NCBI GenBank assembly: GCA_943788095.1
Contig: CALSOZ010000001.1
Span: 372,001 to 436,000 of the forward strand
Length of the DNA: 64,000 nt
DNA from: an uncultured Flavobacteriaceae bacterium
GTDB taxonomy: Bacteria > Bacteroidota > Bacteroidia > Flavobacteriales > Flavobacteriaceae
Reading direction: 5' to 3'
The translations under genes and the position numbers were made by a program. This document shows, one piece after another, positions 1-64,000 of the stretch (the stretch's first letter is position 1; every line of letters begins with the position of its first letter). Under the pieces are notes generated by a model. That model was given only the letters and a program-made list of their open reading frames with translations, was not told where the DNA came from and made no database searches.

Positions 1-177
1 CATTAACCGATTTTGGTCAATTTCTAAAATCTGATAATCAGAATACAACAGCGGTAAAAGCTTAGACAGTTCAGAGTTGGAGGTTAGGAACTTGGTGTCA
101 ACGCGCTTCAATAATGAAACACTATTTATTTCCTCTAAAGAAATAGAGGCAAACCCAGATAATTTTGACGCATTCAT
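1..177 (-). CDS. VTC-domain (polyphosphate polymerase-like) protein, N-terminal part
   Basis: The reverse strand opens with an ATG at 177 and reads through the window edge, giving 59 codons of an N-terminus that includes LKRVDTKFL and later DYQILEIDQN. This basic RVDTK motif followed by a DYQVLEID-like strand is typical of the VTC domain, which in its characterised members polymerises phosphate from ATP. The rest of the gene lies outside the window, so the catalytic core cannot be checked. The stretch 178-273 holds only AT-rich sequence and presumably its promoter. Confidence 0.6.
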   Translation of the reverse strand, partial: MNASKLSGFASISLEEINSVSLLKRVDTKFLTSNSELSKLLPLLYSDYQILEIDQNRLM

Positions 178-273
178 TGATTAATTTTTATAAAACTACG
201 ATTTTTTTTCAAATCAAATCAAAAAAAGTTATCTAATAAGTGCGTTGGGTGTAAACTACAAATAAAAAGGAGT

Positions 274-1035
274 TCAAAATTCTTTCAATATCAGTGTATC
301 CTCTTCGAAAACGGCATACGTATAATAGTGAATCCAATCGCCTAAATTGATGTATTTTGATTGCTCATTCAGCGCAATATCAAGCGGTAAGTGTCGGTGT
401 CCAAACACAAAATAATCGTGGTGTTTTTCTTCTAATTTTTTTCGACTGTATTGAACTAACCACTCGTTGTCATCGCCCAAAAACTTCACATCCTCGTCTC
501 CAGAAATGACTTTATTTTTTACAGAAAGGTATTGTGCAAACCGAACCCCAATATCGGGGTGTACCCATCGGTAGAGCCATTGAAAAAATGGATTTGTAAA
601 TACTTTTTTAAGGCGTTTAAATCCTTTGTCGTTAGGGCCAAGACCATCGCCATGGCCAATAAGAAATGAGCTCGAGTTGAAGGTAAATTCTTTAGGTTTA
701 TGGTGTACCGTAATCCCTAATTCTTCTTCAAAATAATCAGTGACCCACAAGTCGTGATTCCCTACAAAAAAATGAATTTGGATGCCTTGATCACTGAGTT
801 CAGCCAATTTCCCTAAAACGCGTGTAAACCCTTTGGGAACAACATATTTATATTCGAACCAGAAATCAAATAAATCCCCTAATAAAAAAATAGCTTCTGC
901 ATCGTGTTTGACAGAGTCTAGCCATTGCACGAATTTTTTTTCGCGAGGCATAGATTCTTTTGCTGTCGGCGCACCCAGATGGTTGTCAGAAGCAAAGTAT
1001 ATTTTTTTTCCTTGTGGGATTTTTAAATCCGTCAT
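274..1035 (-). CDS. lpxH: UDP-2,3-diacylglucosamine diphosphatase
   Basis: A 253-residue calcineurin-like metallophosphoesterase. The metal-binding blocks are all present: DNH at 17-19, GDLFDFW at 53-59, GNHD at 92-95, GHGDGLG near 127 and GHRH near 213. Length and motif spacing fit the LpxH family, which removes UMP from UDP-2,3-diacylglucosamine to make lipid X in lipid A synthesis at the cytoplasmic face of the inner membrane. It starts with ATG and lies 9 bp downstream of the QueD-like gene on the same strand, so the two are probably co-transcribed. The function is assigned by family; a different substrate within the YbbF/LpxH group is possible. Confidence 0.88.
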   Translation of the reverse strand: MTDLKIPQGKKIYFASDNHLGAPTAKESMPREKKFVQWLDSVKHDAEAIFLLGDLFDFWFEYKYVVPKGFTRVLGKLAELSDQGIQIHFFVGNHDLWVTDYFEEELGITVHHKPKEFTFNSSSFLIGHGDGLGPNDKGFKRLKKVFTNPFFQWLYRWVHPDIGVRFAQYLSVKNKVISGDEDVKFLGDDNEWLVQYSRKKLEEKHHDYFVFGHRHLPLDIALNEQSKYINLGDWIHYYTYAVFEEDTLILKEF

Positions 1036-1044
1036 ATCAAACTG

Positions 1045-1494
1045 TTAGTTATCACTTGCATACCATTCTGCAAAACTTGTGGCAGTTTCTTGCAGTTTAA
1101 GGGCGTGTAATTTTATAGCATCGGGCAATCGTTTTTTTATTTTCTCGGCAAAATCAATCACCATCATTTCACTGGTAGGTTGATAGTCAACTAAGAGCAC
1201 ATTGTGTCCACGGTCGGAGAGCTCTTTTGCAAGTTCCACGTGTGGCGTGTTTTTGTTAAAGACCGTTGCATGGTCAAAAACAGTCACAATTTCTTCTGTG
1301 ATGATTTTTTTTAAATCTGTAAAATCAATCACCATCCCAAATTTTACATTGGAAGAATCTGTTATAGGGTGTCCAATCACTGTGACATCTAAGCGATAAC
1401 TGTGCCCATGAACATTTTTGCATTTACCATCATACCCATAGAGTGCATGACCTGTTTCAAAAGAAAATTGTTTCGTAATTCGAATGTTGCTCAT
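1045..1494 (-). CDS. queD: 6-carboxytetrahydropterin synthase-like (QueD/PTPS family)
   Basis: 149 residues of the tunnel-fold PTPS/QueD family. Visible are the zinc ligands His16, His29 and His31 (NVHGHSY) and a cysteine at 25 that fits the catalytic residue. QueD converts dihydroneopterin triphosphate to 6-carboxytetrahydropterin, the first committed step towards the 7-deazaguanine precursor of queuosine. A queuosine-precursor transporter homologue sits at 42.6-43.4 kb in this window, but the two are not in one operon. A role in other pterin pathways cannot be excluded from sequence alone. Confidence 0.82.
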   Translation of the reverse strand: MSNIRITKQFSFETGHALYGYDGKCKNVHGHSYRLDVTVIGHPITDSSNVKFGMVIDFTDLKKIITEEIVTVFDHATVFNKNTPHVELAKELSDRGHNVLLVDYQPTSEMMVIDFAEKIKKRLPDAIKLHALKLQETATSFAEWYASDN

Positions 1495-1537
1495 CAGTGG
1501 TTTTTTGTGTCCAATCCTAAAAAATTCTTATACAAAG

Positions 1538-2872
1538 TTAATGGTTTTGAACATGCGGTAAAAATTGTTTCCTAAATTTTATTATCAGCGGAATGCCCCT
1601 AGCGACCATCCACAGGAAAAAAGCCGTAAAAACACCATGCAGTTTCCAGCCATAATAATCAAAGATAAAAAGTAGTGGTAAAAACACAATCAGGGTTGAG
1701 AGCAATAATACATCTCTTAAATCTTTCATTTTTCCAAGGCCTTTAAAAATGCCATCAAAGACAAATGCCAATGCACAAAAAGGCTGCATCAGTAAAACAA
1801 TCCAAAAGATGTCATAAAACTGAGTCAACACTTCAGGGTCGTTTGTAAATGTATAGCCAATAGGCTTGTATAGCAGTGCGCCAACACCCCCCATAATGAA
1901 GCCAACAATGAGGGCATATTTTATCAGTTGATTGCTAAGTTTTACGAGTAGATGGTAGTTTTTAGCTCCAAACAGTTTTCCGGACAGGATGTTTCCTGCG
2001 CTCGAATAGCCATCGACAGCAAAGGCGGCAAAAAACCATAGATTAATAGCGATTGTATAGGCGGCTATATAAGTGTTTCCATATCCTGTTGCAAATCGTG
2101 CGGCAAAGTATAGAGCCGTGTTAAGAGCCAATGTTCTCACGATCAGATGGCTAATCATATTCAAAAACCGTGGAATTTCCTTATTAAAAGGCCGTGTGAA
2201 CCTTAACGGAATTTGAGTTTTATTTAAAAGGAAATAAGTGGCTAAAGCCGCCATTAGAAATTGAGAAATTACACTCGCAAATGCGGCCCCTTTAAGGTAC
2301 AAGGGCGGAAAGAGGTTTTCAACACCATACACCATTAAAACATCTAAAACAATGTTTAGGACGGCGCCTGTAATGGCAATAATCATTGGGTAATAGGTGT
2401 TTTGAAGACCTCTAAAAACTCCAAAAACAGCAAATATATAGAGTGTAAATGGCAATCCTATGATGCGGATTTTATAATAGTCAACACTGTAGTCTAAAAG
2501 CAATCCAGAGGCATTATAAAGTTTAAAAATAGTCCGACTAAACGGATACGTTCCTAGACAGATTAATAAACTTAGCAGCAAAATAAGAGCGATGGCTTGG
2601 GCGGGTAAATTTTTAACTTCTTCTAATTTGTTAGCACCAACATACTGAGAAATGATGGACGAAATAGCACTTCGCGATTGACCTAACACCCAAATCAGCA
2701 TGGACAAAAAAGTAGTAACAATGCCCACAGCAGCCAACGATTCTGTGGCATTTATTGGAATATGACCCACGATGGCAGCATCTGTAAGAGAAAGAATTGG
2801 TTCAGAAATACCTGCAATAATAGCAGGGATTGCAAGTTTGTTGATGTGTTTGAGGCTTATACTTGTTTCCAA
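1538..2872 (-). CDS. MATE family efflux transporter
   Basis: A 444-residue polytopic membrane protein with about twelve hydrophobic segments. The N-terminal LAIPAIIAGISEPI and the ATESLAAVGI segment in helix 2 are typical of the MATE (DinF/NorM-like) fold, and the two halves are of equal length. MATE proteins export organic cations or drugs using sodium or proton gradients; the substrate is not predictable here. It starts 5 bp after the stop of the small basic protein gene on the same strand. Confidence 0.85.
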   Translation of the reverse strand: METSISLKHINKLAIPAIIAGISEPILSLTDAAIVGHIPINATESLAAVGIVTTFLSMLIWVLGQSRSAISSIISQYVGANKLEEVKNLPAQAIALILLLSLLICLGTYPFSRTIFKLYNASGLLLDYSVDYYKIRIIGLPFTLYIFAVFGVFRGLQNTYYPMIIAITGAVLNIVLDVLMVYGVENLFPPLYLKGAAFASVISQFLMAALATYFLLNKTQIPLRFTRPFNKEIPRFLNMISHLIVRTLALNTALYFAARFATGYGNTYIAAYTIAINLWFFAAFAVDGYSSAGNILSGKLFGAKNYHLLVKLSNQLIKYALIVGFIMGGVGALLYKPIGYTFTNDPEVLTQFYDIFWIVLLMQPFCALAFVFDGIFKGLGKMKDLRDVLLLSTLIVFLPLLFIFDYYGWKLHGVFTAFFLWMVARGIPLIIKFRKQFLPHVQNH

Positions 2873-2877
2873 TAGGA

Positions 2878-3006
2878 TTATTTTCCGCGCCCCGTTTTTC
2901 TAACGGCAGTAGTTTTACTATTGTTTTTACTTTTAAGGTCCGACTTAGCACCTTTTTTTGTATCTGCTTGTTTTACGGTTTTATTGCCAAAAAATTTACT
3001 ACTCAT
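2878..3006 (-). CDS. small basic conserved protein (42 aa)
   Basis: A short gene encoding 42 residues, very rich in lysine, serine and threonine, starting MSSKFFGN and ending TAVRKTGRGK. The composition, the typical start and the 5-bp spacing to the MATE gene on the same strand support a real gene. It resembles small lysine-rich hypothetical proteins common in Flavobacteria, and its charge would suit RNA or DNA contact. No function is known to me. Confidence 0.6.
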   Translation of the reverse strand: MSSKFFGNKTVKQADTKKGAKSDLKSKNNSKTTAVRKTGRGK

Positions 3007-3219
3007 TATGATTTTGATTTAGAATCAAATGTACGAAAAAGACTTATAACTCGCTACCCAAATAGTTGAATAAGCTTTTATTTTCCTTTTGTATTCGTGA
3101 CGATACTCCAAGAATTTTTCAAACCGTATTTTAAAAGGATTCGTTTTTTTATCTATAGTAAATTGCAAGAATAAAATAATAATTGTAAATTTATAGAATA
3201 TTAACCAATTTAAACTAAA

Positions 3220-3537
3220 ATGAAAAACACAATTTTTTTGATAGCATTTATGCTATTCAGCACCATGTCATTTGCTCACTTTCCTGTGACAAAAACAGTT
3301 GTTGAAGGGAACGAAGTCATTGAAGCCACTATTTCAAATTCTGATGCATTTGCCGGAAAAACACAAGTAGCTGCTTTGTTAATTTGTTTCTTCTTAGGAG
3401 GTATTGGCATCCACAGATTTTACTTAGGAGATATATGGCAAGGAGTTGTCCAATTATTAACTTTCGGAGGTTTGGGTGTTTGGACGTTAATTGATTTCAT
3501 TAGAATTTGCGTCGGCGACCTTGGGCCAGGATGGTAA
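3220..3537 (+). CDS. TM2 domain-containing membrane protein
   Basis: 105 residues: an N-terminal signal peptide (MKNTIFLIAFMLFSTMSFA), a ~25-residue linker, then a TM2 domain of two transmembrane helices joined by the diagnostic GIHRFYLGD turn and ending in a WTLIDFIRI helix. Bacterial TM2 proteins have no established function. The upstream sequence carries a leader AATATTAACCAATTTAAAC-type segment found before several secreted proteins in this window. Its stop overlaps the next start by 7 bp (ATGGTAA). Confidence 0.8.
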   Translation: MKNTIFLIAFMLFSTMSFAHFPVTKTVVEGNEVIEATISNSDAFAGKTQVAALLICFFLGGIGIHRFYLGDIWQGVVQLLTFGGLGVWTLIDFIRICVGDLGPGW

Positions 3538-4415
3538 TTAATTTTACATATAAAAAACCAGAAATAGCTCTATTTCTGGTTTTTTTATGCCTAATAAATT
3601 TCTCTCAGTCTCAAAGTTATTCTGGCGTTATTCAGGTATCCGACTCCATTATTTTTCCTTATTATCTAAAATTACCGAGTCCAACATCCGAAGGGTATTC
3701 TGTGTCAGACATGCATGGATCTACGGAAACTTTAAGTCTTATCTCCTTAAAAGACTCAGGAAATGGGATCATTAATGTAGAGGAATCTTTTGCGATTTAC
3801 ACGCGTACAAATAGCGCCGACTATGATGATTTTTGTAAATTATTTTTCGATTTAAAAAAGAAAGACATCGGCTCTAAATCGATGGAATTTGATTTTGTAG
3901 CCAAATTTAATAACAACACCCAGTGTGCTGTAGGACTCATTAGCCTTGAAGAAACAACAAATTTAAAAAACAAATTAGACAACGTAAAAAATAAAATTGC
4001 CAACAACAAGCTTTTAAAATCCTTTAGCGATCCATCGGATCGGGACATATCGGTTCAAAAAATTGAAAGTTTACAAAAGTTTTCACCCGATAATTTTATT
4101 GATAAAATTCAATTAAAACACGAGGATTCTATTGGTTTTTTATGTTTGTCCGATAAACAATCGATCCGTTTAAACTTTAATAAACCCATCGAAGAAGTTG
4201 AGCGGCATTTAAAGTTTGTGACCAATGCGAGGATCCTAAAAACGTCCAACACAATCACGTTCGAAAGAATGGACTCTACACAAAAAATGGTTGTGGATAT
4301 AACCGCTTTGGATACGACAGATTCCATTGATTTTAAACTCAATACTATTGAAAATTTAGAGTTGCAGTTTTTTATAGATTTAAAAGCTGCAGATTTTATT
4401 TCATTAGCCTTTTAG
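3531..4415 (+). CDS. exported hypothetical protein
   Basis: Read from the ATG at 3531, 294 residues with a hydrophobic signal segment (ALFLVFLCLINFSQS) and then a soluble domain of alternating strands and one long charged helix. No family is recognised. The gene overlaps the TM2 gene stop, suggesting translational coupling. A strong terminator-like hairpin lies inside its signal-peptide codons, which is odd (see findings). No better ATG exists in frame before the signal segment. Confidence 0.6.
   Translation: MVINFTYKKPEIALFLVFLCLINFSQSQSYSGVIQVSDSIIFPYYLKLPSPTSEGYSVSDMHGSTETLSLISLKDSGNGIINVEESFAIYTRTNSADYDDFCKLFFDLKKKDIGSKSMEFDFVAKFNNNTQCAVGLISLEETTNLKNKLDNVKNKIANNKLLKSFSDPSDRDISVQKIESLQKFSPDNFIDKIQLKHEDSIGFLCLSDKQSIRLNFNKPIEEVERHLKFVTNARILKTSNTITFERMDSTQKMVVDITALDTTDSIDFKLNTIENLELQFFIDLKAADFISLAF
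3552..3586 (+). terminator. intrinsic terminator-like hairpin inside the next gene
   Basis: An A-tract and CCAGAAATA pair with TATTTCTGG across a four-base GCTC loop, followed by a run of seven T. It directly follows the TM2 gene but lies within codons 8-19 of the downstream exported-protein gene. Confidence 0.7.
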
Positions 4416-4495
4416 ATCTCAGTAATTTCATTACTTTTGGTAAAGGTTTAAAGTTCAAGATTTCTATACTGAATTTAAAACCAATCATTAAAAAA

Positions 4496-4569
4496 GGGGA
4501 TGTAGCTCAGTTGGCTAGAGCGCTTGACTGGCAGTCAAGAGGTCGTGAGTTCGAATCTCATCTTCTCCA
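4496..4569 (+). tRNA. tRNA-Ala (GGC)
   Basis: A cloverleaf is drawn by eye. Acceptor GGGGATG pairs with CTTCTCC, including the G3:U70 pair that marks alanine tRNAs. The D-arm is GCTC..GAGC, the anticodon stem CTTGA/TCAAG with loop CTGGCAG (anticodon GGC at 4530-4532), and the T-arm GTGAG/CTCAT. CCA is not encoded. Position 6:67 is a T:T mismatch. The 3' half is repeated at 15369-15420, showing this is the target of an integrated island. Confidence 0.9.
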
Positions 4570-4570
4570 C
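4519..4570 (+). repeat. attL-like repeat (tRNA-Ala 3' half)
   Basis: Matches 15369-15420 over 52 bp with four differences, all in the T-stem. The differences come as compensating pairs (GTGAG/CTCAT here, GTCGG/CCGAT there), so both copies keep a paired T-stem. Confidence 0.85.
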
Positions 4571-4658
4571 AAAGGGAATTGTAGCAATGCAGTTCTCTTT
4601 TTGTTTAAATACGCGCACCTAGACGTGCACCTGTTGGCAATTTTCACTATATTTGGGT

Positions 4659-6113
4659 ATGGTTATCACTCTAAAAATCGATTCAAATGTTAAAAAGTCG
4701 GGACTCAATTCCGTCTATTTCTACGTTTCACAAGGCAAGAGTGGCTCAATATCTCAAATGAGAAAGAAGATTTATGTTGGCTTGGATGTGTCTATTAAAC
4801 AATTTGACTTAAAAAATTTTAGAGCTAAATCACGTCACGCTAATTTTCAAATCATTAATAAAAGGCTTGACGAGTTAAGGGTTTTGATGTCTACGAGTCA
4901 GACCAAATTCGAAGCTAGTCAATATACAGTCGAGCAAGTTATTTTACATTTAAAAGGCGAGGCTGACGCTGAAAGTGTGGATAGTTACATTGAAACATTT
5001 GTCAAAAGTCAGAAGTCTAAGAAGACTACTTATACAGATTACAAATACACCTTATCAGCTTTCAAGAAACATATTGGATATAATAAAGAAAGACCTATTA
5101 CATTCAATGAATTTTCTAACTACTCTTTATTGCTAAAGTTTAAAAATAATGCTCAAGCTAATGGAGTAAGAGCAACCTCAATAAATTCCTATTTTAAAAA
5201 AATAAAAGCCATCATAAACGATGCTTATGACAATCAGGTAGTCTTTGAGAGATTTGAATTCAGAAAACGACTAACTATCCAGAATGCGGAGAGAAAAGAG
5301 ATTAAAACACTAACGACTGAAGAGTTTAAAAAAGCTACAAATACGTGCGTTTCAATATACGAAGTTCAAGCATTGTGTTTTTATTTACTAATGTTTATGA
5401 CTCGAGGAATGTATCAAGCTGACTTGGTGAAATTTAAAAGTTATAATCTTAAAAACGATACTGACAACAAAAAAGAGGATGAGTATTCTAAGTTTTGTCA
5501 AGACGGCTATGACTACATAGTTCACACACGAAGTAAAAATCAAAATCGGTCTAATAATAAAATGCTCATTCGAATAGATGACACTACAATGATAATGTTT
5601 AAGTTACTAAAACAATCTGTTTGGTGTACTCACTATGATAGGCGAAAGGAGTTAAAACTTGAAGAAGACGATTTACTTAATGTATTTGGGTACGATGTAG
5701 ACGACGTAAAACTCCATACAGGTGTGTTTGACGTGTATCAAAAACATTGCAAGAAATTGCTTGGCGTACCTCTTAAAAATGCCCGTAAGAGTTTTAATTC
5801 ATATGCTTTTAGACTTGAAATATCTCAGGAGATTCGAAACGTATTGTTAGGGCACACCAATCCAAACATTATAAAACATTATGACGACTTATCTTTTATT
5901 GAGGAGCAGGTTAATGCGGCTCATATAAGTGTGCTCAAAAAGTTTGAAGTAAAGACTCTAGTTAATCTACTTGAAAAGCAATTCCATAAAGTAGGAGCTG
6001 ATTTCATTGAATCTGAAAGTATTATTTTAGACTTAGAAAAGTTTGGAAAACACAACTCTAAATTCATAAATAAACACAACAGCTCAGCTTATGTAAAGCG
6101 AGTTAGGGGTTAA
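4659..6113 (+). CDS. tyrosine recombinase / integrase 1
   Basis: About 484 residues from the ATG at 4659; a TTG six bases upstream is possible. An N-terminal arm-binding region (ITLKIDSNV...) is followed by a SAM-like core-binding domain (~100-200) and a catalytic domain. Catalytic features seen are Arg in MTRGMYQADLV (~248), the ARKSFNSYA box, LLGHTNPN and Tyr in IKHYDDL (~407). This layout is the Bacteroidota integrase type. It lies 90 bp inside attL and points away from the tRNA. It probably catalyses integration at tRNA-Ala, although a second integrase lies at the other end. Confidence 0.85.
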   Translation: MVITLKIDSNVKKSGLNSVYFYVSQGKSGSISQMRKKIYVGLDVSIKQFDLKNFRAKSRHANFQIINKRLDELRVLMSTSQTKFEASQYTVEQVILHLKGEADAESVDSYIETFVKSQKSKKTTYTDYKYTLSAFKKHIGYNKERPITFNEFSNYSLLLKFKNNAQANGVRATSINSYFKKIKAIINDAYDNQVVFERFEFRKRLTIQNAERKEIKTLTTEEFKKATNTCVSIYEVQALCFYLLMFMTRGMYQADLVKFKSYNLKNDTDNKKEDEYSKFCQDGYDYIVHTRSKNQNRSNNKMLIRIDDTTMIMFKLLKQSVWCTHYDRRKELKLEEDDLLNVFGYDVDDVKLHTGVFDVYQKHCKKLLGVPLKNARKSFNSYAFRLEISQEIRNVLLGHTNPNIIKHYDDLSFIEEQVNAAHISVLKKFEVKTLVNLLEKQFHKVGADFIESESIILDLEKFGKHNSKFINKHNSSAYVKRVRG

Positions 6114-6298
6114 AATCATTCCGCAATAAGCTAATTATAGAATTTGATTTATCAGTTTTAATATTATCCTTTACAATAAAAATTACTCCAATTACACCTG
6201 TCAAGTAATAACAGTTTTTTATCTCTTGTTTTTTGATTATTAAACTGTGTTGAGGTTACAAGAATATCTGCAAATCCCTTAAAAGTGTATTGTTTCAT
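6103..6298 (-). CDS. small membrane protein, reading frame broken by one base
   Basis: From the ATG at 6298 the reverse strand gives MKQYTFKGFADIL...DKKLLLL. Removing one base near 6190 continues into TGVIGVIFIVKDNIK...LLRNDFNP and a stop overlapping the integrase 3' end. Corrected, it would be about 64 residues with a single hydrophobic segment. Convergent with integrase 1. An ACATATG motif like the repeats before the replication gene lies upstream (6310-6316). No family is recognised. The rest of 6114-6596 shows no other gene. Confidence 0.4.
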
Positions 6299-6596
6299 AA
6301 AACTGCACCACATATGATATGTTAGGACACTAAATTAAAATTAAGAACTTTAAGTGGACTAGCATATTAAGAACTATTATTTCATTTGTATTTGTTAGAA
6401 TTCAGTATAATATCAGTTAACTAAATATTTAATTTTGAATTATACCAGTAGTGGTTTTTTGAAGTCCTCAAAGACGCAAAAAAACATTTAGCTTAATACG
6501 TAGAAAAAAATCAGTTAAACAAACAACTAGAAATAAAATTAGTTCTTACTAAAAAGGCTAACAGGATGACTATTGGAAGGGTTAATTGAAATTTCT

Positions 6597-6604
6597 TATA
6601 TTTG
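6597..6604 (+). promoter_or_regulatory. Bacteroidota -7 promoter element TATATTTG
   Basis: TATATTTG exactly 20 bases before the lipoprotein ATG at 6625. The leader contains TATAAACCAATTTAA, a module shared with the starts at 8930, 15593, 51915 and 52964 in the same geometry. Confidence 0.65.
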
Positions 6605-6624
6605 AAGTATAAACCAATTTAACT

Positions 6625-6957
6625 ATGAAAAATTTATTTTATTTATTTTTAGCTGTAACAATGTTCGCTTGTAGTAGTGATGGTGACAATAATTCTAATG
6701 ATGGCTGCCCTATTGATTTTGAATGCAGTACTGCCACAGAAAATGATTTTTTAAATCTCGAGATGGTGACTGAAGAGTATCAATCATATATAGCGAGTTA
6801 CGGTGAACCAATCTCAAGTGGCTTGGTTTCAGATAGTGATGGTGGTTTTAACTGGAGGTGGGTATGGCTTAATGAAAATGGTGAAGAAGTATGTGTTACC
6901 GTGACTTGTAGTGATTGTTCTTATATCATCCTTAGTGGAATAGATGGATGTTTCTAA
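6625..6957 (+). CDS. small lipoprotein, hypothetical
   Basis: 110 residues with a lipoprotein signal peptide ending in TMFACSSDGDNN (lipobox Cys near 16; the Ser/Asp-rich flank fits surface export in Bacteroidota). The mature part is cysteine-rich (CPIDFECS, CVTVTCSDCS, DGCF), suggesting disulfides. The domain family is not recognised. Same promoter/leader module as other surface proteins here, and followed by its own terminator, so probably monocistronic island cargo. Confidence 0.7.
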   Translation: MKNLFYLFLAVTMFACSSDGDNNSNDGCPIDFECSTATENDFLNLEMVTEEYQSYIASYGEPISSGLVSDSDGGFNWRWVWLNENGEEVCVTVTCSDCSYIILSGIDGCF

Positions 6958-6980
6958 CTAATTTTAATAACTCCCTATAA

Positions 6981-7011
6981 CCCTTACTATTTATTTAGTA
7001 GGGGTTTTTTT
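6981..7011 (+). terminator. intrinsic terminator
   Basis: CCCTTACTA pairs with TAGTAGGGG around a short T/A loop, followed by seven T. It closes the 6625 lipoprotein gene. Confidence 0.7.
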
Positions 7012-7050
7012 ATGTACCAAAGTTGTATCATACCGCTTTATCCTTTTTAT

Positions 7051-7058
7051 TATATTTG
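7051..7058 (+). promoter_or_regulatory. -7 promoter element TATATTTG
   Basis: TATATTTG 25 bases before the ATG of the first BspA-like gene. Its leader carries the related ATTAAACAATTTACATT sequence. Confidence 0.55.
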
Positions 7059-7083
7059 TTCAAAACATTAAACAATTTACATT

Positions 7084-8852
7084 ATGAAAAAACTGCTCTT
7101 ACTCTCCGCTTTATTAATCTTCGCTTGTACAGATGACGAGGGTAATCCTTGTGTTTACGAGCCAACTCTAACCACACAAGCTGCTACTGATGTTACTGAA
7201 ACCTCAGCTACTTTAAATGGTGTTATAAGTATCGTATCAGAGAATTGTGAAGTGCCTAACAATACAGAACAAGGGTTTGTTTATTCTACTGAAATACAAC
7301 CCACTTTAGAAGATATTCAAGTCAATGTTAATGGGACTAATATTTCTACAACTATTGAAGACCTTGAGCCAAACACTACTTATTATGTAAGGGCTTTCTT
7401 GACTAATAATTTTGGAGATTTTTATGGTGATGAGGTTAGTTTTTCTACAACTGAAGTTCCTTGTGATGTAGTTTATTTGGACGAAAATGGAATTACTATA
7501 AAGGCTTGCCCTGATGCTAATGTTGGAGATGTAGGGACTGTTAACGGAGTTGAATATACTGTAGTGGATAGAGCAATGCTTGACGAAATGATAGCTAATG
7601 ATGAAGATTTAATAAAAATTTGCACTACAAGAATAACCAATATGGGATGGGAAGGCGAATCTACTCAAGCCCCAATAGGTTTATTTCTTGGTAATTATAA
7701 CAACCTTTCAGAATTCAACCAACCTATTGGAAATTGGGATGTGAGTAATGTTACTGATATGGGTTTTATGTTTTTCAATTCTGCCTTCAATCAGCCTATT
7801 GGAAATTGGGACACAAGTAGTGTGACCGATATGCGTTATATGTTTAACAATTCTGCCTTCAACCAACCTATTGGAAATTGGGATGTGAGTAATGTTACTG
7901 ATATGGGGGATATGTTTTACCTTTCTGCCTTTAATCAGCCTATTGGAGATTGGGATGTGAGTAGTGTGACTGAAATGATTTCTATGTTTAGGTCAGCTTC
8001 TTCCTTTAATCAACCTATTGGAGATTGGGATACAAGTAATGTTACTGATATGACTGGTATGTTTGCCGCTTCTCCCTTTAATCAACCTATTGGAAATTGG
8101 GATGTGAGTAATGTTACTGATATGGGGGATATGTTTTATAATTCCCGCCTTCAATCAGCCTATTGGTAATTGGGATGTAAGTAATGTTACTGATATGACT
8201 GCTATGTTTAGGTCAGCTTCTTCCTTTAACCAACCTATTGGAAATTGGGATGTGAGTAGTGTGACTGATATGACTGGTATGTTTAACAGTAAATTCAACC
8301 AACCTATTGGAAATTGGGATGTGAGTAATGTGACTGAATATGGGTGGTATGTTTGGTACGCTGCAGCTTTCAACCAACCTATTGGAAATTGGGATGTGAG
8401 TAATGTGACTGATATGAGTGATATGTTTTACCTTATGCATGCTTTCAATCAAGCCTATTGGAAATTGGGATGTGAGTAATGTTACTGATATGACTGGTAT
8501 GTTTGCCGCTTCTCCCTTTAATCAACCTATTGGAAATTGGGATGTGAGTAATGTTACTGATATGGGGGATATGTTTAACTATACAGCTTTCAATCAGCCT
8601 ATTGGTAATTGGGATGTGAGTAATGTTACTGATATGACTGCTATGTTTAGGTCAGCTTCTTCCTTTAACCAACCTATTGGAAATTGGGATGTGAGTAGTG
8701 TGACTGATATGGGGTATATGTTTTATGGCGCTGCCTTTAATCAAGATATTAGTATTTGGGCGGTGGATAATGTTACAGAATGCACAAACTTCAACTACAA
8801 CACCCCCCAATGGACACTACCTCAACCTAACTTCACAAACTGTACTCCATAA
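7084..8852 (+). CDS. BspA/DUF285 repeat surface lipoprotein 1 (two frameshifts)
   Basis: Starts with a lipoprotein signal (LLIFAC, then TDDEGN), followed by a fibronectin-III-like domain (~30-125, ending [16 protein letters not shown]). Then come about fifteen tandem ~24-residue units of the [16 protein letters not shown] type, the DUF285 signature of BspA-like leucine-rich surface proteins. The open frame is lost twice: one extra C near 8146 and one extra A near 8447, both inside repeats where sister units show the normal sequence. Restored, about 589 residues. BspA proteins mediate binding to host or matrix proteins. Tandem paralogue at 8930. Confidence 0.75.
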
Positions 8853-8871
8853 TCAAACACTTACAAAATAA

Positions 8872-8929
8872 TGACTAGTGGAAGGGTTAATTGAAATTTC
8901 TTATCTTTGAAATATAAACCAATTTAATA
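8872..8929 (+). promoter_or_regulatory. duplicated promoter/leader module with TATCTTTG box
   Basis: About 58 bp nearly identical to 6565-6624, including GGAAGGGTTAATTGAAATTT, the -7 box TATCTTTG (8902-8909) and TATAAACCAATTTAA, with a 20-base spacer to the ATG at 8930. It shows that the promoter travelled with the duplicated lipoprotein genes. Confidence 0.65.
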
Positions 8930-10507
8930 ATGAAAAAACTGCTCTTACTCTCCGCTTTATTAATCTTCGCTTGTTACAGATGACGAGGGCAATCCTTGTA
9001 TCTACGAGCCAACTCTAACTACACAAGCTGCTACTGATATTACAGAAACCTCAGCTACTCTAAATGGTGTTATAAGTATCGTATCAGAGAATTGTGATGT
9101 GCCTAACAATACAGAACAAGGGTTTGTTTATTCTACTGAAATACAGCCCACCTTAGAAGATACTACAAGTCAATGTTAATGGGACTAATATCACGACTAC
9201 TATTGAGGGTTTATCTCCTAATACTACATATTATGTAAGGGCTTTCTTGACTAATAATTTTGGGGATTTTTATGGGGATGAGGTTAGTTTTTCTACAACT
9301 GAAGTTCCTTGTGATGTAGTTTATTTGGATGAAAATGGGATAACTATAAAGGCTTGTGACGATGCTATTGTAGGGGATGTAGGTATTGTTAACGGAATAG
9401 AGTATACTGTAGTAGATAGAGCAATGCTTGACGAAATGATAGCTAATGATGAAGATTTAATGAAAATTTGCACTACAAGAATAACCGATATGGATGGTAT
9501 GTTTAGTGATTCTACCTTCAATCAGCCTATTGGAGATTGGGATACAAGTAGTGTGACCATTATGGGTGATATGTTTAGTAATTCCCCCTTCAATCAGCCT
9601 ATTGGAGATTGGGATACAAGTAGTGTGACCATTATGGGTGATATGTTTTATAATTCCCCCTTCAATCAGCCTATTGGTAATTGGGATACAAGTAGTGTGA
9701 CTGAGATGGATGGTATGTTTAGTGATTCTACCTTCAATCAGCCTATTGGAGATTGGGATACAAGTAGTGTGACCAATATGAGGTTTATGTTTTATAATTC
9801 CCCCTTCAATCAACCTATTGGAGATTGGGATACAAGTAATGTTACTGATATGACTGGTATGTTTGCCGCTTCTCCCTTTAATCAGCCTATTGGAGATTGG
9901 GATGTGAGTAGTGTGACCATTATGGGTGATATGTTTTATAATTCCCCCCTTCAATCAGCCTATTGGAGATTGGGATACAAGTAGTGTGACCAATATGACT
10001 GGTATGTTTAGTACTTCCCCCTTCAATCAGCCTATTGGTAATTGGGATACAAGTAGTGTGACCATTATGAGTAGTATGTTTGGTCATTCCCCCTTCAATC
10101 AGCCTATTGGAGATTGGGATACAAGTAGTGTGACTAGGATGATTGGTATGTTTAGTACTTCCCCCTTCAATCAGCCTATTGGAGATTGGGATACAAGTAG
10201 TGTGACCAATATGAGGTTTATGTTTTATACTTCCCCCTTCAATCAGCCTATTGGTAATTGGGATACAAGTAGTGTGACTGAGATGGATGGTATGTTTAGT
10301 TCAGCTTCTTCCTTTAACCAACCTATTGGAAATTGGGATGTGAGTAGTGTGACTGGGATGGAGCTGATGTTTATGGCAGCTTCTTCCTTTAACCAAGATT
10401 TAAGCAGTTGGACTGTTGGAAATGTAACAGTGTGCTCCAACTTTAGTGATTATGTGACCCCTCAATGGACACTTCCTAAACCTAACTTCACAAACTGTAC
10501 TCCATAA
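8930..10507 (+). CDS. BspA/DUF285 repeat surface lipoprotein 2 (three frameshifts)
   Basis: Tandem paralogue of the 7084 gene, with the same lipoprotein signal, Fn3-like domain and about thirteen DUF285 units ([14 protein letters not shown] type). It ends in a shared capping segment with [15 protein letters not shown]. Compared with its sister it has one extra T near 8975, one extra A near 9164 and one extra C in a C-run near 9945. Each alone breaks the frame; undoing them gives about 525 residues. Mostly single-base insertions suggest sequencing error, although C-run slippage could be genuine phase variation. Confidence 0.72.
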
Positions 10508-10728
10508 TCAAACACTTACAACTCTACTAATAGGTAATGGTAAGTCAGTAGCTTCTACTTTATAATTTCCATTGTCTGTTTTAAGCGTGTATTTAAGCGG
10601 TTCTATTCGTTCTATACTGATAATTGTCTTAACGTTGTTTTCAGCTAATTTAAAGGCAATATAGCGGCACTGAATGCCATCATTTCAGTAGCTTCTAAAA
10701 GGTGTTTAAAAAGTCTGTTTATCACCAT
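10508..10728 (-). CDS. small hypothetical protein (one frameshift)
   Basis: From the ATG at 10728 the frame reads MVINRLFKHLLEATE. One missing A in an A-run then leads into DGIQCRYIAFKLAENNVKT... and VEATDLPLPISRVVSV before the stop. Corrected, about 73 residues, alpha/beta in character. It lies 43 bp downstream of the replication-like gene on the same strand, so it is probably in the same transcript. Not a recognised family. Confidence 0.4.
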
Positions 10729-10771
10729 ACTAGCCTAATTGAAAAACATTGATTAATCAAACTCACTTTCT

Positions 10772-12074
10772 TTAGTCTACCCAACGAACTACAGACACTT
10801 TATTGGTCTTGAATAGTTTGTTAATATTTAAATCTTTAGGAATAACGTCTTTGTAAAGTTCTCTAACTCGCTTTATTAGTCTATCCTTAACCATTTGGGT
10901 TTTGTTTTCTGTAGTTAGTATACAGTCGTGAATAAGTAACGCGAACATATCCTCTGGTAAATTCTTATAAACCTCAACAAAGACTTTAGCTTCTGCAGAT
11001 TGTCCTCTATGGCTTACTTTCTTGTACCCCTCATTAAACTTAATGTTGTCTATCCATTTTATTAGTTCTGGCAGTAGTACTTTTAATTCTTTATAAAGTT
11101 TAGTTGGCTTATATTCTCCGTTAAAAGTCGTTAGAATTTCTTTCTTCATTTTATCGTATTCCATATCCTTAAGCACTTCAGAGTTCTCTACCAAATACTT
11201 ATAGACTTTGCCATTAGCAACTAACTCAAGGCACTTATTGGCTTCTTCACTCATACTGGCTAAAGACCTAATCCACTCTAGAATTAGAAGAGACGGCTGA
11301 GCGGATGCCATATCTACTTCATAGATTAACTCATCACTTTTTGTTACGCATATCTTTCTAATTAATCTAGGCATAGACGCGCCAATGTGATAGACTCTTC
11401 CAAATTGATTAATTCTTGGCTGAAAGAAGATAGGCAATTCATAAAGGTCGTTTAGGTTATTTGTGTCGTTAAGTGTCCTAAAGGCTTTGAAATAGGCTTC
11501 GTACTTGTTTAGTCGTTGTTGTATGTTGTCGTCTCTCCACACTAAAGTGCCGTGCTTTAAAGGGGAGTGTTTAAGTGGAAACTCAAATAGATAAACTGTT
11601 GGGTTATTAGTTAATTGTAGCTTTAACGTATTACGGTTTATCTTGTCGAGTACTAGATTGCTTTCAGACTCTTTAGCCGGTCTTGCATTAGACTCTTTTA
11701 GCTTATTTCTGAACGCTTTACTACTAACCTCAACCATTTTATAGTCTCCCTCCTCAAGATTTTTTTTTAGCGCATAGGATTTTGTAAACTTACCGCTTGA
11801 GTACTTCTCGTTCATATAGACTATCTCAATATCTGCTAATGCATCTACTATACTATTGTACTCTATTTCCTATACTTTCTTTAAGTGTTTTTGAGTGGAT
11901 ATTTACGAGCTCTCCCAGTCCTTTCTCGCTCTTAATCTGACTTTTAATTATATGAGTAATAAACCAGTTACACTTATCTATAAACAGCCTCTTATGGTGC
12001 ATAGATGCAATGCTAGAATAGTTCTGATGCTTTTGTAGCAACGACTCTAAATTACGGATGGTATATAGCTTCAA
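10772..12074 (-). CDS. replication-like protein with compact family-A polymerase-like palm motifs (one frameshift)
   Basis: Two reading frames join into one protein of about 433 residues. An N-terminal part (11853-12074, TTG start) looks like a winged-helix DNA-binding region. One extra A in an A-run near 11865 separates it from a 347-residue part starting MNEKYSSGKFTKSYAL. In that part: FGRVY (138-142), motif A-like YEVDMASAQPSLL (D168), a lysine-rich helix KMKKEILTTFNG (222-233), RGQSAEAKVF (270-279) and motif C-like LLIHDCIL (D297). Their order and spacing match the palm of PolA and T7-type polymerases. No exonuclease domain or long thumb is present. Iteron-like repeats lie directly upstream, so a replication-initiator/polymerase role is inferred, not shown. 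Confidence 0.55.
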
Positions 12075-12110
12075 TCTAATAGTATTAGATGCTAAAGATA
12101 ATCAAAGTGG

Positions 12111-12230
12111 AAAACATATGAGAGTACTATGCAAGTGGACCACATATGAGAGAATAGAAAATAGTACTATATTCATTAGTGGTGCTATTTGTCCGGTTGT
12201 GTAGTAGGTAATACAAATGCAACACATATG
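12111..12230. repeat. three iteron-like ACATATG repeats upstream of the replication gene
   Basis: GTGGAAAACATATGAGAG (12108-12125) and GTGGACCACATATGAGAG (12135-12152) match at 15 of 18 positions. A third, GCAACACATATG, lies at 12219-12230. They occupy the otherwise gene-free 12075-12310 stretch directly upstream of the minus-strand replication gene, as plasmid iterons or operators would. Confidence 0.5.
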
Positions 12231-12312
12231 CCTATACTATAGTAGTAACTAGACTATGGTAGTTGTTTTCTCACAAAGAAAACTAAATAAATAGCCGATA
12301 ATCATATAGACT

Positions 12313-12396
12313 TTAGCCCTTGCATTTAGCAGGGGTTTTTATGTTTGGCATATCTTCTTCCTTCAATTCAGCTATTTCAAGCCACGTATAGGTTTA
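12313..12396. repeat. cassette-boundary repeat, copy 1 (terminator + integrase 3'-end remnant)
   Basis: Holds a terminator (GCCCTTGC/GCAGGGG plus T-run, 12317-12340), then TTGGCATATCTTCTTCCTTC, then sequence whose reverse strand still reads YTWLEIAEL, matching the last codons of integrase 2 (YLRGLEIA). Confidence 0.7.
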
Positions 12397-12451
12397 ATTA
12401 AGATTTTGTATTTTTACATTATAAACTAATTTCGACTTTTAAAATATTAAG

Positions 12452-13215
12452 ATGAAAAAAATTACATTACTAGTTTTGATGCTTTTTACAGCACTCAGCT
12501 ACTCACAAGTAGGTATAAATATAGCAACTCCACACACCTCTTCGGCATTGGACATTACTTCTACCACAGGGGGGTTACTTGTACCAAGACTCACAGAGAC
12601 GCAGCGTGATGATATTTCAGCACCTGCTACAGGTTTAATGATTTATCAAACAAACGGTACATCAGGTTTTTATTATTACAATGGTAGTAGTTGGGCTGAA
12701 GTAGCTGCTACTTCCAAAACTTATAGTATTGGTGATGTTGTTAATGGCGGTGTTGTCTTTTGGTTAGATAGCACGGGTCAACACGGCTTGGTTGCGGCAT
12801 TTTCAGATGTAGCAACTTCGGTAGAATGGGGTTGTTTAAGTACAGATTTACTAAACGTATCAAATGTCCCTTATAATGGAGGTTTTCCTACGGGCTCAGG
12901 TGCTGAAATAGGAGATGGTTTTAATAACACCAATAATATTCTTAAAGATTGCTCTACTGCTCCCGCTGCTTTAGCGGCAAGGTCTTATGGTCCAGACTGG
13001 TTTTTACCAAGTGCTAAGGAGTTAAACCAAATGTATGTTAATAAAACAACTTTAGAGGGTGTCTCTGGGTTTACTGCATTTAGTGAATGGTACTGGAGTT
13101 CTACGGAGTACGATGGCGGTTTCGCGTGGCCTCAGTTATTTCGCCAATGGTGATCAGGACTTCTACTGCATTAAGGAGCTACTCATTCTTTGTGCGTGCT
13201 GTTCGGGCTTTTTAG
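12452..13215 (+). CDS. exported DUF1566/FISUMP-type protein 1 (two frameshifts near the C-terminus)
   Basis: Signal peptide (MKKITLLVLMLFTALSYS), then a VGINIATPHTSSALDI segment common at the N-terminus of tail-fibre-like surface proteins. A C-terminal DUF1566-type domain follows (DWFLPSAKELNQMY, WYWSSTEYDGG). The frame stops at 13153, but dropping two extra bases (near 13135 and 13170) restores an end with VRAVRAF and a stop at 13213-13215, as in the next gene. These C-type-lectin-like domains act as binding heads. The last ~40 codons differ strongly from the paralogue while their flanks match. Tandem paralogue at 13384. Confidence 0.65.
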
Positions 13216-13240
13216 TTATTTAATTATTTATCAATTTAAT

Positions 13241-13330
13241 ACAAGCCCTTGCATCTTAGCAGGGGTTTTTATGTTTGGCATATCTTCTTCTTTCAGTTCA
13301 GTGAATTCTAAGCCACGTAAATAGGTTTAA
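13241..13330. repeat. cassette-boundary repeat, copy 2
   Basis: Same order as copy 1: terminator (13246-13270), TTTGGCATATCTTCTTC, then integrase 3'-end remnant (reverse strand YLRGLEFTEL). It separates the two DUF1566 genes. Confidence 0.7.
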
Positions 13331-13341
13331 ATAAAAGTGAT

Positions 13342-13349
13342 TATATTTG
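13342..13349 (+). promoter_or_regulatory. -7 promoter element TATATTTG
   Basis: TATATTTG 34 bases before the ATG at 13384, with the TTTAAACCAATTACAC leader related to the other surface-protein genes. Confidence 0.55.
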
Positions 13350-13383
13350 AACTTTAAACCAATTACACTTTTAAAACAATAAG

Positions 13384-14199
13384 ATGAAAAAAATAATAGT
13401 AATCGTATTGATGCTTTTTACAGCACTCAGCTACGCACAAGTAGGTATTAATATAGCAACTCCACACGCCTCTTCGGCATTAGATGTGACTTCTACCTCA
13501 GCAGGCTTTTTACCTCCACGTATGACTGCCTTACAACGCGCTGAAATTGTTAACCCAGCATTGGGATTGATGGTGTTTTGCACCAATTGTGCATCAGGCG
13601 ACGGAGAACTTCAGGTTAATTATGCATCGGGATGGAAAAACGCAGCTGGCGGTGACATAACAGACCCACCACCACAAATAGGTGATTATAGAGATGGTGG
13701 AATTGTTTTTTATATTGCGTCACCCCCCGTAGATTTAGATGGAGATGGTGATTTAGATACAGGCTTGGTTTGTGCAGTAGAAGACCACACTAATGCAATT
13801 GCGTGGATAATCGGAGGCTCTACGCAAACAACTGCAAATGGCGGTACATCAGCTTCTATTGGACACGGGCAAACAAATACAACTGCGATGATGAATCAAG
13901 TTGGTTATATAGGAGGTGCTGCTGCAGTTTGTAATGATTATTCAATTACAGTTAATGAAATTACGTACAGTGATTGGTTCTTACCCTCAAAGGATGAGTT
14001 AAACCAAATGTATCAAAATAGGGAAACGATAAACACTACAGCATCAGCAAATGGTGGTAGTAATTTTTCTATTAATTACTTCTGGAGTTCTACGGAGGGC
14101 GAGGGTAGTACCGCGTGGGATCAGGGTTTCAACGTTGGTAATCAGGGCGACATCGATAAATACTACGTAAGCTGGGTGCGTGCTGTTCGGGCTTTTTAA
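13384..14199 (+). CDS. exported DUF1566/FISUMP-type protein 2
   Basis: 271 residues: signal peptide ending SYAQ, the VGINIATPHASSALDV segment with LPPRMTALQRAEI, a glycine/aspartate-rich linker (DLDGDGDLDTG) and a C-terminal DUF1566 domain with DWFLPSKDELNQMY and FWSSTEGEG. It ends in a variable-looking tract before SWVRAVRAF. Intact, unlike its tandem copy. The terminator and integrase-tail repeat follow it. Probably a secreted or surface ligand-binding protein carried as island cargo. Confidence 0.75.
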   Translation: MKKIIVIVLMLFTALSYAQVGINIATPHASSALDVTSTSAGFLPPRMTALQRAEIVNPALGLMVFCTNCASGDGELQVNYASGWKNAAGGDITDPPPQIGDYRDGGIVFYIASPPVDLDGDGDLDTGLVCAVEDHTNAIAWIIGGSTQTTANGGTSASIGHGQTNTTAMMNQVGYIGGAAAVCNDYSITVNEITYSDWFLPSKDELNQMYQNRETINTTASANGGSNFSINYFWSSTEGEGSTAWDQGFNVGNQGDIDKYYVSWVRAVRAF

Positions 14200-14217
14200 T
14201 TATTTATCAATTTAATA

Positions 14218-14303
14218 CAAGCCCTTGCTTTTAGCAGGGGTTTTTATATTTGGCATATCTTCTTCCTTTCAGTTCAGGCTATTTCAAGCCCTCTCAAATA
14301 GGT
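14218..14303. repeat. cassette-boundary repeat, copy 3 (runs into integrase 2)
   Basis: Terminator (14221-14245), TTGGCATATCTTCTTCC, then the true 3' end of integrase 2 (reverse strand YLRGLEIA stop at 14274). This is the parent form of copies 1 and 2. Confidence 0.75.
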
Positions 14304-15318
14304 CAGAGATACATTTATAGACGAATGTCCCATAGCTTTCTGTAGCTTGGTTATAGAGCCTGTTCGTTTAAATATTTCTATAGCTCCTGAGTGTCTAAAT
14401 GAGTATAGTGTTTGGTCTTGTTCAAGCAGTTTAGAAACTCTCTTAAAACGACTCCAAAGTGTCTTAAAATAGTCTTCATTTAAAGGTCTTGTAGTGTCTG
14501 TGAATATATTGTGATGAGGTTGTCCTTTAACAAGCAATATCTCTTACGTATATTGGCACAGGAACTATTCTGTTCTTGCCAGACTTATTTCTATTACCAG
14601 ACAAATGAATATAGCCCAAGTCATCACTAAAATCAGACCACTTAAGTTCCCTTATTTCACGATGAGGTCTTAAAAGACATCCGTAGGTCATTATACAACA
14701 CAGATACAAGTTATTATTAAACAACTTTATCTCGTCAAGTATGAGCCTAATATCATTGTAAGGTTTATGTAGTTTAGCCTTTGTTTTCTTTGCTTTAATG
14801 CCCTCCATAGGATTGCTGTTCATTCCTATGTTTCTTGCTTCATTTATAAGCACGCTGAGGTGTCTTTTAATGGTGTTATACGACACTCCTAAAGCATAGT
14901 GATTTAGATAAGATTTAACGTCGTTAGAAGCGATGTTTTCATTAGAAAGTTTAGATGTGAAACTATCATAAACAAACCTCAGCATTGACTTGTATTTATC
15001 TGAATATTCTCCTTGCAGTTTAGCGTCTAATGCTAACTTAAAATACTCTAAATCTGACTTATTAATAACCTTTAAGGGCTCTTGAATACTTAAGCCACTT
15101 GTTATGAATTTAAACACCTCAGCAGCTAACAATTGAGCTACCTCAAAACGTTTGCCAACAGGATACGAATTTGGATAGAGATTAGAATTGATTTTACGAC
15201 CATTAAACAACCTGTAACGCTTACCATTGATATAGAAAACGATGTAAACACGTTGCTTATTATCAGACTTTACTTTTGGATATTTTACACTCATTTTTGA
15301 CAGACTTTTGACAGACAT
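14274..15318 (-). CDS. tyrosine recombinase / integrase 2 (one frameshift)
   Basis: Two overlapping frames (14527-15318 and 14274-14537) make one tyrosine recombinase of about 347 residues. The N-terminal part has an arm-type segment (KSDNKQRVYIVFYINGKRY), the core-binding domain and the first catalytic Arg in CLLRPHREIRELKW. The second frame carries YSFRHSGAIEIF, MGHSSINVSLTY and the nucleophile Tyr. The break near 14530 is a single-base shift after VPVPIYVRDI. It sits about 50 bp inside attR and points inward, opposite to integrase 1, and is a different subfamily from it. Activity depends on whether the shift is real. Confidence 0.75.
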
Positions 15319-15368
15319 TAATATTATCTGTTCTTAAGTGTTTAAAAATTAAGTGTTTGTGTGCAATT

Positions 15369-15420
15369 AGCGCTTGACTGGCAGTCAAGAGGTCGTCGGT
15401 TCGAATCCGATCTTCTCCAC
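15369..15420 (+). repeat. attR-like repeat (tRNA-Ala 3' fragment)
   Basis: Copy of the tRNA-Ala anticodon arm through discriminator base with no 5' half, so it is not a functional tRNA. It marks the right end of the island. T-stem bases differ from attL as compensating pairs. Confidence 0.85.
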
Positions 15421-15452
15421 GATTACTCGCAGTGCAACTGCGACTTAAAATT

Positions 15453-15489
15453 AAAAAAACTTACTAAGTTTGCTTGTGTAAGTTTTTTT
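15453..15489 (+). terminator. intrinsic terminator past the island
   Basis: AACTTAC (15458-15464) pairs with GTAAGTT (15478-15484), with an A-run before and a T-run after, so it could work on both strands. In the original chromosome it would have ended the tRNA-Ala transcript. Confidence 0.65.
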
Positions 15490-15564
15490 GTTTTAAGACC
15501 TCTGGTCTGAAAGAACAGCGCACTGTATTTATAGCGAAGTAACGGCTTATTGTTGTTAGTTTCT

Positions 15565-15572
15565 TATCTTTG
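15565..15572 (+). promoter_or_regulatory. -7 promoter element TATCTTTG
   Basis: TATCTTTG exactly 20 bases before the ATG at 15593, with leader CTCAAACCAATTTAATC. Same geometry as several surface-protein genes. Confidence 0.6.
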
Positions 15573-15592
15573 AAACTCAAACCAATTTAATC

Positions 15593-15649
15593 ATGGAGCT
15601 AACACTTCCTAAAACTGAGAAAACGCTAATTCATAGTATAAATTTTTGA
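15593..15649 (+). CDS. 18-codon leader-like ORF
   Basis: The ORF encodes MELTLPKTEKTLIHSINF and stops one base before the next ATG. It has the best-placed promoter and leader of the pair, so ribosomes should load here first. It may be a leader peptide coupling translation of the following membrane protein, or the misread start of that protein. No homologue is known to me. Confidence 0.35.
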   Translation: MELTLPKTEKTLIHSINF

Positions 15650-15650
15650 A

Positions 15651-15800
15651 ATGGTTAAGATAAAATACTTAGGGCTCTCAATTGGAATTTTTGGATGTCT
15701 TTTTAAGCTGATGTCTTGGGCGGGCGCCAGCATTTTGTTAGTAGTTGGCTTATCATTGCTAGGGATTTATTATTTAATTAAGGTATTTGAAAAAAGGTAA
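15651..15800 (+). CDS. small two-helix membrane protein, GldL-like
   Basis: 49 residues with two hydrophobic stretches: LGLSIGIFGCLFKLM, then GASILLVVGLSLLGIYYLI. The F(K/R)xMxWxGAxxLLxVG pattern resembles the N-terminal membrane hairpin of the gliding motility/T9SS motor protein GldL and many small Bacteroidota membrane proteins. Too short to be GldL itself. Begins one base after the leader ORF stop. Confidence 0.5.
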   Translation: MVKIKYLGLSIGIFGCLFKLMSWAGASILLVVGLSLLGIYYLIKVFEKR

Positions 15801-15837
15801 TTATAAACACTACCTTAAAAACGGTATAAGTTCTAAA

Positions 15838-16194
15838 CTAAAGGTTCACAAATTTAAAGTTTAATCCTGTTTTCAAATGTAACGCTAGCGATTCACACAG
15901 GGGTTGACTTAGTGTCAACTGCGAGCGAACAGTTTCAACCAGAATAAAATTTTCGGTATGGATAAAAGCCGCTTCATCCTGTGTTTTCTTAAAATCATCA
16001 TCCGCAAAATAGCCAGTTCTTGCAATTGCATACGACAGTCCAGTGCCTTCAAATTTTGACAGTAGTGATGAGAGGTCATAATCAGTCGTTTCTTCCTCTT
16101 CTTTGTTAACGGAGTTGTCATCATTCCTTGAGCAGAACACAAATAATAAGGAGACGACTGCAGTTAGTAAAAATGTTGGAAAAATTCGATTCAT
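15838..16194 (-). CDS. small lipoprotein, hypothetical
   Basis: 118 residues starting MNRIFPTFLLTAVVSLLF, with lipobox VFC followed by SRNDDN and an acidic linker (KEEEETTDYD). No domain is recognised. It is convergent with the small GldL-like gene (37 bp apart). The C-terminal ~30 residues (LCESLALHLKTG) look unlike the rest, so a late frameshift is possible. Confidence 0.55.
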   Translation of the reverse strand: MNRIFPTFLLTAVVSLLFVFCSRNDDNSVNKEEEETTDYDLSSLLSKFEGTGLSYAIARTGYFADDDFKKTQDEAAFIHTENFILVETVRSQLTLSQPLCESLALHLKTGLNFKFVNL

Positions 16195-16312
16195 AATGTT
16201 GATTTTGAATTACATAGCTTAGAAACGTTTAATTTGGTATTTAGAAGTATGTAAAAATAAGTAGAGTTTAGGAAAGTTAAAATTATTACTTGCTATTTAC
16301 AATTCTTAAGTG

Positions 16313-16320
16313 TATATTTG
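16313..16320 (+). promoter_or_regulatory. -7 promoter element TATATTTG
   Basis: TATATTTG 26 bases before the ATG at 16347, with leader AATTAACCATTTTAAC. Confidence 0.55.
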
Positions 16321-16346
16321 AAATTAACCATTTTAACTTTATAATT

Positions 16347-17135
16347 ATGAAAAACTTAATTACTGCATTATTTTTAACTCTTGGATTAGCGGTCTCAGCC
16401 CAGGTTGTGAACATTACTTACGTGTCCGTTGACAGAGAAAATTCTGAAACATTTTTAGAATTACACAAAAAATTTACAAACCTTTCAAATGGAGAAGATA
16501 GAACGATTTCAGGCTCAGGAATGTTTGCACATGCCTTTGCAGGCGATTACACGTTTGCTATTTATGACTTTTATGCAAATGAACAAGATTTAGTCAATGA
16601 TCCTGCTCTTGCAGATGCCGCCATGCAAGCCAATGTAGAAGCAATGAAGCTCGACGACGCAGCAAAAGAAGCGCTTACAGCCGAATACCGAAACTATTCT
16701 GCAATGTACGCACATAACCATACCGATCAAATTAGACAAAGTATTGGGCTAGAAGACTTGAAATTTGAGTCTGAAGACTTGGACTGGAGCACAACCAAAG
16801 TAGTGGTTGTAAGTACTTATGAGACAAAATGGGGTAGAGACAGAGACTTTTATGAAGGGGTTAAAAACGGAAGTTTGAAAACGCTTAATGAAAGTGGTCA
16901 TGCAGTAGCAGCCTACGCCAGTCGTCACTTATACGGGTCTGGAGCAGATTGGCATACATACCAATTTTATAATACTTGGTCAGATTTTGCAGCTTATGAA
17001 GAGGCAAACCTAGGAGGCCCAATGACCGATGATGACAAAAAATTCTGGTCAGCAATTGACGCTCATAGTGACGAAATTTTAACGTTTATTGGCGGAATGA
17101 ACCCTGAAACAAAAACGTTTAATTACGCAAAATAA
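16347..17135 (+). CDS. secreted hypothetical protein
   Basis: 262 residues from the ATG that directly precedes a clean signal peptide (MKNLITALFLTLGLAVSAQ). The mature protein looks like two related alpha/beta halves, each with a strand such as NITYVSVD or KVVVVSTYET followed by an acidic helix. This may be a duplicated ferredoxin-like fold, but no family is recognised with confidence. Own promoter and terminator, so probably a single-gene unit exported to the periplasm. Confidence 0.65.
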   Translation: MKNLITALFLTLGLAVSAQVVNITYVSVDRENSETFLELHKKFTNLSNGEDRTISGSGMFAHAFAGDYTFAIYDFYANEQDLVNDPALADAAMQANVEAMKLDDAAKEALTAEYRNYSAMYAHNHTDQIRQSIGLEDLKFESEDLDWSTTKVVVVSTYETKWGRDRDFYEGVKNGSLKTLNESGHAVAAYASRHLYGSGADWHTYQFYNTWSDFAAYEEANLGGPMTDDDKKFWSAIDAHSDEILTFIGGMNPETKTFNYAK

Positions 17136-17162
17136 ACAGTAATAAACTTTTATAGTACCAAG

Positions 17163-17192
17163 CCTCCTAATTTTTATTGGGAGGTTTTTTTT
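17163..17192 (+). terminator. intrinsic terminator
   Basis: CCTCCTAAT pairs with ATTGGGAGG across a T-loop, followed by eight T. It ends the 16347 transcript. Confidence 0.75.
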
Positions 17193-17309
17193 GTGCTTAA
17201 ATTTTTATGGCAGCTAAAAAATTAAATAGTAATTTTACCTTTCTAATGGAAATCGATGCTTGAAAAAATGACGTTTTCAGACGAAGTAATCATCAATAAA
17301 TTAAATATT

Positions 17310-17729
17310 ATGAAACTATTTAAAGAATTTAAAGATTTTGCAGTAAAAGGAAACATGATTGATATGGCCATCGGAATTATCATTGGAGCCTCTTTCAACG
17401 CGGTGATTAATGTTTTGGTGAAAAACATCATTTTACCACCCTTGTCACTTTTATCAGATGGGATTAATTTCCAAGAAAAGAAACTCATTCTAAGATCTGC
17501 TACAGAAACTACGAGTCAGGTTTCTATGGATTATGGTTTGTTTGCCGAAACGATTCTCGATTTTCTGATTGTTGGATTTACTATTTTTATCGTCGTAAAG
17601 TTCATTAATAAACTCAAAACAAAAGCAGATGACGTCAAAGATGAATCCGTTCCTACCCCTGCAGATATTCAGTTACTATCGGACATCAAAGAATTGCTCG
17701 AAGTCCAAAATCAAAAACTAAGCAAATAG
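17310..17729 (+). CDS. mscL: large-conductance mechanosensitive channel
   Basis: 139 residues from the ATG at 17310 (MKLFKEFKDFAVKGN). The N-terminal amphipathic helix, the TM1 pore motif GNMIDMAIGIIIGASFNAVI and TM2 (ILDFLIVGFTIFIVV) match MscL, and the C-terminal helix bundle (IQLLSDIKELLEVQNQ) is present. The pentameric channel opens on membrane tension to release solutes during osmotic downshock. An upstream in-frame extension lacks conservation and was not used. Convergent with ribE, one base apart. Confidence 0.92.
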   Translation: MKLFKEFKDFAVKGNMIDMAIGIIIGASFNAVINVLVKNIILPPLSLLSDGINFQEKKLILRSATETTSQVSMDYGLFAETILDFLIVGFTIFIVVKFINKLKTKADDVKDESVPTPADIQLLSDIKELLEVQNQKLSK

Positions 17730-17730
17730 A

Positions 17731-18318
17731 TTAACGAGCACCGTGAAGGCGCGCAACGTATTTTCCGATCACATCAAATTCTAAATTCACAACAGACCCT
17801 ACTTCAAAACCATTGAAATTAGTATGCTCATAGGTATATGGAATAATCGCCACACTAAAGCCATCGTTTTTAGAATTCACAACGGTTAAACTCACGCCAT
17901 TGACCGTAATTGAGCCTTTCTCAATGGTCAGATTGCCAATAGAGGCATCATATTTAAACGAATAGACCCAACTCCCATTTTGGGTTTCAACGCCAGTACA
18001 AGTCCCAATTTGATCGACATGTCCTTGAACCATATGACCATCCAATCGAGCGCCTAGTTTTAAACCGCGTTCCAAATTCACAGATGCCCCAATTTGCAAA
18101 CTGTTGAGGTTGGTTTTGTCTAAAGTTTCTTTGATGGCGGTCACAGTATAGCTGTTTTCTGTGAGGGCGATAACGGTCAAACATACCCCGTTATGAGACA
18201 CGCTTTGATCGATTTTTAGTTCTGGAGCCAACACGCTTTCAATGGTTAAGTGTAAGTTGTCATTCTCGGCGACTAAATTTTTTACAATCCCTAAATCTTC
18301 AATAATTCCCGTAAACAT
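17731..18318 (-). CDS. ribE: riboflavin synthase, alpha subunit
   Basis: 195 residues with the family's internal duplication: MFTGIIEDLG at the start, VCLTV and GHVDQ blocks in the first half, and a repeat of the lumazine-binding barrel with NGVSLTVV in the second. It dismutates two 6,7-dimethyl-8-ribityllumazine to riboflavin in the cytoplasm. Full family length. Divergently transcribed from pdxA with 56 bp between them. Confidence 0.93.
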   Translation of the reverse strand: MFTGIIEDLGIVKNLVAENDNLHLTIESVLAPELKIDQSVSHNGVCLTVIALTENSYTVTAIKETLDKTNLNSLQIGASVNLERGLKLGARLDGHMVQGHVDQIGTCTGVETQNGSWVYSFKYDASIGNLTIEKGSITVNGVSLTVVNSKNDGFSVAIIPYTYEHTNFNGFEVGSVVNLEFDVIGKYVARLHGAR

Positions 18319-18374
18319 GCTTTTAATTCGTTAAATTTGTAAATTCAAAATTACAAACATACACGTCACTTTTA

Positions 18375-19421
18375 ATGGAAAAAGAAGAAAAAATTAAAAT
18401 AGGAATTTCTGTAGGAGACTTAAACGGCATCGGAGGCGAGTTGATTGTCAAGACTTTTGAAGACAGTCGCATGCTGGAATTTTGTACCCCAATAATTTAT
18501 GCCTCTGTAAAATCACTTTCATTTTTTATCAAACACTTCCAGAGTTCATTGGAGTTTAATAAAATTCAAAATGCCAGTCAAGCCATTGATTCCAAATTAA
18601 ATGTAGTGACGGTTTGGCATGAAGAGGTTAAAATTTCTTTTGGAGAAGAAGACCTCAAGGCTGGAGCTTACGCAATTAAATCGCTCCAAGCAGCGGTTAA
18701 AGATTTGAAAAATGATCAAATTGATGTGTTGGTCACTGCGCCCATCAACAAACATAACATTCAATCCGAGGATTTCAAATTTCCAGGCCACACCGATTAC
18801 TTAGCCCAAGAACTCCAAGGCGATAGTCTGATGTTCATGGTGTCGGATGATCTCAAAGTCGGGTTATTAACCGATCATGTTCCCGTGAGTGAAATTGCGT
18901 TGCACATTACTCCCGAATTAATAGAAAAGAAAATTTCAATTATATACCAATCCTTAATAAAAGACTTTAATATCCGCATGCCACGCATTGCAGTTTTAGG
19001 GATTAATCCGCATACCGGAGACCATGGCGTCATAGGCTCTGAAGACGATACTGTGTTACGACCAACACTAGAAACCATCAAAAAAACAGGCAAACTTGTG
19101 TTTGGACCTTATGCAGCGGATAGTTTTTTTGGTTCTAAAAATTATAAAAATTTTGATGCGATTGTCGCCACCTATCACGATCAAGGGCTGATTCCTTTCA
19201 AAACATTAGCGTTTGGAAATGGCGTTAATTACACCGCTGGGCTCAACAAAGTTCGCACCTCTCCAGATCATGGGACGGCTTATGAAATCGCTGGAAAAGG
19301 TGTGGCTGATATCACCTCATTTAAAGAAGCTATTTTTTCGGGAATGGCTATTTTTAAGAATCGAAAAATGAATAAAACATTAACTTCAAACCCATTACTG
19401 AAACTATCCAAAAAACGTTAA
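18375..19421 (+). CDS. pdxA: 4-hydroxythreonine-4-phosphate dehydrogenase
   Basis: 348 residues. Family blocks: GISVGDLNGIGGE at the N-terminus, APINKHNIQ and FPGHTDYLA (metal-ligand His), LGINPHTGDHG, ATYHDQGLIPFK and RTSPDHGTA. It oxidises 4-phosphohydroxy-threonine in pyridoxal phosphate synthesis, supplying the substrate of PdxJ, also encoded in this window (35390). It is followed by yceD-rpmF-fabH-accBC, an order common in Bacteroidota. Confidence 0.93.
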   Translation: MEKEEKIKIGISVGDLNGIGGELIVKTFEDSRMLEFCTPIIYASVKSLSFFIKHFQSSLEFNKIQNASQAIDSKLNVVTVWHEEVKISFGEEDLKAGAYAIKSLQAAVKDLKNDQIDVLVTAPINKHNIQSEDFKFPGHTDYLAQELQGDSLMFMVSDDLKVGLLTDHVPVSEIALHITPELIEKKISIIYQSLIKDFNIRMPRIAVLGINPHTGDHGVIGSEDDTVLRPTLETIKKTGKLVFGPYAADSFFGSKNYKNFDAIVATYHDQGLIPFKTLAFGNGVNYTAGLNKVRTSPDHGTAYEIAGKGVADITSFKEAIFSGMAIFKNRKMNKTLTSNPLLKLSKKR

Positions 19422-19464
19422 ATAAAAAAACAGACGCTTTACGGTACGCCTTAATAAAATTTTA

Positions 19465-19472
19465 TATATTTG
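19465..19472 (+). promoter_or_regulatory. -7 promoter element TATATTTG
   Basis: TATATTTG 21 bases before the ATG at 19494; the likely promoter of the yceD-rpmF unit. Confidence 0.55.
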
Positions 19473-19493
19473 CAGGCTCAAATATGCGAGATA

Positions 19494-20033
19494 ATGAAGC
19501 CACTAAAAGCATTTGACATACAGTTTGTAGGGCTAAAGCTTGGTAAGCATGTTTATGAGTACGAAATTGATAATACGTTCTTTGAGCATTTTGAATATGA
19601 TGAGTTTAACGATGTAAACGTTAAAATTGTTCTAAACCTTGAAAAAAAATCAACCTTTTTAGAGTTGAATTTTCTTGCAGAAGGAACAATAAACGTTGAT
19701 TGTGACCTAACAAACGAACCTTTTGATGAGCCAGTTAACAGCAGTTTTGATTTAGTAGTCCAGTTTGGAAATGAGTATAATGACGAGCATGAAGCGATTT
19801 TAATAATCCCTCATGCCGAATACGAAATTAACGTTGCACACCACATTTATGAATTAATTATTCTATCCTTTCCTCAAAAACGGATTCATCCGGGAGTAGA
19901 AGATGGAACTTTAAACTCAGATATTCTCGAAAAACTCGAGACATTAAGCCCAAAAAGTTTAGAAAATAAACCTCAACAAGAAGATATAGATCCTCGTTGG
20001 GACACATTAAAAAAATTACTAACGGATAAATAA
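19494..20033 (+). CDS. yceD: YceD/DUF177 family protein
   Basis: 179 residues from the ATG at 19494 (MKPLKAFDIQFVGLKLG). The pattern of a short beta domain, then NVDCDLTNEPFDEP and a C-terminal DPRWDTLKKL motif is the DUF177/YceD signature in Bacteroidota (the usual Cys pair is reduced here). YceD is nearly always next to rpmF, as here with 8 bp spacing, and in other bacteria is linked to 23S rRNA accumulation. Confidence 0.85.
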   Translation: MKPLKAFDIQFVGLKLGKHVYEYEIDNTFFEHFEYDEFNDVNVKIVLNLEKKSTFLELNFLAEGTINVDCDLTNEPFDEPVNSSFDLVVQFGNEYNDEHEAILIIPHAEYEINVAHHIYELIILSFPQKRIHPGVEDGTLNSDILEKLETLSPKSLENKPQQEDIDPRWDTLKKLLTDK

Positions 20034-20041
20034 TATAGAAA

Positions 20042-20245
20042 ATGGCACATCCTAAAAGAAAAATCTCCAGAACAAGAAGAGATAAAAGACGTACCCATTA
20101 CAAGGCAACAACGCCTCAAATAGCAACTTGCCCAACCACTGGCGAAGCGCACTTATACCACAGAGCGCATTGGCATGAGGGGAAATTATACTACAGAGGT
20201 CAAGTCTTAGTTGATACGACAGCAGCTGAAGAAAACGCCGCTTAG
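20042..20245 (+). CDS. rpmF: 50S ribosomal protein L32
   Basis: 67 residues. The basic N-terminus [17 protein letters not shown] and the HRAHW..YYRGQVL segment are diagnostic of bL32 in Bacteroidota. The zinc-cysteine form is absent, with only one Cys. Eight bases after yceD and followed by a strong terminator. Confidence 0.95.
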
Positions 20246-20265
20246 TAAACAGATCATAAAATACT

Positions 20266-20295
20266 AAAAAAACGCTCTTTATGAGCGTTTTTTTT
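20266..20295 (+). terminator. intrinsic terminator after rpmF
   Basis: AACGCTC pairs with GAGCGTT over a TTTAT loop, followed by eight T. Confidence 0.8.
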
Positions 20296-20431
20296 GTTTA
20301 CCTTGGGTTTTTATAAAAATGCAATAAAATTGATTTTTTCCCCTTTTTTAACCAAAAAAGGTTATTTTTGAATCGTTTTTGGTTGTTTTTGATGTAATTC
20401 CATTGAAAACCATCAAGTTAAAATATAATTT

Positions 20432-21427
20432 ATGATCAAAATCTCAGCAGCAATTACCGCTGTAGGTGGCTATGTGCCAGACTTCATATTAACCAACAAG
20501 ATCCTTGAAACGATGGTTGATACTAATGATGAGTGGATCACTTCAAGAACCGGCATTAAAGAACGCCGAATTCTTAAAGGGGCTAACAAGGGCACGTCCT
20601 TTTTGGCGATACAAGCTGCTAAAGACCTTATTCAAAAAAACAATTTAGATCCGACCACTATAGACCTTGTGGTGGTTGCAACGGCAACTCCAGACATGAA
20701 AGCGTCCTCAACTTCTGCTTTTACAGCTTCAGAAATTGGAGCGACCAATGCATTTGCTTTTGACTTAGATGCTGCATGCTCCAGTTTTTTGTTCGGGATG
20801 TCTGTAGTCGCACGCTATATTGAATCTAGAATTTATAAAAAAATACTATTAATAGGCGCAGACAAAAACTCTTCAATGATTAATTATCAAGATAGAGCGA
20901 CGTGTATCATCTTTGGAGATGGGGCAGGTGCGGTTCTTTTTGAGCCTAATGATGAAGGTTATGGGGTTAAAGACGAATACCTCCGAAGCGACGGCTCTGG
21001 TCGTGAATTTTTACGTGCAACCCATGGCGGATCCTCTAACGCAATCACAGAGGACTCTTTGAAAGAAAATTCACATTTTGTGTATCAAGATGGAAAAACA
21101 GTCTTTAAAAATGCGGTATTCAACATGGCGGATGCTGCCGAAAAAATATTAAAACGCAACGATTTAGATAACGATAAAATGGACTGGCTGGTCGCACATC
21201 AAGCGAACAAGCGAATTATTGATGCCACGGCAAATAGAATCAATTTGGACCCCCAAAAAGTGATGACGAATATTGAAAAATATGGCAACACGACTTCGGG
21301 GACCCTTCCATTATTATTAAGTGATTATGAATCACAATTAAAGAAAGGTGATAATTTGATATTTGCTGCCTTTGGTGGTGGATTTAATTGGGGATCTATA
21401 TACCTTAAATGGGCGTATAATACATAA
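20432..21427 (+). CDS. fabH: beta-ketoacyl-ACP synthase III
   Basis: 331 residues of the thiolase fold. The catalytic triad is visible: Cys116 in LDAACSSF, His in WLVAHQANKR (~256) and Asn in YGNTTSGTLP (~286). It condenses acetyl-CoA (or branched acyl-CoA) with malonyl-ACP to start fatty acid synthesis. It precedes accB and accC, which make its malonyl-CoA, so the cluster is the front end of fatty acid synthesis. Confidence 0.94.
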   Translation: MIKISAAITAVGGYVPDFILTNKILETMVDTNDEWITSRTGIKERRILKGANKGTSFLAIQAAKDLIQKNNLDPTTIDLVVVATATPDMKASSTSAFTASEIGATNAFAFDLDAACSSFLFGMSVVARYIESRIYKKILLIGADKNSSMINYQDRATCIIFGDGAGAVLFEPNDEGYGVKDEYLRSDGSGREFLRATHGGSSNAITEDSLKENSHFVYQDGKTVFKNAVFNMADAAEKILKRNDLDNDKMDWLVAHQANKRIIDATANRINLDPQKVMTNIEKYGNTTSGTLPLLLSDYESQLKKGDNLIFAAFGGGFNWGSIYLKWAYNT

Positions 21428-21465
21428 ATACAAAAACGAACTAACTAAACACTAAAACTAAAATA

Positions 21466-21942
21466 ATGGATTTAAAAGAAATTCAAAATTTAATCAAATT
21501 TGTCGCTAAATCAGGGACAAGCGAAGTGAAACTTGAAATGGATGATTTTAAAATCACCATTAAAACAGGTTCAGGAGAATCCGTTACGACGGTTGTTCAG
21601 CAGGCTGGCAGTCCAATGTTACAAGCCGCACCCTCGCAAGCACCACAGCAAGCTTCGCCAGTTCAGGCAGCGCCTCCAGCAGCGGTGGCTGAAGATTCTA
21701 AATACATCACGGTCAAATCTCCTATAATAGGAACATTTTACCGTCGTCCTTCTCCAGAGAAACCTCTATTTGCAGAAGTTGGTCAAACCATATCCGAAGG
21801 CGATGTGCTTTGTGTGATTGAAGCCATGAAACTCTTCAACGAAATTGAGTCAGAAATTTCTGGAAAGATTGTAAAAATTCTTGTAGATGACGCATCTCCA
21901 GTTGAGTTTGATCAGCCTTTATTTTTAGTAGACCCATCATAA
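21466..21942 (+). CDS. accB: biotin carboxyl carrier protein of acetyl-CoA carboxylase
   Basis: 158 residues: a structured N-terminus (MDLKEIQNLIKFVAKS), an Ala/Pro/Gln linker (~45-75) and a biotinyl domain with VIEAMKLFNEI, where Lys122 carries biotin. It shuttles carboxybiotin between AccC and the transcarboxylase. 31 bp before accC, same operon. Confidence 0.95.
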   Translation: MDLKEIQNLIKFVAKSGTSEVKLEMDDFKITIKTGSGESVTTVVQQAGSPMLQAAPSQAPQQASPVQAAPPAAVAEDSKYITVKSPIIGTFYRRPSPEKPLFAEVGQTISEGDVLCVIEAMKLFNEIESEISGKIVKILVDDASPVEFDQPLFLVDPS

Positions 21943-21973
21943 CATTATTTCACATTTTAAAGTGTAAAAAGGT

Positions 21974-23326
21974 ATGTTTAAAAAAATACTAGTCGCCAAT
22001 CGAGGCGAAATTGCTCTAAGAGTTATTAGAACATGTAAAGAAATGGGCATTCAGACGGTTGCCGTGTATTCCACTGCAGACTCTGAAAGTTTGCATGTAA
22101 AATTTGCAGATGAAGCCGTGTGTATTGGGCCTGCTGCCAGTAGCGAATCCTATTTAAAGATCTCTAATATTATTGCTGCTGCAGAAATCACCAATGCCGA
22201 TGCCATTCATCCAGGATATGGATTTTTATCTGAAAACGCTCGTTTTTCTAAAATATGTGAAGAACATGGCATTAAATTCATAGGTGCTTCACCAGATATG
22301 ATTGATCGTATGGGCGATAAAGCCAATGCCAAAGCAACCATGAAAGCAGCTGGAGTTCCTTGTGTTCCCGGAAGTGAAGGGGTGATTGAAACCTTTGAAG
22401 ACTGCAAAAAAACAGCCAAACAAACGGGATATCCAGTGATGTTAAAAGCGTCTGCTGGAGGCGGTGGAAAAGGAATGCGTGCCGTTTGGAAAAAAGAAAA
22501 TCTTAAAGAAGCTTGGGATTCTGCAAGGCAAGAATCGAAAGCTGCTTTTGGAAATGATGATATGTACATGGAAAAACTCATTGAAGAACCAAGACATATC
22601 GAAATTCAGATTGTAGGCGATTCGAACGGAAAAGCCTGTCATTTATCTGAAAGAGATTGTTCGATTCAACGCCGTCATCAAAAACTTACAGAAGAAGTGC
22701 CGTCGCCATTTATGACCACTGCTTTGAGAAAAAAAATGGGCGAAGCTGCTGTAAAAGCTGCCGAATATATTAAATACGAAGGGGCTGGAACCGTTGAGTT
22801 TTTGGTCGACAAACACCGTAATTTCTTTTTCATGGAAATGAATACGCGAATTCAAGTTGAGCACCCCATCACAGAACAAGTGATCGATTTTGATTTAATT
22901 CGAGAACAAATATTAGTGGCCGCAGGCGTGCCCATTTCTGGGAAAAATTATACACCAAAGTTACATTCGATCGAATGCCGAATTAATGCAGAAGATCCGT
23001 CTAATGACTTTAGACCTTCACCAGGTAAAATAACGACGCTTCATTCTCCTGGCGGACATGGGGTTCGTCTAGATACGCATGTATATGCGGGTTATAGCAT
23101 TCCTCCGAATTATGATTCAATGATTGCAAAGCTAATCACCACCGCTCAAACACGAGAAGAAGCGATTAATAAAATGAAACGCGCCTTGGATGAGTTTGTC
23201 ATTGAAGGCATCAAAACAACGATTCCGTTCCATCGACAGTTGATGGATCACCCGGATTATATTTCTGGAAATTATACGACTAAATTTATGGAAGACTTTG
23301 AAATGAAAGTCATTAATGAAAATTAA
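21974..23326 (+). CDS. accC: biotin carboxylase of acetyl-CoA carboxylase
   Basis: 450 residues, full length. The N-terminal [17 protein letters not shown], the ATP-grasp loop GGGGKGMR, the [15 protein letters not shown] block and [12 protein letters not shown] are all present. It carboxylates biotin on AccB with ATP and bicarbonate. A terminator (23334-23363) closes the fabH-accB-accC unit. Confidence 0.96.
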
Positions 23327-23333
23327 ATTTACA

Positions 23334-23363
23334 AACTCCGAATTTTGATTCGGAGTTTTTTTT
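23334..23363 (+). terminator. intrinsic terminator after accC
   Basis: ACTCCGAA pairs with TTCGGAGT, followed by eight T. Confidence 0.8.
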
Positions 23364-23413
23364 ATCCATAATCCGTGTTTATTTACTTCAATAAAAAGTT
23401 GTAATTTTAATGC

Positions 23414-24526
23414 ATGAATTTATCCTATTGGGAACAAAAAACGTGGCTAAACAATGTAGATTTTACCATTGTTGGGAGTGGAATAGTGGGTCTAAGTACG
23501 GCCTTCCATCTCAAAAAGAAGCATCCAAAAGCCAAAATAGTAATTCTTGAAAAAGGATTGTTTCCTCAAGGGGCTAGCACCAAAAACGCTGGGTTTGCTT
23601 GTTTTGGGAGCTTGAGTGAAATTTTACAAGACTTACAATCGCACACGCCAGAAGAAGTCGTAGAACTTGTTAATCAACGGCATCAGGGGCTTCATCTTTT
23701 GAGAGAAACGCTTGGCGACACTGCCTTGTCATATCAACAATTGGGCGGTTATGAGTTGTTTTTAGAAAAAGATAGTCTTCTTTATGAATCTTGCCTAGAC
23801 CGCATGAAAGAGGTGAATAGTTTACTGAAACCAATTTTTAAAGACCGAGTGTTTTCAAGCGTCTCCAATACTTTTGGGTTTTCTAAAATTCAAAACAATT
23901 ATATCCGAAATCAGTATGAAGGTCAAATTGATACGGGTCAAATGATGCTAGAATTAATTAAAAAAGTACATAAGTTAGGCGTGATTATTTTAAACAATAC
24001 TACCGTTGAATGTTTTTCTGACGGCTCTGAAAATGTGGCAATCAAAACAAATCATTTTGAATTTACAGCCTCAAAATTAATCGTCACCACCAATGGCTTC
24101 GCAAAGCAGTTAATCAATGAAGACGTCCAACCTGCACGAGCACAAGTGTTAATCACAAAACCGATAAAGAACTTACATATCAAAGGGACCTTTCATTTAG
24201 ATTGTGGCTATTATTATTTTAGAAATATAGACCAAAGAATTATGATAGGAGGCGGTCGAAATTTAGATTTCAAGACTGAAACCACAACAGAATTAGCACA
24301 GACAGACCGCATCCAAAATGCATTAGAATTACTTCTTAAAAACACGATTATTCCTGATAGAGAGTTTGAAATTGAACATCGTTGGTCGGGAATTATGGGT
24401 ATAGGAACTCAAAAAAAACCAATTATAAAACAGCTTTCAAATCATGTGTATTGTGGCGTTCGAATGGGCGGTATGGGCGTGGCGATTGGCAGTGTGATTG
24501 GTAAAGAAGTAGCAGAACTTCTTTAA
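23414..24526 (+). CDS. FAD-dependent oxidoreductase (DadA/glycine oxidase type)
   Basis: 370 residues. The dinucleotide-binding motif VGSGIVGLSTAFHL lies near residue 20, with the ribose-contacting acid in VILEKG and the C-terminal GVRMGGMGVAIGSVIG flavin contact. This is the DAO fold of D-amino acid dehydrogenases, sarcosine and glycine oxidases. The substrate is not predictable. The ASTKNAGFACFG segment is typical of the family. Own terminator shared with the convergent dodecin gene. Confidence 0.8.
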   Translation: MNLSYWEQKTWLNNVDFTIVGSGIVGLSTAFHLKKKHPKAKIVILEKGLFPQGASTKNAGFACFGSLSEILQDLQSHTPEEVVELVNQRHQGLHLLRETLGDTALSYQQLGGYELFLEKDSLLYESCLDRMKEVNSLLKPIFKDRVFSSVSNTFGFSKIQNNYIRNQYEGQIDTGQMMLELIKKVHKLGVIILNNTTVECFSDGSENVAIKTNHFEFTASKLIVTTNGFAKQLINEDVQPARAQVLITKPIKNLHIKGTFHLDCGYYYFRNIDQRIMIGGGRNLDFKTETTTELAQTDRIQNALELLLKNTIIPDREFEIEHRWSGIMGIGTQKKPIIKQLSNHVYCGVRMGGMGVAIGSVIGKEVAELL

Positions 24527-24558
24527 ACAAAAAAAGCACCTATGCAGGTGCTTTTTTT
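24527..24558. terminator. bidirectional terminator between convergent genes
   Basis: AAAAAGCACCT pairs with AGGTGCTTTTT, with A-run and T-run flanks. It serves the oxidoreductase (+) and dodecin (-). Confidence 0.8.
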
Positions 24559-24572
24559 AATTTAAATGAATA

Positions 24573-24773
24573 TTAATTCACTTCAAAAGTGATTTTAATA
24601 TTGACTCTAAACTCGTCTACTTCTCCATTTTTGACCGTTGCACTTTGATCTTGTATGTATACAGATCGAATGTTTTTAACGCTTTTTGAAGCTTCTATGA
24701 CTGCTTTTCTTGTGGCGTCTTCCCAGCTTTTGCTAGAGTTAGATAAGACTTCAATAACTTTGAGTACTCCCAT
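24573..24773 (-). CDS. dodecin family flavin-binding protein
   Basis: 66 residues matching dodecin: beta strand KVIEVLSNS, helix SWEDATRKAVIEASKS and two strands, with the family's INIKITFEV-type end. Dodecins form hollow dodecamers that store or buffer flavins. The usual aromatic Trp is present in SWEDA. Single gene between two terminated units. Confidence 0.85.
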   Translation of the reverse strand: MGVLKVIEVLSNSSKSWEDATRKAVIEASKSVKNIRSVYIQDQSATVKNGEVDEFRVNIKITFEVN

Positions 24774-24833
24774 AATTTATGTTTTAGGTTAAGAATTATT
24801 TGAACCCTCAATATAATAAATTACTTGAATAAT

Positions 24834-25733
24834 CTATCCATTAATGGCTTCCACAGTCTCAACTCTCCCTGCTAACATTTCTTTTAGCATGGCTTCAATA
24901 CCGCTTTTGAGTGTGTAGGTAGAGGATGGACAACCACTACAAGCCCCTTGTAAAATAACCTTTACGGTTTTTGTTGCGACATCATAAGACTCAAAAACAA
25001 TGTTCCCTCCATCACTTGCAACTGCTGGTTTGATATGTTCTTCTAAAATATTGATAATTTCTTTGGAGGTGTCATCTAAAGTGTCATAGACCTCATCTAA
25101 CTGCGTGCTGGTTTTTTCTAAAACTTGAGCCGCGGATGCTGCGACCATTTCCTTACCGTCTTCGATATAGGATTTCATAAACTCTCTTAGCTCCAGCGTG
25201 ATAGATTCCCATTCTACGATGTCAAATTTTGTGATAGACACATAGTTTTTGTCGATAAAAACAGCCTTCACAAAAGGAAACTGAAACAGTGCGGTTGCAA
25301 AAGGCGATAATTTTGCCTCTTCAATTGATGTAAATTCAAAGGTTTGTGAGACTAAACTTTTATTCGCTACAAATTTTTGAACTCCAGGGTTTGGCGTACT
25401 TTCGGCATAAACGGTTACTGGGTTTTTCTTTTTTTCTTCATTTATAATAATGACGCCCCCTTCATTGAGGTAGTTTTCGATTTGTTCCCCAACTTCAGTT
25501 TGAACGTCTTTCCATTCAACAATATCATAGCGTTCAATGGCGACAAAATTTCCCGATATGTATACTTTTTTAACAAAAGGAAGGTAAAAAAGTTGTTGCG
25601 CTAAGGGAGAATTTTTTGCATCATCAACATTTGAAAATTCAAAACTCTCATATTTTGTTAGAAAAGAATCTGTTTCAAATTTTATAATTTTTGGATTACT
25701 GGTTTCCTGAATTGAAACGGTTATTTTGTTCAT
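24834..25733 (-). CDS. NifU-family Fe-S scaffold/carrier with duplicated N-terminal domain
   Basis: 299 residues from the ATG at 25733. Two tandem Nfu N-terminal domains (TSNPKIIKFETDSFL and STPNPGVQKFVANKS, each followed by an LFxxPFVKxVxI strand) precede a NifU C-terminal domain with the cluster-binding motif CSGCPSS near residue 267. Nfu proteins pass Fe-S clusters to client enzymes. The duplication of the N-domain is characteristic of Bacteroidota. An upstream in-frame ATG six codons earlier is possible. Confidence 0.88.
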   Translation of the reverse strand: MNKITVSIQETSNPKIIKFETDSFLTKYESFEFSNVDDAKNSPLAQQLFYLPFVKKVYISGNFVAIERYDIVEWKDVQTEVGEQIENYLNEGGVIIINEEKKKNPVTVYAESTPNPGVQKFVANKSLVSQTFEFTSIEEAKLSPFATALFQFPFVKAVFIDKNYVSITKFDIVEWESITLELREFMKSYIEDGKEMVAASAAQVLEKTSTQLDEVYDTLDDTSKEIINILEEHIKPAVASDGGNIVFESYDVATKTVKVILQGACSGCPSSTYTLKSGIEAMLKEMLAGRVETVEAING

Positions 25734-25845
25734 TTGTTTGATTTTTAACAAAAATAAGAAACTAGTATCGCATTTAAGTTTTTAATAAAGACTTTAAAAA
25801 TATTAATTTTTGTTTAATACATTCAAAATATTACTAAACATATCT

Positions 25846-25853
25846 TATATTTG
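25846..25853 (+). promoter_or_regulatory. -7 promoter element TATATTTG
   Basis: TATATTTG about 145 bases before the PorP/SprF start, implying an unusually long leader if it is the promoter of that gene. Confidence 0.4.
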
Positions 25854-25997
25854 AAATTGATTTACTTGTATTAATTAGCAATAGAAGTAAGAATGGCTTT
25901 TGTCATATTAATTTTTTGTGAGTATTAACTAAAGCAAATACAAGTAATTTAATCGATTTAGACTGCATTTTATTGTAAAATAAATAGTACAGAATTC

Positions 25998-27002
25998 ATG
26001 AAATTTACCAAGATTTTTTTTCTTACAACTATTGTAGTTTTAATACATCAATCTTCATGGACCCAAGAAGGACTTCCGATATACTCCGATTACTTAACGG
26101 ATAATTATTATCTACTACATCCATCAATGGCTGGAATTTCTAATTGTAATAAAATAAGGCTTACAGGCCGCCAACAATGGTTTGGACAAGAAGAAGCTCC
26201 AAATTTACAAACATTAAGTATCAACGGTCGAATAGGTGAAACTTCATCAGGAGTCGGCGCGATTGTTTTTAACGATAAAAACGGGTATCATTCCCAGTCT
26301 GGGGGTTATTTAACATACGCCCACCATCTGATGTTTTCTAGAAATACCATTGATTTAAACATGTTATCGTTTGGACTAAGTGCGGGAATGATTCAATATA
26401 AATTAGATGAAACTGCTTTTAAAGAGTATGATCCTATTATCAAAGGAGTCGAACAAAGCGCTATAGATTTTAATGTTGACTTAGGATTTTCATATCATTT
26501 TATTGATTCATATATCCATTTAACGATTAAAAATCTTTTGCAAAATGAGGGCGTAAATGTTAATGAACAAGGTGTAAAGTTTGACAACTTAAGAACCTAT
26601 TTGTTTTCGGTTGGAAATGTTTTTTCTAAACTTGGATCCAACTGGAGTCACGAACCTTCTTTAATGTTTTCTTATAAGGATGCAACAAAGGAAGCTTTTA
26701 TTGATGTTAATTTTAAAACATATCGCGAGTTAGATTTTGGAAAGTTATTCATGGGTGTTTCCTATAGACGAAGTTTTGATGGTGCGGAGTATTCAGATGG
26801 CTCCGAGATTACCAGTCAAAAACTTCAATACTTCACTCCAATTGTAGGGGTTGAGTATAATGATTTCATGGCCGCTTACACCTATTCGTATCAAGCCAAT
26901 TCAATCGTATTTAATAATGCGGGATATCATCAAATAACGCTTGGTTATAACTTTGGATGTAAAAAAGAAAAATACGACTGTAATTGTCCGAGTGTCAATT
27001 AA
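25998..27002 (+). CDS. PorP/SprF family type IX secretion system membrane protein
   Basis: 334 residues with a signal peptide, then GLPIYSDYLTDNYYLLHPSMAG, the hallmark N-terminal motif of PorP/SprF proteins. Alternating strands of an outer-membrane beta-barrel follow, ending with LGYNFGCKKE. SprF-type proteins partner specific T9SS substrates such as SprB-like adhesins. No adjacent SprB-like gene is present, so the partner is unknown. Confidence 0.85.
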   Translation: MKFTKIFFLTTIVVLIHQSSWTQEGLPIYSDYLTDNYYLLHPSMAGISNCNKIRLTGRQQWFGQEEAPNLQTLSINGRIGETSSGVGAIVFNDKNGYHSQSGGYLTYAHHLMFSRNTIDLNMLSFGLSAGMIQYKLDETAFKEYDPIIKGVEQSAIDFNVDLGFSYHFIDSYIHLTIKNLLQNEGVNVNEQGVKFDNLRTYLFSVGNVFSKLGSNWSHEPSLMFSYKDATKEAFIDVNFKTYRELDFGKLFMGVSYRRSFDGAEYSDGSEITSQKLQYFTPIVGVEYNDFMAAYTYSYQANSIVFNNAGYHQITLGYNFGCKKEKYDCNCPSVN

Positions 27003-27004
27003 AC

Positions 27005-27787
27005 CTAAAACACTAATTTTTGAACGCTTGCGACCTTTGAACTCAGAAGCGAACTAACAACTGTTTTTTCACCATTGGTGTAAATTGTGTTTGTACCAGC
27101 AACCCTTTTGTTATTCAATAATTGGTTAGCTTCTAACACCGCTTTTGTTTGTCTTGCAACGGCTTCTCCAGAATCAATTATTTTTACATGACTTGGTAAG
27201 AGTTCTTTTAAAATCGGAGTTAAAAAGTGATAATGTGTACAGCCTAACACCAAACAATCGATGTTCGCATCAAGCATCGGCTTGAGATAGCTTTGGAGCA
27301 GTTGTAACATTTCTGGTGAATGTAAGCCACCCGCTTCGATCAACTCTACAATGCCATTTCCTTCCTGTTCAATAACGATCAATTCACTAGAATACAGTTG
27401 AGACGTTTTGTGAAATAATTGACTGCTTAAAGTGCCTTTAGTGGCTAGAATCCCTATTGCTTTTGATTTAGACTGAAGTGCAGCGGGTTTTATTGCCGGT
27501 TCAATTCCGATAAAGGGGATGTCGTAGTTCGCTCTCAGTGTATCAATTGCATTGGTTGTTGCGGTATTGCAAGCCACGACAATGAGTTTGCAGTCTTGAT
27601 CGATGAGCCACTCGGTATTTTTAACAGAAAGCGCAATAATGGCTTCTTTTCCTTTAGGGCCGTATGGGGCGTTTTTTGAGTCTGATAAATAGCAAGTTGA
27701 TTCCATAGGAAGTAATTGATGGATTTCTTTCCAAATAGAAAGACCGCCGACACCTGAATCAAATATTCCAATGGGTTTTGAACTCAT
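27005..27787 (-). CDS. murI: glutamate racemase
   Basis: 260 residues with both catalytic cysteines: VACNTATTNAID and LVLGCTHYHFL. The N-terminal IGIFDSGVGGLSIW provides the conserved Asp/Ser. It makes D-glutamate for peptidoglycan. Last gene of the envelope cluster after bamA and two ompH genes. Confidence 0.94.
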   Translation of the reverse strand: MSSKPIGIFDSGVGGLSIWKEIHQLLPMESTCYLSDSKNAPYGPKGKEAIIALSVKNTEWLIDQDCKLIVVACNTATTNAIDTLRANYDIPFIGIEPAIKPAALQSKSKAIGILATKGTLSSQLFHKTSQLYSSELIVIEQEGNGIVELIEAGGLHSPEMLQLLQSYLKPMLDANIDCLVLGCTHYHFLTPILKELLPSHVKIIDSGEAVARQTKAVLEANQLLNNKRVAGTNTIYTNGEKTVVSSLLSSKVASVQKLVF

Positions 27788-27800
27788 ACACTACAAAAAT

Positions 27801-27830
27801 AAAAAAGCTGCTCTTAAAGGAGCAGCTTTT
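27801..27830 (-). terminator. intrinsic terminator between ompH and murI
   Basis: AAGCTGCTC pairs with GAGCAGCTT. On the minus strand it is followed by a T-run, so it ends or attenuates the ompH transcript before murI. Confidence 0.7.
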
Positions 27831-27852
27831 CGTGAACTATTTTGATTTCGAT

Positions 27853-28362
27853 CTAAAATCCTAATTCAGATTTTACATCTTGAAGTAAATCTTTACCACC
27901 TGCAAAAATAACTCCTTGACCTTGTGAAGCGTCTAGGACGTAGTCAAATCCTTGTGCTTTACCAACTTTTAAGATGGCATTTTTAGCTTTCTCTGTAATT
28001 GGCTTTAAAAGATCAAATTCTTTTTTTTGCAAATCTTGTTGTGCTTGCGTTTGGTATTGACGAATGCTTTGTTCCATTCCTTGTACTTCTTGCAAGCGCT
28101 TTCCGTTCTCTTCGTCTGTTTTTGAAGCGGATTCAGAATCGTACTGCTTTATTTTATTTTGAAGCTCAGTTGCCATTCCTTGAATATCTGTTTCATAGGT
28201 TTTAGCTAATTTCTCTAGCTCTCCTTTTGCACTGTTCATCTCAGGCATGGCCTCAACCAATTCTTGTGTATTAATATGGGCGACCTTACTTTGTGCTTCA
28301 ACAGAGATACTGCTTGCGATAAAAAGTGTAGTGGCTAATAAAAGTAATCTTAAATGTTTCAT
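27853..28362 (-). CDS. OmpH/Skp-like periplasmic chaperone (short)
   Basis: 169 residues: signal peptide ending VEAQ, the VAHINTQELVEAMPEM start of the OmpH domain, a long coiled-coil (~45-115) and a C-terminal core strand DYVLDASQGQGVIFAGG. Skp-like trimers hold unfolded outer-membrane proteins for BamA. It lies 24 bp after the larger ompH paralogue. Confidence 0.9.
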   Translation of the reverse strand: MKHLRLLLLATTLFIASSISVEAQSKVAHINTQELVEAMPEMNSAKGELEKLAKTYETDIQGMATELQNKIKQYDSESASKTDEENGKRLQEVQGMEQSIRQYQTQAQQDLQKKEFDLLKPITEKAKNAILKVGKAQGFDYVLDASQGQGVIFAGGKDLLQDVKSELGF

Positions 28363-28386
28363 AGTAATTTAGTTTAATGTTTGATT

Positions 28387-29499
28387 TTAATTATTGTTTC
28401 TAATGCTATCTCTTTTTCGTTTTTGAGCTTCAAGTCGTTCTTTCCGCTCTTCAAAAGCTCGTTTTTTCTTTTCTTCTAACGCTTTTTTTCGGAGTTCTCT
28501 TTCACTTAGAACTTTTGGAGCCTCAGTAGCGATCGTTTTTTCTTCTGTTTTTTCGGCTCTTGCTTTTTCACGCTCGTCAATTACTTTTTGTCGTTTCGCT
28601 TCAAGCTCTTTTTTACGCGCTTCTCTTGCTTCAAGGATCTTAGATTTAGAGGATTCGGGAGTCAATTGGTTCTCTTCAGCAGTTGTACCTTTATTATTTT
28701 TTTCGGCTCTAGCTTTTGCACGATCATCGAGGACTTTTTGCTTTTTAGCTGCAACTTGTTTTTTACGTTCTTCTCGAGACTTAAGTTGGTCTTCTCGTTT
28801 CTTTTCTAGCAATGCAGCGCGTTCTTCTTTTCGCTTATCTAATAATTGTTGACGCTCATCTTTTCCAGAATCGACTTCTACAATAGCTTCTTCTTCTTCC
28901 GCTTCTTTCCGTTGTTTTTTGGTTTCGGCTTGTGTGCGTTTGGAAGCCCTGTTAATGGTGCGAAGTATTTGTTCACTGATGTCATATCGATCGGCAGAAT
29001 ATAACATGACCACATCGGCAGATTTATCAAAAATGAAGTCATATTTTTTTGTTCTCGCAATCTCTTGTACAGCAGCAAATATCTGATCTTGTATTGGCTG
29101 CATCAGTTGTTTTTTTTGAATCAACAAATCGCCATTAGGACCAAATCTGTTTTGTTGGTACTCTATAATTTCATTTTCTATAATCTGTAGGTCTTCTTCA
29201 CGGTCTTTAATCAACTCACTGGTGAGCAATATTCGTTCGTTGTTTAATTGTTTTTTTTGATCTTCGAGAGTTGTTAAACGACTCTCTATTTCTGATTTCC
29301 ACTCTTGTATTTTTGCATCTAACTGTGAAACTGAGTTTTGGTATTCAGTAATATTTTCTAAGATATATTCAGTGTCAATATAGCCAATTCGAACGCTTTT
29401 TTGAGCATATCCGCTAACGGTAATATTTAGCACAAAAAGTAAGCATACAAACTTTTTTAGAGTCGAAAAACAACTTAGTCTAAAATTATGTGAACTCAT
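28387..29499 (-). CDS. OmpH/Skp-like protein with long charged C-terminal tail
   Basis: 370 residues. The first ~180 form a signal peptide and OmpH domain (RIGYIDTEYILENITEYQ...YDFIFDKSADVVMLYS). The remaining ~190 are a highly charged Lys/Arg/Glu coiled-coil with recurring ERKKQV, EARKKEL and KRAFEERK segments. The second of the tandem chaperones downstream of bamA; the tail is far longer than in classical Skp. Confidence 0.85.
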   Translation of the reverse strand: MSSHNFRLSCFSTLKKFVCLLFVLNITVSGYAQKSVRIGYIDTEYILENITEYQNSVSQLDAKIQEWKSEIESRLTTLEDQKKQLNNERILLTSELIKDREEDLQIIENEIIEYQQNRFGPNGDLLIQKKQLMQPIQDQIFAAVQEIARTKKYDFIFDKSADVVMLYSADRYDISEQILRTINRASKRTQAETKKQRKEAEEEEAIVEVDSGKDERQQLLDKRKEERAALLEKKREDQLKSREERKKQVAAKKQKVLDDRAKARAEKNNKGTTAEENQLTPESSKSKILEAREARKKELEAKRQKVIDEREKARAEKTEEKTIATEAPKVLSERELRKKALEEKKKRAFEERKERLEAQKRKRDSIRNNN

Positions 29500-29632
29500 T
29501 TTTTAATTATTTCAAATTAATGATTTGGGATTTGTTTATCAATATATTTCAAATTAACGAAATAAATTTCAGAATATTTCATCTCCAAGTTATTCATTCT
29601 ATGCTTCATTAAAGAAAATACCATGCCAAATA

Positions 29633-32242
29633 TTAAAATTGCTGACCAATGATGAAATGTGTTTCCCAACCATGCTTTACGGTTTCGCCTGGTAAAGGGT
29701 CAAATCCATGTCCAAAATCAATCCCTAACAATCCAAAGGCGGGCATGAATAAACGCAACCCAATTCCAGCAGATCTATTAATTAAAAATGGATTATAGTC
29801 TTTAAAGCTATTATAGGAAGCTCCCCCTTCTAAAAAGGCAAGCACATAAATTTTGGTTTGTTGTTCTAAAGTAATTGGGTGTCTTAATTCTAAAGAGTAT
29901 TTATTGTAAATTGTTCCACCATCTTGGTTTGAGAGTGATTGATTTGGATAGCCTCTCAAGGCAACAGCTTCTCTACCATCTAAGCTATACGTTCCTAGAC
30001 CATCGCCTCCAAGAAAAAAGCGCTCAAACGGAATCACACCACGATCATTATTGTAGGCGCCCAAAAACCCGTATTCAAAGGATGGTTTCAAGATCAATTT
30101 TCCTGCAAGTTTAGTGTACCACTCTCCTTTAAATTTAATTTTATAAAATTCTAACCACTTGTAACGTTCTTGATCGATTTCACCAATTCGCGTTGAGGCA
30201 TCGGTGCGTTTCTGAATTTCATCTTCTTTATTGCTATTTGAGTACTGAGATATGATGTCGTATTGCGCTTGGCGTTCTTGACTTAAACCCTTATAATCGA
30301 CGTTACTTACTGCAGAGTAAGGAAAACTAAACTTTGCAGAGAGATTAAAACTCGATCCACCTTCGGGATAGATTGGATCGTTGAAAGTGTTGTTACGACT
30401 CAATCCAACGGTGTAAGCCAAGTTATTAGAGTTTCCATTTCCAAATGTAAATAAGCCTGTATTATAGTTATTTAGGTCGTAGTATTGAAAACTTAATGCT
30501 TGGGAAAGGACAAAATAATCATCTGGTACGGATAGTTTTTTTGCAATACCAAGGGTTAAGCCTGTAATGTTAAAACTTCTATTTTTATCGGCATTTCGAG
30601 TGGCAGGGTTGTATAAAAACTGTTTTGTCTGCGAAATAGAAGTAGAAAATTGTACTGGCTTTTCACCCCCGAGCCATGGCTCTGAAAATGAAAAACTATA
30701 AGTTTGAAAAAATCGACTTGCTTGCAAACGAAGCGATAAACTCTGACCATCTCCCATCGGAACTGGCGTATAAGCTTCTTTATTGAAAATATTTTTTACA
30801 GAAAAATTGCTAAAGGTAAGCCCCAAAGTTCCAATGAAACCACCACCGCCGTAACCTCCTTGTAATTCGATTTGACTAGACCCTTTTTCGACTACAGAAT
30901 ATTCTACATCCAAAGTTCCATCTGTTGGGTTTACGTTTTTTAAATCTGGAGCTATTTGTTGAGCATCAAAAAATCCAAGTTGCCCAAGTTCACGTATGGT
31001 TCTCACCACATTGGATTTACTGTACAATTGCCCAGGACGCGTTCGAAGTTCTCGGTAGATGACGTGGTCATTTGTCTTGTCATTTCCAACAACATTTATA
31101 CTTCTAAAATAGGCTGGTTTCCCTTCTGTAATACGAATTTCCATATCAATGACATTTCCATCGGTACTAACCTCAACAGGTGTAATCGTTGAAAACAGAT
31201 ATCCGTTATTTTGATATAAGTTTGTTAAGTCAAATGCATCAGGATCAGAAGCATCGGCGATTCTTTTTTCCAACTCAATACCGTTGTAGGTATCTCCTTT
31301 TTTGATTTTTAAAATACGATTGAGCTGGGCATCAGTGTAAACGGAGTTCCCTAAAAAGTTGAGCGAACCATAAACATATTTTTCGCCTTCTTCAATGTCT
31401 ATCTTAAGACTCACTGTGTTATTGTCATCGACCGTAAGCGTATCACTTACAACTCTTGCATCTCTGTAGCCTAGTTCTTTGTATTTATCGACAATGCTAT
31501 TAAGATCTTCCTTATACTCTGCGTCAATATACTTAGAGCGTTTCCAAAGTCTCAAAGGATTTTTCATTTTAGTCTTCTTCATCGCTTTTCGAAGACGTTT
31601 ACTGCTTAGTTTTTCTAAGCCTGTAAATTCGATTTCCTTTATTTTGATTTTAGACCCTTTGTCAATTTTAATCAACATATCCACTCTAGATTTATTAACC
31701 GAGTCCACTACTTTTTTAGTTGTAATACTGGTCTTGGCGTTTAAAAACCCGAGTTTTCGGTACTTGCTTTCAAGGTAGTTTTTGGTGGTTGTTGTTAGGT
31801 TTTCTGTCACCTTAACGCCTTTGTCTAACTTGTTTTCTTTGAGGATCTCTTTTATCTTCCCTTTTTTTACTCCGACAATTTTTACCTCTTTTAGTTCCGG
31901 TAAGTCATCTAATTGAAGTTCTAAAAACACATTTGAGCCTTCAATTTTACTGATAAATAAGTCGATGCTACTAAACAGGTTTGAGTTCCATAATTTCTTA
32001 ATGGCATCTCCAATTTTGTTATCTCCAGGGATGTCTATAGTTTCACCTTTTCGTAATCCTGAGTAGGTTACAATTGTTTCTGCCCCATAAACCGTCTGGC
32101 CACTGACTGAAATGTCAGCGATGGTGTAGGTGGTTTGTGGTTCCCTGCTTTCTTGTGAAAACAACAGAGAGCTACTTAAAAGTGCAATAAAGCAGAGGCG
32201 TCTGTTGATGTATTTAAAAGTTATTTTAGCTAAGCTGATCAC
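29633..32242 (-). CDS. bamA: outer membrane protein assembly factor BamA
   Basis: About 869 residues when started at the GTG at 32242, which puts a normal signal peptide (RRLCFIALLSSSLLFSQ) at the N-terminus. Longer in-frame starts add uncharged-signal-free sequence inside uppS. Five POTRA repeats follow (e.g. ISVSGQTVYG, VKIVGVKKGK, SLNFLGNSVY), then the 16-strand barrel with QGGYGGGGFIGT and RGYPNQS, ending HFIIGQQF. It inserts outer-membrane proteins. The start overlaps the end of uppS by 17 bp. Confidence 0.93.
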   Translation of the reverse strand: MISLAKITFKYINRRLCFIALLSSSLLFSQESREPQTTYTIADISVSGQTVYGAETIVTYSGLRKGETIDIPGDNKIGDAIKKLWNSNLFSSIDLFISKIEGSNVFLELQLDDLPELKEVKIVGVKKGKIKEILKENKLDKGVKVTENLTTTTKNYLESKYRKLGFLNAKTSITTKKVVDSVNKSRVDMLIKIDKGSKIKIKEIEFTGLEKLSSKRLRKAMKKTKMKNPLRLWKRSKYIDAEYKEDLNSIVDKYKELGYRDARVVSDTLTVDDNNTVSLKIDIEEGEKYVYGSLNFLGNSVYTDAQLNRILKIKKGDTYNGIELEKRIADASDPDAFDLTNLYQNNGYLFSTITPVEVSTDGNVIDMEIRITEGKPAYFRSINVVGNDKTNDHVIYRELRTRPGQLYSKSNVVRTIRELGQLGFFDAQQIAPDLKNVNPTDGTLDVEYSVVEKGSSQIELQGGYGGGGFIGTLGLTFSNFSVKNIFNKEAYTPVPMGDGQSLSLRLQASRFFQTYSFSFSEPWLGGEKPVQFSTSISQTKQFLYNPATRNADKNRSFNITGLTLGIAKKLSVPDDYFVLSQALSFQYYDLNNYNTGLFTFGNGNSNNLAYTVGLSRNNTFNDPIYPEGGSSFNLSAKFSFPYSAVSNVDYKGLSQERQAQYDIISQYSNSNKEDEIQKRTDASTRIGEIDQERYKWLEFYKIKFKGEWYTKLAGKLILKPSFEYGFLGAYNNDRGVIPFERFFLGGDGLGTYSLDGREAVALRGYPNQSLSNQDGGTIYNKYSLELRHPITLEQQTKIYVLAFLEGGASYNSFKDYNPFLINRSAGIGLRLFMPAFGLLGIDFGHGFDPLPGETVKHGWETHFIIGQQF

Positions 32243-32966
32243 TTGTTTTTCCAAATCTTCGTTCTCTTTTTTGATAATTAACGATGGCTTCATACAAATG
32301 CTCATTTGTAAAGTCGGGCCAATATACATCAGTAAAATATAATTCTGCATAAGCAATTTGCCATAACAGAAAATTACTGATGCGTTTTTCACCACTTGTA
32401 CGGATTAATAAATCCACGTCTGGCAAATTTTGGGTGTAAAGATGCTGATTTATTAGCGTTTCATCAATACTTTCGACTGAAATTATATTATTTTTAACTT
32501 TATCACTTATAAGTTTCATGGCATTAACCAGTTCATCTCTGGAGCCATAGCTTAGCGCAAGGGTTAAAACCATGCGAGAATTTTCCTTGGTTTCGTCGAT
32601 TACATGCAATAATTCTTTATAAACCTTTTCAGGGAGTGTTTTAAGGTCTCCAATTGCATTTAATCGAATGTTATTTTTTTGAAGGGTTCCTATTTCTTTT
32701 TTTAATGAAGAAATCAATAGTTGCATGAGCGTTTTTACTTCTAATTTTGGACGCTTCCAATTTTCGGTCGAAAAGGCATAGAGTGTCAGATGTTTCACTC
32801 CTAATTCCGCACAACTTTCAACGGTGGTACGCACCGATTTAGTGCCGTTTTCATGTCCAAAAACACGCCTGAATCCTTTTTCTTTTGCCCAACGCCCATT
32901 TCCATCCATGATGATCGCTATGTGACTTGGCAAGTTTTCTGATGCTATTATTGTTTTTAAACTCAT
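32226..32966 (-). CDS. uppS: isoprenyl (undecaprenyl diphosphate) synthase
   Basis: 246 residues. IAIIMDGNGRWAKEKG carries the catalytic Asp, with TLYAFSTENWKRP and LIRTSGEKRISNFLLWQ downstream. It makes the undecaprenyl lipid carrier for peptidoglycan and surface polysaccharides. Sits between DUF6089 and bamA as in other Flavobacteria. Confidence 0.94.
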   Translation of the reverse strand: MSLKTIIASENLPSHIAIIMDGNGRWAKEKGFRRVFGHENGTKSVRTTVESCAELGVKHLTLYAFSTENWKRPKLEVKTLMQLLISSLKKEIGTLQKNNIRLNAIGDLKTLPEKVYKELLHVIDETKENSRMVLTLALSYGSRDELVNAMKLISDKVKNNIISVESIDETLINQHLYTQNLPDVDLLIRTSGEKRISNFLLWQIAYAELYFTDVYWPDFTNEHLYEAIVNYQKRERRFGKTSDQLS

Positions 32967-32967
32967 A

Positions 32968-33657
32968 TTAATAATTACAAAAGCAGGGTTTTCTTCCGAA
33001 CGTGTAAGTTAAGGTAAAACCGCTAAATACATACCAATCATTATTATTAAAATTTCCAAATCTAAATCGTTCCCTTAAATTTTCGGTATCAGGGACACTT
33101 CCATCTAATTCATCCGAAAACGTATAATGCGCCGCAATTTCAAATCCCAAAACGATATGGGGAGCTACACTCACTTTAAATCCCAATGCAATCGGTATGC
33201 CATACGCGTTGCTTCTTGTTTTTTCTGAGACCAATCGACCTCCAGAATAATAGAAGTTTGGAAAATTTGCCATACTGATTCCTGTATAAATGTATGGAGT
33301 GGCCTGAGGGGTTCCCGTGTGTAAATCAAATTCAAAAAATGTAAACTCCATCCCTGCCGAAACTTCAAATAATGACGAGTTGAAATTATAACCTCTTAAT
33401 TTTCTTCTGGGATCGTCGGACGCTGTGTCATCTGCCGCGAGTTTGGAATATATAAAACTAGCTCTAAGAGAATGTCTAGTGCTTCGATTCCATTTCAAAA
33501 TTCCTCCGAAAGACAATGCGTTTGGGGCAATAAACGTGGTTGCTCCAACGTCTCCTACAAAATTACTTCCACCTCCAAAAACCCCAATCTCATAAATCTG
33601 AGCATCACTCAAATTATAGGTTAACAGTAAGACTAAAAGGATATAGACGGGTTTCAT
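32968..33657 (-). CDS. DUF6089 family outer-membrane beta-barrel-like protein
   Basis: 229 residues: a signal peptide ending SDAQ, then EIGVFGGGSNFVGDVG and an alternating-strand pattern ending SGFTLTYTFGRKPCFCNY. This family occurs almost always between nadK and uppS in Flavobacteria. An eight-strand barrel is inferred. Function unknown; one base before uppS, so translationally linked. Confidence 0.85.
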   Translation of the reverse strand: MKPVYILLVLLLTYNLSDAQIYEIGVFGGGSNFVGDVGATTFIAPNALSFGGILKWNRSTRHSLRASFIYSKLAADDTASDDPRRKLRGYNFNSSLFEVSAGMEFTFFEFDLHTGTPQATPYIYTGISMANFPNFYYSGGRLVSEKTRSNAYGIPIALGFKVSVAPHIVLGFEIAAHYTFSDELDGSVPDTENLRERFRFGNFNNNDWYVFSGFTLTYTFGRKPCFCNY

Positions 33658-33754
33658 TTTGTTTTTAAAAATGCAAATATAATAATTTTGATTAGCCCCT
33701 CGTAACTATATTCAGAGACTAATCTATACAACAGATTTTATCTTATTATATTGT

Positions 33755-34642
33755 TTAATTCCGATGATCGGCGCCCCACAATAGTTTTTTGCGAAGTGTT
33801 TCTAGAAAACTCTCTTCTTCCAGTTCGAGCATGTGAATGTTGTAAGGTGCTTTCTGAATGGTAATCGTTGTGTTATTATTAAGCGTGTTGATTCTCGAAT
33901 CTAGCGAAACCAAATGAACATTTTCACGCCCCGAGACTTTTAATTTTATGACTCGTTTACTAGAAATTACAAGTGGACGTGCGTTTAAATTGTGAGGTGC
34001 AATTGGGGTTAAAACGAGACTATCCGCCTCTGGCATAATTACGGGCCCTCCACAACTTAAAGAATAGCCAGTAGAACCAGTAGGAGTCGAGACAATCAGT
34101 CCATCTGCCCAGTAGGAGGTTAAAAACTCATCATTCAACCAGGTTTCAATAGAAATCATAGAGGTTGTGTTTTTTCTACTAACAGTGATTTCATTTAGCG
34201 CGAAATTTAAATCAAAACAGCGTCCTCGCTATCGGTCTGTTAAGCTCAATAGACTCCTTTCGGAAATTCGATACTGTCCTTGAAAAATTCGATTCATGGC
34301 ACTTTCGATATTGTTTATTGGGATGGTTGCTAAAAACCCTAAGCGCCCTGTGTTGATGCCAACAATTGGAATTTCTAAATCTTTCACGTACGTTATGGCT
34401 CTTAAAATAGTGCCATCGCCTCCGATACTAATTAAAAGTTGATACGAGCGATCTAAGGAGTCAAACGTTTGAAATCCAAATGAAGTGATGTCGATATCAG
34501 ACTCTGCCACAATAGATGTGTGAAAGTTTTTTTCAAATACAACTTCGGAAGTTTTATTAGTTAGAGACTCGATAAGTGTTTTGATGGCGGCTTCAGAGCG
34601 TTCGTTAAAAGCTGGGCCATAAACGGCTATTTTCATTTTCAA
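33755..34642 (-). CDS. nadK: NAD kinase (interrupted by a compensating pair of indels)
   Basis: ATP-NAD kinase split by an in-frame TAG near 34227. Upstream part: MKIAVYGPAF, SIGGDGTILRAI (GGDG motif) and INTGRLGFLA. Downstream part: DGLIVSTPTGSTGYSLSCGGP. Between them, dropping one C and adding one T turns the broken stretch into LTDSEDAVFDLNFALNEI, exactly what the family has there. Restored, ~295 residues. Phosphorylates NAD to NADP and is normally essential, so a sequence error is the likely cause. Confidence 0.88.
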
Positions 34643-34646
34643 TCGC

Positions 34647-35302
34647 TTATAAGTTTAAATAGTTGTCTAAATATGCTGAACGTTCTTTGAGAGTGCTTAA
34701 AAAACCATCATCTTCATGCCCCGAAATAATTGTGTAGCCGTAGCGTCTAAAGGCTTGAAAAAGACTGCTTAAACCCGAGTTCCCGATTTTAAGCGTTATT
34801 TGCGATAAATCGTTTTTGGTTCTAGAAATAAAAGCCCCTAATAACTTGGCATTATTGGACTCTACAATTTGGCTAATTTCACTGAATGAAAAGTCATTAG
34901 CATCGTTTTTCAATCACAATAATGCCGCCTGTTCCGAAAAAAATGGCGTCTTATTAAATAATGAAATGATATCATTTAATTGATAATATCCCAAATAATT
35001 ATTTTCAGCATCTAAAACAGGCATGATGTTACTATCATTTTTTGCAAAGGCTTCTAAAACATCAAGCCATAAAAAAGTGTCTCGACAAAAAATCCTTCGA
35101 TCGCATACAGGACTTCCGAAATCGCTTGTTCAGATTCAAAACAATAGACATCTGTTTCCGATAAACATCCCATGTATATTTGGTTGTTTAGAACGGGAAC
35201 ATGCGAGTAAGTTAATTGTTTAAAAATAGTCTGTAACTCCGCTACAAGCGTTTCAGGGCTTGAAGGGGTTAGATCGTTTATTATAAATTGATTTAAAGGC
35301 AT
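34647..35302 (-). CDS. CBS-domain protein (about three frameshifts)
   Basis: Frames at 35054-35302 and 34647-34913, with the sequence between them, join into one protein of about 219 residues. Start MPLNQFIINDL, first CBS motif (LTYSHVPVLNNQIYMG), second (NIMPVLDAENNYLGYYQ), then PFFGTGGIIVIEKNDAND and a C-terminal ACT-like part. Breaks lie near 35065 and in runs near 34945 and 34915. CBS pairs bind adenosine nucleotides. Position between pdxJ and nadK is conserved in Flavobacteria. No catalytic domain is seen, so it is regulatory or unknown. Confidence 0.8.
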
Positions 35303-35389
35303 CCGCGCGTATATTCAAATGCAAATTAATCAAAAATAATAGACTTTAAGCGTTAAGTACTTTGTATTTTTGTTTGAAATTTAATTTTA

Positions 35390-36104
35390 ATGACTAAGCT
35401 AAGCGTAAATATCAATAAGATTGCTACCCTGAGAAATTCTAGAGGTGGCGACACTCCTAATGTTGTTCAATTTGCTAAAGATGTGCAAGAATTTGGTGCC
35501 CAAGGCGTTACCATTCACCCACGTCCAGACCAGCGTCATATCCGTTATCAAGATGCGTATGATCTTAAATCGGTGGTACACACCGAATATAATATTGAAG
35601 GGAACCCCATCCCTGAGTTTGTTGAGATGGTTCTTAAAATTAAACCGACCCAAGTCACTTTAGTGCCAGATGCAGAGGATGCGATTACCTCTAATGCTGG
35701 ATGGGACACCCTCAAGCACAACGGTTTTTTGACGGAAATCATTCAAGAATTCAAGCAAAATGACATTCGAACCTCGGTGTTTTTAGATCCCAAGCTCTAC
35801 ACAAGTTGAAGGTGCGAAAGCCATTGGAGCGGATCGAATTGAACTCTACACTGAAGCCTTTGCGCATCAATTTTCATTAGGAAATAAAGATGCAATGATA
35901 CCTTATACTGAGTGTGCACAACGTGCTTTGCAATTTGATTTAGGTTTGAATGCAGGACATGATTTGTCATTAGAGAATATTCAGTTTTTCAAAGAAAATG
36001 CTCCAGGATTATTAGAAGTCTCTATTGGGCATGCCCTAATATCTGAAAGCTTGTATTTAGGAATCGATAATGTGATCAATATGTATTTGAATAAATTGAA
36101 ATAA
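35390..36104 (+). CDS. pdxJ: pyridoxine 5'-phosphate synthase (one frameshift)
   Basis: TIM-barrel family start MTKLSVNINKIATLRNSRGG, with GVTIHPRPDQRHI, VTLVPD and the catalytic EGN segment. The frame breaks near 35794, where one extra A turns DPSSTQVEGAKAIGADRIEL into an early stop. The second half resumes through LGLNAGHDLSLEN and IGHALISE. Restored, ~237 residues. It condenses 1-deoxyxylulose 5-phosphate with the PdxA product to pyridoxine phosphate. The stop overlaps the next ATG (TAATG). Confidence 0.9.
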
Positions 36105-36870
36105 TGCTTTTACACTCTAATATCATTGGCGAAGGCCCGCCGCTTTCATTATACTCCATGGGTTTTTGGGAATGGGCGATAATTGGAAAACTCTGGCTAA
36201 GCAGTTCTCAGCTTTAGGGTTTCAGGTCCATCTTGTAGATCAACGAAATCACGGCCGAAGCTTTCATAGTTCAGAATTTAATTACGATGTATTAGCGGCA
36301 GATTTAAAGGCCTATTGTAATTATCATAATTTAGAAAACATCATACTTTTAGGGCATTCGATGGGCGGGAAGACAGCCATGCTTTTTGCCGCACTTCATC
36401 CCGAAATTGTGTCAAAATTAATTGTAGCCGACATCGCGCCTCGATTTTATCCTGTGCATCATGATGCTATTTTGGAAGGCTTATCATCCTTAGATTTTGA
36501 AAAAATAACGTCTAGAAAAGAGGCGGAAATTCAGCTCTCAACATATGTTCATGACGTTGGTATCCGACAATTTTTATTAAAAAACGTTTATAGAGTTTCT
36601 TCAGAAACGTTAGGTCTTCGGATAAATGTAGCAACGCTTAAAACCCATGTTTCTGAAGTTGGAGAAGCGTTGCCTTCGATGCTAAGCTTCCAAAAAGAAA
36701 GCTTGTTTTTAAGAGGCGATAAGTCAGAATATATTTCTGCTTCGGATGAGTCGCTTATTAAGCATCAATTTCCTTTTGCAGTTATTAAAACAATTTCAAA
36801 TGCAGGCCATTGGCTACACGCTGAAAACCCAGTGGATTTCTTCAATAGTGTCCGCGACTTTATCACTTGA
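36104..36870 (+). CDS. alpha/beta-fold hydrolase (one frameshift near the start)
   Basis: The ATG at 36104 overlaps the pdxJ stop and gives MLLHSNIIGEGPPLS. One missing base near 36147 then restores IILHGFLGMGDNWKTLA, the oxyanion-loop HGF motif. Further on: DQRNHGRS, the nucleophile elbow LLGHSMGGKTA, VADIAPRFYP and the catalytic His in NAGHWLHAENP. Matches the YbfF-like esterase group, ~255 residues. Substrate unknown. Confidence 0.8.
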
Positions 36871-36945
36871 TTCACATAAGCTTAAAAATGTTTGTAAGGC
36901 GATAAAAATAGTGTATTTTTGCCACCCTAATTTTATTTCACTAGA

Positions 36946-38272
36946 ATGAATATTACAAGAGAAAATATTGACACGTTAAATGCCGTTGTTAAGATTGATA
37001 TTGCGAAAGCTGATTATTCTGAAAACGTAGAGAAGATTTTAACAGACTACCGAAAAACAGCTAATATTCCTGGCTTTAGAAAAGGACAAGTTCCCATGGG
37101 CTTGGTTAAGAAGCAATACGGAAAAAAGGTATTGGCAGACGAAGTTAATAAAATCACTCCAAGAGGCTCTTGGAAAATACCTAACAGACGAAAAACTGGA
37201 TGTTTTAGGAAATCCGTTACCAAAAGCGCAAGATGATTTAGATTGGACTGCTGAGGATTTTTCGTTTGAATTTGAAATAGGATTGAGCCCAGAGTTTGAA
37301 TCAAATTAAAAGCAAAAAAAGCACTTACTAAGTATACCATTACTGCCGACAAAAAAATGATTGATGATCAAGTGATCAACATTCAAAAACAACACGGAAA
37401 GTTGGTAGCTAAAACCGAAGTTGAAACTAATGATGAGGTTACTGGTGTGTTTTTCAATGACGCAGAAGGTATCGAAGCGACTGCGACCTTGACTTTAGAC
37501 AAGCTAAAAGGAACATCAAATACAAAAGCATTTTTAGGAGCGAAAGTTGGTGATGTGTTGACTTTAGGGACTAAAGACTTATTCAACGATTCTCATGATT
37601 TGATGACCTACCTAAAAGTAGAGCACGATACCGCTCATGGGCTAGACATTCAAGTGACTTTTACCATTAGTGAAGTAAATTCAAGAGGCTTAGCAGATTT
37701 AGATCAAGATTTATTTGATAAATTATTTGGCCCAAGCGTGGTGACATCAGTGACAGAACTTAGAGCTAAAATTACAGAAGATGCTGAAAAGCAATTTGTA
37801 CAACAAGCAGATCAAAAATTCTTAAATGATGTTACAGAACATTTGGTAGAAAACACAAAGTTTGATTTACCAGTTCAGTTTCTTCAAAAATGGATTCAAA
37901 CAGCAGGTGAGACAGAATTAGACGAGGCTCAAGCCAAGGAGGAATTCGAAAAATCTGAAAAAAGTATGCGCTATCAATTAATTGAAAGTAAACTTATAGT
38001 GGACAACAGTCTTCAAGTAAACTTTGAAGATTTAAAAGCCTACACATCTGAAATGATCAAAGGGCAAATGGCGCAGTATGGACAAATGAACCCAACAGAA
38101 AAAGAAATTGAAGACATCGTTGCACGCGTGCTTTCAAATCAAGAAGAAGTGAAGCGTATTTCTGAGCAATTGACAAGTCAAAAATTATTAGATTTTTATA
38201 AGGAAAACGCAAATTTTAAAGATAAAAAACTATCCTATGATAGCCTTTGTTAAAGAAGTTTATGGGAAGTAG
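36946..38272 (+). CDS. tig: trigger factor (about three frameshifts)
   Basis: N-terminal ribosome-binding domain MNITRENIDTLNAVVKIDI with the signature GFRKGQVPMGLVKKQYG. The frame breaks near 37158 and 37300 and again near 38243. Correcting them gives LQEALGKYLTDEKLDVLG, KLKAKKALTKYTITADKK and a C-terminus FVKEVYGK. The chaperone/PPIase-like middle and C-terminal arms (37357-38240) read well. Restored, ~441 residues. First gene of the tig-clpP-clpX protein-quality unit. Confidence 0.9.
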
Positions 38273-38292
38273 TTTTTATAACTAATTTTGTA

Positions 38293-38320
38293 AAAGACAC
38301 TTCTTAGGAAGTGTTTTTTT
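38293..38320 (+). terminator. intrinsic terminator after tig
   Basis: ACACTTC pairs with GAAGTGT, followed by seven T. Confidence 0.75.
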
Positions 38321-38391
38321 ATACCTTTAAAACAAGTTTTAAATTAGAAATAGTTTTATATTTACATTCTAATAAACCAAAAACAAGCACA

Positions 38392-39078
38392 ATGGATTAC
38401 GGAAATGAATTCAAAAAATATGCTATCTCAGATCATGGGATTAGCAGTACTTATTATGATAAAATAGTAAGCAGTATGACGCCTACGGGTTTGACGCCAA
38501 ACATTATTGAAGAGCGCCAAATGAATGTGGCTGTTTTTGATGTATTTTCTAGACTAATGATGGATCGTATTATATTTATGGGTACGGCTATCAATGATCA
38601 AGTTGCCAATATTATTCAAGCGCAACTGTTGTTTTTAGAAAGCACAGATGCCACTAAAGACATTCAAATATATGTCAATTCTCCAGGTGGAAGTGTATAT
38701 GCTGGTTTAGGAATTTATGACACAATGCAATTGATTAAGCCAGATGTAGCAACGATTTGTACAGGAATGGCAGCTTCTATGGGAGCGGTATTACTATGTG
38801 CAGGTGCCAAAGGAAAACGTAGTGGATTAACACACTCAAGAGTTATGATCCATCAACCTTTAGGTGGTGCTCAAGGTCAAGCGAGTGATATCGAAATTAC
38901 GGCACGTGAAATTTTAATATTAAAAGAAGAACTTTATAAGATCATTAGTAAGCACTCGGGTCAAGATTATGACAAAGTGTACGCAGATAGTGATCGTGAC
39001 TATTGGATGAAATCTGATAAAGCTTTAGAATATGGAATGATTGATGAAATCTTATACACGAAGCTAAAAACCTACTAA
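38392..39078 (+). CDS. clpP: ATP-dependent Clp protease proteolytic subunit
   Basis: 228 residues from the ATG at 38392. NSPGGSVYAG, the nucleophile Ser129 in GMAASMGAVL and His154 in RVMIHQPLGG match ClpP. It forms the tetradecameric protease chamber. clpX follows 7 bp later. An upstream in-frame extension includes the tig terminator and was rejected. Confidence 0.95.
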   Translation: MDYGNEFKKYAISDHGISSTYYDKIVSSMTPTGLTPNIIEERQMNVAVFDVFSRLMMDRIIFMGTAINDQVANIIQAQLLFLESTDATKDIQIYVNSPGGSVYAGLGIYDTMQLIKPDVATICTGMAASMGAVLLCAGAKGKRSGLTHSRVMIHQPLGGAQGQASDIEITAREILILKEELYKIISKHSGQDYDKVYADSDRDYWMKSDKALEYGMIDEILYTKLKTY

Positions 39079-39085
39079 ACATGTT

Positions 39086-40317
39086 ATGGCAAAAGAAGAA
39101 TTAGATTGTTCATTTTGCGGCAAAAAAAAAGCCGATACTAACTTACTCATTGCAGGGATAGATGCTCATATTTGCGACCGTTGTATTGAGCAAGCCAATG
39201 GCATTGTCATTGAAGAATCGAAGCAAGATAATAGTACGGGCTTCACTTCAGATGTCATGCTAAAAAAGCCACAAGAAATCAAAGCCTTTTTGGACGCAGT
39301 ATATTATTGGTCAAGAACAAACCAAAAAAGTAATGTCTGTAGCGGTTTATAACCATTACAAACGATTATTGCAGCCGCCTAACGACGACGATATCGAAAT
39401 CCAAAAAAGTAATATTATTATGGTTGGGCAAACGGGGACTGGAAAAACTCTGATGGCCAAAACCATTGCGAAAATGCTCAATGTCCCTCTCGCTATTGTT
39501 GATGCTACAGTGCTTACAGAAGCAGGGTATGTTGGTGAAGATGTAGAAAGCATGCTTACACGTTTGCTTCAAGCGGCCGATTACGATCAAGAAAAAGCAG
39601 AACGTGGAATTGTATTTATTGATGAAATTGATAAAATTGCTCGAAAAAGCGACAATCCATCTATCACAAGAGATGTTTCTGGAGAAGGTGTTCAACAAGC
39701 CTTTTAAAATTATTAGAAGGAACTATTGTGAATGTGCCACCTAAAGGGGGACGAAAACATCCCGATCAAAAATTTATTGAAGTCAATACCGAAAACATCT
39801 TATTTATTGCTGGAGGTGCATTTGATGGGATCGATACGCATATTTCATAAGCGACTCAATATGCTGCTATTGGCTATAAAGCGTCTCATGATGAGGAACA
39901 AATTGATGACAGAAAATTTATTGCAATATATCATTCCAAAAGATTTAAAAGATTTTGGTTGATCCCTGAAATTATTGGACGTTTACCGTGCTTACTTACA
40001 TGAACCCTTTAGATGAAGAAACATTAAGAGCGATTCTTAACCGAGCCTAAAAATGCCATTGTAAAGCAGATACAAAACTTTTTGAAATGGATGAAATTGA
40101 CTTTCATTTAAAGATGATGCTTTAGATTTTATTGTTCAAAAAGCTGATTGAATACTAACTAGGAGCACGTGGATTACGATCTTTATGTGAAGAGATTTTA
40201 ACAGATGCCATGTTTGTGCTGCCAAGTAGTGATGAAACGAGTTTAGTTGTCGATAAGCGCTATGCAAAAAACATCTTGACGCAACACAATTGAAAACGCC
40301 TCAAAGCAGTTTCTTAA
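39086..40317 (+). CDS. clpX: Clp protease ATP-binding subunit (many frameshifts)
   Basis: N-terminal zinc finger (CSFCGKKKA...ICDRC), then [19 protein letters not shown], Walker [25 protein letters not shown], Walker [28 protein letters not shown] and [15 protein letters not shown] are all recoverable, but in different frames. About ten single-base shifts occur between 39313 and 40295. The protein end (LKRLKAVS) is also recognisable. Restored, about 410 residues. The unfoldase that feeds ClpP. The density of shifts with preserved codons points to sequence error rather than decay. Confidence 0.88.
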
Positions 40318-41823
40318 TTAATTTCTAAGAGTTCTTCTAAAAATTGACGAGAATTGGACAGTCGTGGTACTTTATGTTGACCGCCTAATTTATTGTTTGC
40401 GTTTCATCCATTTGTAAAAAACCCTGTTGTGCTATGAATTTTAGGGTTGTTGAGCGTAATATTGTTGTAGCGTTTGGCTTCATAATCAGAATTTAAGATT
40501 TTAAAGAATTATCTAAAAGTTCTCCAAAATAGTTAAGATCTTTGGGCGGTGTTTTAAATTCAATAATCCATTCGTGGCCTCCTTTAGAGTTTTCCTTCCA
40601 TAAATATGGGGGCGACGGTATATTCGATGATCTCACTATTGGTTTTTTGTGTGACTATCTTTAAAGCTTTATCGGTGTTTTCAATGATCAATTCTTCGCC
40701 AAAAACATTGATAAAATGCTTGGTGCGCCCCGTGACTTTGATGCGATAGGGGTTTGTGGAAGTAAAGGTCACTGTATCCCCTATTTTGTAGCGCCACAAA
40801 CCAGCATTAGTAGTGATCACAATCGCATAATTTTCTCCTGTTTCAACTTCAGATAACGGAATTATTTTTTCAGCAGCAGAGCCATACGTTTTCATTGGAA
40901 TGAATTCATAAAATATGCCGTAATCCAACATCAATAAAAGCTCATCCGATTGGTTGCGGTCTTGAATGGCAAAAAAGCCTTCAGAAGCATTATAAATTTC
41001 GTAATATTTAACGGACGTTGAAGGAATGATCGATTTAAATTGATCGACATACGGTAAAAAACTAACGCCCCCATGAAAGTAGACCTCCAAGTTTGGCCAA
41101 ACGTCCAAAATTGTTTTTTTTCCAGAAGTTTCTAAAACTGAGTTCAGAAGCACCAACATCCAAGATGGAACCCCCGCAAGACTGGTCACATTCTCATTCA
41201 TGGTTTCATTGACAATGGCTTGCATTTTATATTCCCAATCGCTCATTAAAGAGACCTTGTTGCTTGGTGTGCTGCTAAATTCTGCCCAAAAAGGCATGTT
41301 GTCTATTAAAATAGCTGATAAATCGCCAAAAACAGTTCCGTTTTCTTCATAGAGTTCACTGCTACCACCCAAGACGTAAATTTTTCCCGTCAAACAGGGT
41401 GGAGTTTTCATTGTTATTCAAATACATGCACAGTAAATCTTTTCCAGCGGCGTAGTGACAGTCTTCTAAAGAATCGGTACTCACAGGGATAAATTTACTT
41501 TTCGCATTGGTTGTTCCGCTCGATTTTGCAAACCACTTTATCGGTTTTGGCCAAAATATATTTTTCTCCCCTTTTCGAGACCGTTCAATTAAATTTTGAT
41601 AATCTTCATAGCTCGATACTGGAACGCGTTGTGAAAAATCGCGGTAATTACGAATCGATTTAAAATCATAATTTTTTCCAATTTCAGTGCCTTTAGAAAT
41701 GGAAATAAGGTTCATAAGCAGCTCATTTTGAACTTCATGAGGGTATTTCAGAAACAAATCAATTTGATGAAAACGTTTCTTTAAAAACCAGGACGCCACA
41801 GAATTTACCAATGGTATTGCCAT
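40314..41823 (-). CDS. GH3 auxin-responsive-promoter-like adenylating enzyme (several frameshifts)
   Basis: Convergent with clpX and overlapping its stop. Start MAIPLVNSVASWFLKKR, then KWFAKSSGTTNAKSKFIPV (ATP/AMP loop typical of GH3), LFDGKIYVLGGSS, EIYNASEGFFAIQD, LLMLDYGIFYEFIP and LWRYKIGDTV. The C-terminal NNKLGGQHKVPRLSN is recovered after 40584. Breaks lie near 41400 and at several sites in 40380-40590. Plant GH3 enzymes conjugate acyl acids to amino acids; the bacterial substrate is unknown. Confidence 0.82.
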
Positions 41824-41868
41824 ATAATTGTATATATTTACAATGCTAAATGTAATAAAAATCTGCTA

Positions 41869-42663
41869 ATGCTGTATCAAGGAGTTTTGACTAAAATGGA
41901 AACAGAGATTTCCAAGCCTATTCAATATTTTTTAGTGCTCGAAAATGATGTCCTAAACATGAATCAATTGCTAAATAAGACGCTCACATTGTCGTTCGTC
42001 AAATATCAGTGTTTGAATTGCAGCAGTGAAGCCCCTATTTTCAGACAAGGGTTTTGTAAATCTTGTTTTTTCGAATTACCACAAGCAGCCGATTGGATCA
42101 TGCGACCAGAACTAAGCAAGGCACATCTCGATCAGGAAGAGCGCGATTTGGAGTATGAAAAGCGTGTGCAGCTTCAGCCTCACATTGTGTATTTGGCCAA
42201 TTCTAGCAATGTGAAAGTTGGGGTGACCCGTAAAACCCAAGTGCCTACACGTTGGATTGATCAAGGAGCCCAAGAGGCTCTCGAAATTGTAGAAGTCCCA
42301 AACCGCTATTTGGCAGGAGTGACAGAAGTTGCACTTAAAAAATTTGTGAGCGATAAAACCAATTGGCGTGAAATGCTCAAGGGTACAGCTACGGATGAAA
42401 GCTTAGAAGACTGGCGACAGCGCTTAGAAACCTACATCCCTGAAGAAACGAAATCCTATTTTTTAGCCAATCAAAAATCACTTAAATTAGAATTCCCTGT
42501 TCATCAATATCCCGAAAAGCCAAAAAGCTTGAACCTTAGCAAAACGCCGGTTTACTCAGGGATTTTGAAAGGGATTAAAGGGCAGTATCTTATTTTTGAA
42601 GATAATACCGTATTTAATGTCCGTAGTAATGAAGGTTTGGTTGTGGGATTAGACCTCTCTTAA
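41869..42663 (+). CDS. DUF2797 domain protein
   Basis: 264 residues. A four-cysteine zinc-like site (CLNCSS...GFCKSCFFE, ~50-70) is followed by HIVYLANSSNVKVGVTRKTQVPTRWIDQGA, the defining DUF2797 segment. No function is known. Divergent from the GH3-like gene with a 45-bp promoter gap. Its C-terminus overlaps the 3' end of the transporter gene by 15 bp. Confidence 0.85.
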   Translation: MLYQGVLTKMETEISKPIQYFLVLENDVLNMNQLLNKTLTLSFVKYQCLNCSSEAPIFRQGFCKSCFFELPQAADWIMRPELSKAHLDQEERDLEYEKRVQLQPHIVYLANSSNVKVGVTRKTQVPTRWIDQGAQEALEIVEVPNRYLAGVTEVALKKFVSDKTNWREMLKGTATDESLEDWRQRLETYIPEETKSYFLANQKSLKLEFPVHQYPEKPKSLNLSKTPVYSGILKGIKGQYLIFEDNTVFNVRSNEGLVVGLDLS

Positions 42664-43402
42664 TCGAGGCAAATTTCTTCGTGGTCTTTCTAATCTAAAT
42701 CGCTTTTTAAACCAATAAACACCGAGGTATAAAAACGGTGTATCCAAAGCGGCGATGATTACTTTAAAAGCAACGCCAGCAACGAGGAGTCCTAAGAACA
42801 AATGCCACTCAATTTCACCAAACAAACAGAGCAACACTAGAACAGTTGCTGTATCTATAAATTGAGATAAAAAGGTAGAGCAATTATTTCGTAGCCAGAG
42901 GTGTTTTCCTTTTGTGAGTTGTTTCCAGTAATGGTAAATTTGAATATCTATAAACTGGGCAAACAGAGTACGCAAGCATACTTGCTAATACAGCGACTGA
43001 AGTGCTTCCAAACACCTCCGAAAACATACCATCTGATACTGGCGACCAGTCGGTTGCGGGGACTCTATTGGCAATAAAAACAATCCCCATAGCAAAAAAG
43101 GACGCAAAAACGCCGCCAACAACGACCTCATTGGCCTTTTGTTTCCCGTAAATCTCACTAATCAAATCAGTAATTAAAAATGTAATTGGGTACGGCAAAA
43201 TTCCGACGGAAACCTCAAATAATTGGACCCCAAAAATGGGCGTTTCTATTGGATAGAAATAAAAGAATTTTTTAAAAATTAAATTAGAGACCACCAAAGA
43301 GGTAATAAATAATATTCCAAGAAGTAAATAAATACGTCTTGCCAAAAGGGTCTCTTTGATTGTCATGTAAATTGTCAATAAATACTTTGGTAAAGATATC
43401 AT
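42649..43402 (-). CDS. yhhQ: queuosine precursor transporter, YhhQ/VUT family (one frameshift)
   Basis: Two frames (42884-43402 and 42649-42975) join at about 42972. Six or so transmembrane helices are visible, with the family motifs YPITFLITDLISEIYGK, then LAQFIDIQIYHYWK and LSQFIDTATVLVLL. YhhQ-type proteins import the 7-deazaguanine precursor of queuosine. Restored, ~250 residues. The 15-bp overlap with the DUF2797 gene is tail to tail. Confidence 0.85.
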
Positions 43403-43436
43403 ATTAATTTTTCTTTTACTTAATTTGCTAGATCAT

Positions 43437-44571
43437 ATGACGCACAAACAAACGGTTTTAATTGGGATTGGAAGTAACACAGGGGATAAACTAAATCACC
43501 TTCAAATGGCGGTGGATGCTATTCACACACAAATTGGAAGTATCGATCAAATATCAAAGCTGTGTCAAACGCCTGCATTAGGCTTTGAGGGAGCTGATTT
43601 TATTAATGGATGCCTAAAAGTAACCACACAATTGGAGGCCACACAAGTACTTGAAAAACTACTAATTATCGAGAAAAACTTGGGACGAACGCGTCACGAT
43701 GACGGTCAGTACCACTCGCGGACCATCGATCTAGATTTGTTGTTTTATGGAACCTTGATTTCTAAATCAGAGCGCTTAGAATTGCCACACCCCAGACTGC
43801 ACGAACGGCGTTTTGTGTTGCAGCCGCTTAATGGATCTTGCCGCCCGATTTTGAACATCCTGCTCTAAAACACATCCATCGAGCACAGCTGCTCGAAATC
43901 TGCAATGATGAGAGCTCTGTTGACGCCTTTGGAGGACCGGCTGACAAACCCGATGCTTAGCCTTTGATTTTTCAAACTATAATTTTATTGCTATTGAAGG
44001 GAACATAGGTGCTGGAAAAACCAGTTTGGCACACATGATGTCTCATGATTTTAATGCCAAAAAAATTCTGGAGCGTTTTGCAGACAATCCGTTTTTACCA
44101 AAATTCTATGAAGATCCGACTCGCTATGCCTTTACTTTAGAAATGTCGTTTTTGGCCGATCGCTATCAACAAATATCAGATGATTTATCGCAGTTAGATT
44201 TATTTAAAGATTTTATTGTGAGTGATTACGACGTGTTTAAGTCGCTTATTTTTTCAAAAATCACCTTAAGTGAGGATGAATTTATGTTGTATCGAAAATT
44301 GTTTTATCAGTTTTATAAAGACATTGCACGACCTGATTTATACATTTACCTCTATCAAAATACCGAGCGCTTACAAGAGAACATCCGACTTAGAGGGCGG
44401 GACTACGAGCAAACCATCGAGTCGAGTTATTTGGACAAAATCAATTCAGGGTATCTTGAATTCATTCAGAAGCATCCGGAGTTTAATGTGAAAATTATTG
44501 ATATTTCGAACCGGGATTTTATCAAAAACCGGATGGATTACCTTTGGATTTTAGAACAAATCTGTTCTTAA
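43437..44571 (+). CDS. folK: FolK-deoxynucleoside kinase fusion (two to three frameshifts)
   Basis: Residues 1-~140 are 7,8-dihydro-6-hydroxymethylpterin pyrophosphokinase: IGIGSNTGDKLNHLQ, HSRTIDLDLLFYG and HPRLHERRFVLQPL. After shifts near 43855 and 43945, a deoxynucleoside kinase domain follows: P-loop FIAIEGNIGAGKTSLA, ERFADNPFLPKFYEDP and LRGRDYEQ. The sequence between (DFEHPALKHIHRAQLLEICN) shows the two were one polypeptide, as in other Flavobacteria. Folate synthesis and nucleoside salvage are thus physically joined. Restored, ~378 residues. Confidence 0.85.
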
Positions 44572-45095
44572 CTCATTTTACTAAATACATCCCAAAGAAC
44601 CACCCCACAACTCACCGAAATATTTAGGGAATGTTTGGTGCCATATTGCGGAATTTCAATCACATCGTCACTGAGATTTACGACTTCTTGAGACACGCCT
44701 TTTACTTCGTTTCCAAAAATTAAAGCATAAGTTTGGTTGGGTTTGGGTGAGAATTCATTTAAAAGAGTCGCATTTTCGGCTTGTTCAATGGAAATCACTT
44801 TTATGCTATCGGCTTGTAATTTTTGTACAAGTTCGAGGGTGCTAGAGGCATATTCCCAATCCACAGATTCGGTACTTCCCAAAGCTGTTTTTTGAATGTC
44901 TTTATGAGGTGGTGTGGCGGTGATACCACAAAGATAAATTTTCTCAATCCGAAACGCATCACTGGTTCTAAACACGCTTCCAATATTATTTAAACTTCGA
45001 ATGTTATCCAAAACCACAATCAAAGGCGTTTTTGTAACGGCCTTAAATCCTTCTACTGATAAACGCTCTAACTCGCTGTTTTCTAACTTTCGCAT
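44568..45095 (-). CDS. TrmH/SpoU-family RNA 2'-O-methyltransferase
   Basis: 175 residues from the ATG at 45095. SPOUT motifs: VVLDNIRSLNNIGSVFRTSDAF, FGNEVKGVS and IPQYGTKHSLNISVSCGVVLW, the knotted AdoMet site. It methylates ribose in tRNA or rRNA; the exact site is not inferable. A longer N-terminus to 45173 is open but lacks family support. It overlaps the end of the folK fusion by 4 bp and is divergent from mutS. Confidence 0.88.
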   Translation of the reverse strand: MRKLENSELERLSVEGFKAVTKTPLIVVLDNIRSLNNIGSVFRTSDAFRIEKIYLCGITATPPHKDIQKTALGSTESVDWEYASSTLELVQKLQADSIKVISIEQAENATLLNEFSPKPNQTYALIFGNEVKGVSQEVVNLSDDVIEIPQYGTKHSLNISVSCGVVLWDVFSKMS

Positions 45096-45200
45096 CCGTG
45101 TTTTAAATCTTAATAAACTTAGTTTTATAAAAAGGCTAAAATTAATTACTTTAGCATTCTTACTTCCGTACAAAAGTAAGCTATAAAAATCAAAAACCCA

Positions 45201-47810
45201 TTGGCAAAAAAAGCGAAGAAAGTCACGCCTTTAATGAAACAATACAATGCGATTAAGGTCAAGTACCCTGATGCCTTGCTGTTGTTCCGAGTGGGCGATT
45301 TTTATGAAACTTTTGGGAGTGATGCGGTCAAGGCGGCAAATATATTAGATATTATTCTGACCAAGCGTGGCGCCGGTAGCGAGAGTGAAACCGAATTGGC
45401 GGGATTTCCACACCATTCGCTCAATACCTACTTGCCAAAACTGGTCAAGGCCGGAGAACGGGTTGCCATTTGTGATCAATTAGAAGATCCCAAACTCACC
45501 AAATCGATTGTCAAGCGAGGCGTTACCGAACTCGTTACGCCTGGGGTGGCGCTGAATGATGAGGTGTTGAGCTCTAAAACCAATAATTTTTTAGCGGCGG
45601 TTTATTTTGGGAAAACCATCGGAGTGGCGTTTTTAGATGTGTCCACAGGTGAATTTCTCACCGCACAAGGCTCCGCTGAATATATAGGAAAACTCCTTCA
45701 AAATTTCAACCCGAGTGAAGTCCTTATAGAAAAACAAAAGCGAACGCTTTTTAATGAAACTTTTGGGACTGATTTTCATTCGTTTTACTTAGAAGGTTGG
45801 GTCTTTCAGGACGATTATGCCAACGAAACCCTTTGTAAACACTTTCAAACTAAAACCCTTAAAGGCTTTGGAATTGAAGCCTTGGTACAAGGGATTGTGG
45901 CTTCTGGCGCGGTGATGCATTATTTGGCAGAAACCCAACATCACAAGCTACAGCACATTACCGCGATTGAACGTATTTTAGAAGGCGACTATGTATGGAT
46001 GGATAAATTTACCATTCGAAATTTAGAGTTGTACCATTCCACCAATACCAATGCGGTGACCTTAATTGATGTGATCGATCACACGATTTCGCCTATGGGC
46101 GGACGGCTTTTAAAACGCTGGTTGGCATTGCCTTTAAAGTCACAAGAAAAAATTAAAGCACGCCACGAAGTGGTGCAGTATTTTTTGGATCATGAAGAAG
46201 CGCTTCAGAGAACACAAAACTACATCAAACAAGTGGGTGATTTGGAACGTCTCATTTCTAAAGTGGCGACTGCCAAAGTGAATCCTCGCGAAGTGGTGCA
46301 GTTAAAAAATTCCTTGGAAGCCATTATACCCATCAAAGCCTTGGCGTCTCATTGTGAGAATGCCGATTTAAAACGCATTGGCGAACAGTTTCAAAGCTGT
46401 GAGTTGTTGCGAGAAAAAATTAAAGCAACGCTTAATGAAGATGCGCCCGTAAATATCCTCAAAGGCAATAGTATTGCATCTTCTGCGTCAGAAGAATTGG
46501 AAAGTTTACGCGCGATTGCATTTTCTGGAAAGGATTATTTAAATAAAATGTTGGAACGTGAGAGTGCCGCCACAGGAATTACATCGCTCAAAATCGCTTC
46601 CAATAATGTGTTTGGCTACTATATTGAAGTTCGGAATTCGCATAAAGACAAGGTGCCAGAAAGCTGGATTCGAAAGCAAACTTTGGTCAATGCCGAACGT
46701 TATATTACTGAAGAATTGAAGGAATACGAAGCTAAAATATTAGGGGCTGAAGATCGTATTTTAGAGATCGAACAAACGCTGTTTTCTGAGCTGGTTCTTT
46801 GGATGCATTCGTATATTTTGGAGGTGCAGCAAAATGCTCAGCTGATTGCACAATTGGATTGTTTGGGATCTTTTGCACATTTGGCACAACACAACAACTA
46901 TGTGTATCCCGAAATGGATGAATCCTTTGATTTAGACATCAAACAAGGACGTCACCCGGTGATTGAAAAGCAGTTGCCGTTGGGGGAATCCTATGTGGCG
47001 AATGATGTGTTTTTAGATCGAACCACCCAGCAAATTATTATGATTACCGGGCCTAATATGTCTGGAAAGTCGGCTATTTTACGGCAAACCGCTTTGATTG
47101 TATTACTGGCTCAAATCGGAAGTTTTGTCCCTGCTCAAAGTGCGCGGATTGGGTTGATTGATAAACTTTTTACAAGGGTAGGGGCGAGTGATAATATATC
47201 TATGGGCGAGTCCACCTTTATGGTAGAAATGAATGAAACCGCATCGATCTTAAACAATGTCTCGGAACGCAGTTTGGTGTTGTTGGACGAAATTGGACGT
47301 GGGACCAGTACCTACGATGGAATTTCAATTGCTTGGGCGATTAGCGAATACTTGCACGAACATCCGTCACACTCCAAAACCTTATTTGCAACCCACTACC
47401 ACGAGTTAAACGAAATGACGGAAACCTTTGATCGCATTAAAAATTATAATGTGTCTGTCAAAGAGTTGAAAGACAATGTCTTGTTTTTACGAACGTTGGT
47501 AAAGGGAGGTAGTCACCACAGTTTTGGGATTCATGTGGCAAAAATGGCGGGGATGCCGCCACAGGTTTTACACCGCGCGCAACAAATTTTGAAGCAGTTG
47601 GAGAAATCTCATTCGAGTGATGAGCTGACGGCCAAAGTCAAAGACTTAGACGGAGAGATGCAACTGAGCTTTTTCAATTTGGACGATCCTATCCTAGAGG
47701 CTTTGAAATCGGATATTGAGGCGATTGATATCGATACCTTAACACCCGTTGAGGCCTTGATGAAATTGAATGAAATCAAACGGATGTTGACCAAAAAGAA
47801 AAGAGGATAA
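45201..47810 (+). CDS. mutS: DNA mismatch repair protein MutS
   Basis: 869 residues with a TTG start placing [19 protein letters not shown] first. Mismatch-recognition [10 protein letters not shown], connector and lever domains, Walker [32 protein letters not shown] and Walker [15 protein letters not shown], then a dimerisation tail. Intact, in contrast to the frame-broken genes just upstream, which argues against whole-region decay. Confidence 0.96.
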
Positions 47811-47897
47811 AAAGTTTAAAAAAACTTTGCTATTCTAAGAATTGTATTAAATTTGCACCTCTCTATACAATAGTAGAGAAACGTTCATTACAAAATT

Positions 47898-47969
47898 GCG
47901 AAAGTAGCTCAGGGGTAGAGCATCACCTTGCCAAGGTGGGGGTCGCGAGTTCAAATCTCGTCTTTCGCT
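47898..47969 (+). tRNA. tRNA-Gly (GCC)
   Basis: Acceptor GCGAAAG/CTTTCGC, D-arm GCTC..GAGC, anticodon loop TTGCCAA (GCC) and T-arm GCGAG/CTCGT are seen, with discriminator T and no encoded CCA. Its last 24 bases recur at 48058-48081. Confidence 0.93.
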
Positions 47970-48038
47970 CATGTTAATTAAATTTGTTTTTAACTATAGA
48001 GTTGTAAGATGAAGAGCTATAAAGCGACCAAGGTCGCG

Positions 48039-48058
48039 CCTGCCTGCCGGCAGGCAGG
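48039..48058. repeat. 20-bp GC-rich perfect palindrome
   Basis: CCTGCCTGCC followed by its exact reverse complement. Very GC-rich against the AT-rich surroundings, and joined directly to the duplicated tRNA-Gly tail, so it resembles a REP-like or insertion-scar palindrome. Confidence 0.7.
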
Positions 48059-48081
48059 AGTTCAAATCTCGTCTTTCGCTC
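48058..48081 (+). repeat. duplicate of tRNA-Gly 3' end
   Basis: 24 bases identical to 47947-47970 (T-arm 3' part and acceptor), without the 5' tRNA half. It fits an att remnant or duplication scar. Confidence 0.75.
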
Positions 48082-48109
48082 TGAAACTTTTTTTAAAATA
48101 TACCAAGAT

Positions 48110-48193
48110 GCTGAAGTGGTGGAATTGGTAGACACGTTGGACTTAAAATCCAATGTCCTTTGGGACGTACGGGTTCAAGTCCCGTCTTCAGTA
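48110..48193 (+). tRNA. tRNA-Leu (TAA)
   Basis: A class II tRNA with long variable arm (TGTCCTTTGGGACG). Acceptor GCTGAAG/CTTCAGT, anticodon stem TTGGA/TCCAA with loop CTTAAAA (TAA), T-arm ACGGG/CCCGT. CCA is not encoded. A terminator follows. Confidence 0.93.
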
Positions 48194-48199
48194 CAGATG

Positions 48200-48229
48200 A
48201 AAAGCCGAAACAAACGTTTCGGCTTTTTT
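48200..48229 (+). terminator. terminator after tRNA-Leu
   Basis: AAAAGCCGAAAC pairs with GTTTCGGCTTTT, followed by T. Confidence 0.75.
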
Positions 48230-48339
48230 GATTCCTGTAACGAGTAAAGCTTGCTTTAATGAGTTTAAGGAAATAAAAAATAAGCTGCATAGTGGCGTCG
48301 GCTTTTTTCAAAATGTTGATTCTGGGACTCAGCGCAGCT

Positions 48340-48393
48340 AAGTCCCGTCTTCAGTACAGATGAAAAGCCGAAACGAAAGTTTCGGCTTTTTTG
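48340..48393 (+). repeat. duplicate of tRNA-Leu 3' end plus its terminator
   Basis: 54 bases matching 48177-48230 with two differences in the terminator loop. It has no 5' tRNA half. The 109 bp between the copies hold no gene. A second terminator copy lies within it (48363-48392). Confidence 0.8.
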
Positions 48394-48504
48394 TTTTCAG
48401 GAGCGCCTACAGCGCGTTTAATTTATATCGTTATTAAAAACAACTAATATGGATATATTTCGTGTTTCTTAACCCAGATCAATGTGTAGGAATTATTTAT
48501 AAGT

Positions 48505-48512
48505 TAATTTTG
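48505..48512 (+). promoter_or_regulatory. -7 promoter element TAATTTTG
   Basis: TAATTTTG 25 bases before the ATG at 48538, with leader ending CAATTAACC. Confidence 0.5.
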
Positions 48513-48537
48513 AAAATAATTCCTTAAGCAATTAACC

Positions 48538-49239
48538 ATGCGTAAATTACAATTAGCATTTCTGTTAGCTAGCTCTTTTTCTTTCAGTCAAACCTTGACG
48601 CTTTCTGAAAACAGCTCCATAAGTATCGCCTCCAATAGTTCTATTTCTGTAGATGGTTTGGAATTGGCTCCCTCTGAGGCTTACACTATTTCAGGACCTA
48701 ATACTTTAGACCGTTCTAATGTACCTGTTGTTGTGGGCGATAACACAAGTGTCAGTAGAGTCTACGAATTATCTGCTGAACTATCAGACTATAAAGGAAT
48801 ACTCAACTTCAAATACTTGGAAAGTGAACTCAACTTCACAGCCGAAGGCGATTTGGTCTTAGAAGTTCTGGACACGAACGGAGTTTGGATAAATGTTGAG
48901 CCGGTGCTTGATGCGGTAAATAACAACCTGAGTTATGACTTTACAGAACTTATTAGCTTTACGTCTGTTACAGCCAGTGACGTGTCGGCAACGCTAACCG
49001 TAAAACCCGTTTTATTAGATGGCTATGTACGTGTGTATCCAAACCCTACAACAGACTTTTTACATATTGTATCCAACACGGCCCAAAAAGCCACGTTGTT
49101 TAACACAGCAGGCCAAAAAATATTAGAGACTAATAACGCTACAGCGTTAGATGTCATAGACCTCCCTTCAGGGGTTTACTTATTAAACTTAACAAACAGT
49201 CAAAACCAAATTTCCACTTTTAAAATAATCAAAAACTAA
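48538..49239 (+). CDS. T9SS-sorted secreted protein (short)
   Basis: 233 residues: signal peptide ending SFSQ, a small beta-rich domain (SENSSISIASNSSISVDGL, SRVYELSAELSDYKG) and a type A T9SS sorting domain at the end (VRVYPNPTTDFLHIVSN...GVYLLNLT...FKIIKN). The sorting domain directs export across the outer membrane and surface anchoring. It ends one base before the stalk/FISUMP gene, with which it forms a pair like the one at 52964/53436. Confidence 0.82.
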   Translation: MRKLQLAFLLASSFSFSQTLTLSENSSISIASNSSISVDGLELAPSEAYTISGPNTLDRSNVPVVVGDNTSVSRVYELSAELSDYKGILNFKYLESELNFTAEGDLVLEVLDTNGVWINVEPVLDAVNNNLSYDFTELISFTSVTASDVSATLTVKPVLLDGYVRVYPNPTTDFLHIVSNTAQKATLFNTAGQKILETNNATALDVIDLPSGVYLLNLTNSQNQISTFKIIKN

Positions 49240-49240
49240 G

Positions 49241-50125
49241 ATGAAAAAAATTACATTAATCGCACTCATGCTTTTTACAGCATTGGGTTACGCACAAGGC
49301 ATTGAGCTCAACGGGACAATAAGCGCCGAAGACAATCAAATTAAAAACTTGCAAGACCCTACAGAGGCTCAGGATGCAGTGACAAAGGCTTATATTGATG
49401 CCTTAATTGCAGAAGCTGTTGCAGGACTTCAAAGCCAGATAGATGACTTGGATACTGATACTAGTTCAGGCTCGATTACGGACCAAGACGGCAACACATA
49501 CGACTACCTTACTTACGGCGACCAAGTATGGACGGTAGAGAACGCTGAGATGGTTACTTACCGTGATGGCACCCCTATTCCGCAAGTTACTGACGGAACA
49601 GCGTGGTCAAACCTCACCACTGGTGCTTGGGCGTATTATAACAACGACTCTACAAAACCAAGACTTTATAATTGGTATGCCGTGATGGGCATTCACGATG
49701 CTGAACCAACCACTCCTAATAAAGAATTTGCACCAGAGGGCTGGCACGTACCCACAGATGCTGAGTGGACAACGCTTGAAGAACACCTCATAGCCAATAG
49801 CTATAATTATGATGGCACCACCACAGGAAATAAAATAGCTAAATCTATGGCTTCGACTACAGGCTGGAACAGTTCAACAACAACAGGAGTCCCAGGCAAC
49901 GACCAAAGCTTAAACAACAGCTGCGGCTTTAACGCCTTCCCTGAGGGTTACCGTTATACCAGTGGTTCGTTCTTCGATGAGGGTAGCTTTGCATTCTTTT
50001 GGAGTTCCACTGAGGACAGTACGGATTACGCATGGAACCGCAACCTGAACAGCTTTAACAGTGACCTAAGCAGGGACTACTCCAACAAGCGTATCGGCTT
50101 TTCGGTGCGTTTTGTTAGGGATTAA
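49241..50125 (+). CDS. stalk-type FISUMP surface protein with variable-region-like C-terminus
   Basis: 294 residues: signal peptide (MKKITLIALMLFTALGYA), a stalk segment IELNGTISAEDNQIKNLQDPTEAQDAVTKAYID with a coiled coil, as in phage tail fibres, then a FISUMP domain (YDYLTYGDQVWTVENAEM, RLYNWYAVMG, GWHVPTDAEW, FWSSTED). The last ~38 residues are rich in AAC and other NNC codons (WNRNLNSFNSDLSRD) before GFSVRFVRD. That pattern matches variable regions of diversity-generating retroelement targets; no reverse transcriptase lies in the window. Likely a ligand-binding surface protein. Confidence 0.78.
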   Translation: MKKITLIALMLFTALGYAQGIELNGTISAEDNQIKNLQDPTEAQDAVTKAYIDALIAEAVAGLQSQIDDLDTDTSSGSITDQDGNTYDYLTYGDQVWTVENAEMVTYRDGTPIPQVTDGTAWSNLTTGAWAYYNNDSTKPRLYNWYAVMGIHDAEPTTPNKEFAPEGWHVPTDAEWTTLEEHLIANSYNYDGTTTGNKIAKSMASTTGWNSSTTTGVPGNDQSLNNSCGFNAFPEGYRYTSGSFFDEGSFAFFWSSTEDSTDYAWNRNLNSFNSDLSRDYSNKRIGFSVRFVRD

Positions 50126-50149
50126 AAATCTTGACTCTTTACTCTTTAA

Positions 50150-50176
50150 GGGGCTGCTAAAAGCAGCCCCGTCTTT
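50150..50176 (+). terminator. terminator after the stalk/FISUMP gene
   Basis: GGGGCTGCT pairs with AGCAGCCCC over a short A-loop; a T-rich stretch follows. Confidence 0.7.
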
Positions 50177-50214
50177 TACAATTAGCGCCGTAGGGCGCTT
50201 AAAAAATCCAGTGC

Positions 50215-50729
50215 TTGTTTCGAAAACAGCTCAATTGGGTGTACGATAAGAATCCGTAATTACTTTACTTATAGAGTGTTACGGATTTTTTATTTTAATA
50301 TTTGTACGAATTTTGTACGAATTTACTATTTTAAGCATTGATTTGTATCGGTTATTAGCTTATTGTTTCTTGTTGTTTCTTTTGGTTTTTCTTCTATTCA
50401 AATCTAAATGCTTTTTTAACTGAAAAGTTTTCGTCTAGCGGAGTAGATTGTATTTTTTCTTCTCCATCACGTCCAATTATGGTAATTTTTAAATCTCTAG
50501 GTTCTTCAATTTCTTCGATTGATTTTTCTATAGATAAACGAGGGAGAGAATATTTAAGAGCCACATCTAATAATTTAATTTTCTGCGTATTATTTAAACT
50601 TTCATAGTTCAGCTCATTTATAATTTGATTTATTAATTCGTTAAGTGAGTTGCGTAATTCCACAGGCAACGACCTACCTCTCTTAGATATTTTTCCAGCT
50701 TTAGAACCTGTTTCATTGTCAAATCTCAT
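50215..50729. repeat. 515-bp dispersed duplication, copy 1
   Basis: Aligns without gaps to 59072-59586. The non-coding 179 bp (50215-50393) are nearly identical, with four differences counted by eye. They carry an inverted repeat (AATCCGTAA/TTACGGATT plus T-run) and two TTGTACGAAT direct repeats. The gene part is less conserved. Confidence 0.8.
50394..50729 (-). CDS. small phage/mobile-element-like protein, copy 1
   Basis: 111 residues. The N-terminal basic segment AGKISKRGRSLPVELR, then a helical region ending QKIKLLDVALKYSLPRL, resembles small proteins of Bacteroidota prophages sometimes compared to terminase small subunits. I cannot confirm the family. A close paralogue lies at 59251. It starts 15 bp after the 181-residue gene on the same strand, so the two form an operon. 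Confidence 0.55.
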   Translation of the reverse strand: MRFDNETGSKAGKISKRGRSLPVELRNSLNELINQIINELNYESLNNTQKIKLLDVALKYSLPRLSIEKSIEEIEEPRDLKITIIGRDGEEKIQSTPLDENFSVKKAFRFE

Positions 50730-50744
50730 CGTTATTTTACGTTA

Positions 50745-51290
50745 TTATTTAAAATATTGAGGGTTTATATCCCATTGGTTATTTCGCATATTATATCTTA
50801 CAGCGTTTGACGTTACTCGTTGTAAATCGCCTTTATAGACGTGGTAGTATTGTTGTAAATCTTCAATAGATACTAGCAAATTCTGGATAGCTTTTAAACG
50901 CTCGTTTTCTTTTTCATTCTTAGTATATTGAATGAATTGCTCTTTATCTACTTTAGTGTAAGGGCTTCCTTCCTTATCAAATAATAATTGTGTTTTATTC
51001 TCTTCAAACTCGACTTGAATATTATATAATTTATTGAGGTCAATCTCGAGTAAACTCAGCACTTTATCTGGTGACAAATTCAGTGATTTGAGGCTTTTAT
51101 TTTTATCTATTATCTTGTTAGTGGTATAAGATATGAAGTCCTCGCTAAACGCTTTTAAATCATCAATAGTGACGTGTTTTTTAGCCTCATCTATTGCCGA
51201 CTGTAGTAAAGTGATTTTAGCCTCTGCGACCTTTTCAGCTTGCTTTAAACCTTCGTTGTTTATTGTTATTACTTTTTTTTTAAATGACAT
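50745..51290 (-). CDS. hypothetical helical protein
   Basis: 181 residues, almost entirely charged helix (EGLKQAEKVAEAKITLLQSAIDEAKKH) with an aromatic C-terminus (YYHVYKGDLQRVTSNAVRYNM). No recognised domain. Context with the phage-like small protein and ribbon-helix-helix genes suggests a mobile-element remnant. Confidence 0.55.
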   Translation of the reverse strand: MSFKKKVITINNEGLKQAEKVAEAKITLLQSAIDEAKKHVTIDDLKAFSEDFISYTTNKIIDKNKSLKSLNLSPDKVLSLLEIDLNKLYNIQVEFEENKTQLLFDKEGSPYTKVDKEQFIQYTKNEKENERLKAIQNLLVSIEDLQQYYHVYKGDLQRVTSNAVRYNMRNNQWDINPQYFK

Positions 51291-51296
51291 TTTTAT

Positions 51297-51304
51297 TATA
51301 TTTG
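51297..51304 (+). promoter_or_regulatory. -7 promoter element TATATTTG next to an ATG
   Basis: TATATTTG ends only four bases before the ATG at 51309. If it is the real promoter, the transcript would be leaderless. Confidence 0.4.
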
Positions 51305-51308
51305 GTTT

Positions 51309-51518
51309 ATGAAATATTTTACTTTTTTTATCAGTGTAGCATCTATTATTACAGGACTGAGTTGTATTATTCTATATTTTACTGATACTAGGACTGGTTT
51401 GAGAGGTCGTATTAGTTATTCGGATGATTACATATATCTTTCTGCAATAGGGTTTGGGTTGTTTTTATTTACTTCATTTTACTTATGGAAGAATAACTTC
51501 TTTAAGCGCAATCCTTAA
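51309..51518 (+). CDS. small two-helix membrane protein
   Basis: 69 residues with hydrophobic segments YFTFFISVASIITGLSCIIL and FGLFLFTSFYLW, separated by a polar loop with RGRISYSDDY, and a basic tail. Composition and hydrophobic pattern fit a real inner-membrane miniprotein. It lies between minus-strand genes, with 18 bp to the divergent 181-residue gene. Function unknown. Confidence 0.5.
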   Translation: MKYFTFFISVASIITGLSCIILYFTDTRTGLRGRISYSDDYIYLSAIGFGLFLFTSFYLWKNNFFKRNP

Positions 51519-51709
51519 CCTTTTATTACTTTTACTGTTGACTTACCAGCTCTCTGATTTATTAAATTCCTAATAATTTGATTAAATGTGTCCGATGCTC
51601 TACTGTCGGTTACTTTTCTAAGTGTTACTAATTCATCTGTGGTTAGTTTAAGTTTTACCTCAATCATTTCTGGGTGTGAATTAGATAATTGTGTGTAATA
51701 TTTACTCAT
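51515..51709 (-). CDS. ribbon-helix-helix-like protein
   Basis: 64 residues. The strand-helix-helix pattern EVKLKLTTDELVTLRKVTD..FNQIIRNLINQ fits a MetJ/Arc-type DNA-binding fold. Its ATG overlaps the stop of the next upstream small gene (ATGAGTAA), so the two are translationally coupled. It could be an antitoxin, a MobC-like accessory or an autoregulator. Confidence 0.5.
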   Translation of the reverse strand: MSKYYTQLSNSHPEMIEVKLKLTTDELVTLRKVTDSRASDTFNQIIRNLINQRAGKSTVKVIKG

Positions 51710-51833
51710 TGGATAAGTTTTTAGTTAGTTCGTGGCGCAAGTAGGACGATAATTTTAATCGGTTTTGTTTAGCTTTTTCTTGAAGTTTGGCTTTGTCCTC
51801 TGTAGACATTCTAATTGGTACTATCTCGTTCAT
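51702..51833 (-). CDS. 43-residue ribbon-helix-helix-like protein
   Basis: Starts MNEIVPIRMSTEDKAKLQEK and ends LRHELTKNLSNE. PIRMSTEDKAKLQEKAKQ followed by LSSYLRHEL is the pattern of MobC-like or antitoxin RHH proteins. Overlaps the start of the 64-residue gene. First gene of the minus-strand group. Confidence 0.5.
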   Translation of the reverse strand: MNEIVPIRMSTEDKAKLQEKAKQNRLKLSSYLRHELTKNLSNE

Positions 51834-51886
51834 ATGGTTTATGTTAGGTTCGTATATTTATATATAAACGTTGTAATTTTATTTTG

Positions 51887-51894
51887 TATTTTTG
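51887..51894 (+). promoter_or_regulatory. -7 promoter element TATTTTTG
   Basis: TATTTTTG exactly 20 bases before the ATG at 51915, with leader AGTTATAAACCAATTTAGTT. Confidence 0.6.
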
Positions 51895-51914
51895 AGTTAT
51901 AAACCAATTTAGTT

Positions 51915-52748
51915 ATGAAAAACATACTTTACTTATTTTTAGCTGTAACAATCTTCGCTTGCTCAAGTGATGATGCTTCTAATGAGGAAAACACAAATCC
52001 ATCTAACGAAAAATTAATAGAAAGTGTTACGTTTAGTTCTGTTCAAACTTGTTTGGATTACAGTAGTTTTCGTTCTGCAAATACCACTAATTGCATTTAC
52101 AATAGTGACAACTTAATTACTTCTTTTAAAACCCAATTCTACGGCTTAGAATGTCCTAACGATTTGTTATACGAGGAACAAAACTCTACTAACTACATAG
52201 AGCACTTCGATAGATATCTAATAGCTAGTTCTATGGGTGAGTTAGCTCAAATTGATTTAAACGATAATGGGTATATAGACACAATTAATACAAATGATGA
52301 TGATGTCGTTAGTAATATTGTGTATGACAATGGATATTTTAGTAGCATTACACCTGAAAATGGGTCTCCAGGAGTAAACTTCATTTATCAAAATGGAAAT
52401 TTAATAAGAACTGAGGGCATCGGTGATGATAGATTTGAGACCGTCATAACCTACACTACATTTGAAAATAAATCTAAATTATTTCACCCTTTCTTTGGAA
52501 GTTTAATACCGCATTATCCTGTTCAAAATTATTATGGAAAAAACAACACAAACCTTCCGTTAACTAAAGAAACAAATAGGTATTATGAAGGGGAGTTAAG
52601 TTATACAGAAACCGAGTATTTTACCTATAGTTTTGATAGTGACGGCTATGTAACGTTTTTAGAAATAGGGACTTTTATAGAAAGCAAATATTATAATATA
52701 GATAACAGTTTAACTGAAGTGACTTTAGAAATAACATACACCAACTAA
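51915..52748 (+). CDS. lipoprotein with repeated beta-hairpin pattern
   Basis: 277 residues. A lipoprotein signal with lipobox IFAC and the acidic SSDDASNEEN flank that sends lipoproteins to the surface in Bacteroidota. The signal peptide is nearly the same as that of the 6625 lipoprotein. The mature protein has recurring Tyr/Asn strand motifs (NIVYDNGYFSSI, NFIYQNGNLIRT, YFTYSFDSDGYVT), like RHS-type or DUF4595-like lipoproteins. Not assigned to a family. 52749-52935 holds only a 40-odd-codon ORF without a good start. Confidence 0.6.
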   Translation: MKNILYLFLAVTIFACSSDDASNEENTNPSNEKLIESVTFSSVQTCLDYSSFRSANTTNCIYNSDNLITSFKTQFYGLECPNDLLYEEQNSTNYIEHFDRYLIASSMGELAQIDLNDNGYIDTINTNDDDVVSNIVYDNGYFSSITPENGSPGVNFIYQNGNLIRTEGIGDDRFETVITYTTFENKSKLFHPFFGSLIPHYPVQNYYGKNNTNLPLTKETNRYYEGELSYTETEYFTYSFDSDGYVTFLEIGTFIESKYYNIDNSLTEVTLEITYTN

Positions 52749-52935
52749 ATGAAGAATTTACTCTTATAGAAGAACTGAACAGATTAAAAGAATTAAACCT
52801 GATGTTGGGGAAAAGTAATAATAAATTTAAAAGAACTTCAAGGGATAATCAGCTCACAAGCATCGCTGCTGGGGTATTTGGGTTGTTTACTGGTTTTGCT
52901 TTTAAGCGATAATTTATTTGAAAAATAAATTTTGT

Positions 52936-52943
52936 TATCTTTG
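52936..52943 (+). promoter_or_regulatory. -7 promoter element TATCTTTG
   Basis: TATCTTTG exactly 20 bases before the ATG at 52964, with leader AGTTATAAACCAATTTAATT. Confidence 0.65.
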
Positions 52944-52963
52944 AGTTATAAACCAATTTAATT

Positions 52964-53439
52964 ATGCGCTATTTTACGTTAGCCATTTTGCTTGTAAGCC
53001 TTTCAGGATTTAGTCAAACTATTTCAAAACAGGTTATTGGTCCAGCTGGAGCTACTTATGAAAACGGCACCAATAAACTCAGCTATACTGCAGGAGAAGT
53101 GCTGGTAGGGGCTATGACCTCTGAAGATGGGAGCATCCAATTAGGCAACGGCTATTATCCGTCTTTAGATTTATCGACTTTAAATACTGAATCACCTGAA
53201 TTGCAACTACAAGTCAAGGTTTATCCAAACCCCGTAACAGAAGCCATTTATATTACCCATCCCACAGAACAGTTCTTTGAAGTGGCTATTACAGATATCA
53301 GCGGAAAACAAATCTACAAACAGGGCATCAAAAAGAGCAGCCTTTAAGTGTTCAAACACTAACCACAGGCACTTACTTTGTAACAGTTACTACAAGAGAT
53401 TCAAAACAAACCAATACGTATAAAATTATAAAGCAATGA
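52964..53439 (+). CDS. T9SS-sorted small secreted protein (one frameshift)
   Basis: Signal peptide ending GFSQ, a compact domain (TISKQVIGPAGATYENGTNK, GEVLVGAMTSEDGSIQLGNG), then a T9SS type A sorting domain (VKVYPNPVTEAIYITHP, FEVAITDISG). One missing A in an A-run near 53328 ends the frame at 53347. Restored, it continues QPLSVQTLTTGTYFVTV to YKIIKQ, with its TGA overlapping the next ATG. About 158 residues. Forms a pair with the giant stalk protein. Confidence 0.78.
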
Positions 53440-56400
53440 AAAAGTTTTACGCCATTCTATGCCTAACCATAGCATCACTCACACAACTACAGGCCCAAGC
53501 CCCACAGGGTTTTAACTACCAAGCGACTGTAAGAAACAGTGCTGGGGATTTAATCGTAAATACCAATGTGTATTTTAAGTTTAATGTCATTCAAGGTTCA
53601 CTAACTGCAGTGCCTATTTTTACAGAAACACACTACGTTTCAACAGATGACTTAGGACAGGTAAATCTTGTTATTGGACAGGGCACAGCCAATTTAGGTT
53701 CGTTTTCAGCATTAGACTGGTCATTGGGAAGTTATTACTTAGGCATAGAGCTTGATACAGGCAATGGTTATTTGGCTATGGGCACCACACAACTGCTAAG
53801 TGTCCCTTATGCACTTTATGCAGAAAACAGTGGAAACAGCACACCAACAACACCTAATTTACAGACTGTTCTTGAAGAAAATAACTCTGCTGGCCAACAA
53901 CAAATAAAAGATCTCTTGGACCCAACTGATGGCACAGATGCTGTTAATAAAAATTACACATATTCGAAATCTGAAGTCGATGCAATTATTGAGAATTTAC
54001 AGTCTCAAATAAATGATTTAGGAAATGCCACACCATCTTCTTTCACAGTTGGATCAGTAATAACATCTGGTGGTACAGTAGTTAGTGGATATTTAAACAA
54101 TACAAATACAACTGTAATTGTCTCCGTTCCAATAGCAAACGATGCTACACTAAACGGAGGAATTGTTCAGGTAAGGGCAAGAGTAAATGCGGCAGATTAC
54201 CAACTGCTAGCTTCAGAGACTATCAATAATATTAATGAGATTAAACAAATTTCAATTTCAGAAGCAGTTATTTCTGCTTTAGATGGCTTTTCAGAAGGAG
54301 CTGTACTTACATTTGATGCTGTAATTACTGATACTGCTTCAAATTCAACCAATGGCTCGTCTAGCTCTACTACATTGATAGTAGATCAACAATCTCCCTC
54401 AATTTTTGAGTCTACGGCTATTCCATCACCGTCAGATAATGCAACGCCATCTGTAGTTATCACAAGTGACGAGTCAGGTGTAATAACAAGTTCTCTTGAA
54501 ATTGCTGCTGATTCGGATATTTTAGCAGAGGTAGGTAATAATACAGTAAACTTTTCTATTCTTAACGATGGGACATACTCACCAACAATAACAGTTACAG
54601 ATGCAGCAGGCAATGCGGGTTCTGTGACACTTACATCATTTACAATTGACACTAATGCACCATCTTCTTTCACAGTTGGATCAGTAATAACATCTGGTGG
54701 TACAGTAGTTAGTGGATATTTAAACAATACAAATACAGCTGTAATTGTCTCCGTTCCAATAGCAAACGATGCTACACTAAACGGAGGAATTGTTCAGGTA
54801 AGAGCAAGAGTAAATGCGGCAGATTACCAACTGCTAGCTTCAGAGACTATTAATAATATTAATGAGATTAAACAAATTTCAATTTCAGAAGCAGTTATTT
54901 CTGCTTTAGATGGCTTTTCAGAAGGCGCTGTACTTACATTTGATGCTGTAATTACTGATACTGCTTCAAATTCAACCAATGGCTCGTCTAGCTCTACTAC
55001 ATTGATAGTAGATCAACAATCTCCCTCAATTTTTGAGTCTACGGCTATTCCATCACCGTCAGATAATGCAACGCCATCTGTAGTTATCACAAGTGACGAG
55101 TCAGGTGTAATAACAAGTTCTCTTGAAATTGCTGCTGGTTCGGATATTTCAGCTGAGGTAGGTAATAATACAGTTAATTTCACACTTTATGCAGGAACAT
55201 ATGAAAATGAAACAATAACGGTTACAGATGCAGCAGGCAATGCGGGTTCTACAATACTTACATCATTTACAATTGACACCACCGCTCCTTCAATTTTTGA
55301 GTCTACGGCTATTCCATCACCGTCAGATAATGCAACGCCATCTGTAGTTATCACAAGTGACGAGTCAGGTGTAATAACAAGTTCTCTTGAAATTGCTGCT
55401 GGTTCGGATATTTCAGCAGAGGTAGGTAATAATACAGTAAACTTTTCTATTCTTAACGATGGGACATACTCACCAACAATAACAGTTACAGATGCAGTAG
55501 GTAATGCGGGTTCTGTGACACTTACATCATTTACAATTGACACTAATGCACCATCTTCTTTCACAGTTGGATCAGTAATAACATCTGGTGGTACAGTAGT
55601 TAGTGGATATTTAAACAATACAAATACAACTGTAATTGTCTCCGTTCCAATAGCAAACGATGCTACACTAAACGGAGGAATTGTTCAGGTAAGGGCAAGA
55701 GTAAATGCGGCAGATTACCAACTGCTAGCTTCAGAGACTATCAATAATATTAATGAGATTAAACAAATTTCAATTTCAGAAGCAGTTATTTCTGCTTTAG
55801 ATGGCTTTTCAGAAGGAGCTGTACTTACATTTGATGCTGTAATTACTGATACTGCTTCAAATTCAACCAATGGCTCGTCTAGCTCTACTACATTGATAGT
55901 AGATCAACAATCTCCCTCAATTTTTGAGTCTACGGCTATTCCATCACCGTCAGATAATGCAACGCCATCTGTAGTTATCACAAGTGACGAGTCAGGTGTA
56001 ATAACAAGTTCTCTTGAAATTGCTGCTGATTCGGATATTTTAGCAGAGGTAGGTAATAATACAGTAAACTTTTCTATTCTTAACGATGGGACATACTCAC
56101 CAACAATAACAGTTACAGATGCAGCAGGCAATGCGGGTTCTGTGACACTTACATCATTTACAATTGACACTAATGCACCATCTTCTTTCACAGTTGGATC
56201 AGTAATAACATCTGGTGGTACAGTAGTTAGTGGATATTTAAACAATACAAATACAGCTGTAATTATTTTTGTTCCAATAGTAAACGATGCTACACTAAAC
56301 GGAGGAATTGTTCAGGTAAGAGCAAGAGTAAATGCGGCAGATTACCAACTGCTAGCTTCAGAGACTATTAATAATATTAATGAGATTAAACAAATTTCAA

Positions 56401-57419
56401 TTTCAGAAGCAGTTATTTCTGCTTTAGATGGCTTTTCAGAAGGAGCTGTACTTACATTTGATGCTGTAATTACTGATACTGCTTCAAATTCAACCAATGG
56501 CTCGTCTAGCTCTACTACATTGATAGTAGATCAACAATCTCCCTCAATTTTTGAGTCTACGGCTATTCCATCACCGTCAGATAATGCAACGCCATCTGTA
56601 GTTATCACAAGTGACGAGTCAGGTGTAATAACAAGTTCTCTTGAAATTGCTGCTGGTTCGGATATTTCAGCTGAGGTAGGTAATAATACAGTTAATTTCA
56701 CACTTTATGCAGGAACATATGAAAATGAAACAATAACGGTTACAGATGCAGCAGGTAATGCGGGTTCTACAATACTTACATCATTTATTATAAATTCTAC
56801 TTTTTCTGCTGATACAGTTTTTTGTAATGATATGGTGACTGAAATCATTGATGTACTTAATCCAATAACTGGTAAAACTTGGATGGATAGAAATTTAGGT
56901 GCTAGTGGAGTTGGAGGTGCGGGTGATTTCTATCAGTGGGGAAGAGGATCAGACGGCCATCAATGTTATAACTCAGATACTACAACAACTTTAAGCTCTG
57001 CAGATCAACCTGGTCATGGTTATTTTATTATTACAAATCAATGGGGCAACAGAGATTGGCGTTCCCCAAGTAACCAGAACTTGTGGCAGGGAGTAGGAGG
57101 AATAAACAACCCCTGTCCAAGTGGATATAGATTACCAACATTAAGCGAGTTTAATGAGGAAACTAGTTCTTGGGAATTTCAAGGTAATATGATAAGTACA
57201 GCAGCAAATGGCACTCCACTAAAATTCCCATCACATGGAAGAAGAGGTGGTGCTGGTTCAGGAGAAGGTGCTGGAAATTATTGGAATCCAAATTGGGGAT
57301 TAGGTAATTATTGGACAAGCACTGGAAAGTCGGTTTTTTGGACTGGCTCGAATAACAACATCACAGTCAGCGGATCAAGCCCAGATTCTGGATTTTCAGT
57401 TAGGTGTATCAAAAATTAA
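53436..57419 (+). CDS. giant repeat-bearing stalk/FISUMP surface protein (1,327 aa)
   Basis: Signal peptide (~1-21), then the GFNYQATVRNSAGD N-terminal domain common in Bacteroidota surface proteins (~22-125), and a tail-fibre-like stalk (QIKDLLDPTDGTDAVNKNY, coiled coil). Next come Ig-like repeats: four A units (~120 aa, SSFTVGSVITSGGTVVSG...) and five B units (~88 aa, SIFESTAIPSPSDNATPS). A C-terminal FISUMP domain (GKTWMDRNLGA, CPSGYRLPTLSEF, NYWTSTGKS) ends GFSVRCIKN. Read as a long surface rod with a binding head. The near-identical DNA repeats make copy number uncertain in the assembly. Confidence 0.82.
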   Translation: MKKFYAILCLTIASLTQLQAQAPQGFNYQATVRNSAGDLIVNTNVYFKFNVIQGSLTAVPIFTETHYVSTDDLGQVNLVIGQGTANLGSFSALDWSLGSYYLGIELDTGNGYLAMGTTQLLSVPYALYAENSGNSTPTTPNLQTVLEENNSAGQQQIKDLLDPTDGTDAVNKNYTYSKSEVDAIIENLQSQINDLGNATPSSFTVGSVITSGGTVVSGYLNNTNTTVIVSVPIANDATLNGGIVQVRARVNAADYQLLASETINNINEIKQISISEAVISALDGFSEGAVLTFDAVITDTASNSTNGSSSSTTLIVDQQSPSIFESTAIPSPSDNATPSVVITSDESGVITSSLEIAADSDILAEVGNNTVNFSILNDGTYSPTITVTDAAGNAGSVTLTSFTIDTNAPSSFTVGSVITSGGTVVSGYLNNTNTAVIVSVPIANDATLNGGIVQVRARVNAADYQLLASETINNINEIKQISISEAVISALDGFSEGAVLTFDAVITDTASNSTNGSSSSTTLIVDQQSPSIFESTAIPSPSDNATPSVVITSDESGVITSSLEIAAGSDISAEVGNNTVNFTLYAGTYENETITVTDAAGNAGSTILTSFTIDTTAPSIFESTAIPSPSDNATPSVVITSDESGVITSSLEIAAGSDISAEVGNNTVNFSILNDGTYSPTITVTDAVGNAGSVTLTSFTIDTNAPSSFTVGSVITSGGTVVSGYLNNTNTTVIVSVPIANDATLNGGIVQVRARVNAADYQLLASETINNINEIKQISISEAVISALDGFSEGAVLTFDAVITDTASNSTNGSSSSTTLIVDQQSPSIFESTAIPSPSDNATPSVVITSDESGVITSSLEIAADSDILAEVGNNTVNFSILNDGTYSPTITVTDAAGNAGSVTLTSFTIDTNAPSSFTVGSVITSGGTVVSGYLNNTNTAVIIFVPIVNDATLNGGIVQVRARVNAADYQLLASETINNINEIKQISISEAVISALDGFSEGAVLTFDAVITDTASNSTNGSSSSTTLIVDQQSPSIFESTAIPSPSDNATPSVVITSDESGVITSSLEIAAGSDISAEVGNNTVNFTLYAGTYENETITVTDAAGNAGSTILTSFIINSTFSADTVFCNDMVTEIIDVLNPITGKTWMDRNLGASGVGGAGDFYQWGRGSDGHQCYNSDTTTTLSSADQPGHGYFIITNQWGNRDWRSPSNQNLWQGVGGINNPCPSGYRLPTLSEFNEETSSWEFQGNMISTAANGTPLKFPSHGRRGGAGSGEGAGNYWNPNWGLGNYWTSTGKSVFWTGSNNNITVSGSSPDSGFSVRCIKN
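54041..56800. repeat. tandem and nested near-identical DNA repeats (A/B units)
   Basis: A units begin at 54041, 54668, 55559 and 56186. The first and third, and the second and fourth, share private base variants (e.g. ACAACTG vs ACAGCTG). So an [A-B-A'-B'-B] block of 1,518 bp (506 codons) was duplicated in frame. The A-to-A' spacing is 627 bp in both blocks. Confidence 0.85.
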
Positions 57420-57460
57420 TTTTCTAAAGTTTAGTTCAATAACAGATTAACTAAGTAAAT

Positions 57461-58834
57461 ATGTTTATAAAACAAATAATATTTTTTTATTTATTAAGCA
57501 CAATAACTTATGCACAAACAGTCTCAGCAACTTTTTTTGGCCTCGCCAATAAAGAAATTGAATTAATTGGTTTTGAAGGACTTGAAACTTATTTAATTGC
57601 AAAAACTAAGGCTGATGAGAAAGGATTATTTGAAGTCAGCTTTAAAAGTTCAGACCACGGAGTTGGATATTTAATTTCTGAGGACAGAAACCCTTTATTT
57701 GTCATTTTAAATCCAGAAAATCTAGTTATTTTAGGAGAAACGTTTAAAAAATCCAAAGACATAAATTTTATAGAAAATAATGAAAATCAGTTTTTTTTCC
57801 AATTTGATAAGGATAATCCACGCCGCGAACAAGCCTTAGGTGCTTGGAACTATTTGGAAAAGATATACAGATTAGATTCATTGTTCTCAGATTATGAGCA
57901 TATCAAATTTACAATTCAAAATGAAAAAGAAAGAATTATAAATGAAGATAAATTTCTTTTAGAATTATTACCAAAAAGTAGTTACGTAAGATGGTTTTTA
58001 CCAATTCGTAAATTAGTAAGTTCTGTAGAAACTATAGTACAATATCGAACAGAAGAAATTCCAGAAACTATAATAGCCTTTCGTGAGTTAGACTATATTA
58101 ACCCGAGGCTATACAAAAGCGGGTTGTTTAAAGATTCCATTGAAAGTCATTTTTGGTTAATAGAGAACAGTGGTTATAGTTTGGATAAGGCATCAAAAGA
58201 AATGAAGCTTTCAATCGATGCAATTATGTCAAAATTATTATATGACCAAAAATTATTAAACGAAGTAACTGATTATTTGTTTAATCTATTAGAAAGGCAG
58301 AGTTTGTTTAAAGCTTCAGAATATTTGGCCTTAAAGATGTTAAATGAAGAAAACTGTATGTTAAATAATGATTTGTCTAATAAGCTAGAAACTTACCGTT
58401 CCATGAGTAAAGGAAAAATTGCCCCTGATATTATTTTTGAAAGTTCCAAATTTGCAAACCCTTCAAAAACTGTAACTAAACTTTCAGAATTAAAATCTAA
58501 ATATAAATTGGTTGTTTTTAGTGCTAGTTGGTGCTCAAAATGCAGAGAGGAAATTCCTTTGATTGCTAATCTTTATGATAAATGGAAATCAAAAGATATA
58601 GAAGTAGTATTAATAGCTATAGAAGAAAATCAAAAAGAGTTTTTAAATTTTTACAAAACTTTACCTTTCCCATCTTATACTGAGCTCAAAAACTGGAAAA
58701 GTAAAATAGTAAATGACTATTTTGTTTACTCAACTCCAACTATGTTTTTATTGGATGACAAAAGACAGATTATGTTACGGCCTAGTTCTGTAAAGCAAAT
58801 TGATTCATGGGTAGATTGGCATTTGAATAATTAA
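57461..58834 (+). CDS. TlpA-like thioredoxin-fold secreted protein
   Basis: 457 residues: signal peptide ending TYAQ, an N-terminal DUF4369-like beta domain (~20-110), a long helical middle and a C-terminal thioredoxin domain with the redox motif WCSKC and the cis-proline segment YSTPTMFLLDD. TlpA/ResA-like proteins reduce periplasmic disulfides. Follows the giant surface protein by 41 bp and may be co-transcribed. The 58835-59071 gap shows no gene beyond a 30-odd-codon ORF remnant with a cysteine pair. Confidence 0.82.
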   Translation: MFIKQIIFFYLLSTITYAQTVSATFFGLANKEIELIGFEGLETYLIAKTKADEKGLFEVSFKSSDHGVGYLISEDRNPLFVILNPENLVILGETFKKSKDINFIENNENQFFFQFDKDNPRREQALGAWNYLEKIYRLDSLFSDYEHIKFTIQNEKERIINEDKFLLELLPKSSYVRWFLPIRKLVSSVETIVQYRTEEIPETIIAFRELDYINPRLYKSGLFKDSIESHFWLIENSGYSLDKASKEMKLSIDAIMSKLLYDQKLLNEVTDYLFNLLERQSLFKASEYLALKMLNEENCMLNNDLSNKLETYRSMSKGKIAPDIIFESSKFANPSKTVTKLSELKSKYKLVVFSASWCSKCREEIPLIANLYDKWKSKDIEVVLIAIEENQKEFLNFYKTLPFPSYTELKNWKSKIVNDYFVYSTPTMFLLDDKRQIMLRPSSVKQIDSWVDWHLNN

Positions 58835-59071
58835 TATTTTTTCTTCATTCTTTAAAATATAACGCTACAATTTTTTCAAAAATTTAAAAAGCAGAATTAA
58901 ATTATTATTGTATCTAAAAATACGACAACTTATCATTTCTAAGAATATGATTTTTTGCATGCTAAACAAATCAGAAAATTCTTAGATTCAGAAATAGGCA
59001 TTCTTTTACTCAGATCTTTTTTACAAAATTTACCCCTAACATTTTTTCAACTTAAATAAAAACTTAAGAAT

Positions 59072-59586
59072 TTGTTTCGAAAATAACTCAATAGGGTGTA
59101 CGATAAGAATCCGTAATTACTTTATTTATAGAGTGTTACGGATTTTTTATTTTAATATTTGTACGAATTTTGTACGAATTTACTATTTTAAGCATTGATT
59201 TGTATCGGTTATTAGCTTATTGTTTCTTGTTGTTTCTTTTGGTTTTTCTTCTATTCAAATCCAAATGCTTTTTTAACTGAAAAGTTTTCGTCTAGCGGAG
59301 TAGATTGAATTTTTTCTTTGCCGTCACTTCCAATAACGGTAATTTTAATTTCTCTAGGGGATTCTGGTTCTTCGATTGATTTTTCAATAGACAGGCGAGG
59401 CAGCGAATATTTTAGAGCAACATCAAGTAACTTTATTTTCTGTGGTGCGTTCAGACTCTCGTAATCTAAGTCATTTATAATTTTATTTACTAATTCGTGC
59501 AACCCAATACGCAAGTCCATAGGCAACGCCCTACCACGTCTAGATATTTTACCAGCTTGTTTTCCGCTTTCATTATTAAAAGGCAT
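59072..59586. repeat. 515-bp dispersed duplication, copy 2
   Basis: Gap-free match to 50215-50729. The non-coding half is almost identical and the coding half clearly more diverged. Confidence 0.8.
59251..59586 (-). CDS. small phage/mobile-element-like protein, copy 2
   Basis: 111 residues, paralogue of the 50394 gene with roughly three quarters identity. AGKISRRGRALPMDLR and QKIKLLDVALKYSLPRL are conserved. Unlike copy 1 it has no partner gene of the 181-residue type upstream. The upstream region instead opens the divergent 59656 gene. Confidence 0.55.
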   Translation of the reverse strand: MPFNNESGKQAGKISRRGRALPMDLRIGLHELVNKIINDLDYESLNAPQKIKLLDVALKYSLPRLSIEKSIEEPESPREIKITVIGSDGKEKIQSTPLDENFSVKKAFGFE

Positions 59587-59655
59587 TTATGTTATTTTAA
59601 TGTTATTTGTTATATTTTCTTTACTTTTATATTAAATCTTTTAAAACTTTATAAA

Positions 59656-60066
59656 ATGAGAAAAGTCACATTATTATTTTTTATTTTTTTTACAGCTCTT
59701 GGTTACGCACAAAACATTGAATTAAATGGGACGATTAGCGCTGAAAATAATCAAATTAAAAATGTAGCAGACCCTACAGAAATTCAGGATGTTGCAACAA
59801 AAAATTACACCTATTCAAAAGAAGAGTCGAATGCATTAATAGCTAATCTTCAGGCTCAGGTAAATAATCTGTCACAGGATACTAGTTCTAATGGGAAGTA
59901 TCAAGTTACTAGTTTCGTTACGGGTAATACCAACAGAAGTAGGACTATTTCAGTTTTAAATACTCAAACAGGAGTGATTAAAAACTACTATTGGGGATAT
60001 GTAGATGTTAGTGGCGATGGCTGGGTTGAACAATATAATGGCGGGGTTACCACTTTCACACACTAA
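59656..60066 (+). CDS. stalk-type exported protein with a different C-terminal head
   Basis: 136 residues from the ATG at 59656. The signal peptide (FTALGYAQ) and stalk (IELNGTISAENNQIKN, DPTEIQDVATKNYTYS, a LQAQVNNL coiled coil) closely match the start of the 49241 protein and the middle of the 53436 protein. The C-terminal ~55 residues (YQVTSFVTGNTNRSRT...DVSGDGWVEQ) are unrelated to FISUMP. It looks like the same display stem with another head. Confidence 0.7.
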   Translation: MRKVTLLFFIFFTALGYAQNIELNGTISAENNQIKNVADPTEIQDVATKNYTYSKEESNALIANLQAQVNNLSQDTSSNGKYQVTSFVTGNTNRSRTISVLNTQTGVIKNYYWGYVDVSGDGWVEQYNGGVTTFTH

Positions 60067-60114
60067 CTAAAATACATTGAGTTAATACGCCATTTATTTA
60101 GTCGTAAATCAAAC

Positions 60115-62940
60115 CTAATTACGATCCAAATCAATCAAAAATTCAACTAAATTTTGTTCGCGCTTTAGATTCAGTTTTTTCCTAAGCCTATATCGTGCAA
60201 GCTCAACTCCTCTAGTTGTAATGTTTAACAGTTTTGAGATTTCTTTAGAACTCATATTCATTCTAAGGAATGCCGCTAATTTTATTTCTCTAGGAGATAA
60301 ACGTATATTATTAGTCGACAGTTTTTCTAAATAATTTCCGTGTACCTGATCAAAATGATATGCAAACTGATCCCAAGAATCATTATCCGATAACTCGTGA
60401 TCTATCGTTTTAATCAGACGTTTTAGGTCTTGCCTAGAACCTCCTTCGTTTAATGTTCCTCCAATTTTATCTTGAACATTTTTAATGAATTCTTTATTTT
60501 TAAGTAATTGCATCGTAATCGATGTCAATTGATCATTTTTAAGATCTAACTCCGTTTGCAATTTTTCGTTGTGAAGTTTGTCAATTTCATCGTCTTTAAT
60601 TTTAAGCTCTTTCTCTTTTTCTTCATTTATAATTGATTTTTCTGTTTTGTGTTTTCTGCGTTGAATTACCGGGATCAATACAAAAGCCAATACGCCTATC
60701 CCAAAATACCCCAGCTTGGCGGCTTGAGTTGCATACCAAGGAGCTAAAACTTGAAATGAGAAACTAGACGTTTTGCTTTCGATTCCGTATAAATTAAGTG
60801 CTTTGACTTCGAAGCTGTATTGACCATACGGCAAATGATCATAGCCTTTGTCATTCATAGGGGACCATTTGGACCAGTCCTCGTCTAATGGGGTTAATCT
60901 GTAGCTGTACTCTAAATCTTCATAACCATCAAAGTAAGGGGATACATAGCTTATTTCGATTGTTTGTCTGGAGTCTAATTCTAAAGGTTTTGATAGTAAT
61001 GGAAAAATAGTGACTGTTGAATCCTCACTTTTTGTGATTTCAACAGAACTAATAACTACTGAAAAGTCTTTAGTTATGTGGTGATCTTTTAAAGGGTTGT
61101 AATGTATAAACCCTTCTTTTGCTCCAACTAAAATATTCTGATCATCAATAATAGAAATACTTTGAAGGTCATCATTTATAAATTTGTTGATGTGTTTAAA
61201 TACTAGGGTTTTCTTTTCAAATTCCCCATAACCTTCTTCTTTTAAAACCCCGAGTTCTTGATTCTGTATGTAGTAAATAGAATTATCTTTAGTGGACACT
61301 AATTTACTAACATGTGCCTTGCCAAGCATATCGTCAAAAAATAAATTCGTTGAAAAACTTAAAGAGTCTGCATTAAAATCATAAATACCATACTCTGATG
61401 TGAAAATTAATTTTCCATTTAGTATGTAAGAAGTAATTAAGATGTTTGATGGGAATCCATTGTGTTTACCAAAGTGTTGGATCTCATTTTTTAGTTGCAG
61501 ATTACGATCTAAATGAAGTTTATAGGCTCCTTTATAACCATGCGTCATCCAAAGCGTGGAATCATTTTCAAATTCTAAAATCCTAGACGACTCTGTCAAA
61601 CTAGGGATTTCACCCACCCTATTCCATCGCCCATTTAACTTTTTAAAATATCTTATTCCTTGATAATCTCCACCCAAAATGAGGTTAGGGTCACTTGTTT
61701 TAACGAATTTCCAACTTCCGATATCATGAAATTTATCCAGCCTATTTCCATTAACTGTAAAGGCTCCTTTGTGATGGTTTAGAATAAGCTCGTCTTCAAT
61801 TTGTGAAAAATTATAAACCTGACCTTCACTTCCTTCAATAAATTCGTAGTGCAGAGCGTTATTGGGCTTTTGAGCGTAGCTCTGTGTAAAAACACCATTA
61901 CTCGTTCCTAAATAAATGGTTTTATTAAAATTATGAGCAGCATATCCTGTGCCTTCAACCCCTACTTCTTCATTTAATAATGAAAAAGGCAAACTCATTT
62001 TTAGGTAATCGATGCCATTATTTAACGCGACCCATAAATTATTAAAATTATCTTCATAAACAGATTTTACCGTTCGGTCTGATAACCCATTATTTTTTGT
62101 AAAGTGTTGCTTAATAGTAAGGTTAGGATTAAGAATAAATAAGCCATTGTTTTGAGTGCCTACAGCATAGTCTCCATTATTAAGTTTGATCACTGCATTC
62201 GTAGTTCCAAATTCATTTGAATAATCTTTAAAAGGAGTATTCAAATTGGCCGACTTATAGACCACTCCCATAGTGCTGAAATAAAAATTATCTTCTGCTG
62301 ATGCTAATATCGCAACGAGTTCTGGGAGTGACTTTGTACCTGAAATTTGTTTAAAACTTCCGTTCATGAACTCATACAAACCTTCATTGTAAAATTGAGC
62401 TACGAGCTTATTTTTGTGTTTAAATGAAGCGGTTAAAAAACCTGGAGATTGCAATTCTTTAATTTCATCACCATTAAAAACTAATAGTTTACTTTCTGTA
62501 TTAAAAAATATACGCTGATCGATTTCAATAATTTTCCATATTTCTGAAAATGATTTAAGATCGGGTGAAAGATTATCGACCAATGACGTAAACTTAAATC
62601 CGTTTGTGGTATTTTCAAAATATCCTAATTGATTTTGCCCTCCAACAAAAACCCTATTTTGATAGTCTGCTTTAACAGCTCGAATCTTTGTTGCCAATGG
62701 AACCTTATGCTTAACCCATTCGTTTCCATCAAATTTTAATAGCCCTTCGCTATTGGCAATATACAGTATGCCATTTGCATCTTGATCAAAACCCCAATTT
62801 TGAATACTCCCCTTATAATCTTTTGAATCAAAATGGGATTTAAGAGGGATTTTACTCAAATTGAATGACTCATTAGACTGGGAATATGTTTTACAAAAAA
62901 ACAAAATAATTAAATAAAAATTTAATATTCGAAAACACAT
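60115..62940 (-). CDS. membrane sensor-regulator: beta-propeller, Y_Y_Y domain and LuxR-type HTH
   Basis: 941 residues: signal peptide, a long two-component-type beta-propeller (e.g. GFDQDANGILYIANSEGLL, NNGLSDRTVKSVYEDNFNNLW), a Y_Y_Y domain (EISYVSPYFDGYEDLEYSYRL), one membrane helix (GYFGIGVLAFVLIPVI), a coiled coil and a C-terminal LuxR-like HTH (LSPREIKLAAFLRMNMSSKEISKLL). A one-protein signal transducer with an outside sensor and inside DNA-binding head. The target may be the neighbouring surface genes, which is inferred from position only. Confidence 0.85.
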   Translation of the reverse strand: MCFRILNFYLIILFFCKTYSQSNESFNLSKIPLKSHFDSKDYKGSIQNWGFDQDANGILYIANSEGLLKFDGNEWVKHKVPLATKIRAVKADYQNRVFVGGQNQLGYFENTTNGFKFTSLVDNLSPDLKSFSEIWKIIEIDQRIFFNTESKLLVFNGDEIKELQSPGFLTASFKHKNKLVAQFYNEGLYEFMNGSFKQISGTKSLPELVAILASAEDNFYFSTMGVVYKSANLNTPFKDYSNEFGTTNAVIKLNNGDYAVGTQNNGLFILNPNLTIKQHFTKNNGLSDRTVKSVYEDNFNNLWVALNNGIDYLKMSLPFSLLNEEVGVEGTGYAAHNFNKTIYLGTSNGVFTQSYAQKPNNALHYEFIEGSEGQVYNFSQIEDELILNHHKGAFTVNGNRLDKFHDIGSWKFVKTSDPNLILGGDYQGIRYFKKLNGRWNRVGEIPSLTESSRILEFENDSTLWMTHGYKGAYKLHLDRNLQLKNEIQHFGKHNGFPSNILITSYILNGKLIFTSEYGIYDFNADSLSFSTNLFFDDMLGKAHVSKLVSTKDNSIYYIQNQELGVLKEEGYGEFEKKTLVFKHINKFINDDLQSISIIDDQNILVGAKEGFIHYNPLKDHHITKDFSVVISSVEITKSEDSTVTIFPLLSKPLELDSRQTIEISYVSPYFDGYEDLEYSYRLTPLDEDWSKWSPMNDKGYDHLPYGQYSFEVKALNLYGIESKTSSFSFQVLAPWYATQAAKLGYFGIGVLAFVLIPVIQRRKHKTEKSIINEEKEKELKIKDDEIDKLHNEKLQTELDLKNDQLTSITMQLLKNKEFIKNVQDKIGGTLNEGGSRQDLKRLIKTIDHELSDNDSWDQFAYHFDQVHGNYLEKLSTNNIRLSPREIKLAAFLRMNMSSKEISKLLNITTRGVELARYRLRKKLNLKREQNLVEFLIDLDRN

Positions 62941-63169
62941 ATTGCGATTTTTATTTGAAAGTGTAATGTATTAAAAAAAAACTACATTCCCTGAAAATTT
63001 AATTTTATGAGAATTTTTGATGAGTTTATATTCGAACAAAATGAGTTTTTGATGTGGTGGATTTTAGAAACTAAATTAACTTAAATGTTACATTTGGACT
63101 TGTTATAAGGCAGGCTAATGATTTTACTTGTTTTAAATTAATTTAAGTTACATAAACAAAATTATTATT

Positions 63170-64000
63170 ATGAAAAAAATTACTTTATTATTTCTTTTAG
63201 TTTTGACAACATCTCTAGGTTTTGCTCAAAACATATTTACAGACGGAACTTTTGATGACCCAACAGCATGGACAGTGATCCAACAAAACGGAAACAACAA
63301 TGCAACTGCCGTAATTGCTGATGGAGTCGCGACATTTGATGATGTTAATGAAGCTGGCTGGGGAGCCGAAGGCCATGTAGCCATTTACAAAGCATTTACC
63401 GTTGATGAAACAGGCTATTATCAGTTTGATGCGGACGTTACTACAAATGGTCTTAATGAACATTGGTTTGAATTGTATGTAGGAACAACGACTCCAGTAG
63501 ATGAGCAAGAGTACAACACTAATGATTTTGGAGCCGTAAATTTATTAGCCCTTAACTCTTGGGATTGTGGAGCGACAACAAATACATATTCTGGTTCGTG
63601 GTTAGCGACTAATTGTAAAAGTTTAGACGGAACTATTGGACTGGACGCAGGCACTACCTACTACGCTCTTGTTAGAACAGGTGGAATAAACTGGGGGACT
63701 GGAGTCATATTAGACAACCTTACATTGGTGTCAACCGAAGCACCACCTGCACCAATCACAGAATTGACTGTCGATTTTGAAACCGCAACAGAATTTGGAG
63801 CTGCAGATGGTGCTGCCTATACAGATTTGGCAGCTAATACTGTGACAGATGGAATTAATACAAGCGCATTCGTTGGGCAAATATCAGACTGTAATTCTAC
63901 TTGGTGGTCTCATGCTTTCCTAAATACTTCAGGGTTCGATTTATCTTCTGCTGACAGAGGGTTTTCATTAATGGTAAAGGGGGACCGTGCAACACCTATT
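63170..64000 (+). CDS. secreted protein with carbohydrate-binding-like domains, C-terminus cut off
   Basis: 277 codons to the window edge from the ATG at 63170. Signal peptide ending LGFAQ, a jelly-roll-like domain (NIFTDGTFDDPTAWTVIQQ, YYQFDADVTTNGLNEHWFEL, TTYYALVRTGGINWGTG), then a second unit starting LTVDFETATEFGAADG. Such modules precede glycoside hydrolase or T9SS-sorted domains in Flavobacteria, but the C-terminus is not visible. The gap 62941-63169 shows no gene. Confidence 0.7.
   Translation, partial: MKKITLLFLLVLTTSLGFAQNIFTDGTFDDPTAWTVIQQNGNNNATAVIADGVATFDDVNEAGWGAEGHVAIYKAFTVDETGYYQFDADVTTNGLNEHWFELYVGTTTPVDEQEYNTNDFGAVNLLALNSWDCGATTNTYSGSWLATNCKSLDGTIGLDAGTTYYALVRTGGINWGTGVILDNLTLVSTEAPPAPITELTVDFETATEFGAADGAAYTDLAANTVTDGINTSAFVGQISDCNSTWWSHAFLNTSGFDLSSADRGFSLMVKGDRATPI

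Follow-up and report, generated by a model that had tools for sequence, protein, structure and literature searches.

The window, by which we mean the whole 64,000-nucleotide stretch analysed here, holds at a tRNA-Ala gene an island with two tyrosine recombinase genes, several cargo ORFs and a frame-broken gene for a compact, predicted family A-like polymerase (Table 1). When the open reading frames were translated, the motifs pointed out in an earlier sequence-only reading of this DNA were found on the minus strand, where GRVY (139-142), YEVDMASAQPSLL with D168 and IHDCIL with H296-D297 stand in the order claimed within a 347-aa ORF. The plus strand was rejected as the coding strand of 10772-12074, its translation containing 37 stops. 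The same reading had taken 10772-12074 for a single protein, which did not hold, since the palm/fingers part and the N-terminal part lie in different frames and the span is not one ORF.

Table 1. Features of the tRNA-Ala island in the window (window coordinates)
Feature	Position	Strand	Details and evidence
tRNA-Ala (ggc), left attachment site	4496..4570	+	ARAGORN
Tyrosine recombinase 1	4653..6113	+	486 aa; PF13102 E 1.2e-8, PF17293 E 3.8e-6, both over cut-offs
Cargo, DUF285-repeat lipoprotein-like ORFs	7084..10507	+	several frames, separate from the polymerase; PF03382 E 1.1e-61 (first ORF)
Palm/fingers part of compact family-A-like polymerase	10772..11815	-	ATG start, 347 aa; frame open between stops to 11869 (365 aa)
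Residues of the palm/fingers part: GRVY 139-142, D168, K224, Q272, E275, H296-D297	10772..11815	-	alignment, model, Foldseek
N-terminal part of the same polymerase gene, other frame	11853..12074	-	73 aa from TTG; aligns with the N-terminus of the congener protein in L249
Cargo, two weakly Lcl_C-like ORFs	12452..14199	+	233 and 271 aa; PF07603 E 0.015 and 4.6e-8, both under cut-off
Tyrosine recombinase 2, split over two frames (14274-14537, 14527-15318)	14274..15318	-	PF00589 E 1.1e-6 (C-piece), 0.0052 (N-piece)
Partial tRNA-Ala copy, right attachment site	15369..15420	+	52 nt, direct copy of the tRNA 3' part

State of the polymerase gene and its island

In the congener G565, one open frame of 460 aa (L249:9291-10670, minus strand) aligned with both window pieces, the C-terminal part with 45% identity over 356 codons and the 73-aa N-terminal part with 35% over 71 residues of the congener N-terminus, suggesting that the window copy is probably a pseudogene. 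Between the two C-terminal parts dN was 0.54 and synonymous change was saturated (pS 0.73), which makes the ratio rough; these values suggest that the window protein was formerly under constraint. Recombinase 2 of the island is also frame-split, and its counterparts in the congeners G573 and G554 are unbroken ORFs of 358 and 357 aa. With both the polymerase gene and one recombinase broken, the window copy is probably a remnant, and decay appears to be the likeliest reading of the frame change. We consider it rather unlikely that the change is instead a sequencing error or a programmed frameshift in a gene that works here. A working gene would fit the occurrence of only one frame change, the retention of all catalytic positions, the past constraint and the incomplete draft state of the genome (75% completeness); the unbroken congener gene, the single frame of the other full-length relatives, the parallel break in recombinase 2 and a further copy interrupted by stops (G573:C3:669059-670433) argue against it. 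The window's genome holds a single copy of the family and, separately, an ordinary Pol I at G000:C1:460282-461415.

The sequence-only reading had placed the gene in a tRNA island, and this was borne out by the tRNA-Ala gene and its direct 52-nt partial copy. The two copies are identical at 48 of 52 positions, and the four differences, read by eye, all fall in the T-stem with pairing kept. Over all 52 positions the left copy agrees with the tRNA end in G565, and the right copy with that in three other congeners (52/52 each). In G565 the same two flanking genes are 2.4 kb apart, compared with 13.6 kb in the window, and a single tRNA-Ala lies between them, marking an empty site. The G565 DNA past this tRNA-Ala matched the DNA past the right copy (89.7% over window 15369-15522, the tRNA end included), whereas its agreement with the DNA past the left copy was at chance level (36/120 positions). 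The empty site and the flank matches indicate that tRNA-Ala was the insertion point of an island about 10.85 kb long. G573 and G554 contain other DNA at this site, with recombinase 2 and some cargo in common with the window; judged by these comparisons the site is an insertion hotspot, and the window island may be composite.

Within the genus, the family was present in 3 of 18 genomes, the window's own counted, and G565 and G573 hold further copies, including two open frames of 516 and 525 aa (L250, L247). In a FastTree analysis of 69 proteins the window protein paired with the G565 copy with support 1.0, and the pair formed a long branch apart from a clade of loci carrying an AAA_24 ATPase and DUF3871. 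In G565 and G573, polymerase genes directly follow genes for N6_N4_Mtase DNA methylases (L247:1718-3214, L250:10426-11955, L248:6454-8079). A ParB partition gene beside these polymerases was considered and rejected, as the genes concerned are the methylases, one of which has a ParB_N domain. In L249, ORFs similar to the Lcl_C-like cargo of the window adjoin the polymerase gene. The same locus, beside a tRNA-Met, contains 5.1 tandem repeats of a 391-bp unit (L249:7070-9059, 97% matches), and every unit has a tRNA 3' end at its start and includes a small GIY-YIG ORF.

Extent, conserved residues and predicted fold of the family

The family was traced with the window protein and then outward from the relatives found. 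Used alone, the window protein recovered relatives in a single further genome, out of 196 searched in the order, and in three phage records with lengths of 636-735 kb. The extended search found the family in 17 of 395 Bacteroidota genomes (the window's own counted), at 28 loci in the species genome collection, on 58 viral contigs, several of them near-identical, and in six phage records of 595-735 kb and one plasmid. Neither the window protein nor the L002 protein, each used singly, recovered a relative from viral contigs, and a scan of plasmids with the window protein gave no match. Three weak matches (L023, L024, L025) failed the threshold of E 1e-5 and were dropped; of 87 distinct family ORFs, 65 remained after culling at an identity of 70%, and these were aligned.

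The alignment revealed that R140, Y205, K224, E275 and D297 (window numbering) are invariant in all 65 sequences, that Q173, Q272 and D168 are each kept in 64, the last with one E, and that H296 is kept in 62, with three F. The putative catalytic residues, namely the Asp of motif A, the Asp of motif C and the O-helix Lys, are therefore present in 64, 65 and 65 of 65 members. Since the positions of the motifs first noted are invariant or nearly so in these 65 non-redundant relatives, we conclude that the motifs did not arise by chance. The family consensus of motif A is D-[ILMV]-x-[NSCT]-[SAC]-[QH]. An O-helix-like fingers spacing, R/K-x3-K-x3-F/Y-x3-F/Y, was kept at its four positions in 60, 65, 49 and 59 of 65 members, respectively. 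The window subfamily differs from the rest of the family here, the window protein having Y in place of R/K, and L and N in place of the aromatics, at the three variable positions.

No match to the window protein was found in Pfam or NCBIfam. When 42 members were searched, no Pfam family matched more than two of them, PF00476 was not among the matches, and none matched NCBIfam. Clear homology to a non-polymerase family had been named beforehand as evidence that would count against a polymerase, and neither Pfam nor NCBIfam has a family to which the members could be assigned. One phage protein family, phrog_4756, annotated as of unknown function, matched 8 of the 42 (best E 9.5e-7). Searches of a collection of open-access papers brought up no description of the family or the element. 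The compact family, of Pol I type by its predicted fold, thus has no name in Pfam or NCBIfam.

AlphaFold2 models were obtained for the 365-aa window frame (mean pLDDT 77.8, pTM 0.73) and for an intact relative, L038 (mean pLDDT 89.8, pTM 0.86), using alignments of 42 of 45 eligible proteins (L047, L056 and L107 left out). Foldseek against the PDB gave 25 matches at E <= 0.001 for the window model (best 4.4e-5), all of them family A DNA polymerases, and 106 for L038 (best 7.3e-6); the best 50 listed for each model were all family A DNA polymerases, among them Klenow, Taq, Bst, apicoplast apPOL and Pol theta. TM-scores by query length were modest among the matches listed, at 0.26-0.45 for the window and 0.28-0.41 for L038. 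In both models the motif A Asp lies within a strand and the HD pair in a turn between two strands; both start with a winged-helix-like part and have no exonuclease domain. The predicted secondary structure of L038, which is what supports the winged helix, runs helix-strand-helix-helix-strand-strand over residues 66-137, and two long helices (189-228), which could be the place of a reduced thumb, precede the palm elements, so that the lack of a thumb proposed in the sequence-only reading is doubtful. Thus the fold prediction and structural search that the sequence-only reading had called for gave palm polymerases as the best fold matches, in agreement with its proposals of a family-A-type polymerase fold, a winged-helix-like N-terminus and the absence of an exonuclease domain, and a family A (Pol I-type) palm/fingers fold is well supported by the models. 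In Foldseek against viral models the two best matches were A0A516L5C2 and A0A8D9FR19 (uncultured marine phage) at E 2.5e-22 and 1.1e-16, which are probable family members on the basis of the predicted structures; one is named 'Putative DNA polymerase I', a name given by annotation alone. To our knowledge there is no functional test of A0A516L5C2, A0A8D9FR19 or phrog_4756.

The profile-profile search proposed at the same time gave weak scores. Comparison of the family with 38 Pol I-type sequences yielded a probability of 3%, with the fingers Lys, FP, Q and HD lining up, and the score for Pol I (27.3) was above those for T7-like RNAPs (25.0) and six unrelated alignments (11.7-19.1). The test is blunt, since Pol I and T7-like RNAPs were not joined by it either (20.1). 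Searched against PDB sequences, the family profile had a sole match, N4 RNAP2 (E 0.54), and this alignment brings both HDC and the fingers Lys into register.

Pol I and the family have the motif order GR / D / K / HD in common, and the Pol I fingers pattern R-x3-K-x3-F-x3-Y resembles the spacing given above. Most members differ from Pol I in their length of about 350-550 aa, with a winged-helix-like N-terminus and no exonuclease domain, and the family has Q for the motif A E and S for the motif C E, with no usable sequence similarity and no PF00476 match. The likeness to T7-type single-subunit RNAPs and N4 RNAP2 lies in an HDS/HDC motif C, the R-x3-K of the fingers and, in the window protein, GR-x-Y, whereas such RNAPs are absent among the best 50 PDB matches of each model and the family is much smaller.

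Elements that carry relatives

Recombinases accompany the gene at 21 of the 28 bacterial loci, 17 with a tyrosine recombinase of one cluster and 4 with a serine recombinase; among the seven loci without either cluster, one (L042) shows a recombinase-like C-terminus by eye. Phage_integrase occurs at 50 places in about 23.5 Mb of six reference genomes, giving about 1.3 expected per 28 x 21 kb, a figure to be read with the facts that some loci are shorter than 21 kb and that the reference genomes themselves hold such elements. An AAA_24 ATPase was found at 12 of the 28 loci, and DUF3871 at 12. A tRNA gene was present in 15 of the 27 loci scanned (L046 left out), 12 of these 15 also carrying the AAA_24 ATPase, and in 7 of 11 loci mapped gene by gene it lies 0.13-0.32 kb from the recombinase. 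In three genomes a 20-nt tRNA-Met end is present in exactly two copies, both on the same strand, that flank the gene at a spacing of 14.8, 17.6 and 17.9 kb; in a fourth (L039, Kordia) a whole-genome pattern search found the end once. In L041, a tRNA-Arg end is repeated 10.8 kb away. At most tRNA loci the retrieved flanks lacked a second copy of the attachment site, and none of four short contigs tested had circular ends. The recombinases, and the tRNA ends repeated around the gene in the window and in relatives, support the integrative setting that had been suggested from the window.

Three retrieved elements have a common order of tRNA, recombinase, polymerase, AAA_24, DUF3871, variable cargo and a gene for 116-134 aa, with RadC in two of them; the polymerase gene adjoins the recombinase in this common part, outside the variable cargo. 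All three carry defence-like or other cargo, such as GajA and GajB in L238 (E 9.5e-97 and 2.3e-78) and a NERD+UvrD protein in L239 (E 6.6e-84), and PADLOC left three of ten cargo proteins without match. When the AAA_24 and DUF3871 proteins of one relative were searched against the window's genome, one query each, no match was found. In Robiginitalea, DUF285-repeat genes adjoin the family member (L050:11620-13770), as they do at window 7084-10507, and by sequence they are a cargo type common to both loci.

The plasmid member lies on a 35-kb Hymenobacter record that also encodes a replication initiation protein and ParA, the initiation gene adjoining the polymerase gene. That the polymerase and ParA were the only replication genes of this plasmid was rejected because of this initiation protein. 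A 'nucleotide-binding protein' of the record (L005:22499-23272), also considered as ParA, proved to be a CAP12/Pycsar-type TIR protein (PF10137 E 1.5e-24). The proposal of a self-contained initiator-polymerase was not upheld by the relatives, given the AAA_24 ATPase in 12 of 15 tRNA loci and the ordinary replication initiation protein beside the plasmid member.

Possible role in element replication

We regard it as somewhat probable that the window locus is a decayed gene for a compact exonuclease-less polymerase of family A fold, with a winged-helix-like N-terminus, that serves to replicate the excised element. Polymerase activity, its substrate, template and priming, and element replication as the role are all points that we infer. 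In such a mechanism the recombinase would cut the element out of its tRNA site, recruitment of the polymerase to the element DNA would fall to the winged-helix part, and the two palm Asp and the fingers Lys would add nucleotides along the template, so that the excised form could be copied before re-integration, with help from the AAA_24 ATPase in many elements. The enzyme would be a minimal Pol I-type core without proofreading, joined to a DNA-binding winged helix. Several findings weigh against this explanation: the modest TM-scores, the 3% profile probability and the lack of a fitting Pfam or NCBIfam family; the initiation protein adjoining the plasmid member; the broken window copy and its divergent fingers; the window genome's lack of matches to one relative's AAA_24 and DUF3871 proteins; and the fact that an excised form was not seen.

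HDS in motif C and Gln in motif A are compatible with an activity like that of an RNA polymerase or primase, and the protein might be a single-subunit enzyme of the T7/N4 kind in reduced form, an RNA polymerase or primase by which the element DNA is transcribed or primed. HD is followed by S in 57 of 65 members, as in T7 RNAP (HDS at 811), whereas the Pol I set has HDE in 38/38; the motif A position is Q in 64/65 members and E in 37/38 Pol I sequences; the GR-x-Y of the window occurs also in T7 RNAP, and N4 RNAP2 is the one PDB sequence that the family profile matched. We nevertheless think this reading quite unlikely, because the best 50 Foldseek PDB matches of each model were all family A DNA polymerases and the profile score of Pol I was slightly above that of T7-like RNAPs, both scores being weak. 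Also improbable, in our view, is that the protein works as a polymerase in repair or gap filling, or takes part in defence or counter-defence, rather than being the element's replication enzyme. Such a function would suit the defence-like or other cargo of the three retrieved elements, the separate initiation protein of the Hymenobacter plasmid and the methylases adjoining the gene in two congeners, but in the three retrieved elements the gene stands next to the recombinase in the common part, and the family is also found in phages of 595-735 kb.

If the replication of excised elements is indeed the role, the family would be an analogue, with a family A fold, of the pipolin polymerases, and it would help to account for the persistence of some of the tRNA-integrated islands. 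It would also offer small natural exonuclease-less polymerases for the direct study of priming and sugar selection. We suggest, as a speculation that is unlikely to hold in full, a family-A counterpart of the pipolin polymerases in which winged-helix initiator and polymerase are united in one chain, with a primase-free start and loosened sugar selection, replicating undescribed tRNA-integrating and partly defence-carrying Bacteroidota elements and shared with phages of 595-735 kb. The motif A Glu of Pol I is its sugar gate, and Tyr766 of Pol I and Tyr639 of T7 RNAP have roles of this kind; loosened selection is proposed from the Gln that replaces this Glu and from the mostly Phe residue at the family position that we take to correspond to Tyr766 and Tyr639. 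Pipolins, in the parts of their description drawn on here, are tRNA-integrated elements bounded by direct repeats, with a tyrosine recombinase and their own primer-independent family B polymerase (PMC7385651). The elements described above are alike in their att-like direct repeats, tRNA site, tyrosine recombinase and own polymerase, and differ in that the polymerase has a predicted family A rather than a family B fold. By its distribution, the unnamed compact Pol I-type family is found in Bacteroidota integrative elements, on at least one plasmid and in phages that rank among the largest.

Individual members showed further features. A divergent protein (L022:424-1950) has Glu where motif A otherwise has Asp, its motif C reads HDG, and it is possibly altered or inactive. 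The family protein at L041:9968-12022 has a homing-endonuclease-like C-terminal part with GIY-YIG and NUMOD1. A 3.6-kb Sediminibacterium contig (L047:1-3589), which consists mostly of one family member, is bounded by perfect inverted repeats of 95 bp; these may come from the assembly or mark an invertible or linear element.
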